A DNA stretch of 34,231 nt from a virus. The stretch covers positions 1-34,231 of IMG/VR virus record IMGVR_UViG_3300024999_000262; one strand, written 5' to 3'. Made by a program: the position numbers and the translations under genes. Shown one piece after another: positions 1 through 34,231 of the stretch. The notes below the pieces were generated by a model. The model did not search any database, was not told where the DNA came from, and worked only from the letters and a program-made list of their open reading frames with translations. The stretch's first letter is position 1. The number at the start of each line of letters is the position of its first letter.

Positions 1-1
1 G

Positions 2-457
2 TTGTGTTCTGCTGACTACTTTCTTGGAATGCAGGCTGATCATATTTACGCTTCCAACTTGTCAGATGTTGGTAGTATAGGCGTAGTTATTAAGATGTAT
101 GATCGCACCAAGATGTTACAGGATGTTGGTATAGAGCCTAAGAGGTTCAGGTCAGGTAGCCTTAAGATGGTCGGTGATTCGGACTTCAAGTTGACTGATG
201 AGGAGGAGAAGTATATCCAAGGTAAGGTTGATACTTTAGCCAACAGCTTCTTTACTGCCGTATCAGACGCCAGGGGCCTCACCATTGGATCAATGAAGTC
301 CTCTGGTATCCTTACAGGTAAGACCTACTTCGGACAAGATGCCGTCGAGGTAGGTTTGATTGACGATGTTCTCAGTTTCGACGGGGTGATGTTAAAAGCT
401 TACGATTTAGCAGCGAAACATCTTGACAAGAACAACCAACGCAGGATATTCTCGTAA
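2..457 (+). CDS. Prohead protease, S49/SppA-like, C-terminal part (cut by window edge)
   Basis: The reading frame is already open at base 2, so this is the C-terminal 151 codons of a longer gene. The peptide opens with CSADYF and continues through a VGSIGV stretch, which matches the S49 (SppA, lambda gpC) pattern in which the catalytic Ser lies in an ASGGY-like motif. The likely nucleophile is the Ser at codon 3 (bases 8-10), and the likely general-base Lys is in SGSLKM at codon 55. The spacing of 52 equals that of the Ser-Lys dyad in Bacillus SppA. In the virion such proteases cleave scaffold and head proteins during prohead maturation, and the genes that follow (scaffold, decoration, capsid) fit that role. 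The dyad assignment is inferred from motif spacing; the N-terminal part is not visible. Confidence 0.87.
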   Translation: MCSADYFLGMQADHIYASNLSDVGSIGVVIKMYDRTKMLQDVGIEPKRFRSGSLKMVGDSDFKLTDEEEKYIQGKVDTLANSFFTAVSDARGLTIGSMKSSGILTGKTYFGQDAVEVGLIDDVLSFDGVMLKAYDLAAKHLDKNNQRRIFS

Positions 458-485
458 ACAAATATATTTAGGAGGTCCTAATCAA

Positions 486-1025
486 ATGAAGAAAGTATTG
501 TCAGCAGAAGCACTCGTAGCCCTGGCTAAGAAAAAGGAAGAGACAGTCGATACGGAGTCCACTACGACTACTGAGACTGCCGCTGAGACTGTTACCGAAA
601 CCACTGAGACTGTCGCGTCTACCAAGACAGTCCAGCCCAAAGCTGAGGATCTGCTTGCCGCTCATGCAGCCGAAGTTGAGGGCCTTAAGACCAGCCACTC
701 AACTGAGTTGACTGCTCTCAAGGATGTTCACTCGAAAGAGCTTGGTGGTCTGAAGGCTCAACTGATCGCTTCTGAGGCGGCTGTAGCCAGCTTTAAGGTG
801 ATTGTAGTAGGTCAAGTCGAGGACATGCGAGTAGCACTGAGCCTCGCGAAAGTTGATATGTCCACTTGGGATGTTAAAACTGTACTTGCAGAGCACTCCT
901 CTGTAAGTGAAGCTTTTATGAAGTCTTTGCCGGTAGGCGGCGTTGTACCCGATGTAAAAGAAGCCGGTGCGAAAACGGTTCGTACAAATGTTGTTGCTTC
1001 TGCTTTTAACAGTCTCGGATTTTAA
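486..1025 (+). CDS. Scaffold-like capsid assembly protein
   Basis: This 179-residue protein is acidic and Thr/Glu-rich near the N-terminus (about residues 17-50, repeated TET/TETV units). A helical, probably coiled-coil stretch with many Leu, Glu and Lys follows (about 55-125). The ATG at 486 is chosen because AGGAGGT lies 8-16 bases upstream; an in-frame ATG at 423 would overlap the protease and has no ribosome site. Size, low complexity, coiled coil and position between a protease and the decoration/capsid genes match lambda Nu3-type scaffolds. Unlike Nu3 it does not start inside the protease gene in the same frame. No sequence motif proves the role; it is inferred from composition and order. 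Confidence 0.65.
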   Translation: MKKVLSAEALVALAKKKEETVDTESTTTTETAAETVTETTETVASTKTVQPKAEDLLAAHAAEVEGLKTSHSTELTALKDVHSKELGGLKAQLIASEAAVASFKVIVVGQVEDMRVALSLAKVDMSTWDVKTVLAEHSSVSEAFMKSLPVGGVVPDVKEAGAKTVRTNVVASAFNSLGF

Positions 1026-1039
1026 AGGAGAATAAGAGG

Positions 1040-1534
1040 ATGACGACTCGAATTTCGGAAGTAAATGTGGGTATGAATGATATCGTTACCTACAAGTGCA
1101 ACTCCGCCGTCACCGATGTTGATGTCAACAAGCCAGTGAAGCTCTCCGCTTCCGACACTGTTGACCTTTGCGCGGATGGCGACGGTATCTATGGATTTAT
1201 CAACTCGGTTGAGGTTCACACCCTCGATGGTAAGCCTGTAGTCGGTGTTCAGGTTTCCGGTCGGAAGTGGGTAACTCTGTCAGGTAACTCAGCGGTTGGG
1301 ACGATTGTTGAGGCGGCTGCTAATGAGGCTGTCAGTGTTGCTCTCGCTACTACCTGGGGAGTTGTATCTACCAAAGCTGCTGTAGCTGCTGATCTGGCGG
1401 TTGACGCTTCTGGTACGCTGATCGCTGCTTCTGTTAACGCTCTGCTGGCTGCTGCTATAGCTCCGGTCAAGGCTTGGAAAGTAATCTACGGCGCAGGTAC
1501 TGACACTACTGACGCTCTGGTCGAACTTCAGTAA
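1040..1534 (+). CDS. Head decoration protein-like
   Basis: The protein has 164 residues, is rich in Ala, Val and Gly, and has predicted beta structure throughout, with no signal peptide or catalytic motif. It starts 14 bases after the scaffold stop behind AAAGGAG. The pattern of small beta-strand segments (for example DGIYGFINSVE, VGVQVSGRKWV) resembles the DUF2190/decoration group of capsid-stabilising proteins, which trimerise on the outside of the expanded head. Its place directly before the major capsid gene is the same as lambda gpD before gpE. The family assignment rests mainly on order, size and composition. Confidence 0.6.
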   Translation: MTTRISEVNVGMNDIVTYKCNSAVTDVDVNKPVKLSASDTVDLCADGDGIYGFINSVEVHTLDGKPVVGVQVSGRKWVTLSGNSAVGTIVEAAANEAVSVALATTWGVVSTKAAVAADLAVDASGTLIAASVNALLAAAIAPVKAWKVIYGAGTDTTDALVELQ

Positions 1535-1548
1535 TAAGGAGAACATAA

Positions 1549-2775
1549 ATGTCCGTATCTTTCGAAGATGCAAGTGGTCAGCGGGTAGAGGTAAATCTCC
1601 AAGAGCACGGCACTATGCACATGTACCGCATGTCTAATGCTGCTACTCTCACCCCTCGCCAATGGATTAACCGGCAGTATCCTACTGCCGAAGGTAAGCC
1701 TGATGCGTTTCAGCAGTTCTGCGTCTCTGCCGGCATTCGTTTTCGACGGGACGAGAATCTTGGTACCCCTGCCGCCAACCTTCAGGATATCCTGAACCCG
1801 TTGGCTGCTACTAATCAGACTGGCGGTAGTGCCACTACCTTCCCGCAAGTCCCTGATTCTCGACTCCTGTTCCCTGCTGCTATCATGGAGGCTGTGAACG
1901 CAGCTCTGGATACTAAGGAGAATGAGGCTGTAGCAGCATTTGACGGTCTGGTAGCATATACTGATTATATCGCCTCTGATCGGTGGGAGCAGCCAGTAAT
2001 CTCAGTGAATGGTAAGAAAGGCCCTGAAGACTCGGCCTTCCGGCGTATCGCTCAGTTGGCACCTCCGGCCCTGATGCTTGCTATCACGGCTGCCGACTAC
2101 ACGAGAACCATACCGACTGAGGGTATTGGCCTCACTATCTCTCAGAAGGCCCTTCAGAACAACTCTCTTGATCTGGTAGCCCGTACTCTCACTCATTTCT
2201 ACAAGAAAGCCAACTATGCTAAGTGGGTGGCTAATTTTGGACTGATTCTGAGTGGTGATGCTGACGCCACCAACGTACCCATGGCTACCGCTAAGTCTGC
2301 ACTTGCTCAGGTTAAGGCTGATGTGTACGATGCTACCATCGCAGCTAACGGTACTTTGACTCAGGATGCTTGGATTAACTACTTGTATCACAATCAGATG
2401 TCAATGACCAAGACTCACCTTGTCACCGACCTCGCTGGAGCACTGGCTATTGATAAGAGAACCAATAGACCGACAAACGTACAGAACAACTCTACTGACA
2501 GAATTGACACCCCGATCCAGGTAGTGTACCCGAACCTGAACGGGAAGCCTGTCCAGGTAGTGGTAATGCCTCCTGATACCTGGAGTGCCAATACGATCAT
2601 GGGTCTGGATAAAACCTCAGCAATTGGTAGAGTTGTATCGACTACGGCAGACTACTCAGCAATCGAGGATGTGGTAATGCTGAGAGCCATGAACATGATT
2701 GTCACACGCGGCGAACTCCTGTATAGACTTTATGATGATGCCTTTGATGTGTTATCTTTGACCTACACTAGCTAA
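1549..2775 (+). CDS. Major capsid protein
   Basis: This 408-residue protein lies after protease, scaffold and decoration genes and before a strong terminator, the standard place of the major capsid subunit. It has an N-terminal charged segment, an extended-loop-like region, and a C-terminal part rich in beta strands (IQVVYPNLNGKPVQVVVMPP and onward), compatible with an HK97-type fold. An AAGGAG site lies 7 bases before the ATG at 1549. Codon use is very regular and C-ending codons are common, as usual for a highly expressed gene. I do not see a motif that assigns a named capsid family, nor a clear protease cleavage site, so whether the N-terminus is trimmed is unknown. Confidence 0.82.
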   Translation: MSVSFEDASGQRVEVNLQEHGTMHMYRMSNAATLTPRQWINRQYPTAEGKPDAFQQFCVSAGIRFRRDENLGTPAANLQDILNPLAATNQTGGSATTFPQVPDSRLLFPAAIMEAVNAALDTKENEAVAAFDGLVAYTDYIASDRWEQPVISVNGKKGPEDSAFRRIAQLAPPALMLAITAADYTRTIPTEGIGLTISQKALQNNSLDLVARTLTHFYKKANYAKWVANFGLILSGDADATNVPMATAKSALAQVKADVYDATIAANGTLTQDAWINYLYHNQMSMTKTHLVTDLAGALAIDKRTNRPTNVQNNSTDRIDTPIQVVYPNLNGKPVQVVVMPPDTWSANTIMGLDKTSAIGRVVSTTADYSAIEDVVMLRAMNMIVTRGELLYRLYDDAFDVLSLTYTS

Positions 2776-2799
2776 ATAGAGTGGTAGTTGGTTTAAAAG

Positions 2800-2838
2800 A
2801 AACCCCTGTGACTTATTGGTCACAGGGGTTTTGTTTTA
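2800..2838. terminator. Bidirectional intrinsic terminator after capsid gene
   Basis: A perfect 13-bp stem (2800-2812 with 2819-2831, core CCCCTGTGAC/GTCACAGGGG) has a 6-base loop and a T-rich tract on the + side (TTTTGTTTTA). On the - strand the same stem is followed by TTTCTTTT, so it can end both the capsid operon and the convergent endonuclease gene, whose stop codon is only 2 bases away. Confidence 0.9.
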
Positions 2839-2839
2839 T

Positions 2840-4513
2840 CTACAATGAAAGCTCCCATTTCTTCTTACCACAATCCCAAATCCTGTGGTAATCGTTATTC
2901 TTGGTGTTTTCCAGTTCTGTCAGAGCAGGGTCGAATGTTATGCCATGCTTTCTGGACATTCTCTTTAGTCTAAATCCACTCTTATGAAATACCCGCCCAT
3001 TACCTTTTCTACTGACATACTTATAGTCAGGCGGACAGTCTTTAACTAGCTTAAATCCAAGTTTTTCGTAGACCCCTCCAGTGAACCATCGGTTGTCTGA
3101 GTAGCTTGTAACCAACTTACACTCTGGAGTTGCTCTAATAAATGCCTTTAGTAGTTTCCCGGCCCCGCCCACTACCCTATTTTTAAATGCTAACCTCCTT
3201 AACTCCCAGTTACTTGGGTCAGACAAACCTCTATGAGAGGAAATCTTACTAAACGCCACTACTCCCATCAATTCTTTATTGTGGAATATGCCCCAGTATT
3301 TACAACCTGTAACATTACCCTGTAAGTGGAACTTATCAAGAAAGTATTGAGCTATTATGCTATTAACAGGTTCACACCTGCAAGTCCTGGCAAACACCTT
3401 TGTATCGTCCATCCCTAGTATGTGCGACAGCGTGTGTTTTATAACATACTGATCCTCGTAATCGGAAACGTGTATAAGTCTTATTCCTAGCCCAGAACAC
3501 ATGTCCTGCTTTTCTTTTAAGTGCCATTTAGCGTTAGTCTTATAGAACTCAGAGTGAAACAATGAACCGTTGTATTCTATTGCTATCTTTTTGCTTGGTA
3601 TAAATATGTCCAGTTCTTTCTTTCCCAGAGTCTTCCTATCTCTTCTTACTACTTCGAACACTTCTTCTAAGAAGTCGGCTAGATCATCCTCCCGCTTACT
3701 CAAATGAACTCCGCATTTCTGACATCCACAACCTTGTAAGTGCTTATCAGGTGTTTGTTTAAACACACCGTGTATCGGACATATTATCTTGACTGGCATA
3801 TCATAGTTTATGTAATTAGATAGGCTGTAGTTATATTTGTTGTTGTGTATTAAAGAACTACGTTCAGCAAAGGTTTTTTGACCCTCTACACTGGCCTTGT
3901 AAGAAGTGTACTCTTTAGTGCAGTCTGGACAGCCGGTGCCGTTTAGATGAACATTTGGTGTTAGAATAAACGGTCCGTGAATAGGGCATGTTATTTCCAC
4001 TTGATCAATTGCAGACACATACGAGACTTTGCCGTATGAGTACGCACCGCTGTGTATTTTGTCAGCCTTGAAAGCAAAATCTTCTTTGTTACTTGTATTC
4101 TTTACAGAAACTGTAGCGTCACCACACTTTGGACAACCACTTCCTTTCTTGTGATTCCATGTACTAGGGTAGAACTCCCCATGAGCAGGGCATATTACTA
4201 TAACTTTTTCATTGGCTGATATGTAATCAACTTTTGAATAGTCGTATTTATCTCCGTGAACCCTCTTGAATTCTCTTATGGCTATTTCTGTAGTCCACCT
4301 AGACCTCTCAGTGTTAACCTCTACAGCGCACTTGGGACAGCCGTGTCCTTTCTTATGTAGAAACGGCGATTGTTGGTATTCCCCGTGTGCACTGCATATT
4401 ATAGTTACTTTTTTGTTGGCTGACTCATACACTACTTTAGAGTAGTTGTATTTATCTTCGTGGATCTTCTTACTAATTGAAACAAACTCTTCAGTTGTAA
4501 GCCTCCTACTCAT
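2840..4513 (-). CDS. Free-standing homing endonuclease: four zinc-binding repeats, VSR-like nuclease core, GNAT-like C-terminus
   Basis: 557 residues in three parts. Residues about 1-270 are four copies of a 68-residue unit (KYNYSKVxY...CPxHGEF...GxGCPKC) with putative metal ligands C40/H43/C59/C62, C108/H111/C127/C130, C176/H179/C195/C198 and C245/H248/C264/C267. Residues about 275-370 hold the nuclease core: KKELDIFIP (D302), IAIEYNGSLFHSE (E313, H320), as in PD-(D/E)XK/VSR-like (EDxHD) homing enzymes. Residues about 375-557 resemble the GNAT-fold-like tail seen on many viral homing endonucleases (NWELRRLAF, SYSDNRWFTGG, final DYHRIWDCGKKKWE). It most likely cuts DNA near the intergenic site to spread itself. 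It sits backwards in the head operon, its ATG directly abutting the stop of the small zinc gene. The exact family name and target are not certain. Confidence 0.88.
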   Translation of the reverse strand: MSRRLTTEEFVSISKKIHEDKYNYSKVVYESANKKVTIICSAHGEYQQSPFLHKKGHGCPKCAVEVNTERSRWTTEIAIREFKRVHGDKYDYSKVDYISANEKVIVICPAHGEFYPSTWNHKKGSGCPKCGDATVSVKNTSNKEDFAFKADKIHSGAYSYGKVSYVSAIDQVEITCPIHGPFILTPNVHLNGTGCPDCTKEYTSYKASVEGQKTFAERSSLIHNNKYNYSLSNYINYDMPVKIICPIHGVFKQTPDKHLQGCGCQKCGVHLSKREDDLADFLEEVFEVVRRDRKTLGKKELDIFIPSKKIAIEYNGSLFHSEFYKTNAKWHLKEKQDMCSGLGIRLIHVSDYEDQYVIKHTLSHILGMDDTKVFARTCRCEPVNSIIAQYFLDKFHLQGNVTGCKYWGIFHNKELMGVVAFSKISSHRGLSDPSNWELRRLAFKNRVVGGAGKLLKAFIRATPECKLVTSYSDNRWFTGGVYEKLGFKLVKDCPPDYKYVSRKGNGRVFHKSGFRLKRMSRKHGITFDPALTELENTKNNDYHRIWDCGKKKWELSL

Positions 4514-4651
4514 TTACTTCTCTCCCTTCTTAAATCTCTTCCTCTCTTCCCACCACTTAGGGTTTTTACACCGAGGGCAGAGTATAGGTTTACTGTCCAT
4601 TCTACCCATCCAATTGTGACCACACTTTTTACACCCGTATTTCGGAATCAT
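4514..4651 (-). CDS. Small zinc-ribbon protein (45 aa)
   Basis: A 45-residue ORF with two CxxC pairs (C7/C10 in GCKKCGH and C25/C28 in ILCPRCK), separated by 14 residues, followed by a basic tail (WWEERKRFKKGEK). The GHxWxxR...KPxxCPxC pattern is typical of stand-alone DNA-binding zinc ribbons. A strong AAAGGAGG lies 6 bases before the ATG, and the stop codon touches the start of the homing endonuclease (TAA then ATG), so the pair is probably one translational unit. It could regulate the shared divergent promoter region or assist the endonuclease; neither is shown by the sequence. Confidence 0.85.
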   Translation of the reverse strand: MIPKYGCKKCGHNWMGRMDSKPILCPRCKNPKWWEERKRFKKGEK

Positions 4652-4675
4652 TTAAGCCTCCTTTCGGCTAAGGGT

Positions 4676-4690
4676 TTATTACAGTAATAA
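4676..4690. repeat. 15-bp palindrome TTATTAC-A-GTAATAA, possible operator
   Basis: Perfect 7-bp inverted repeat around a single central base, overlapping the -10 and start region of the minus-strand promoter. The symmetry and position fit an operator for a small dimeric regulator, but no binding protein is identified. Confidence 0.45.
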
Positions 4691-4717
4691 AATAAGCCTA
4701 ATTCATTCGGCTGTCAA
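4689..4717 (-). promoter_or_regulatory. Sigma70-like promoter for zinc ribbon and homing endonuclease
   Basis: On the minus strand TTGACA (4717-4712) is followed after exactly 17 bases by TATTTT (4694-4689), then the leader of the 45-residue zinc ribbon gene. A perfect -35 box and ideal spacing give good support; the -10 box matches 4 of 6. Confidence 0.65.
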
Positions 4718-4729
4718 GGTTAATTTTAA

Positions 4730-4758
4730 TTGCCGCTTGAAATGTTTTCGTCTATACT
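4730..4758 (+). promoter_or_regulatory. Sigma70-like promoter for head-completion/tail operon
   Basis: TTGCCG (4730-4735), a 17-base spacer and TATACT (4753-4758) precede the AAAAGGAGGA ribosome site and ATG at 4792. Because the capsid operon is terminated at 2800-2838 and the inserted genes run backwards, a fresh promoter is needed here, which supports the call. Confidence 0.6.
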
Positions 4759-4791
4759 TTCCAAATAAAACCCCAAAAGGAGGAGTACAAC

Positions 4792-5070
4792 ATGGTTAAG
4801 AAAAAGGCAGTGGTAGCGCCTGAGTCAACGGTGGTTGAAGATGTAGAAGAGGCTAAAGTAAGTTTACCAGTAGAGGAACCCACAGAAATACAACCTCAAG
4901 TAGCTCCCAAAGTCGGTGAGAAATTAAAGGTAATTTCTACCAAAATTTATATGGTAAATCCGTTCCAAAAGGAAAACAACGTCTTCTTCCCAAACGAGAT
5001 TGTTGAAACTGTCTATGACAACTGGCTCGAATGTCAAATTGACAAGGGTCTTTTGACCATATGCAAATAA
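4792..5070 (+). CDS. Hypothetical protein in head-completion operon
   Basis: 92 residues with a strong AAAAGGAGGA site. The first half is low-complexity and charged (Val, Glu, Pro, Lys rich, about residues 1-45). The second half (about 46-92) looks like a small folded domain (KVISTKIYMVNPFQKENN, then FPNEIVETVYDNWL). No family is recognised. Its stop overlaps the next gene by 10 bases, and it is the first gene of the operon that supplies head-completion proteins, so a structural role is plausible. A similar short module with an NPFQ-like motif often precedes head-tail connector genes in my recollection, but I cannot name a homologue. Confidence 0.7.
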   Translation: MVKKKAVVAPESTVVEDVEEAKVSLPVEEPTEIQPQVAPKVGEKLKVISTKIYMVNPFQKENNVFFPNEIVETVYDNWLECQIDKGLLTICK

Positions 5071-5564
5071 CAGACTACATGACATACCAGGAAGTACGTA
5101 CTGTGTGCGGACTCTCCTCTGACGAGCTTTCAGACACCGAGCTGGCTGCTCCCATATATGTAAATTCACTGTCATTGGCTATGGCTAGTGTTGAGTTGCC
5201 TGATGAGGAGCCTGGCCCTGGCCCGTTAAAGACAAGGTTTGACGCTATAAAGTTGATTGAGGAAGCCTCAAGGACTTCTGCCCAGCAGAAGTTGTATGAT
5301 TTGGCTCGTATCTATTTCGTGTACGCCGTAGCTAGGGAAACATGCATGAGCCTGGCCGCTAAGATGCCGAAGTCAGTCTCAGACGGTAAGGTGAGCATAA
5401 CTCGGTTCTCTCCTGAGTCAGTCTATAGAGATGTAGTTCAGGCGCTGAGTGATAGACTAAACTCATTGAAGACCTCCATTGAAAGAATAAACGAATCTAC
5501 CTCTTTTGTTCAGTCTTTTATGAAAGTAGCTTCGCCTTCTATTGATGTGGTGACTGACGAATGA
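5061..5564 (+). CDS. Head-tail connector/adaptor-like protein
   Basis: 167 residues, mostly helical. It opens with MTYQEVRTVCGLSSDELSD, the kind of N-terminal helix seen in gp6/HK97-type head-tail adaptors, and has a central helix pair (LYDLARIYFVYAVARETC). Start and stop both overlap neighbours (10 bases upstream; ATGA downstream), indicating translational coupling. Adaptors of this class form a dodecameric ring under the portal. The call depends on size, helical content and position after the capsid gene; no catalytic or binding motif is visible. Confidence 0.6.
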   Translation: MQITDYMTYQEVRTVCGLSSDELSDTELAAPIYVNSLSLAMASVELPDEEPGPGPLKTRFDAIKLIEEASRTSAQQKLYDLARIYFVYAVARETCMSLAAKMPKSVSDGKVSITRFSPESVYRDVVQALSDRLNSLKTSIERINESTSFVQSFMKVASPSIDVVTDE

Positions 5565-6388
5565 TGACTTTAAAAGAAGCCTCTAGACTTGGCGATACTG
5601 TAACGTTTACAGACGCGCACGGCAGCAGCACGTTCCAAGGACAAGTGCTTCTTTTTAATGACACTGTTAGTTCAGGTCCGTCTGCTAAGAGGAGAGTCCT
5701 GGATGTAGCTCCTGAGGTTGTAATTCCTGTAAGTAACACCGTCACTGACGGAGCTGTTAAGTATCTGGTAGGATCTCCGAGTTATGATTACTGGAAGGGG
5801 AGTAAGATTAGGGCCAAGTACACAATAAGCCCAGTAACCACAGCTACTCTGACAAACATTGGCCAGATCTTAGCTGCTGGTAGTGGTACTACCGCTTACG
5901 TTGATATAACTTACCTGAAGAGAGTAATTCTTGAGGATCAGTCAGACTTTGAGATTGGCTATGATATGTATTTCTCAAGCTACTTTTCTATAAGTAAAGG
6001 TGATATTACTATCAGTGATGGAGAGTACTATCGAGCCAGACAGGGCCATAGGGTAGATGAAGCTGGTTTTCACGCTGTAGAGCTAGTTAGACTCGACTCC
6101 CCATTGGCTCAAATGGACTTTCAAGCCAAAGGTACAAATTATGATTCAGACACTGACACATACACTCCTCCATCAGTAGTCTCAGATGTCGATGTATTTG
6201 TCGAGTCAGCCTTTCTTGATTTCGTTCATGAAGCTCTGGGATTTATGAAGGTAGAGCCCGGTGATAGGGCCATATCCTTTTTAAAAGCTACAGTTGCTGC
6301 GGTTAAGGCCGGAGATAAACTAGGAGCATACTCTGTACTGTCTGTATCTGATAACTCAACCTTTTGGACTATACATGGGAGGAAGTGA
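5561..6388 (+). CDS. Probable head completion or minor structural protein
   Basis: 275 residues, mostly beta-strand-like with alternating hydrophobic residues, and a short helical region near the C-terminus (VESAFLDFVHEALGFM). It starts in an ATGA overlap with the adaptor-like gene and ends in a TGATG overlap with the next, so it belongs to the tightly coupled head-completion block. I do not recognise a family. Position (second after the capsid operon, before a gp10-like gene) makes a head-closure or connector function most likely, but a DNA-stopper versus neck-decoration role cannot be told apart. Confidence 0.55.
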   Translation: MMTLKEASRLGDTVTFTDAHGSSTFQGQVLLFNDTVSSGPSAKRRVLDVAPEVVIPVSNTVTDGAVKYLVGSPSYDYWKGSKIRAKYTISPVTTATLTNIGQILAAGSGTTAYVDITYLKRVILEDQSDFEIGYDMYFSSYFSISKGDITISDGEYYRARQGHRVDEAGFHAVELVRLDSPLAQMDFQAKGTNYDSDTDTYTPPSVVSDVDVFVESAFLDFVHEALGFMKVEPGDRAISFLKATVAAVKAGDKLGAYSVLSVSDNSTFWTIHGRK

Positions 6389-6873
6389 TGCTTAAGATGT
6401 CGGTAGAGGTTGACTTTGCTAAGTTAGAACTTCTGTCTAATGTAAGAAAATTAGCGTGCGTAGCAGTAGCAAACATAATGATGGAAGAATTTGAGACTAT
6501 GCTGTACATGGCCCCTCAGTATTCAGGTAACTATGTGGCTAACATGAGGCTGGGCAGTGGTGTAGCTAGGGGTAGGAGTGGTGGTGAGTTAATATTTCCT
6601 ATACCTAATAACTCAAGTGAAGCACTCAGACATGGCGACATGGAAGCTATAAATGCTTCTTTAAGAACATTAGGTAACTTCACTAAGAATGCTACTGCCC
6701 ATATTACTAAAAAAGTTGGTTGGATTTCTGGTTTAACAGTATATAATAACCTTGAGTATTCTGACACTGTTGAGCACTTGGATCGCCTAAGAGCAGAGAA
6801 TGCGGGCGGGGAGCACGCCGTTGAACAGATGATAGAGAGGCTAGCTAACCGGAGTGAGGTATTTAAATGGTAA
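6388..6873 (+). CDS. HK97 gp10-like / tail completion-like protein
   Basis: 161 residues when started at the ATG of the TGATG overlap (6388), 3 bases after GGAGGAAG-type sequence; an upstream ATG at 6364 would sit inside the previous gene without better support. The N-terminal helix (FAKLELLSNVRKLACVAVANIMMEEFETMLYMAP) followed by SGNYVANMRLG and a C-terminal NNLEYSDTVEH stretch is the pattern of the HK97 gp10 group, in which a helix is followed by a substrate-like SGxLxxS segment and a YAxxxEyG-like end. These proteins join head and tail. Assignment is from pattern and order. Confidence 0.6.
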   Translation: MLKMSVEVDFAKLELLSNVRKLACVAVANIMMEEFETMLYMAPQYSGNYVANMRLGSGVARGRSGGELIFPIPNNSSEALRHGDMEAINASLRTLGNFTKNATAHITKKVGWISGLTVYNNLEYSDTVEHLDRLRAENAGGEHAVEQMIERLANRSEVFKW

Positions 6874-7283
6874 TGAATGCTTACGGTAATACACGAAAAA
6901 AGCTGTCCGATGTATCTATTGCCTTTCATTCGGCTAACTACTCATTATTGGAGGTTAACTATCCTGACCACTTTATAACAGACATCGAGAAGTCAACTGA
7001 GTTTATTGTGGTGGAATTTGTGATGACTCCACGCCAAATAGACTTGGCTATCCCTATATGTGTGGAGGTTACTGGGCAGCTTGTTTTTAACCATCATAGA
7101 AGGGAAGGAGGCGGGTTGAAGCCCTTTACTACCTATTCCGACGCGCTTTTCTCCTACTTAGGGCTTAAAACTATTGACGGTGTTACTTATCGTGAGGTAC
7201 AATCTTTTTCAAAGTCAGGAAAGCCGGGATTCGATAGTATGATGAACGTGATCAATTTCCAGATAGACTATTTCAACAATTAA
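6867..7283 (+). CDS. Tail terminator-like protein
   Basis: 138 residues, mixed alpha/beta, between a gp10-like gene and the tail tube gene, the normal place of the tail terminator that caps the growing tube. Features such as ATFIVVEFVMTP-like paired strands and the C-terminal NVINFQIDYFNN strand fit the terminator fold loosely. Two starts compete: ATG 6867 (GAGG 8 bases before) and ATG 6873 in a TAATG overlap; I prefer 6867 for the spacing. No family motif is decisive. Confidence 0.55.
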   Translation: MVMNAYGNTRKKLSDVSIAFHSANYSLLEVNYPDHFITDIEKSTEFIVVEFVMTPRQIDLAIPICVEVTGQLVFNHHRREGGGLKPFTTYSDALFSYLGLKTIDGVTYREVQSFSKSGKPGFDSMMNVINFQIDYFNN

Positions 7284-7296
7284 AGGAGTTTTAAAG

Positions 7297-8499
7297 ATGC
7301 CTGCAAGTTCAAGTGCTGGAATTTTCCGTTTCTTGGAAGAGTCTACCCCTGGCGTAATCGAATCCGGGGGTCCTCAGATCTACCGTGTTACAGGTGGTAC
7401 TCTTTCACAATCCGTCCAATTTGACGAGGATAATGAGTTACGTTCTGATCGTGGTCGTGGTCCTTCTACTCTGGTATCAGGCTCCGTCGCAGGCCCTCTC
7501 AACATCAACTGGTCCCACAAGACCCACGATACCTTCCTTGAGGCTTTACTCGCCAGTACCTTTACTGCTGTAGATACGGGCGGTGTCAAGACAGTAGCCG
7601 ACATGGTCTTTGATGCTACTACCCACTCCATCACCTCAGCAAGCGCTGCCTTGCCTGTTCTGGAGAAGGGTCAGTGGTTTGGTATTACTGGCGGAGGTAA
7701 CGCTGCCAATAGAATCAGGTTCAAGGCATCCTCTACCACAGCCCCCACCGCGAGTACTATTGTTGTTGATACCGCTGTAAGCGATGTAACTACACAAGCA
7801 TCAGCCTCGACTGTTATTACCAGTTCTCGCCTAAAACAGGGCTATGCTGCTCAACGTACCTTCACTATTGAGCGTGAGCTGAGCGATGTTAGCCAGTTTT
7901 TCACTTGGAAAGGTTGTCATGTATCTTCGCTTGATCTTTCATACTCTCTGTCCAGTAAGTTGTCCGGTACGTTTAACTTCATGGCTGAGGATTCTGAGGT
8001 ACAAGGCACTGCCAGCTTGTTTGGAGGTATAGGGTCTGCTGTAGCTGCGACTACTACCCCTTACTTCAACACTATCTCAGGGGCGTATGTTCTTATAGAC
8101 GGGGCAGTACTCACAGACTCTTGTATAGAGTCCCTTACTGTCAACATAGCCGCTAACCTCCGTGAGCGCCGATGTATTGGCAGTGGTATCGCACCGTCCA
8201 GTATTGGTACTGACCCCTTTACCATTACTGGTCAGGCGAATATCTTCTTTGGCTCGTCTTCCTCAGCTACACTCTACGGTAAGAAGCTGTCGAACCTGCC
8301 AATAGTTTTTGCTGTCTGTTTGACCGACTCTTTGGGTAATGCTATGGCAATTACCTTCCCTGCTGCTACTGTAACTGCCGCTGAGGTAGACGGTGGTTCT
8401 ATCGGATCTGATGTAATGATGAATGTGTCTTTCACCGGATATACTGATTCAACTTTTAGTACTATGTTGGCTGTTGATCGTATTGGATCAGTAGCTTAA
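7297..8499 (+). CDS. Major tail tube protein
   Basis: 400 residues, Ser/Thr/Ala/Gly rich and beta-sheet-like, starting behind AAAGGAG. The opening (SSSAGIFRFLEESTPGVIESG) and the recurring pattern of GTLSQSVQFDEDNELRSDRGRGPSTLVSGSVAG are typical of tail tube subunits of siphoviruses (lambda gpV-like / TTP group), whose hexamers stack to make the hollow tail. About residues 300-400 form an extra beta domain, possibly exposed. It lies just before the chaperone and tape measure genes and is followed by a strong terminator, as expected for a highly expressed subunit. Confidence 0.87.
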   Translation: MPASSSAGIFRFLEESTPGVIESGGPQIYRVTGGTLSQSVQFDEDNELRSDRGRGPSTLVSGSVAGPLNINWSHKTHDTFLEALLASTFTAVDTGGVKTVADMVFDATTHSITSASAALPVLEKGQWFGITGGGNAANRIRFKASSTTAPTASTIVVDTAVSDVTTQASASTVITSSRLKQGYAAQRTFTIERELSDVSQFFTWKGCHVSSLDLSYSLSSKLSGTFNFMAEDSEVQGTASLFGGIGSAVAATTTPYFNTISGAYVLIDGAVLTDSCIESLTVNIAANLRERRCIGSGIAPSSIGTDPFTITGQANIFFGSSSSATLYGKKLSNLPIVFAVCLTDSLGNAMAITFPAATVTAAEVDGGSIGSDVMMNVSFTGYTDSTFSTMLAVDRIGSVA

Positions 8500-8517
8500 T
8501 AACTACTGTTTCTTACT

Positions 8518-8554
8518 AAGCCCCCGGTTGCCATGGCCGGGGGCTTTTTCTTTT
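8518..8554. terminator. Intrinsic terminator after tail tube gene
   Basis: A 10-bp GC-rich stem (AAGCCCCCGG at 8518-8527 with CCGGGGGCTT at 8537-8546), 9-base loop, then TTTTTCTTTT. It separates the tail tube gene from the convergent repressor gene. Confidence 0.9.
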
Positions 8555-8555
8555 C

Positions 8556-8723
8556 TTACTCCTCAGTTTCATCCCTCCCAGGTATCTTGTAGTTCTCAAT
8601 AAGCCTCTGGATAATGCCGGACTTCGTGAGGCCAGTGTGCTTCTCAATCAAGTTGAGTTTCCGTTTGTGATAGTCCGTGAGGGTTATCTGGATTTGCAGG
8701 GACTTGTTCGATTCTTTTGTCAT
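8556..8723 (-). CDS. Ribbon-helix-helix transcriptional regulator
   Basis: 55 residues from the ATG at 8723, behind AAGGAG. A short beta strand (LQIQITL, about residues 9-15) is followed by two helices (YHKRKLNLIEKH and TKSGIIQRLIENY), the classical Arc/MetJ ribbon-helix-helix plan, in which the strand enters the DNA major groove as a dimer. A much longer upstream frame exists but crosses the divergent promoter and start of the chaperone gene, so it is rejected. It stands divergent to the tail chaperone/tape measure operon, separated by only 81 bases, and probably controls its own promoter and that operon. Confidence 0.85.
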   Translation of the reverse strand: MTKESNKSLQIQITLTDYHKRKLNLIEKHTGLTKSGIIQRLIENYKIPGRDETEE

Positions 8724-8801
8724 AGATTCTCCTTGAAATTTTAGTAAAGTTAGTTTATACGTACATAATACAGTTTTTCTAATTAATTTAAAGGAGAATC
8801 T
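8724..8801. promoter_or_regulatory. Divergent control region with 11-bp inverted repeat over both ribosome sites
   Basis: AGATTCTCCTT (8724-8734) is the exact reverse complement of AAGGAGAATCT (8791-8801); each arm contains the ribosome site of one of the two divergent genes. The AT-rich interval holds the promoter below. The repeat could be an operator for the adjacent ribbon-helix-helix protein, or simply two copies of a shared leader. Confidence 0.55.
8733..8761 (+). promoter_or_regulatory. Putative promoter for tail chaperone/tape measure operon
   Basis: TTGAAA (8733-8738), 17-base spacer, TATACG (8756-8761), then AAAGGAG and ATG 8805. Needed because the upstream operon is terminated at 8518-8554. 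The -10 box is weak (4 of 6). Confidence 0.5.
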
Positions 8802-8804
8802 ACA

Positions 8805-9230
8805 ATGTTTGACATCAAAAAAGCCTACGGATTTGACAAAGAAGCTGCTGAGAAAGGCGTGAAAATGATTTGTGGTCCCGATCCAGACAAGGACTACGTA
8901 GTTCTTTGTCGGATGCCGAATGATCGCTACACTGCCGCTTTGACAACCAAGATGCAAGCCAACCACTCTCGGTTGGAAATCCTCAAAAAACAGGACGAGG
9001 AGGCTTATGGTAAGCTGAATCGTCAGCTCATGATAGAAGTCATGGCCGAGACTGTTGTAGTTGCGTGGGGGCCTGGTTTTGGTGAAGATGGGACAGCTAT
9101 CAAATATTCCACCGAAGTCTGTATCGACTTCTTGGCCAAGTACCCCGACTTCCGAGCGGCTTGTGCCGAGTTCGCCAGTAACCCCTCCAACTACCCAATC
9201 GTTTCCGATCTGAAGGAAGCAAAAAAGTAA
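8805..9230 (+). CDS. Tail assembly chaperone G-like (zero-frame product)
   Basis: 141 residues, acidic, with the C-terminal pattern YPDFRAACAEFASNPSNY typical of siphovirus tail chaperones that keep the tape measure in solution until tube proteins assemble around it. It lies between the tube protein and tape measure genes. The last codons are GCA AAA AAG TAA, placing a canonical slippery heptamer directly before the stop codon. Most ribosomes should end here; a minority shift to -1 and make the longer GT form. Ribosome site AAAGGAG. Confidence 0.85.
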   Translation: MFDIKKAYGFDKEAAEKGVKMICGPDPDKDYVVLCRMPNDRYTAALTTKMQANHSRLEILKKQDEEAYGKLNRQLMIEVMAETVVVAWGPGFGEDGTAIKYSTEVCIDFLAKYPDFRAACAEFASNPSNYPIVSDLKEAKK

Positions 9231-9272
9231 TTGCGAAGTACTATGAGTGGTTCCTTAAGTGGGGGAGCCGCT
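9221..9272 (+). other. Programmed -1 ribosomal frameshift signal (A AAA AAG plus downstream hairpin)
   Basis: The heptamer A AAA AAG (9221-9227) is in the correct zero-frame register and is followed at once by TAA. Downstream, AGTGGTTCC (9246-9254) can pair with GGAGCCGCT (9264-9272), 9 bp with G-U pairs and a 9-base loop. The spacer of 18 bases is longer than usual, so a pseudoknot or an unassisted slip is possible. Confidence 0.82.
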
Positions 9273-9601
9273 TAAAGGTGCTTGAGCTATACCAACGCCA
9301 AAAGGGGAAGACCCCCCAGGCGTTGGTAGATAAGCCTGATCTCCCTTGGTACTTCGACACTCTCCTCCGCTCCTTCCTCGTTCTATCCAGCCGCCGCCGC
9401 TTCTCCTATATCAAGATTGAAAAAAGCGTCAATAAAAAGACGTACATAGAAATCAAGGCTATTCCATCCCCGATTGACATCTCCACAATCCTAAGCTATA
9501 ACGATGATATCGTAGGAGCAAAAGCTGAGGATTATCTGGATTTAATCCTTATTTTGGACGACATGTTCTTAGCAAACTACAGGACTAAAAATGGCTCTTA
9601 A
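9227..9601 (+). CDS. Tail assembly chaperone T-like extension, made by -1 frameshift (GT)
   Basis: After the slip, translation continues at GTA (9227) for 124 residues without a stop up to 9601; together with the 141 residues of G this gives a 265-residue GT protein. The frame has no convincing start of its own: GTG 9278 has only the weak AAAGG-type context created by the coding sequence, whereas the 17 codons upstream of it are open to the slip site. The extension (TLLRSFLVLSSRRRFSYIKIE, then DYLDLILILDDMFL) is the helical part that in lambda binds the tube protein while G binds the tape measure. It overlaps the tape measure start by 11 bases. Confidence 0.8.
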   Translation, partial: VIAKYYEWFLKWGSRLKVLELYQRQKGKTPQALVDKPDLPWYFDTLLRSFLVLSSRRRFSYIKIEKSVNKKTYIEIKAIPSPIDISTILSYNDDIVGAKAEDYLDLILILDDMFLANYRTKNGS

Positions 9602-12600
9602 TTTCGATGTCAATGTTACTGGTCAGCAGCAGGTTGCAGCTCTGGAGAAGGAAGTGGGAGTTCTCAGACAGAAGCTCCATACCCTAGCAGCAGAGTTTGA
9701 CATATTGTCAGCAGCTTCTGATAAGTCACAGAAATCAGCAAGTGCCATGTCAATATCTTTTTCTAAACTTGCAGTGGACTCTGATAAGGCAGTTAATGCT
9801 TTTGGTAAGATAGCTGCTGAGATATTTGAGACGAGTGAGGCTACACTAAGGTTTGCTAAGAACTCTGGAGAAGCAGCCATAGCTCTTAAGGGTATGGCGA
9901 AAGAAATAATGGCTGCTGAGTCTGTGACTAAGAAACTCAACTCAGAGTTCGCTAAGACAGCTACTCTTGAGGGTGAGTTGATAGCACTAGAGAATGCTGG
10001 TTATGTAGCCATGAAGCGGAATAACTTAGCCCTGGCTGAGAAGGTAAAGCTTCGTGAGAGAGAGTTGGGGCTTAGGGCTGCTGAAAAAGTTTCGTCTGCT
10101 GCTAAAGAGGCTAGGGATACGTCACTGCTGGGATTAGCTACTAGCGATCTTAGTAAGAAGAAGGCTGAACTTTTGGCTCTGAGCGACGCACATTATGTTA
10201 AGACCCTTGCTGAGTCTAAAGCTATTGGTGAGTCTATTAGAAATAGGAAGACTGAACTTGGTTTAATAGATTCTACTAATAAAGGATTAGATGGCTTAAC
10301 AAACGCCAAGAAAAACCTCTATGCAGCCACTAGAGGCTTAGCTGGGGCTACTGGTAACTTGTGGATGACTTATTCACAAGTATTGCCTCTTATGTCAGCT
10401 TTCGTAGCAGCAGCATCTGCTATTAAGATATTTAAAACAGGCACGGAATTCGAGTTTCTTAACACATTCTCGTCCTCACTGTCTGAAGGGGCCATCTCTG
10501 TAGAGAAGTTAAATAAAGAACTTCTGAACATGAAAGGTGTAGGACAGACTCCTATCGAATTAGCCAAGGGGATGTTGGAGCTTCAGAAAGCTGGCGTTCC
10601 TGCTGGTGAAGCAGTTAAGGAACTATCTACTGTAAGCAAGTATGCAGCAGTAGCTCAGATAGAATTAGGTGCATCGACAGAGCAACTTGTAACAATAACC
10701 AAGGCTTTTGAGAAGACATCAAAAGGAGCTAACGGTGGAATGCTCACCATAGCTGACACTGCGGATATAGTAGCTTTCGCTGCTCAGAAGTCCACATCCA
10801 GCTTCTCCGACATGCAGATTGCCTTTAGATATATGACGGCCACTGCTAGTACCTCTTCTTTCACTATTCAGGAAGTAGCCGCTGCTCTTATGGTTATGGC
10901 CAACAATGGACTTAAAGGGTCTATGGGAGCCACTAGCTTAAGAACTGCTATTGAAAGATTGAAGAATCCAACTGAAAAAGCTTCTGAAATGTTTAAGAAG
11001 TTGGGAGGTAATTTTTCATCCATATACGCAGACGGTAAGTTTAAAGGAATTCAGGAAATAGGGTCAGAACTTGAGAGAATAAAAAACACAGTTAGTGCTG
11101 GCGACTGGTCAGAGTTCTCTAATGCTATGTTTGGTTTTAGGGGTGCTCAAGTAAATGCTATTGTAACAGGTATGGCCGACCTAAACAAGAACATAGAGAA
11201 GGTGTCTGAGTCTGTTGGCTTTGTTAATAAGGTTTTTAATGACCTAAGTAAGACTACCAAGATGCAGATGATAGAGTTGGCTGCATCTTTTGAGAGAGCT
11301 TTCATTAAAGCATTTGAGGGTGAGAAAGCCACTGAGGTAATAAAAGAGTTAAATGACATAGTTTCAGGAGATGGGTTCGCCAACTCACTTGAGCATGTAG
11401 CTACTGGAGCTTACGGACTATCCAAAGGATTTGCTGCTATAGCATCTGCCTTTTTGTCTTTACCTACTTGGGTAGCTGAGGCTGGTATAGTAGGAGCATT
11501 TCTTTTCGGCATACACGGTAAGCTTATACTGGCCGGACTCATAGCGGCGGCGGCGGCTGTTGAAAAAATATCCGATAACATAGCAAAAGCTAATGCTTCA
11601 TATGCGGCTGACGTTAAAACTGGCGGTAAAACATTCGCTGACTTGAAGAAGGAGACGAGTGAGTTAACTACTCTTATAGAGAGTGACCAAGCCAGGCTAA
11701 GTGGTATTGCTGGTAAATCTGATTCTTACCTTAAGGCTGGTATCGAGGCAGGTATAGCTCAAAGACAGAAAAAACTAGCTTATTTGAACGAGCAGATTAA
11801 AAATATAGAAATCTCTAAAAAGTCAAACACATTAACTAATGAGTTTGACTCATCAAATCAAGCTAATATCTCATCTATACGCGAGTTTTACGCCATGGAG
11901 CGTAAGGAGGAGCAGGCTAGAAATAAGGAATTTGAAAATGGTAAAAAGGCTCTGATAACAAAAGATCTCCTTAGTACTGAGGATGGAGAAAACAAGAAAC
12001 AGCAGGCTATAGAAGCTTCTCACCAAAAATTGATGTCAATGGCTGATGCCTCTAGTACTTACTTAGAAAATTCTGAGAATCAGACACTCGCGACTAAGCT
12101 TCAAAAACTTGACTTAGCCTACGCTGCTCAGGAGGCATTCAATAAAAAGAATGCTAAATCTGAAGAGGAGAGGTCTACATTTAGTGAACTATTCTACGAG
12201 GAGTACCTGAGTAAACGTGCTGGACTGTTTAAGAAAGAGTATGATGAAAATGAGAAGAAGAACGAGAAGATTAGACAAGGTAACGAACAACTTGACGAAT
12301 ACATAGAGAACTCCGGTAATAACGCTTATGCCAGATCTGTAGCCAGGATTGAGAAGGAAAAAGCTGCTGCTGAAAAAGTTGGGCTGGATAAAAATAAGAT
12401 TGAGGCTAAATATTGGATCGATAAGGCAGAGCTTGAGAGACATTATCTTGAGACTGTTAAGGACGTATACCGTGATCTTGACGCTGAGGCTGATAAGGCT
12501 GGTAGAGGAAATAAGTCTCCTCTCCAATCCTTCTACGATGCCGTGGACAGGGATCTTGAATCCAAGATCGCAAGTTATAAAGATAAGCTTAAACCAGAGG

Positions 12601-15600
12601 ACTTTGCTCGTGCCTCTGCTGAGGCTGAGGAGCTTGCTCGTTGGCTGAAGACTTCCTCGTCAGAGGTGGCTAAACTTAGTCAAGACCCACTGAAAGGGTT
12701 TATTGCTGGTCTTCGTGATGCACAGAGAGAAGCCTTAACTCTCGGCCAGATCGGTTACGAGATGGCTAAGGAATTTCGGAGTGGATTCATAGAGGAGTTC
12801 TCTGCCGCCTTTACTGATGAAGGTAGACTGTCCGATGAGATTTCCACCATATCCGAGAAGATCAAGGATATGCAGTACGAGTCCCTTAAAGGTGGCCAGG
12901 AGCAGTTGGACTATCTCCAGAAAGAGTACCAGTCCTCGTTAGCTGGAGCTATGAAAGGAAACGAAGCAGCATTCCAGCAGTACATGAGTAACCTTGACTC
13001 TTACTTATCTAAGGCTAAGGAAGAGATGGACCCCGCTGCTTACGAGCAAGAGTACGCTCGTGTCATGGGAGATCTCAACAAGCTTAACGAGGAGTACGCT
13101 GACCAGACTGAAAGTATTTGGGATAGACTCGGTGACGCTTGGGGCAGTCTCACAGACAGGATGGTAGATAAGTTCGCTGACATGGTAGCTCAGATGGCAG
13201 CTCAGGAGATGTTTGACGCTGTTTTCGGTAGCGTAGGTAAAAAATCCTCTACTGGGTCATCCGCTGGGTCCACTGCTACAAACACTGCTGTAAGCACAGG
13301 TGTAAGTGAGGCTATAGACTGGATATTCTCTGGCTGGGCTGACGGTGGATACATGTCAGCTAACCCAAGAGGTGGAGTTATTAACAAGGGGTCAGGCTTA
13401 GAAGATGACGTTTTCTTAGGCTTTACTGATGGTGGAGCTACAGCAAACTATGGAATGGGTGGAGAATTTATAGTTAATAAAAAAGCCACGCAGAAGTTCC
13501 GCCCCGCTCTTGAGATAATGAACTCTGAGTATTATGCTGGTGGTGGTATTGTAGGTAACTCAGTCGGGTTAGGGGGCCTGGTGCATGGTCTTATAGGAGC
13601 TTTCTCAGACACTACCAGCACAGCCACAGCCTCAGCAAACGACACTGTAAGCGCTTTATCTGGTTTCGCTGATAGTCTCGGTGCTGTTAAACAGGGTGCC
13701 CTAGAAGCATCCTTGGCTACTTCTGACTTATCCGAAACATCACACTCATTCGCATCTCAAGCTGTAGACTCTGTAGCGAGTATAGTTGGAGCTGTAGCTA
13801 AGTCGGGTATTACCGGGTTGGCCTCCAGCATAAGTCCTTTACTTGGTTTAGCTGTCAGCGCTGCTCTCAAATCTGACGTAGTATCAGGCTATTTCAGTGA
13901 GTTGTTCTCGCCGGTCGTTTCTTCTTTTAAGGACACGTTCGGTATAATAGATGCACAGGTAAATGTATCCGCTGCTAATCTCGAAGGTGTGTTCGGTAAT
14001 ATCGACGAAGCGTTTTCCAGCACAATATCGGATGTCAGTAATTCCTATAGCGGAGTATTTGGTAGCTATGGTGCTACTTTATCAGGATTCAGCTCTGCTA
14101 TTGATTCTTTTAGTACTACTTCTTCAGCCCTTCAGTCAGCAGCACAGAATGCCTTTGGCGAAATTAGCTTTGGGGCTGAGATGACACAAGAGTCAGCCGC
14201 CGACCTAAGTAACGCAGCAGCAAGCATTAACCAAGCATCATCAGCTATGGCTGTAGCCGCTGCTGCCGCAGCAGGTGCTCACGAGGCAACTATAGCCGCA
14301 ATGGAAGCTTCCGGCAGAGGTAATGCTGGGGGTATGCTTGGTGATCCTGATATAGACAGTAGCGACAGGTTGGATAATACTACTCCTGGTGGTTTGATGG
14401 GGAATGGTGGTACGTCTACAGAAGGTGCATCAACTGAAGGCACCGATACCACAGGCCAAGGCAACGGAACTACTGATCCAGGAGGCATGGTTGGATTATC
14501 TCTTAAAAAGGTTCTGGTAGGTTTAACTGATATTATTGAGCCAGTTATCAGTCTAACTGAGGCCGTATCAGACTTATCGGACGGTGGTCCGTTACCAGTA
14601 ATAGTATCAGATGGTGGTCCATTACCCACTCCACGTGAGTCTTTAGTTCCTGACCCTTATAAATCCTCCTCAACTAATGAGGATATTCTGAGCGCACTTG
14701 AGGACTCGATAGCCATAGTGAGGTTTGATGGTATATCTGAACATCTTAAAGATGTAACAGAGCTTAACGATAAATACTCTGACCTTAGTAAAGAACTTGT
14801 TGATCTCGGAGCTTCTGAAGATGATCTGTCTATAGTCAGACAAGCCAATCAGATTGAGCTGAATGAACTCATAAAGGAGGAATCTGAGAGACTGGAGGAG
14901 GAGGCTAAAAGAATAAAGGAAGAGATTGACTCAATAACTGAGGCTTCTCGCTACATGTTTGAGGTTGAGGGACTGTCTGAATTTAAGAAGCAAGTATATG
15001 ACACAAATAAGTCTTACGATGACCAAGTAGATCAACTTAAAGAGCTTGAGGCTGCTGAAGAAGACATAACTGTTGTTGAGGCTGGTAGACTGAAGACTAT
15101 CCAGGATTTGTATGGTGAACTGGTCGATCAGTGGAAGTCTATAGTAAAAGATAGCGAGTATATTGTTTATACCTCTGCCTTCTCTGATTTTAAGAAGGGG
15201 CTGTACTCTACCCACATGGCTTATGAGGACATATTTAATCAGCTCAGAGAGTTGGAGGCTCCAGATAGCTATTCCGACACAGTAGATCAAGCTAGGTGGA
15301 TCGAAATAAATAGGAAGAAGGCTGAAGAGGCTCAGAATGCTGCTGATGAAATGCTCTCTGATGCTGAGGATATGCTTAGGAAAGCTTTTGAAGCTGAGAG
15401 GGACTCAGTAACTGCCAGGTATGAAATTATACTCGAAGGTTTGAATGGAGAACTTAAAATTGCCGGTGAGTCTGTATCTAAACTAGAGTCAGTAGTTTCG
15501 TCCCTTGACTCTGCTATTGATGCGCTAAAAGACAATGAGATTTTTCAAGAAGTTAACTTTAGGGGAGCACAGGCTGACTTAAGAAGAAGATATCTTGAAA

Positions 15601-16622
15601 ACGACCTGAGTGAAGGGCTACAGAAAACACTTGAGGAAGCCGTTCAGTTTAACACTAACTATTACGGTTCTTCTTTTGAATATGAGCTTGACCTTAAAAA
15701 GTCTGTTAAGTACACGGAACACCTTAAAGATGTAGCTAATCTTCAGCTTAGTGCTGCTGAGACTAATGTAGTAAGACTTGAGGACTTGATAAAGGCCACT
15801 GAGGATGGAAGGGACACTGAGTTAGCAGCTCTTGATGCTCAGTTGAACGCCCTGCTCGGGATAAGTGAATCTGTAATGTCGTTGGCGGACGCTATAGCTA
15901 ATTACGAAGCTGCTAAGGTTATTAGCGGTGGAACTGGCGGAGGTATAGTTTCCGGTGGCGGCTCCGGATCAATCGCTGACAAAACAGTGTTTAATACTTC
16001 CGACTACATTCAAGCCAAGGCTACTGACTTAGTAGCTAGTGGCTACGCCAGCACTATTACAGAAGCAGCTCAATTGTTTTTGGATGCTTTGGCTAAGGAC
16101 GGCTCTACAGTCGAGCAGCACTACAATACTTTTGGAGAACGCGAGGGTTTGTACAGTGGCTCCAGTGTTTATAATACCGTGGACCCTGTAACCTATAATT
16201 CTTCTGGTTATAACAGCGCTGACTACATTCAGGCCAAGGCTGTTAGTTTGTTTGAGGCAGGTTGGGCCTCATCCATTGAAGGAGCTAAGACAGTATTTTT
16301 AGATGCTATTGAGAAAGAGGGGATATCCGTGCAGCAACACCATGATTTATTTGCTACTCAGGAGGGCGTGTACAGATTTGCTTCTGGAGGTAGTTTCGAA
16401 GTTCAAGGCCCTTCTGGTTCCGATAACTTATATGTACCAAATGTACGGTTGACTGCTGGAGAGGTAGTAAACGTAACTAATGGAGATACTATGAGTGCTC
16501 TTAGAGAAGAGATAGTATCTTTAAGACAAGTGCTATCGTCAGTAGTAAGAAATACTGCTGATACAGCTAAACAATTAAGCAGGTGGGATGGTGACGGTAT
16601 GCCCGACGTGAGGACTGTATGA
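9591..16622 (+). CDS. Tape measure protein
   Basis: 2,343 residues, by far the largest gene. Order: coiled-coil N-terminus (about 1-240); hydrophobic helix (about 255-280); a TP901-type core (ELSTVSKYAAVAQ..., MGATSLRTAIERLKNPTEKA, about 290-560); strongly hydrophobic segments (about 610-660); long coiled coils (about 690-1180); a GGEFIVNKKAT motif (about 1291) of the kind that normally closes a tape measure; an Ala/Ser-rich part; more coiled coils (1700-2090); two copies of a 73-residue repeat (2136-2262); and a second closing motif (LTAGEVVNVTNG, about 2289). Known rule: about 0.15 nm of tail per residue, so the tail may be near 350 nm. It ends in an ATGA overlap with the next gene. Confidence 0.92.
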   Translation: MALNFDVNVTGQQQVAALEKEVGVLRQKLHTLAAEFDILSAASDKSQKSASAMSISFSKLAVDSDKAVNAFGKIAAEIFETSEATLRFAKNSGEAAIALKGMAKEIMAAESVTKKLNSEFAKTATLEGELIALENAGYVAMKRNNLALAEKVKLRERELGLRAAEKVSSAAKEARDTSLLGLATSDLSKKKAELLALSDAHYVKTLAESKAIGESIRNRKTELGLIDSTNKGLDGLTNAKKNLYAATRGLAGATGNLWMTYSQVLPLMSAFVAAASAIKIFKTGTEFEFLNTFSSSLSEGAISVEKLNKELLNMKGVGQTPIELAKGMLELQKAGVPAGEAVKELSTVSKYAAVAQIELGASTEQLVTITKAFEKTSKGANGGMLTIADTADIVAFAAQKSTSSFSDMQIAFRYMTATASTSSFTIQEVAAALMVMANNGLKGSMGATSLRTAIERLKNPTEKASEMFKKLGGNFSSIYADGKFKGIQEIGSELERIKNTVSAGDWSEFSNAMFGFRGAQVNAIVTGMADLNKNIEKVSESVGFVNKVFNDLSKTTKMQMIELAASFERAFIKAFEGEKATEVIKELNDIVSGDGFANSLEHVATGAYGLSKGFAAIASAFLSLPTWVAEAGIVGAFLFGIHGKLILAGLIAAAAAVEKISDNIAKANASYAADVKTGGKTFADLKKETSELTTLIESDQARLSGIAGKSDSYLKAGIEAGIAQRQKKLAYLNEQIKNIEISKKSNTLTNEFDSSNQANISSIREFYAMERKEEQARNKEFENGKKALITKDLLSTEDGENKKQQAIEASHQKLMSMADASSTYLENSENQTLATKLQKLDLAYAAQEAFNKKNAKSEEERSTFSELFYEEYLSKRAGLFKKEYDENEKKNEKIRQGNEQLDEYIENSGNNAYARSVARIEKEKAAAEKVGLDKNKIEAKYWIDKAELERHYLETVKDVYRDLDAEADKAGRGNKSPLQSFYDAVDRDLESKIASYKDKLKPEDFARASAEAEELARWLKTSSSEVAKLSQDPLKGFIAGLRDAQREALTLGQIGYEMAKEFRSGFIEEFSAAFTDEGRLSDEISTISEKIKDMQYESLKGGQEQLDYLQKEYQSSLAGAMKGNEAAFQQYMSNLDSYLSKAKEEMDPAAYEQEYARVMGDLNKLNEEYADQTESIWDRLGDAWGSLTDRMVDKFADMVAQMAAQEMFDAVFGSVGKKSSTGSSAGSTATNTAVSTGVSEAIDWIFSGWADGGYMSANPRGGVINKGSGLEDDVFLGFTDGGATANYGMGGEFIVNKKATQKFRPALEIMNSEYYAGGGIVGNSVGLGGLVHGLIGAFSDTTSTATASANDTVSALSGFADSLGAVKQGALEASLATSDLSETSHSFASQAVDSVASIVGAVAKSGITGLASSISPLLGLAVSAALKSDVVSGYFSELFSPVVSSFKDTFGIIDAQVNVSAANLEGVFGNIDEAFSSTISDVSNSYSGVFGSYGATLSGFSSAIDSFSTTSSALQSAAQNAFGEISFGAEMTQESAADLSNAAASINQASSAMAVAAAAAAGAHEATIAAMEASGRGNAGGMLGDPDIDSSDRLDNTTPGGLMGNGGTSTEGASTEGTDTTGQGNGTTDPGGMVGLSLKKVLVGLTDIIEPVISLTEAVSDLSDGGPLPVIVSDGGPLPTPRESLVPDPYKSSSTNEDILSALEDSIAIVRFDGISEHLKDVTELNDKYSDLSKELVDLGASEDDLSIVRQANQIELNELIKEESERLEEEAKRIKEEIDSITEASRYMFEVEGLSEFKKQVYDTNKSYDDQVDQLKELEAAEEDITVVEAGRLKTIQDLYGELVDQWKSIVKDSEYIVYTSAFSDFKKGLYSTHMAYEDIFNQLRELEAPDSYSDTVDQARWIEINRKKAEEAQNAADEMLSDAEDMLRKAFEAERDSVTARYEIILEGLNGELKIAGESVSKLESVVSSLDSAIDALKDNEIFQEVNFRGAQADLRRRYLENDLSEGLQKTLEEAVQFNTNYYGSSFEYELDLKKSVKYTEHLKDVANLQLSAAETNVVRLEDLIKATEDGRDTELAALDAQLNALLGISESVMSLADAIANYEAAKVISGGTGGGIVSGGGSGSIADKTVFNTSDYIQAKATDLVASGYASTITEAAQLFLDALAKDGSTVEQHYNTFGEREGLYSGSSVYNTVDPVTYNSSGYNSADYIQAKAVSLFEAGWASSIEGAKTVFLDAIEKEGISVQQHHDLFATQEGVYRFASGGSFEVQGPSGSDNLYVPNVRLTAGEVVNVTNGDTMSALREEIVSLRQVLSSVVRNTADTAKQLSRWDGDGMPDVRTV
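15996..16376 (+). repeat. Two tandem 73-residue repeats at the tape measure C-terminus
   Basis: Residues 2136-2188 and 2209-2262 both read SDYIQAKA...G.AS.I..A...FLDA..K.G.(S/T)V.QH...F...EG.Y. At DNA level the copies have diverged, so the duplication is old. The QH..F...EG signature resembles short helical repeats found in some secreted and surface-layer-type proteins. Confidence 0.85.
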
Positions 16623-17512
16623 AGATACTTAAGCCAACAACCGTAACAGACAGTAACTTAGTTTCTACAAACGTAACTGAAGCCGAGTATGCTGCTTGGT
16701 CATCTGGAACTACTTACGCTGAGGATGCTAGAGTTATAAAGAACCACAAGATCTGGCAGTCTGTAGCTGACTCTAACACAAACCACGACCCTGAAGAAGT
16801 AGGGTCTACTTGGTGGTCACTGTATTCATACACCAATGCTTGGTCTATGTTCGATGACAAGGTTGGGTCTAAGACTGTTAATGCGGAGTCTATTCAGGTG
16901 AGTTTTGAGCCAGGTAGAATTAGCGGTTTGGCTTTGATAAACATATCTGCTTTGTCGGTTACTGTAACTATGACAGACCCAGTAGAGGGGGTTGTGTTTA
17001 ACCAAACAATAAGTACGGTTGTAACAGACGATGTTTACGACTTATACACATACTTTTTTTCTCCGTTTAGGTATAAGACAAGCTTGTTTATAGAGCTTCC
17101 TGTATTCGGAGAAGCTACTTTGGATGTATCCATAAACAATCCTGGTTATAACGTTGAGTGTGGAGTTTTTGTATTCGGGGATGTCTTTACAATAGGCGAA
17201 ACTGAGTACGGAGCAGGCGTTAGCATACAAAGTTTTTCTGTTAAGGCACAGGATGCTTTTGGTAACTACACTATTCTATCAAGGGCTTTTTCAAAGAGGG
17301 GTAATTTTAGTGTGCAACTTATTAACCAGAATTTCGGCGCTACCCTAGCAATGTTTGAGTCATACAGAGATACACCAGTTGTATGGGTACCTACTACAGT
17401 TGACAACTTAGAATCTTCCCTTATAATTTATGGATTTTATAAAGATCTTGAGCTTAATGCTGAGTTCCACAACGAGAGTATTTGCACTTTGTCCCTTGAA
17501 GGGTTAACATAG
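16619..17512 (+). CDS. Tail-tip/minor tail protein with carbohydrate-binding-like N-terminus
   Basis: 297 residues, coupled to the tape measure by ATGA. Residues about 24-75 (AEYAAWSSGTTYAEDARV, then IWQSVADSNTNHDP, then STWW) have the aromatic-rich pattern of CBM5/12 chitin-binding-like modules common in siphovirus tail-tip proteins. The remaining part is beta-rich, with NAWSMFDDKVGSKT typical of the protein that follows the tape measure in many non-lambda-type siphoviruses. It likely forms part of the distal tail where the fibres attach. No lambda J-like or distal-tail hub sequence is recognisable after it, which is unusual or means those functions are divergent. Confidence 0.65.
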   Translation: MKILKPTTVTDSNLVSTNVTEAEYAAWSSGTTYAEDARVIKNHKIWQSVADSNTNHDPEEVGSTWWSLYSYTNAWSMFDDKVGSKTVNAESIQVSFEPGRISGLALINISALSVTVTMTDPVEGVVFNQTISTVVTDDVYDLYTYFFSPFRYKTSLFIELPVFGEATLDVSINNPGYNVECGVFVFGDVFTIGETEYGAGVSIQSFSVKAQDAFGNYTILSRAFSKRGNFSVQLINQNFGATLAMFESYRDTPVVWVPTTVDNLESSLIIYGFYKDLELNAEFHNESICTLSLEGLT

Positions 17513-17536
17513 TCTAAACTTACTTTAGGAGAATTT

Positions 17537-19276
17537 ATGCCTATTACAGCTTTACCTACGCCGCCGAATAGAATTCAAGGAGCTGCTACTTTCGCTGGGG
17601 ATGGGGATACCTTCCTTGCTGCTCTTCCTACATTTGCTACACAGGCAAATGCCTTGGCTGAGACGGTGAATGTAGCCTCATCCAGCGCCGTCTCTGCGGC
17701 GGCTACGGCTTTGGCCGCTGCCAACTTTAAAGGGGCGTACTCAGCCCTTACAGGCTCTTTAGCAATTCCAGCATCTACTTCTCACGGTGGATATTTCTGG
17801 CTACTTGTAGAGAACTCTACTGATGTTACTACTGATGTGCCGGGGGTGTCAAGCAAGTGGGAAGTCTACAATTTTGATACCAGTTCAAGCGGCTCTGCTG
17901 AAACTTGGTCTATATCGACAAACACGACCCTAACCTTGGAAAGAGTCCATGTAATTACGGCCACCGCTGACAACCTGGACGTTACCCTCCCAGGTGGTAT
18001 GCCTGAAGGTGGCCCAATATTTGTCATTAAGAGTCATGGAAATTATCCTTTTCACGTAGTTGATAGCGATAGCGAGCCATTATTCACCGTCGATCCTGGC
18101 CAAATAGTAACCGTGTTCTTATCTGACGCTACTACCAAAAAATATCATTGGCATAAGCTGCAAGCTACCACTTACGCTATGGTGCCTGATAGGGTGGAGA
18201 CAGCGTTCGAGAGTGCTTCAACTGCTACGATATCATCAGCAGTTGTTGACACCAATAAAGTACTCGTTGTTTACACCGACGCAGGTAACAGCAACAAAGG
18301 AACCGCCATTGTATTAACAATAGACGACTATGATATAGAGGTTGGAGTCCCGTATGTGTGGTGCGACGGAGCCGCAAGTGGTTTTAATGTCTGTAAGCTG
18401 CGCACAGATGCAGGATTTGTATCTTACATAAATCCACTGGACTCCTCATACCTATCGACCATAGCACTCACAGTTACGGGTACAGGTACCAGTGCAACTG
18501 TAGAGGCTGGAACTCCAGTCAGGATAGTAGCTGCAACAGGATCTACTCCGACACCGGTTTATCTGCAGGACGACAATGTAGCCGTGGTTTACTCCACAAG
18601 CAGCAATATGTATGTTGTCGCTGCAACGGTGTCTGGCACAGTTGTTACGGTTGGCTCGCCCAACGGCGGGTTAGCCATGAGCAACACTACCGGCCTGTAT
18701 GGCTACAGTTTCCCGGTCGCGGCCCTGTCAAGCTCATTGATTGTGTTCGGGTATTTGAACACTTCTGCGTATATCTGCGCTGCGACTATATCAGGAACTA
18801 CTGCCACTGCTGGTTCGTCTGTTGCTGCTGGATTAGGTGATAATGCGGGTTATTACCTATTAAGACTCTCCGACACTACCGCGCTTATGACTTATGGCGG
18901 AGTAGCTACAGATCCAATTGGAGTAATAAGAAGTTGCACTATATCAGTGTCAGGCACAGTTATAACAAAAAATAAGGTGAACAGTATATTTAGCCAACCT
19001 GTAGGCCCATCTATTTACGCGAGTACCTATTACATAGACTTCAGCACTGTTGGAATAGTGTGCCACATGGCTGATGGCTATACTCAATACCTGCGTTATG
19101 GCGTTATAAAGTTACAAGGTGCCGACACGCAATATATGCTAGAAATGGATGGTCAGACACTGACATCTGTAACAGGATTAAGAATATCGAACCATTACGG
19201 TAACAATGTTATAGCAACTTATGCCGGCGGCAGTAGTTATGGAGTCGCTAAAGTGATAAAAGTGAGGGCTTTATGA
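17537..19276 (+). CDS. Tail fibre-like protein, propeller-like C-terminus
   Basis: 579 residues, TTTAGGAG site. The opening (ITALPTPPNR, then AATFAGDGDTFLAALPTFATQ) is a hallmark of siphovirus tail fibre N-termini that attach to the tail tip; an Ala-rich helix follows (about 40-70). From about residue 240 to 560 there are recurrent units of about 45-50 residues ending in strands such as NKVLVVYTDAGN, NVAVVYSTSSN, SLIVFGYLNT and TALMTYGG, each followed by a short VSGT/ISGT turn. This is the look of a beta-propeller. Receptor contact is a reasonable guess. It ends in an ATGA overlap with the next gene. Confidence 0.75.
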   Translation: MPITALPTPPNRIQGAATFAGDGDTFLAALPTFATQANALAETVNVASSSAVSAAATALAAANFKGAYSALTGSLAIPASTSHGGYFWLLVENSTDVTTDVPGVSSKWEVYNFDTSSSGSAETWSISTNTTLTLERVHVITATADNLDVTLPGGMPEGGPIFVIKSHGNYPFHVVDSDSEPLFTVDPGQIVTVFLSDATTKKYHWHKLQATTYAMVPDRVETAFESASTATISSAVVDTNKVLVVYTDAGNSNKGTAIVLTIDDYDIEVGVPYVWCDGAASGFNVCKLRTDAGFVSYINPLDSSYLSTIALTVTGTGTSATVEAGTPVRIVAATGSTPTPVYLQDDNVAVVYSTSSNMYVVAATVSGTVVTVGSPNGGLAMSNTTGLYGYSFPVAALSSSLIVFGYLNTSAYICAATISGTTATAGSSVAAGLGDNAGYYLLRLSDTTALMTYGGVATDPIGVIRSCTISVSGTVITKNKVNSIFSQPVGPSIYASTYYIDFSTVGIVCHMADGYTQYLRYGVIKLQGADTQYMLEMDGQTLTSVTGLRISNHYGNNVIATYAGGSSYGVAKVIKVRAL

Positions 19277-19884
19277 GAATAATTGTTGATAAGTTAACAG
19301 GGGTTGTTAAGTATATGGGAAACGGTACTTATTTGTCGGAGACAGGCGTGACATCTATCACCCTGAAAGATCCAACCACAACAACTGCCAATGCCTTTGA
19401 GGTAGAAGTTGAAGATCCACCAAAAGATCTTGAGCCCTGGCTATATAAGTTTGTCATAGGCCAGCTTGTTTATAATGTTGAATCCAATATTTATTCGGCT
19501 AAACTTGATTTACTGAAAGAGGAACTTTGTGACCGAGTAGACGAACTCCGAAAACAGAAGGTCTACTCTGACATAGCAGCTACGTTCCCTGACGGAGAGA
19601 AAGTAATTCAGTTTAGAGACGAGGTAGACAGAGCTAATCTTTCAAACGTAGCCCAGAACTGCCAACTGTTGGTAGCCGCCGGAGCACCTGATACACTTGT
19701 CCCCTACAGGGCCGCTGACAATGTAACTCAGTATCCCGCAGCCCAACAAATGCTGATGATTGCTGTTGGTGTAATGATATCTAAACAAAGTATAGTTTCA
19801 GTAAGTTGGGACCACAAAGACGCTATTAGGCTAATGACTACTTTGGAAGAAGTTTACCAATATGACATTACCACTGGGTGGTAA
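19273..19884 (+). CDS. DUF4376-like tail-associated protein
   Basis: 203 residues. Residues about 80-203 carry the DUF4376-type pattern: KLDLLKEELCDRVDELRKQ, then a DGEKVIQFRDEVDRANL segment, then a final stretch ending in DAIRLMTTLEEVYQ. Such domains lie at the end of phage tail-fibre assembly or accessory proteins. The N-terminal 70 residues look like a short beta region. Translationally coupled to the fibre gene (ATGA). Function is not established for the family. Confidence 0.7.
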   Translation: MRIIVDKLTGVVKYMGNGTYLSETGVTSITLKDPTTTTANAFEVEVEDPPKDLEPWLYKFVIGQLVYNVESNIYSAKLDLLKEELCDRVDELRKQKVYSDIAATFPDGEKVIQFRDEVDRANLSNVAQNCQLLVAAGAPDTLVPYRAADNVTQYPAAQQMLMIAVGVMISKQSIVSVSWDHKDAIRLMTTLEEVYQYDITTGW

Positions 19885-19896
19885 AAGGAGAACAAA

Positions 19897-20169
19897 ATGA
19901 CAGCTATTACTTCCACTGATGACATAGACACTTGTGTAGCCTTTGACTTAATGGGTAGAGGTAGAATCTCAGCTTCTGATTTAACTGGCGAGTACAAGGT
20001 CAATATATACGAAGAGATGCCTGACGGTACTTATAGGCTGGCTACTGAGGATGGTATTAATGGATTGGCGTTGACTGCTGCTCAACCGTCCCGTAATGTA
20101 GAATTATACGGTAATCATAAGGCGGTTAAGTCTAACGCTGCTATAGGCGATGTGACCTATGCAAACTAG
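19897..20169 (+). CDS. Hypothetical small protein in tail-fibre operon
   Basis: 90 residues behind AAAGGAG. No family recognised. The sequence is beta-like (YKVNIYEEMPDGTYRLAT, then VELYGNHKAVKSN) without signal peptide or membrane segment. Its last 11 bases overlap the next gene. In phages, small proteins in this position are often fibre connectors or minor virion parts, which is only positional reasoning. Confidence 0.65.
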   Translation: MTAITSTDDIDTCVAFDLMGRGRISASDLTGEYKVNIYEEMPDGTYRLATEDGINGLALTAAQPSRNVELYGNHKAVKSNAAIGDVTYAN

Positions 20170-20626
20170 AACTTTCAGCCGAAAAGGTAGTAGTAAGGTA
20201 AGTAGGAAAGCTTCCACGGATGTTGGGGCCAGTCTAGTGAAGTCTGGTCTCGTTTTCGCTGCGTTGAAGAAGTATGGAATGATTGATGTTATCGGCTTAT
20301 CAATCAGCGATGCACCGAATATCCGCGAGGAGTTATGGCCGATATTTTTTGCGCTCGACGGAGAGGGGCAACCTACTGAATTACTCGATGCTGCGACGAT
20401 CATCACCAATATTGAGGCCAGTGTATATCTGAACAACGGCCTGGAACTGGTGGGTGACGAAACGATAGGATATGCCCAATTCATCAAAGGGACATCTGGT
20501 GCGATATTAAGAAAAGAATACAGGTATTTCCGTAAAATATACGCGCCAGCTGGTTTCCAGGAGAACGACACGATATGGATGCGAGAGAATGGGGCAGTAA
20601 TCTGCCAGGAGGGGTATCAATTATGA
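20159..20626 (+). CDS. Hypothetical protein at the start of the GC-rich fibre module
   Basis: 155 residues. The N-terminus is basic (TRTFSRKGSSKVSRKAS). The rest is mixed, with beta strands near IYAPAGFQENDTIWMRENGAVI. The start overlaps the previous gene and the weak ribosome site suggests coupling. Base composition changes inside this gene at about 20240, from the A/T-rich style upstream to a G/C-rich style that persists to 22108. This suggests that only the first about 27 codons belong to the resident genome. Function unknown; association with the fibre that follows is likely. Confidence 0.65.
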   Translation: MQTRTFSRKGSSKVSRKASTDVGASLVKSGLVFAALKKYGMIDVIGLSISDAPNIREELWPIFFALDGEGQPTELLDAATIITNIEASVYLNNGLELVGDETIGYAQFIKGTSGAILRKEYRYFRKIYAPAGFQENDTIWMRENGAVICQEGYQL

Positions 20627-20832
20627 AAAGATATGTGTTTACGGAGCAGGAGGTTGCGAAAATACTGGAAACGTTGGCATCCCAGCCATACAGACATTCA
20701 TTTGCAGCCATCGAAATGATAAAAAAGTACGCGCAAGAGTTGCCAGAGGCTCCACCTCCGCTTGTCAAAAAAAGGTCGTCCATCAGTGCCGCAAAGAAGC
20801 GAATTGAGAAAGAAATAGGAGGTGTAAAGTGA
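20623..20832 (+). CDS. Small helical hypothetical protein
   Basis: 69 residues from the ATG at 20623 (ATGA overlap, GGAGGGG 8 bases before); a longer frame from 20575 has no site. It has a helix (FTEQEVAKILETLAS) and a Lys-rich C-terminus with a possible second helix. It is followed by a GTGA overlap with the receptor-binding fibre gene. It could be a fibre chaperone or attachment adaptor, from position only. Confidence 0.65.
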   Translation: MKRYVFTEQEVAKILETLASQPYRHSFAAIEMIKKYAQELPEAPPPLVKKRSSISAAKKRIEKEIGGVK

Positions 20833-22019
20833 CTGCTGGAACAGGCTTTTCTCAATGGACGCCACTATCAGGCGCTATTGCTGATACTGATATATTTGGG
20901 ATCACTGATATCAGCGACACTGCTCAATCTGATGATGGGTCGAGTAAATTTGTTACAGGCTCGCAGTTAAAAAATTATGTGTTACGCAGGGACGTAACCA
21001 ACGCCGCAGGTGATGGCCCCAATATAGTACTCGGTCATACTGCCAATGCCATATCTGATGATGTGTCCACATCCATAATATTGGGAGGTGGTAATTCGTC
21101 GTACAATAATGTCATCGGCGGGGATGGAAGTGCAACAGTTGGTACTACCACCCCCAATGCCATGAGTGCTGGCACAGGCGCTAATGTCTCGGTTATCGCT
21201 GGATATGATAACGTTGCCGGACAATTATCGTCAAAAATAATTGCTGATCACTCCTACACCGAGATAGGTGGCAACGGCCATAACGCCATTTTCGGTGGTG
21301 CTAACCATGTTATGCGCTCTACGGCAGAGTTTGCATTTATCGGTGGGGGTAACTCCAACGAGGTTTCCGGTGCCGGTGGATTCGCCTCTGGCCTGCGTAA
21401 TACTGTAGGCGGACAGGGCAGTGTGTCGTTCGGCTACGATAATACCATTACCGAGGCCGGCGGATACACCACAGGGGCGGCCCATAATGTTACGGGCGGG
21501 TATGCACAGGCTCATGGATCGACCTGCAACGCCGAGGCGCCATTCAGCCGGGCCGAGGGGTCGTCAGCTCGCGCCCGAACATTAGGTCAACAGGCGTTTA
21601 CCGGAGGGGTATTTGCCGTTCAGGGGGATGCCCAGACATCTACTATAGAGATGCATCGAGCCACAACCGATGCGACGCAGATGACGATGGGAATCGTGGG
21701 AAGTAGCACATCACACCAATTGCTCCCCAACCAGACCGTAGCCTATGACATTATTGTAGTCGCCCGTGACGCGGCAGGGACCGATTCCTCCGCATGGAGA
21801 TTAACTGGATTAGCCAGGCGCGGTGCGACAGGTACTCCCGCACTTGTGGGGGCTATGAAAACCGTGTTGGGGGTAGATGCGGGGGCGGCCGCATGGGATG
21901 TGGAAATGTCGGCGGATTCTGCCGGGGGGCTTAATACGCTCATAACCGGAGAGGCGGCCAAAACAATACGATGGGTGCAGCGTATGACCCTGATTGAGGT
22001 AATGGTTCCGGCTGAATGA
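20829..22019 (+). CDS. Receptor-binding tail fibre with YadA-like beta-roll repeats
   Basis: 396 residues, GTG start in a GTGA overlap. From about residue 60 to 260 it shows repeats of about 14-16 residues (such as GGGNSNEVSGAGGFASG, then RNTVGGQGSVSFGYDNT, then GGYTTGAAHNVTGGYAQAHG). This is the left-handed parallel beta-roll pattern of trimeric autotransporter heads (YadA/Hep_Hag). A globular beta domain follows (about 280-396). Trimeric fibres of this design bind host surface receptors. GC content is clearly higher than in the tape measure or replication genes, with codons ending in C or G, which points to recent acquisition. Confidence 0.75.
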   Translation: MTAGTGFSQWTPLSGAIADTDIFGITDISDTAQSDDGSSKFVTGSQLKNYVLRRDVTNAAGDGPNIVLGHTANAISDDVSTSIILGGGNSSYNNVIGGDGSATVGTTTPNAMSAGTGANVSVIAGYDNVAGQLSSKIIADHSYTEIGGNGHNAIFGGANHVMRSTAEFAFIGGGNSNEVSGAGGFASGLRNTVGGQGSVSFGYDNTITEAGGYTTGAAHNVTGGYAQAHGSTCNAEAPFSRAEGSSARARTLGQQAFTGGVFAVQGDAQTSTIEMHRATTDATQMTMGIVGSSTSHQLLPNQTVAYDIIVVARDAAGTDSSAWRLTGLARRGATGTPALVGAMKTVLGVDAGAAAWDVEMSADSAGGLNTLITGEAAKTIRWVQRMTLIEVMVPAE

Positions 22020-22108
22020 GAACCCTGATCATAATTTTCACGGTTGTTTTGCTGGTCGCCGACATCGTGATGTGGTGCAAAATTCTGAAGCAGCGGTCTG
22101 CACGATAA
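22016..22108 (+). CDS. Predicted 30-residue single-membrane-span peptide
   Basis: Starts in an ATGA overlap with the fibre gene. The sequence has one hydrophobic stretch of about 17 residues (TLIIIFTVVLLVADIVM) and a basic C-terminal tail (KILKQRSAR). It could be a micro-protein of lysis or superinfection control, or a non-functional reading frame. Coupled start and clean membrane segment support it; there is no homology. Confidence 0.45.
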   Translation: MRTLIIIFTVVLLVADIVMWCKILKQRSAR

Positions 22109-22119
22109 GAAATTAGTAT

Positions 22120-22140
22120 CAGTCACTTCACCAGTGACTG
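22120..22140. terminator. Weak hairpin at the convergent junction
   Basis: CAGTCACT (22120-22127) pairs perfectly with AGTGACTG (22133-22140) across a 5-base loop. No T-tract follows on the + side and only a weak one on the - side, so termination is uncertain; the - strand stop codon lies inside the stem. Confidence 0.45.
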
Positions 22141-22512
22141 TATAGCGGGCCACATCCAATCTATGATCTTAACGGCAGCGACTATAGCTACAGTAGCCCA
22201 GACTATAGTTCGCTGCCAGTTAGCATTTTTCCAATCCTCAAGAGATTGTAACCTAGTATCTATTTTAGACCTATAATCAGCACAACTGATAGCGCAGTCT
22301 CTACTGTGCTGCTCTAGTTTGTTCAGGTCTTTCTCTACCGATTTTGTTCTTACAGTACTGGTGGTATTTATGAGATCCTCAGCGGCTTCGATCTTACTGT
22401 CAATATCTTCTTTTATATTTGCCTTAGCCTTATCCACTAACTGTATAAGTCTCTCTTCAACCTTGTCTATCCTAGAGTACACCCCCTGAACCTTCTCATC
22501 AATCTCGTTCAT
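22123..22512 (-). CDS. Coiled-coil protein with C-terminal membrane segment (holin-like)
   Basis: 129 residues. A long amphipathic coiled coil (about 5-90, full of Glu/Lys/Asp heptads) leads to one C-terminal hydrophobic segment (about 103-120, TIVWATVAIVAAVKIIDWM). The architecture is that of XhlA-type holin partners and other phage lysis or membrane proteins. Two Cys (CAISC) lie before the membrane segment. The endolysin is far away (27645), so assignment to lysis is an inference. Start ATG 22512 has a weak site (AAGGTAAG) 7 bases upstream and lies 5 bases after the receiver-like gene. Confidence 0.6.
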   Translation of the reverse strand: MNEIDEKVQGVYSRIDKVEERLIQLVDKAKANIKEDIDSKIEAAEDLINTTSTVRTKSVEKDLNKLEQHSRDCAISCADYRSKIDTRLQSLEDWKNANWQRTIVWATVAIVAAVKIIDWMWPAIQSLVK

Positions 22513-22517
22513 TCATC

Positions 22518-22943
22518 TTACCTTTTTCGGATGAGTTCTCTGAAATTTATTCTTTTGATTACGAGATCTAGCCACATCGGAAGGCTATGTTCTATTTCAT
22601 TGTTATTACTGGTATCAAGAGTGGCGTCAGCACCAGCAAGTATTGACTGACAAACAAAACTAACACCTGTGAATTTAGTTTTTACCAAGAATATTATATC
22701 AGGCCTAGTTTCCTTAGCCAATCTGCACAACATTATCCCTGTATTTTCAAAGTTGTCTAGCCTAAGTTCTGCTATTACTATATGTACATCTTTCTCTTGT
22801 CTGATTATTTCCAGCGCATCCTTTGACTTATCTACACAGAATACTGAGTTGATCCCAATGTTAGTTAGAGAGCAACATGTTTTTTGAAGTTCAATAGCAT
22901 CCGAGTCAACCACAAGTACTCTAAGATCAGATATTTTACACAT
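22518..22943 (-). CDS. Degenerate response-regulator receiver (CheY-like) protein
   Basis: 141 residues from ATG 22943. It shows the receiver order: LRVLVVDSD (D13, D15), a helix, HIVIAELRLDN where the phosphoacceptor Asp is expected but E59 is found, helix GIMLCRLAKETRPD, then strand IIFLVKT, helix, strand ATLDT. The conserved Lys after the fifth strand is missing. This makes it a pseudo-receiver, possibly locked by the Glu, with no output domain. Phages rarely carry receivers. The longer TTG start (23021) would add 26 residues coded inside a hairpin, so I prefer ATG, although no good ribosome site precedes it. Its role could be to interfere with host signalling; that is speculation. Confidence 0.7.
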   Translation of the reverse strand: MCKISDLRVLVVDSDAIELQKTCCSLTNIGINSVFCVDKSKDALEIIRQEKDVHIVIAELRLDNFENTGIMLCRLAKETRPDIIFLVKTKFTGVSFVCQSILAGADATLDTSNNNEIEHSLPMWLDLVIKRINFRELIRKR

Positions 22944-22951
22944 AGAAAAAT

Positions 22952-23018
22952 AATGGCCTGTTTGATTTGATGTGAAGTTGTTGTTTACAGCAACTTTACA
23001 TCCTCCAAACAGGCCATT
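22952..23018 (-). terminator. 67-nt long hairpin with T-run before the receiver-like gene
   Basis: Outer stem 13 bp (22952-22964 with 23006-23018), inner stem about 15 bp (GATGTGAAGTTG paired with CAACTTTACATC, one G-U, plus three closing pairs), small internal loop and 4-base apical loop. On the minus strand it is followed by ATTATTTTTCT, so it reads as an intrinsic terminator or attenuator, only 8 bases before the ATG of the next gene. Confidence 0.6.
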
Positions 23019-23044
23019 CAAGACATTTTCGATCTATCCAGAAA

Positions 23045-23638
23045 TTAGAACCCTAGCTTTCCATTATTGAGTAACCCAGGCAGCATCAAGCTATTGAAAT
23101 TATAGACACTTGGCCCAACTGCCCTGTATTTATTCCAGACTGTATGGCCAAATTTGTCTAAAGCAAGTTTAGTCGAATTCGCTATAATGGTTGCCCCCGT
23201 TGCCTCGATCACAATATCCCTCAGTAGTCCATCAAAGAATTCCTTGCCGTAGCCCACAAACACAGGCATTAATTCCCCAAACTTGTCAGGGAACTTCTCA
23301 TAGAGAGACATAGATGATTCATTAAAGACTACTCCTGGTATCCTCTCAGTCAGTAAGTACCCATACTGGTATCCAAAATCGTGGGGGATAGCTCCGTAAG
23401 CTAGTGGACCGCTGGGGGAGAAGCCTGGCACAGCCCACAGAAGTCTTGGTACAGAGGCTAGGTCAGTTATAAAGTCTTTAGGCTGTACTAAATTATACTT
23501 GTAAGAGTACCCAATTCTATAGTCTTTAGTAAGCTGAAGATTAGGGGGATTATCTTTTACAGCTTTGAACTTCTCCCAAAAGGATATGCCCTTATAGTTA
23601 ACTCTAACCAGCTTAAACTCAGGATCTGGTATAATCAA
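23045..23638 (-). CDS. DUF1353-like phage protein
   Basis: 197 residues, TTG start supported by AGGAGAAG 5-10 bases upstream and by a TTGA overlap with the preceding mini-ORF. The central motif DFITDLASVPR (residues 55-65) and IPHDFGYQYGYL (84-95, with H86/D87) are the signature of DUF1353, a group of proteins widespread in siphovirus and prophage genomes, often near lysis or tail genes; function is not settled, a peptidase-like or cell wall role has been considered. It ends about 25 bases before the large hairpin. Confidence 0.75.
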   Translation of the reverse strand: MIIPDPEFKLVRVNYKGISFWEKFKAVKDNPPNLQLTKDYRIGYSYKYNLVQPKDFITDLASVPRLLWAVPGFSPSGPLAYGAIPHDFGYQYGYLLTERIPGVVFNESSMSLYEKFPDKFGELMPVFVGYGKEFFDGLLRDIVIEATGATIIANSTKLALDKFGHTVWNKYRAVGPSVYNFNSLMLPGLLNNGKLGF

Positions 23639-23766
23639 ACTCTTCTCCTATTCACTTTGTTATTTCTCAAAAACTCCAAACATATAGGACAGAACCCATG
23701 ACTAGCTCTTGTGCCTGGAACGTGGTCATAAGGAACAGTGTAATACTTCCCATCAGCAGTCTTTAT
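23635..23766 (-). pseudogene. SHGFCPIC mini-ORF without a canonical start codon
   Basis: 43 codons run from ATA (23766), just after a TAG, to TGA overlapping the TTG start of the DUF1353 gene. The C-terminal half has RASHGFCPICLEFLR, matching the SHGICPDC-type zinc motif found at the end of bacterial signalling proteins and in small phage proteins. There is no ATG, GTG or TTG before the motif and no ribosome site. It may be decayed, start at AUA, or be read after the upstream gene by stop-codon bypass. Confidence 0.5.
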
Positions 23767-23779
23767 CTACAACAGTGGC

Positions 23780-24307
23780 TCAGTATTGGAAGGTTATTCT
23801 CCATGGCCTTACACCATTTTTAACCCTCTTATACTTAACAATCATTGTATCTATGTCGCTAATGTCACAGTCAAGAGAATACTTATCACAAACAGCCTTC
23901 CACCTTAACAGGTAAGATGGTGCGTACCTCAGATTAGGCGGCAGCCAGTCACTATAAATTTTATCACTCTTCGAAGCGTTTACTGACTCTTGGACAAGTA
24001 CTAAGTTCAGCGGGTCGTTAGCGAACTCCTCTCTTCTCTCATCAGTCCACTTATCAGCCCCTAAATCACAAGCAGCCTGTAACGGCACTACATGATCCAA
24101 CTCAGCCTTAGTAATACTGGCTAATTCTCCAGTATAAGGACAAATAAACTTATCGCCCAGAATAACTTCAGCCTTAACAAACTCCTCCCTAGTATCAAGA
24201 CCATCTTTATCTAAGTCAACCCAGTGATTGAAGCTACGCCTGTTGCATTCTGCCGGGTATGCGTTGCTTGCTAATAGGAGAACAAGCAGGGCACTATAAA
24301 CTCTCAT
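23780..24307 (-). CDS. Secreted HNH nuclease
   Basis: 175 residues. Signal peptide: basic MR, hydrophobic core YSALLVLLLASNA, cleavage probably after A19 (YPA). The mature part has WVDLDKDGLDTRE, CPYTG (56-60), AELDHVVPL with D71-H72, FANDPLNLV (N101) and NASKSD (N110-D115), all as in the DUF1524/GmrSD-type HNH nucleases exported by bacteria and phages. Export implies action in the periplasm or outside, for example destroying extracellular DNA or DNA of competing phages during entry. ATG follows GAGGAG; the gene overlaps the previous small gene by 14 bases. The family match is strong; the target is inferred. Confidence 0.85.
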   Translation of the reverse strand: MRVYSALLVLLLASNAYPAECNRRSFNHWVDLDKDGLDTREEFVKAEVILGDKFICPYTGELASITKAELDHVVPLQAACDLGADKWTDERREEFANDPLNLVLVQESVNASKSDKIYSDWLPPNLRYAPSYLLRWKAVCDKYSLDCDISDIDTMIVKYKRVKNGVRPWRITFQY

Positions 24308-24506
24308 CGAGACTCCTCGGCCAGTAGCATCTTTCTATCCTGCAGCCATTTCCAGGGTCGTGAACAGTCTTATAGCTACCGCACTCGTCGGTCACTACCA
24401 CTCCATTTAACATCTTATAACATACCTTCTCTACTGGACAATTCATATTAATACCTACAACTAAACCATCAGCTTCACTCACTGCTTCTGTTCTTATCGT
24501 TTGCAC
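24294..24506 (-). CDS. Cys-rich small hypothetical protein
   Basis: 70 residues from GTG 24506, or 50 residues from an internal ATG (24446). Five Cys residues in the C-terminal 48 residues (NCPVEKVC, DEC, GNGC, ERC) suggest disulfides or zinc. Ends 14 bases inside the HNH gene. Ribosome sites are weak for both starts (AGGGGCAG for the GTG), so the start is uncertain. Given its neighbour's signal peptide, a partner or inhibitor of the nuclease is possible, but no evidence supports this beyond overlap. Confidence 0.45.
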   Translation of the reverse strand: MQTIRTEAVSEADGLVVGINMNCPVEKVCYKMLNGVVVTDECGSYKTVHDPGNGCRIERCYWPRSLDESL

Positions 24507-24607
24507 TTATAGCTGCCCCTTTGTTAAGACAAAACTCTTCCTCACCCACTGTTGAATAATGCTTACAAGTTGTTGCTATTCCTGATACCCTGTTTTTCTT
24601 TAAACAA

Positions 24608-24645
24608 GGCAACAGGCAACCAATAAAATATAGTTGCCTGTTGCC
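24608..24645. terminator. 13-bp hairpin in a 188-base gap
   Basis: GGCAACAGGCAAC (24608-24620) pairs perfectly with GTTGCCTGTTGCC (24633-24645); loop 12 bases. On the minus strand it is followed by TTGTTTAAAG, a moderate terminator for the gene upstream. The rest of the gap (24507-24694) shows only very short frames (15 and 17 codons) that I do not accept as genes. Confidence 0.6.
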
Positions 24646-24694
24646 TCACTCATCGAAACACTTCTCGGTTACTATCTTGTAACCATCTTCCATT

Positions 24695-25384
24695 TTACCA
24701 CTTAATAGTGCAACTGTTGAACTGGGTGTTAAACTCACCTATGACAACAAGTTTGCCGGTGTTCTCTGATATCGGTTTCCAGGTGAGGCCGTTCTTACCT
24801 TCCTGTCTTTTGGACCCATCAGCCACCCTCATCTTCAGGACACCGTCTATCCATACCTCGATATTTTTTCCGTAATGAGCCCCTACATACGGAAACCTTG
24901 CATTGCCTCTACCTTCATTAGCATATCCGTCAGGCTTGGAAGTTGCACTGTTACCTCCTGAGGGTGTTGTGGGTTCTGCTGATGAACTTTGTTCAGCTAC
25001 ATAGATCACTCCACCACAGACAATCGAGAACTTCAGGGGCCGGGTGTATTGATCCCCAGTCTTTGAGAGCTTGAATACGGGGTGTCCTTGATACGCATTG
25101 CCCTTAACTGCTACTTCTCCATTTAAAGCTACGCTGGATACCTCGCGATCTGATAGAGAGGGGAAATAAACAACTGCGCCGTCTCCGTTACCCTCATCTG
25201 ACTCCCTCTCAAATACTATTTTATGAGGAAATAGTACGGTAACAGGAGTTACAGGAGTTACAGGAGTTACAGGAGTTACAGGAGTTACAGGAGTTACAGG
25301 CTTGTTCGTATCTATTAGGTCGTTCCCACACCTAGGGCATACGGTACTAATACCCAATAGCTTGGCTATAGCTTTTAAGTCCAT
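24695..25384 (-). CDS. Zinc-finger/(Pro-Val-Thr)n linker protein with beta-rich C-terminus
   Basis: 229 residues. The N-terminus has a short helix and TVCPRCGNDL (a CxxC pair). Seven Pro-Val-Thr units coded by a 9-bp tandem repeat follow as a stiff linker (about 29-49). The C-terminal part is beta-rich with HYGKNIEVWIDGVLKM and TGKLVVIGEFNTQFNS, resembling a carbohydrate- or surface-binding domain. Start overlaps the lipoprotein stop (TAATG). It lies next to a lipoprotein in an envelope-oriented cassette, so binding at the cell surface or envelope is plausible. No family is recognised. Confidence 0.65.
   Translation of the reverse strand: MDLKAIAKLLGISTVCPRCGNDLIDTNKPVTPVTPVTPVTPVTPVTPVTVLFPHKIVFERESDEGNGDGAVVYFPSLSDREVSSVALNGEVAVKGNAYQGHPVFKLSKTGDQYTRPLKFSIVCGGVIYVAEQSSSAEPTTPSGGNSATSKPDGYANEGRGNARFPYVGAHYGKNIEVWIDGVLKMRVADGSKRQEGKNGLTWKPISENTGKLVVIGEFNTQFNSCTIKW
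25242..25300. repeat. 9-bp tandem repeat (ACAGGAGTT x 6.5)
   Basis: Six perfect copies of ACAGGAGTT plus five bases, in frame with the gene on the minus strand, encoding Pro-Val-Thr units. Perfect identity of copies shows very recent slippage expansion, and copy number probably varies between phage isolates. Confidence 0.95.
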
Positions 25385-25692
25385 TACTCTACCTCTTGAA
25401 TGTCAGCTTGTTTCTTGACTAATGGAATAATTACTTCACTACCAGCGTTTACTGCCTCCAGAACCTTAAGTGCGTTAGCATCAATCCAACTTTTAGCAAG
25501 CTTTACGGCTTCCCCTAGATCATTAGCTGACTTCTGATCTACACCAGTAGTGTTAGTAGCACCCGAGGCATCAATATGCTGATCGCCACCTGAGTATATC
25601 GAGATATTGGTTTCTCTGTAATTAACTCCACCACACCCAGACACAGATATTAAAGCAATACCAGCTAGAGTAATCAAACAAATCTTTTTCAA
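25384..25692 (-). CDS. Lipoprotein
   Basis: 102 residues. Signal peptide MKKICLITLAGIALISVSGC with a lipobox (VSG-C20), so the mature protein should be lipid-anchored at Cys20. The mature part is short, with Gly/Ser-rich stretches and a helix (DLGEAVKLAKSWIDANALKVLEAV). Lipoproteins in this phage position may be outer spanins or superinfection-exclusion proteins; unlike typical outer spanins it is not Pro-rich. Coupled to the kinase gene by ATGA and to the next gene by TAATG. Confidence 0.78.
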   Translation of the reverse strand: MKKICLITLAGIALISVSGCGGVNYRETNISIYSGGDQHIDASGATNTTGVDQKSANDLGEAVKLAKSWIDANALKVLEAVNAGSEVIIPLVKKQADIQEVE

Positions 25693-26297
25693 CTACGCTC
25701 CTCCTTTGTTGATAATCTATATTCGACAGTCCTAATTATATTGTCCAACCTTGCTGTCGTTATGGCTGGATCAAGATACTCCAAGTTCTCCATCACCAAG
25801 TCGCCCCGCATAACCTCAACTCCTCTTTCAGATCTAGGCAGTAACCACCGCTTGTACAAAGGTGTCTTTCCTGGGTTATTGTTTCTCATACCGTAGAGGT
25901 GGACTATTGTTCCGCCAAGCTCCCTAATCAAATCAGCCTCCGTATCGAACCTGATATCGTGTATAAAGACATAATCGGCGGAAGTTGTCAATATTTCGTT
26001 CTTCATCTTGATAACCCAGAGATCGGGGATGCAGCCCCTAACGAAATCTGTGCCGAATGCTTCCATAATTCTTCTGGGGGTTACACCGTATCTAGGATCA
26101 ATTGTTTCCTTCCCCTCGTAAGTGTGTAACTGCTCGTGTGTCAACTCGAAGAAATTACTCATCAATTCTTTCAAAGGAGTAGCGAAAGCCAACATTTTAG
26201 TCTCGCCAGTCCCCTTTACCAACTCACACATGACATTTGCACAATGTGTCTTTCCAGCCCGCTTAGGTCCAGTGAAACCTATAATCAGCTTAGGCAT
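25689..26297 (-). CDS. Deoxynucleoside monophosphate kinase
   Basis: 202 residues from ATG 26297 (GGAGC 12 bases before). A longer frame up to 26420 lies inside the ligase gene and is rejected. The P-loop GPKRAGKT (residues 10-17) is followed by VFIHDIRFDTEADLIRELGGTIV, the DxRF..EA pattern of T4 gp1/T5 dNMP kinases. It phosphorylates dNMPs to dNDPs to feed phage DNA synthesis, using nucleotides from degraded host DNA. It overlaps the ligase by 8 bases and the lipoprotein by ATGA, so it belongs to the replication operon. Confidence 0.86.
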   Translation of the reverse strand: MPKLIIGFTGPKRAGKTHCANVMCELVKGTGETKMLAFATPLKELMSNFFELTHEQLHTYEGKETIDPRYGVTPRRIMEAFGTDFVRGCIPDLWVIKMKNEILTTSADYVFIHDIRFDTEADLIRELGGTIVHLYGMRNNNPGKTPLYKRWLLPRSERGVEVMRGDLVMENLEYLDPAITTARLDNIIRTVEYRLSTKEERS

Positions 26298-27636
26298 GCT
26301 CAAGCTGCTCCATGCAATACTTATACGTGTCGGCGGTGTCTTTTTCGTTGAAGCGAGACTCATCAAACCTAGCGTGTTCAAGACAGAATGTCTCTCGACT
26401 AGACTTGTCTGTGACGACATCAGTAAACTTGACTGAGACTATTTTACTGGCCTGAGAGTTCCACCAATCAACCCCCAACTCTCTCTCAGAATCCGAAAAG
26501 CCCATCCCCACGTCAGTAACTATTTTACCATCTTCTGACTGAACTGTAAGCCCGCCCATCAGGTGCTCGTACTTCTTCCCATTCGCACCGTAGTAAGCTT
26601 TTACTATTCTGAACTCAGCTACAGCCTCAGCCTTAAGCTTAACACCGTACTTAGTCCCGCTCTGTTCGTCTTTCCATACAAGTTCAGCAGCATCTTTAAT
26701 GATAGCCCCCTCCTCCTTCTTGGATCTGGCCTTCCTATAGAAGTCCATAGCTTTCTCGTAGGAGCTAACCTGGACAGTCTTAACCATCCTTATATGGCCT
26801 GTATTACCTACCTTCTCCAGGTCTTTGAGCTTATCTGCATATTTCAAACTACATTTCTTAGCCAAGAAACTTGATTTAGGCACATAGTCCCAAATCATGT
26901 AGACAAGTTTGTCGTTATACTCTGGCTTACCTTCTCCGGAAATGAAGCTGTTGAATATGCCGTTGGCTTGTTTTCTTGGGAGGAATTTACCGTTGTCTCC
27001 TGTGACCTGCAACTCTCCTATCAAGACTACATCCGTGGGCTTGAGTGCTCTCTGGTTTAGTATAGCTACTGTTCTGTCTAAGTCCTCGACTATTGGGGCC
27101 AGTGAGAAAGTTTTGCCGTTCCTGGATGTGAATTTACCGGACTCCGAATCTAGGTAGGCAAACATTCCATCTTGTTTCAATTGGGCTACAACGTAGCTAA
27201 GGAAGTCAATGTTCTTTATATGCTTGAATGCCTTGTATCTCTGGTAAGGAACCTCGTAAACCCAGCCAGGCACAACCGAGTTAAAGGTCTTAGCGTCAGC
27301 CCCACACCTGAGATCCTTCTTCAGGATCATGTTGACTACAGCCTCTGTAGCCTCGTCCTGGATAAGACTGGCTAACTGAATAGCCTCAGCGTCAGTCACA
27401 CCTCTTTTCTTACTCATGTTGTTTATCTCTGACAGGAGTATTTCTGTCGAAGCGTAGCCTTTACCAATATGTTTGTGAGGGACCTCAGTTAGCCCATAAG
27501 CCTTACCTTGATCCAAGGCAAGTTTGACAACACTATAGAAGAATGGGTAGTCCTTGAAGTCGTTTATTACTTTCTTCTTATCGTTACTTCCAGAAGTAGC
27601 TGCGATCTGATTTATGATACCTAGTATTTCTTTCAT
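26290..27636 (-). CDS. ATP-dependent DNA ligase
   Basis: 448 residues. Nucleotidyltransferase motifs in order: I KQDG with the AMP-accepting Lys at 154, the SRNGK segment (171-175), III-like LIGELQV (E208), IV EEGAIIKD (308-315) and V YGVKLKAE (330-337). It has an N-terminal all-helical DNA-binding region of about 130 residues and an OB-like end. Length and motif spacing resemble T4/T5 ligases. It seals nicks during replication and recombination. Start ATG 27636 follows AAGGGA; the endolysin gene ends 9 bases upstream. Confidence 0.93.
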   Translation of the reverse strand: MKEILGIINQIAATSGSNDKKKVINDFKDYPFFYSVVKLALDQGKAYGLTEVPHKHIGKGYASTEILLSEINNMSKKRGVTDAEAIQLASLIQDEATEAVVNMILKKDLRCGADAKTFNSVVPGWVYEVPYQRYKAFKHIKNIDFLSYVVAQLKQDGMFAYLDSESGKFTSRNGKTFSLAPIVEDLDRTVAILNQRALKPTDVVLIGELQVTGDNGKFLPRKQANGIFNSFISGEGKPEYNDKLVYMIWDYVPKSSFLAKKCSLKYADKLKDLEKVGNTGHIRMVKTVQVSSYEKAMDFYRKARSKKEEGAIIKDAAELVWKDEQSGTKYGVKLKAEAVAEFRIVKAYYGANGKKYEHLMGGLTVQSEDGKIVTDVGMGFSDSERELGVDWWNSQASKIVSVKFTDVVTDKSSRETFCLEHARFDESRFNEKDTADTYKYCMEQLEHA

Positions 27637-27644
27637 CGGTTCCC

Positions 27645-28226
27645 TTATAGTTTCTCTGCTCTGTCAAGCCAACCTATGTACTTCTCCTTAGCAGGGTTGG
27701 CCTCCATTTTCTCGATGATACATTTGTTTGTGTAGGCCCTATAGAGAGCCATAACCCTACTGTTAGGGTTACACCTCAAAGCAGACTTCAAAGCCCCTAG
27801 TGTCTTTGTACCGATACTCTTATCAATCGCTATGTCAAAATACTCCTTCTGGTTTCTGTTTAGGAGGTTGACTGTTCGTTGTAGCCACTCTATCGCTCTA
27901 CCCTCCCCATAGAGGGTAATGGTGTTGAACATCTTGTCGGCCAAGGCTGGGAAGACTTCGTTTACCTTATCAAGTCCAGGCTCAATCCACCTTGTTCTTT
28001 TGAAGTGGGACTTGACCATCTCCAAGAGGATTCTATTATTCCTGATGTTCTCGGGGAAGCTCTTCTCCAACTTAGCCTTGTCTACAGTAACCCAACCTAC
28101 CCAGTCTTTGTTATGGACTCTTGATATACCCGAGTAAGTCTCATCACCTGGATCATCGGGGTCGTTAGTCCATACTCCTAAACCTTCATCCTTCATTGTT
28201 ACTTCATACGCTTTGTCAAACCCCAT
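27645..28226 (-). CDS. Endolysin, GH108-type N-acetylmuramidase
   Basis: 193 residues. The N-terminus has MKDEGLGVWTNDPDDPGDETYSGIS, the GH108 signature with catalytic Glu at 14 (normally EGG; here EGL). The C-terminal region (about 95-193, ADKMFNTITLYG, EWLQRTVNLLN, IDKSIGTKTLGAL) matches the peptidoglycan-binding domain paired with GH108. There is no signal peptide, so a holin or other membrane protein is needed for release. Unusually it lies inside the replication operon, between ligase and SbcC, away from the candidate holin. The ribosome site is weak (AGGTG), suggesting coupling to the SbcC gene 6 bases upstream. Confidence 0.85.
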   Translation of the reverse strand: MGFDKAYEVTMKDEGLGVWTNDPDDPGDETYSGISRVHNKDWVGWVTVDKAKLEKSFPENIRNNRILLEMVKSHFKRTRWIEPGLDKVNEVFPALADKMFNTITLYGEGRAIEWLQRTVNLLNRNQKEYFDIAIDKSIGTKTLGALKSALRCNPNSRVMALYRAYTNKCIIEKMEANPAKEKYIGWLDRAEKL

Positions 28227-28232
28227 CTTCAG

Positions 28233-30344
28233 TTACACCTCAATTACCTGATCTGCACTCATTTCAGTTTCATCCTCGTGAGTAATTAATATTCTTTGAC
28301 CGGGGATATTGAGTAAAGCCCCGGCCACAATCGCCGCTGAATTCTTTGAGCATTCAGCGAAAAGCTCATCAAACACCAGAAAGCCACAGCCAGGAGCGAA
28401 GATATCCCGGATGGTTGATCGTATTGCCAGTCCCATAACCGTTCTCTCAAAGCCCGACAGTCGTGTCATTGGCCGCACTCCAAGGCGAAAGCCCTTGGGG
28501 GTTTTGACAAGCTGCTGGGAATCCCCGGTCATCTGGCGGTATCTTTCACCAGCCAAGGTTACAATGGAAGTCCAGAGCTTGTCTATCACTTTCGGTTTAG
28601 CTACCGTAGTGGCCTTGACTATGACCTGATTCCTGGCCTCGGTCTTTATTTTAACCTTCAACTCCTCGATCTTCACCTTATTACTGGCTATACCTTCTTC
28701 AGCCCATTTGATCTTAGTGTTAGCTTCCTCCAACCTATGCTCTACTTCTTTCATATCTAGGGCAACTTGAGTTGAGCTGTTGTTTATCTCAAAGGAGGCA
28801 TTACGTAAGCAGGCTGATCTTTTCAACAGCTCAGTTTCATCTTTCTTATTGCCGAGTTCCTCTAACTCTGCTCTCAAATTTCTAAGCCTACCTTCCTCGT
28901 TACCCAACTCAACTTGAGCTTCTGTTATCTTTTTCTCATTCTCCTCTTTTTGTCTCTTAATAGACTCAGCTTTTTTGATAAGACTGATGGCTTCTTTCTT
29001 CTCTCCCTGGTTCGGCTCAGTAGGTACTTCGCCTTTCCAAGTAACAGTAAACGGCACAGTAGCATTATCAATTTCATAGTAGGTAGAATCCAAGTGCAGT
29101 CTAGCCATGTGGTTCTTCTTAACAGAGTTGAGCGTGTCGAGGTAAGACTTTGCTTCTGAGTACTCGGCTTTTTTGATAGCTAAGTCAGTGGTGAGATTTT
29201 CTATCTTCTCCTGAATACTGAGCTTCAGTGCTTCTACCTTCTCACTCAGGTCTGTTCCACATGAGTTACATTTTGAGGTAGTGGGTATCTGTTTCTTATG
29301 GGACCTTATATCAGACTCAATGTTGGAGACAACCTTAAACAAATCCCGCTCAACAGAGACTGCATATTTCAACTCATTGTTGAGTGAATCTATTCCACCA
29401 TCCCAAACATCTTCTCCAACATCCACAGTATTGATAAGTAACTGATACATACTCCACTTAGCTCCTGCTTCCCCCGCGTTGTGGATTATCTCATTAGCCT
29501 TGTCTATATTAGATTGAGGTATGACTTCGAAGACCAACTCCTTGAGGTTGGCTAACTTCTCATAAATTGTTTTAACCCTACCTTCAAGTTCGGCCACCTT
29601 CTCATTGGTGGACTGTACCTTGTAGTTGTGGGCTGAATAATCGGATAACTTGTCTGATATAGAGGCAAGCAGTTCTGCTATGATTTTTTCCAACTCATCA
29701 ACTTCGGATGAGAAGTCTTTCAGTATCTCAGCCTCTGACTCTAAACTAACTTTAGTCTCCTTGGCTTGTGCTAGGTTAAGACCATACCAGTCAATGTCCT
29801 CTTCTATGGTTGATATGAGCTGTTCATACTCCTCCCTATTCCCATACTTGTACTTACTCTTCACCTTCTCAAGCAAGTCCTCGATCAGTTGGATATTGGC
29901 AACGTCCTCAATGAACCGCATAGTCTCTGCTGGCTTTCGCTTGATGACGTTTGAGACTTCCCCTTGTCGGGCAAAGATGATCAGATCCTCGGTCTTGGGG
30001 GCTAGGCCGAACAGGTCATAGAAAAAGCGGGAGACTTCATCCTGTCCCGATCTTTTAACGCCAGGCCCTTCCACAGACGCTGAATTCTTTGAACGCTTGG
30101 CGATGTATGGCCCGTAATGAATCTCGCCGTAGAGGGCGCTGACAGGCTCTCCTTCTGTCACAGTTTCATCCAAGGTGGCTTCCAGAGTTGACGATCCGAA
30201 CATGACATACTGAGGGACTTGGGTAAACAAGGTGGTCTTACCGGCTTTGTTCTCCCCCCTCACAACTACTAAACCATCACTTAACGAATGCTCTGCTTGT
30301 TTGACCTTGCCAAATGCACGAGCGGCGATATAGCTTAGATGCAC
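28233..30344 (-). CDS. SbcC/Rad50-like ATPase subunit (T4 gp46-like)
   Basis: 703 residues, GTG start behind a GAGG-type site, overlapping the SbcD gene by 10 bases. Walker A GENKAGKTT (30-38), Q-loop FARQGEV (Q127), coiled coil about 150-355, zinc hook CNSC (C359, C362), second coiled coil, ABC signature LSGFERTV (629-636), Walker B FLVFDE (D659) and H-loop LITHED (H689). With SbcD/Mre11 it forms the nuclease complex that processes DNA ends for recombination-dependent replication. All catalytic elements are present. Confidence 0.95.
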   Translation of the reverse strand: MHLSYIAARAFGKVKQAEHSLSDGLVVVRGENKAGKTTLFTQVPQYVMFGSSTLEATLDETVTEGEPVSALYGEIHYGPYIAKRSKNSASVEGPGVKRSGQDEVSRFFYDLFGLAPKTEDLIIFARQGEVSNVIKRKPAETMRFIEDVANIQLIEDLLEKVKSKYKYGNREEYEQLISTIEEDIDWYGLNLAQAKETKVSLESEAEILKDFSSEVDELEKIIAELLASISDKLSDYSAHNYKVQSTNEKVAELEGRVKTIYEKLANLKELVFEVIPQSNIDKANEIIHNAGEAGAKWSMYQLLINTVDVGEDVWDGGIDSLNNELKYAVSVERDLFKVVSNIESDIRSHKKQIPTTSKCNSCGTDLSEKVEALKLSIQEKIENLTTDLAIKKAEYSEAKSYLDTLNSVKKNHMARLHLDSTYYEIDNATVPFTVTWKGEVPTEPNQGEKKEAISLIKKAESIKRQKEENEKKITEAQVELGNEEGRLRNLRAELEELGNKKDETELLKRSACLRNASFEINNSSTQVALDMKEVEHRLEEANTKIKWAEEGIASNKVKIEELKVKIKTEARNQVIVKATTVAKPKVIDKLWTSIVTLAGERYRQMTGDSQQLVKTPKGFRLGVRPMTRLSGFERTVMGLAIRSTIRDIFAPGCGFLVFDELFAECSKNSAAIVAGALLNIPGQRILITHEDETEMSADQVIEV

Positions 30345-31312
30345 TCCTCAACCTCTTTTTTGTAGGCTTCTGGTATCTCTTCCATAAACATGTCCACGAT
30401 GTTAAAGCTATCAACAGAGTTAGCTATAGATCCTATATCAACTTCCTGAGTTAGTACCTTCACATCATTCTTTATTATGAAAGCGTTACTGCTGGCGCGG
30501 AACTTGGCTATGTTACTAACCACAATCGCGTTCTCCTGAATAGAGCACTCACCCATAACCCTAATGAACTTAGCGTCTGTTGGGGACTCGGCTGTTACGT
30601 GGATCTCAGTGTAGTCAGTACCATCCCAAGTAGGAATAGTTGAGAAGGAGTCATCGGTAATTAACAATGCTCTCTTACCACTCTCCCCTATACAATCAGA
30701 TATAGAGGAGGGGAATTGATTTCCAATCACAGTTACGTTCCCATCGACTCTACCTTTGTGCTCGTGCCCTGCTATAACTTCTACATGTTTCTGGTCCAAC
30801 GTTTCAATCTGCTCTCTACTCAGGTTGAGGCTGTGATCCCCATGAGCAAAGTTAGAGTCAATGTTGCAGTGGACTAGGAGAAGCTTGTTCTCTGGACACT
30901 CATCAACAGCTTTATCAAAAGCCTCCTGGTTGAACAAGTGCGGGATTATGTGAAGCTTACCGAGTGTGAGCGGCTCCTTGACTACAGAGTGACCGCTCAC
31001 CATTCCAACAAACTCAGCCGATGACATTTTCTTCTCATCCATAACTCCACCCAAGTCATGGTTCCCCAGAACCACGTAACACCTAGGCACAGTCAATAGT
31101 ATGTCTATCACCTTAGCCATAAGGTATTCGTCCACATTCCTGCTGTCAAACAAGTCACCGAGTATGATTAAAACATCGTATTCGGTCAGTCTAACTAGGT
31201 TACTGAATTTATCTAACATCCAACCTTCAAGGGCCTCTCGTGAGGCATGGGTAGTTCCCCCCTGCCTCTTGACCCCTGCGTGTATATCATTGATTACTAA
31301 TGTTTTCAACAC
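30335..31312 (-). CDS. SbcD/Mre11-like nuclease subunit (T4 gp47-like)
   Basis: 325 residues, GTG start 3 bases after GGAGG. Metallophosphoesterase motifs are complete: NDIHAG (D9, H11), LGDLFDS (D53), LGNHD (N84, H85), LLVHCN (H148) and AGHEHKG (H183, H185). It is the nuclease partner of the adjacent SbcC-like protein, and the two genes overlap. A second domain (about 220-325) is of the capping/partner-binding type. It overlaps the upstream zinc-ribbon gene as well. Confidence 0.94.
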   Translation of the reverse strand: MLKTLVINDIHAGVKRQGGTTHASREALEGWMLDKFSNLVRLTEYDVLIILGDLFDSRNVDEYLMAKVIDILLTVPRCYVVLGNHDLGGVMDEKKMSSAEFVGMVSGHSVVKEPLTLGKLHIIPHLFNQEAFDKAVDECPENKLLLVHCNIDSNFAHGDHSLNLSREQIETLDQKHVEVIAGHEHKGRVDGNVTVIGNQFPSSISDCIGESGKRALLITDDSFSTIPTWDGTDYTEIHVTAESPTDAKFIRVMGECSIQENAIVVSNIAKFRASSNAFIIKNDVKVLTQEVDIGSIANSVDSFNIVDMFMEEIPEAYKKEVEECI

Positions 31313-31641
31313 TCGCCTCCTGGACCAGTAGCTTTATGTGCCTCCTTCTCAGTCTTCTCCCAAGCCTGCAAGTCTATTTGGTCAGTTATGTCATACATCT
31401 GCTCGTTGATCCAGACGAAGCAGTTTTTGCAACTCACACAAACCATAACCCGCATTTCCTCAAGATTAACCCGCTTCTCCCCGCCAGACCGCATAAATGG
31501 GAGCATAGTCATAACGTATCCAGCATGACGAAAGTGAGTCTTACCACAGTTCTTACACTTGAACAGGAAGATTGACTCGTCAGGTTTCTTAGGTGTTACT
31601 CGCTCAACAAAGCCTTCATTTCCTGGGTGTACTAAATCCAT
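31306..31641 (-). CDS. Zinc-ribbon protein
   Basis: 111 residues from ATG 31641 (AAGGAGG 7 bases before; a longer frame starting at 31677 has no site). Two Cys pairs, CKNCGKTHFRH and CVSCKNC, are about 40 residues apart, as in a zinc ribbon. A basic N-terminus and an acidic C-terminus surround it. It overlaps the SbcD start and so may act with the nuclease complex or bind DNA, but no family is recognised. Confidence 0.72.
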   Translation of the reverse strand: MDLVHPGNEGFVERVTPKKPDESIFLFKCKNCGKTHFRHAGYVMTMLPFMRSGGEKRVNLEEMRVMVCVSCKNCFVWINEQMYDITDQIDLQAWEKTEKEAHKATGPGGEC

Positions 31642-31657
31642 AATTTTCCTCCTTAGA

Positions 31658-32092
31658 TTATTTAGGAACATCGCCAAATATAACTTTAAGAACCTGAGAT
31701 AAGTCAGTAGGATTCATTATCTCAATACCTTTTTCTGGAACGCGCCAACTACTAGCTTTTTCTAACGCTGTTACTGGGACCACGAACAGCCTATCCAAAA
31801 TGTAGAAGTGGACAAGTACAAATCCCGGCACTCCAGCACTCGACCATCTAATCATATCGCCATACTGATCGAACATGCTGAGTCGTAGTGTTGTATTACT
31901 TGTTGTCTTGCATTCAAGGTGAGCAGTAAACTTACCAGCCCACGATAATAGGTAGTCGCTAGGCTGTGGCGGTGCCCCCTTCCTCACACTGTAGCTATCA
32001 AACAATCTTCTCCAGTGAAATTCAGGTTGCTTTGTGGTTCTAAGGTACTTGTCTACAGCTACCTCCAAATATTTACCGTCGTTCTTGGACAT
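31658..32092 (-). CDS. RecU-like Holliday-junction resolvase / PD-(D/E)XK nuclease
   Basis: 144 residues with AGGAGAGGAAGG before ATG 32092. The motif pattern E10, PPQPSDYLLS (D46), AHLECKTT (E60, K62) and the following LRLSMFDQY is that of the RecU-like PD-(D/E)XK resolvases. Position next to SbcC/D and polymerase supports a junction-resolving role during replication and packaging. It overlaps the HNH endonuclease gene by 20 bases. Confidence 0.72.
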   Translation of the reverse strand: MSKNDGKYLEVAVDKYLRTTKQPEFHWRRLFDSYSVRKGAPPQPSDYLLSWAGKFTAHLECKTTSNTTLRLSMFDQYGDMIRWSSAGVPGFVLVHFYILDRLFVVPVTALEKASSWRVPEKGIEIMNPTDLSQVLKVIFGDVPK

Positions 32093-32912
32093 TAGCCTTC
32101 CTCTCCTCCCTTATTCTCTTAAGTTCTTCTTTACCTCTCCTCAAACACTCTTCCACATCAAGGCTTTGTTCGGCTAATTCCCTGTCAAAGTCTTTATCAG
32201 GAAAATTTAGCGAGTGAGGTATCTTACATTTAACTATGAACTCATCTCTAGCTCTAGCTGCTTCTTCAGGTGTTTTGTACTCGTAGCCTAGCCGGAAGTT
32301 GGTAGACTCAAATATCACTATTGCCTTGTATCTGCCGGTGGGTAGCTTTGATATGCCTCTGAATCCAGTTGTATTCAAGGAGTTTATTGTTCGCCTATTT
32401 CTAAGATTACGTTGTATGGATATAAACCTACAGTTGCTTGGTTCGTAATTTCCATCATTGTCCTTCCTGTCCAGTTGAAGACCTTCCTTCCACCCGTTTG
32501 AAATGCACCAACCCAAAAATTTACCAAAATCGTTTACCCACTCCTCGAACACTGAAATCCCTCTGCTTCCATAGTTTTTGTAGTATTTATTCTTGGGGTT
32601 TAGACACCTCTGTTTCATAGCGACCCATATAGGGTACAGTTTATGACTAACATCATAATCTTTTTTAGACTTCTGCCCCGCGCAAGTCCTACATGCTTTA
32701 GTTTTCCCTGCTCTGAGGTTGCTTTTTGTCTGGACAGCCTCTACCCCACACTTGCATCTACATACCCACATTGATTCCCACCACCCCGAATTATTCCATT
32801 TCTTAGTTTCTCCAATAACCTCCCAGTCACCAAACTTTAGTCCTATGTCGCCTTCAGCACCTCTCGTTATTTCTACGCCACTCTCTACAACAAAAGCTTT
32901 TTCAGTACCCAT
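32073..32912 (-). CDS. HNH-AP2 homing endonuclease
   Basis: 279 residues. N-terminal zinc-binding part (C51, C53, C55, C74, C77), then the phage HNH segment HKLYPIWVAMKQRC...YYKNYGSRGISV...EEWVNDFGKFLGW..., QLDRKDNDGNYEPSNCRF (about 88-165), then an AP2-like DNA-binding domain (TTGFRGISKLPTGRYKAIVI, about 181-230). This order (HNH followed by AP2) is usual in free-standing phage homing endonucleases. It lies directly downstream of the polymerase gene, probably inserted to protect its target. Ribosome site AAAGGAG in a hairpin loop; start codon in the hairpin arm. C-terminal Arg/Glu-rich helix. Confidence 0.9.
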   Translation of the reverse strand: MGTEKAFVVESGVEITRGAEGDIGLKFGDWEVIGETKKWNNSGWWESMWVCRCKCGVEAVQTKSNLRAGKTKACRTCAGQKSKKDYDVSHKLYPIWVAMKQRCLNPKNKYYKNYGSRGISVFEEWVNDFGKFLGWCISNGWKEGLQLDRKDNDGNYEPSNCRFISIQRNLRNRRTINSLNTTGFRGISKLPTGRYKAIVIFESTNFRLGYEYKTPEEAARARDEFIVKCKIPHSLNFPDKDFDRELAEQSLDVEECLRRGKEELKRIREERKANVQERR

Positions 32913-32961
32913 GAAATTCTCTCCTTTAATAAGTAATTAATATTAAGCCTCATGGGTACTG
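32903..32961 (-). promoter_or_regulatory. 12-bp inverted repeat hiding the homing endonuclease start codon
   Basis: CAGTACCCATGA (32903-32914) and TCATGGGTACTG (32950-32961) are perfect reverse complements, 35 bases apart. In the minus-strand RNA the 3' arm contains the ATG at 32912, and the loop contains AAAGGAG, so a transcript read through from the polymerase gene would hide the start codon in a stem. Confidence 0.65.
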
Positions 32962-32986
32962 TAGCAGCTTCAAAACTGTTTTGCAA
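32958..32986 (-). promoter_or_regulatory. Weak putative promoter overlapping the hairpin arm
   Basis: On the minus strand TTGCAA (32986-32981), 17 bases, TACAGT (32963-32958). Each box matches 4 of 6. If used, transcription would begin near 32951, at the end of the 5' arm, so the RNA could not form the hairpin and the endonuclease could be translated. Confidence 0.35.
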
Positions 32987-32987
32987 C

Positions 32988-34231
32988 TTAATTAGTACAC
33001 TGGCAAGCTGATAATTCCGATCTCCCGCAGACTACTTCATACGCTAACTCTATACACTTCATTTTGCACTCTCCGCAGTTTGTTTTTGGTAGAGTATTCC
33101 GCAGGTTAACAGCTTCCACTGCCTTGTTGACAGCCTCCTCATCCAAGACCTCGCCAAGCTCCAATAAATCGTAAAAGTTAGGCCCAATCGCTATGCTTGA
33201 TTTAAAAGGAACCTCGAAGTCCGCATACTGCTGTGACATCAGCGGATGAACTTCCTTAAGGAAGGCCACAACATCCAACTTGTGAACTGAGAAAACAACC
33301 TCATCGTGGATTCCCATTAAAAAGTAAGCTCTGTACCTTTCAAGAATTCTATTCTCCCACACCTTCCTCATTATCAGCTTTAGCTGGGAAGCGGCAGAAC
33401 CCTGAATCAAATGATTTACGCCTCCCCTGACCTCATGGTTATCACGCCAGGTTCCATCGAGTTTCAAGTGACGCCTACGTCCCATTGGTTCAACAGCATA
33501 CCCAACATTCAGCAAGTTCTCCTTAGTTCTTTCCTGCCATGCCCTGACTCCAGGAAACATCTCTGTTTTAGCGTCCAACATCTTTTGAGCGACATCCTCG
33601 GAAATTCGCAAGTCAACGGCTAAGGTCATTTTAGTGCCTAAAAAAAGATCCAAAAAGTTCACCGGCTTCGCTTCTCGCCTACACTTCTTGGCTTGGGTGT
33701 GCCACGGGTGGTTGGTATCCTTTACTGATACCACAAACTCCTCATACGTTAGCTGAGGTCTTCCTTCCTCCCCTTCAACGTTCATGTTGAATATACCTAA
33801 ACCAGTCATGGAGTGTATATCCCTAGGAGTATCACCTACATAACACGACAGCATATCGGGACATCTTGACTGCCATGCTGTTATACGCAACTCTTGGCCG
33901 GATTCGTCTAAACTTACAATTACGTGATCGTCATCAGCAGTTACCATCTGTCGCACTTGCGATTCCTTAGCCAGTTGAGCAGCGTTAGGTCTTGAAGGTG
34001 TCTGTCTTCCAGACTTAGCTGCTGCGTGCCCTGGGTGAAAATGTATGTACCCATCTCGCCAATGTTGGTTTACTTTCCAAGCCCTGAAGTACAAACTCTC
34101 CTCAGTCAAACACTCCTTAGCGTCAATAACTGTTTCGAGGAACTCCTTAATCTCTGGTGTATCCTTACAGTCGTAAATGATGGCGTGTACTATGGCATCT
34201 TCATCAGTTGATGGGTTACCAGAGATTAAGG
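32988..34231 (-). CDS. Family A DNA polymerase, C-terminal part (cut by window edge)
   Basis: The frame is open to the window end, so 413 residues of a longer protein are visible; a TTG at 34109 is only an internal codon. Motif A VSLDESGQELRITAW (catalytic Asp), motif B RREAKPVNFLDLFLG and motif C GIHDEVVF (HDE) identify a PolA-type polymerase; GRQTPSRPNAAQLAK fits the primer-binding TGRLSSxxPNLQ region. Motif B is odd: the usual NFGxxYG is NFLDLFL, losing both Gly and replacing Tyr by Phe. The C-terminus carries an extra part of about 60 residues with six Cys (NCGECKMKC, VVCG, ACQC). No sign of the 3'-5' exonuclease domain is visible in this part. Confidence 0.9.
   Translation of the reverse strand, partial: LISGNPSTDEDAIVHAIIYDCKDTPEIKEFLETVIDAKECLTEESLYFRAWKVNQHWRDGYIHFHPGHAAAKSGRQTPSRPNAAQLAKESQVRQMVTADDDHVIVSLDESGQELRITAWQSRCPDMLSCYVGDTPRDIHSMTGLGIFNMNVEGEEGRPQLTYEEFVVSVKDTNHPWHTQAKKCRREAKPVNFLDLFLGTKMTLAVDLRISEDVAQKMLDAKTEMFPGVRAWQERTKENLLNVGYAVEPMGRRRHLKLDGTWRDNHEVRGGVNHLIQGSAASQLKLIMRKVWENRILERYRAYFLMGIHDEVVFSVHKLDVVAFLKEVHPLMSQQYADFEVPFKSSIAIGPNFYDLLELGEVLDEEAVNKAVEAVNLRNTLPKTNCGECKMKCIELAYEVVCGRSELSACQCTN

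Follow-up and report, generated by a model that had tools for sequence, protein, structure and literature searches.

The receiver gene and its neighbourhood

The window, i.e., the whole analysed stretch of 34,231 nucleotides (IMG/VR record IMGVR_UViG_3300024999_000262, positions 1 to 34,231), carries on its minus strand a gene for a small pseudo-receiver, accompanied by a gene for a coiled-coil-like membrane protein and preceded by a strong hairpin (Table 1). The receiver reading frame starts with ATG at 22943 and stops at 22518; its strand was absent from the initial annotation. An alternative TTG start at 23021, with the frame reading through the hairpin, was rejected, as translation from the ATG at 22943 yields an N-terminus normal for a receiver.

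Table 1. Features of the receiver locus and its gene cluster in the window.
Feature	Position	Strand	Evidence
Single-domain pseudo-receiver, 141 aa	22518..22943	-	Pfam, phmmer, profile, MAFFT, AlphaFold model
129-aa coiled-coil-like, single-TM protein, proposed membrane partner	22123..22512	-	sequence, TM call
Inverted repeat, perfect 13-bp, long terminator-like hairpin, then T-rich tract	22952..23018	-	folding
DUF1353 protein, upstream neighbour of the receiver	23045..23638	-	PF07087, E 1e-6
Small lipoprotein, signal peptide with lipobox-like SGCG	25384..25692	-	sequence; no family match
Glycosyl hydrolase 108 endolysin, about 5 kb upstream in the receiver's gene cluster	27645..28226	-	family scans

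The capsid protein of the window is 27–30% identical to capsids of ~83-kb Vibrio and Pseudomonas phages, and the virus probably infects a gammaproteobacterium. The minus-strand cluster around the receiver encodes a DUF1353 protein, a secreted HNH protein, a lipoprotein (spanin-like by size only), a dNMP kinase, a ligase, and a GH108 endolysin. The HNH protein (23780–24307) combines a match to the GmrSD C-terminal domain with a signal peptide and is possibly an exported nuclease, and the product of 24695–25384 has a short zinc-ribbon-like start followed by a PVT tandem repeat. Elsewhere in the window, a minus-strand gene (2840–4513; 557 aa) in which zinc-binding CPxHG motifs recur lies amid plus-strand capsid/head genes and looks like a homing endonuclease insertion; a 279-aa AP2/HNH homing endonuclease-like protein (32073–32912) adjoins the DNA polymerase gene.

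The gene downstream of the receiver begins 5 bp past the receiver stop and has a Shine–Dalgarno-like AAAGG. Its product consists of a long, charged, coiled-coil-like N-terminal part and one C-terminal transmembrane (TM) segment, residues 102–120; it matched no Pfam family above the cut-off and gave no tblastn match in phages.

The hairpin that separates the receiver from the DUF1353 gene (-37 kcal/mol, z -6.8) is far stabler than shuffled sequences, and the T-rich tract after it stops 8 bp ahead of the receiver start. Its Rfam identities (snoRNA, miRNA) were discounted, all being far under the curated cut-offs. The receiver ATG lacks the Shine–Dalgarno sequence that nearly all neighbouring genes checked possess, and in G+C content the receiver gene ranks last among the 15 genes of the window that were compared (35.9%, GC3 31%). 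These features are consistent with a unit that has been inserted or is under separate regulation. They would also fit a host receiver recently acquired by the phage and now decaying, with little or no function, as would the lack of close homologues among 50,697 phage records and in IMG/VR and GTDB contigs. However, the gene has kept an intact reading frame, its predicted fold (see below) is complete at high confidence, the downstream gene is tightly spaced, and the whole hydrophobic core is retained, which is unexpected of a decaying gene; we consider decay quite unlikely.

Searches for relatives of the locus with the DUF1353 and endolysin neighbours as anchors were empty. The capsid alignment used as an anchor yielded 35 related viral contigs; no receivers were found in them, but the family search missed the window's own receiver too, so this absence is uninformative.

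Fold and active site of the window receiver

The protein matches PF00072 (Response_reg) with E 9.2e-6 and 26.2 bits, just under the curated cut-off of 30.2. Our own receiver profile gave E 7e-7 in a one-sequence search, and phmmer matched the protein to the receivers of DrrB from Thermotoga (3nns, E 1.4e-5; 1p2f, E 4.8e-5). Judging by these sequence matches, its identity as a receiver exceeds chance.

According to AlphaFold2 run without an alignment, the protein already matches receivers in a structure search, albeit at low confidence (pLDDT 61). With a 39-sequence alignment, the model reached pLDDT 90.2 and pTM 0.85 and contained a complete (beta/alpha)5 fold, with strands 8–12, 33–37, 55–59, 84–89, 107–110 and helices 16–28, 40–49, 69–79, 94–102, 116–140, all ten elements being in order. 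This alignment, which included 38 receivers from the fetched loci, covered residues 1–105 only; it was trimmed before strand 5 so as not to force the C-terminal register. Since the alignment itself was made of receivers, independent support for the fold comes from the sequence searches and the alignment-free model. A PDB search with the model gave 479 matches at E<=1e-3; all 50 of those listed were response-regulator or CheY-type receiver entries, among them the D55E mutant of HupR. Taking all this into account, a receiver fold is close to certain. The initial annotation had recognized a CheY-type plan, citing the motifs VVDSD (residues 11–15) and VIAELRLDN (residues 56–64), and had noted the absence of an output domain. 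Our data agree with it in all these points: both motifs are present, the predicted structure is a (beta/alpha)5, and the protein ends after the long helix 5.

The positions D13, S14, E59, and T89 of the active site were agreed upon by three alignments, namely, phmmer against DrrB, hmmsearch with a profile built from 44 other receivers, and MAFFT. Thus, the two metal-binding positions (DD) are occupied by D13 and S14, the latter in place of the second Asp; the phosphoacceptor position (D), where strand 3 of the model ends, by E59; the T position by T89; and T+1, Ala or Gly in most receivers, by the bulky K90. The position of the conserved Lys (K) corresponds to T111 in the ungapped phmmer alignment with DrrB, strand 5 of the model occupying residues 107–110. 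Lys130, aligned with the conserved Lys in one MAFFT alignment across a 19-residue gap, was rejected, as the model puts it inside helix 5. In addition, the Pro at D+4 is replaced by Asp63, followed by a two-residue insertion, and the aromatic residue at K-3, involved in Y–T coupling, by Thr108.

Hence the initial claims that Glu stands at the phosphoacceptor site and that the conserved Lys is lost both hold, E59 being placed at this site by all three alignments. Since three out of five residues of the DD, D, T, K catalytic set are replaced, the protein is a pseudo-receiver by the published definition (PMC12632262), and canonical receiver chemistry has very probably been lost. Pseudo-receivers account for about 6% of bacterial receivers, and Glu is the commonest substitute for Asp in them (PMC12632262); thus, Glu at the phosphoacceptor position alone is ordinary. 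Compared to these aspartate-less bacterial members of PF00072, the window protein differs in being phage-encoded and single-domain, with three out of five residues replaced and Lys at T+1.

The initial annotation also suggested that the receiver could act as a phospho-mimic, that is, E59 would imitate phospho-Asp and lock the active conformation, so that a partner in the host would be kept either active or blocked. Many response regulators are indeed partly activated by Glu (PMC12632262), and Lys90 could conceivably substitute for the absent Lys. However, the mimicking Glu perhaps contacts the conserved Thr and Lys (PMC12632262), and in the window receiver Thr89 is present while Lys is not, which weakens this reading, as do S14 in place of the second acidic residue, K90 at T+1, and Thr108 at K-3. 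Moreover, Glu-dependent activity has been disproved in some pseudo-receivers (PMC12632262). We regard phospho-mimicry as unlikely.

Receivers paired with coiled-coil proteins in Alteromonas phages

E. coli CheY served as the first query against the phage collection, and the receivers it retrieved served as further queries, genomic context being disregarded. Many records were set aside as bacterial-looking DNA filed as phage, among them the receiver records of Listeria, Salmonella, and Acinetobacter MD-2021a; full-length DNA-binding regulators encoded in phages (MW462191, Bhz63) were excluded as a different kind of protein. An ORF of Pseudomonas phage Komp_PAO1_1 was not used, as the match lies on the strand opposite to the annotated gene. 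Single-domain receivers were observed in the Foturvirus phages R8W and H4/4, siphovirus R9Y1-3, phages PT11-V19, XX1924, and PB15, and myovirus PT11-V22. The phage single-domain receivers are 125–153 aa long, and none has a DNA-binding or other output domain.

In at least four phage groups other than that of the window, all infecting Alteromonas and unrelated to each other, the receiver adjoins a small coiled-coil protein, mostly with a single TM segment (the loci include L051, L052, L048, L044, and L054). The window pair resembles this arrangement, a small single receiver beside a coiled-coil protein, as seen for R8W gp48, H4/4 gp44, R9Y1 gp12, V22 gp30, PT11-V19 gp10, and the receivers of XX1924 and PB15. 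One clear TM segment is present in the partner in all Alteromonas phages compared except PT11-V22, whose partner has a hydrophobic segment that falls short of the TM threshold. The two genes overlap by 4–11 bp in R8W, R9Y1, PT11-V19, and XX1924, and are separated by 2–17 bp in PT11-V22, PB15, and the window. The partner is kept in R9Y1-like viral contigs from IMG/VR; a scan of IMG/VR found no XX1924-like receivers.

The window differs from the Alteromonas phages in several respects. Its gene order (receiver, then membrane protein) is the reverse of theirs, its receiver is only about 16–22% identical to their receivers, no closer than to bacterial ones, and it has E59 at the phosphoacceptor position, which is mostly intact in the Alteromonas phages. 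The exception is PT11-V19, whose receiver is degenerate, lacking both Asp and Lys; here the single-TM and receiver genes (L143:7936-8659) are the only minus-strand genes within a plus-strand block.

Generally, the Alteromonas phage pairs sit in or near lysis genes. For example, the receiver is immediately followed by a GH108 lysozyme in R9Y1 and is followed by an M15 peptidase in PB15, while in R8W and H4/4 the lysis context of the pair includes an annotated class II holin. In XX1924, a GTA 3-TM holin and DUF5675 are encoded nearby, and the partner itself is an XhlA-like "hemolysin" (phrog_937, E 1e-12). The window partner has the same layout of a coiled coil and a C-terminal TM segment as this XhlA-type protein; the two share a weak match to PHROG 2990, but the window partner, in contrast to that of XX1924, has no significant family match. 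By a simple size-and-TM criterion, the probabilities of chance adjacency in PB15, R9Y1, PT11-V19, and the window multiply to about 1.4e-5, an estimate to be read with the caveats that the TM criterion was partly set after examples had been seen and that small membrane genes cluster near lysis genes.

Some of these genes have been described before. R8W gp48 was named PhoB, and V22 gp30 was named a signalling auxiliary gene (PMC8228385, PMC7289586). In line with this published annotation, the receivers could be regulators of transcription or metabolism encoded by auxiliary metabolic genes. Against this stands the absence of any output domain from all these proteins, which makes DNA binding of the PhoB type unlikely; we consider such a role very improbable. 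V22 and A5, although from different families, have in common a CheY-like gene and an adjoining gene of unknown function (gp29/gp30 and gp10/gp11), and a CheY-like gene with neighbours of unknown function, common to V22, A5, and P24, has been assigned to the host-recognition module (PMC10579305). In the open-licence literature, we found no paper that connects these receivers with lysis or with a membrane partner and none describing a phage pseudo-receiver, and the survey of pseudo-receivers mentions no phage members (PMC12632262). Within this literature, the pairing of a receiver with a coiled-coil membrane protein is new, phage receivers so far having been filed as auxiliary metabolic genes.

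Another divergent receiver fold in phages is the cRec domain of jumbo phages (PMC7824862). In cRec, unlike in the window receiver, where Asp is replaced, the catalytic aspartates are preserved, and the domain is associated with NAD/ADP-ribose enzymes (PMC7824862); Pfam and PHROG scans of the genes near the window receiver yielded no NAD enzyme.

Possible role of the pair

As a pseudo-receiver, the window protein most likely serves as a phosphorylation-independent binding module, and several partners can be considered. A host partner is possible. In particular, the protein could be a decoy or competitor that attaches to a two-component protein of the host (a histidine kinase, a phosphotransfer protein, or a response regulator), thereby blocking or biasing it, the membrane neighbour being uninvolved. 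Competitor roles by binding have been proposed for pseudo-receivers (PMC12632262), and in P. aeruginosa several kinases of the host are bound by PIT4, a phage protein (PMC10714779), although PIT4 does not seem to be described as a receiver. The fold is intact in the model, so binding surfaces may remain. However, a role directed at the host only would not lead one to expect the receiver gene to be closely linked, time and again, to a phage gene of one particular kind, and we find the decoy explanation doubtful.

Genomic context favours, in the first place, a partner encoded by the phage, and the adjoining coiled-coil membrane protein would be the likeliest candidate. The receiver might dock on the cytosolic coiled coil of this protein, just as receivers bind the helical stalk of a histidine kinase, and the docking might regulate how the membrane step of lysis is assembled or when it occurs. 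In phages with intact receivers, the same pair would then represent a phosphorylation-sensitive version. We rate the chances of a partnership between the two window proteins as about even, and a role of the receiver in lysis as somewhat less probable than that. The complete scheme, a phosphorylation-independent receiver that binds the adjoining membrane coiled coil and thereby controls a membrane step of lysis, is our tentatively preferred explanation, its probability falling short of even.

Three observations count against this scheme, namely, the gene order in the window, reversed relative to the Alteromonas phages, the endolysin gene lying about 5 kb away, and the window receiver being no more similar to the phage receivers than to bacterial ones. 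Besides, adjacency is not fully independent of location, since lysis regions are in any case rich in small membrane proteins, and conservation of the window pair cannot be shown, as neither the receiver nor the partner has a homologue among the searched records.

The pair recurs in the vicinity of lysis genes in several marine phages unrelated to each other, and this suggests a phage switch that has been little studied. More speculatively, phages may carry a two-gene lysis-control device composed of a receiver and a membrane-anchored coiled coil resembling the histidine kinase stalk, some versions sensing the phosphorylation state of the host and others, as in the window and PT11-V19, being phosphorylation-independent; we see this generalization as possible, though rather unlikely in its full form.

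The mode of action of pseudo-receivers outside plants is an open question (PMC12632262). Some of the culturable Alteromonas phages with the pair have an intact receiver, and one has a degenerate receiver; hence the proposed interaction is directly testable. If the receiver and the coiled-coil membrane protein do form a unit, the timing of phage lysis would be linked to two-component signalling.
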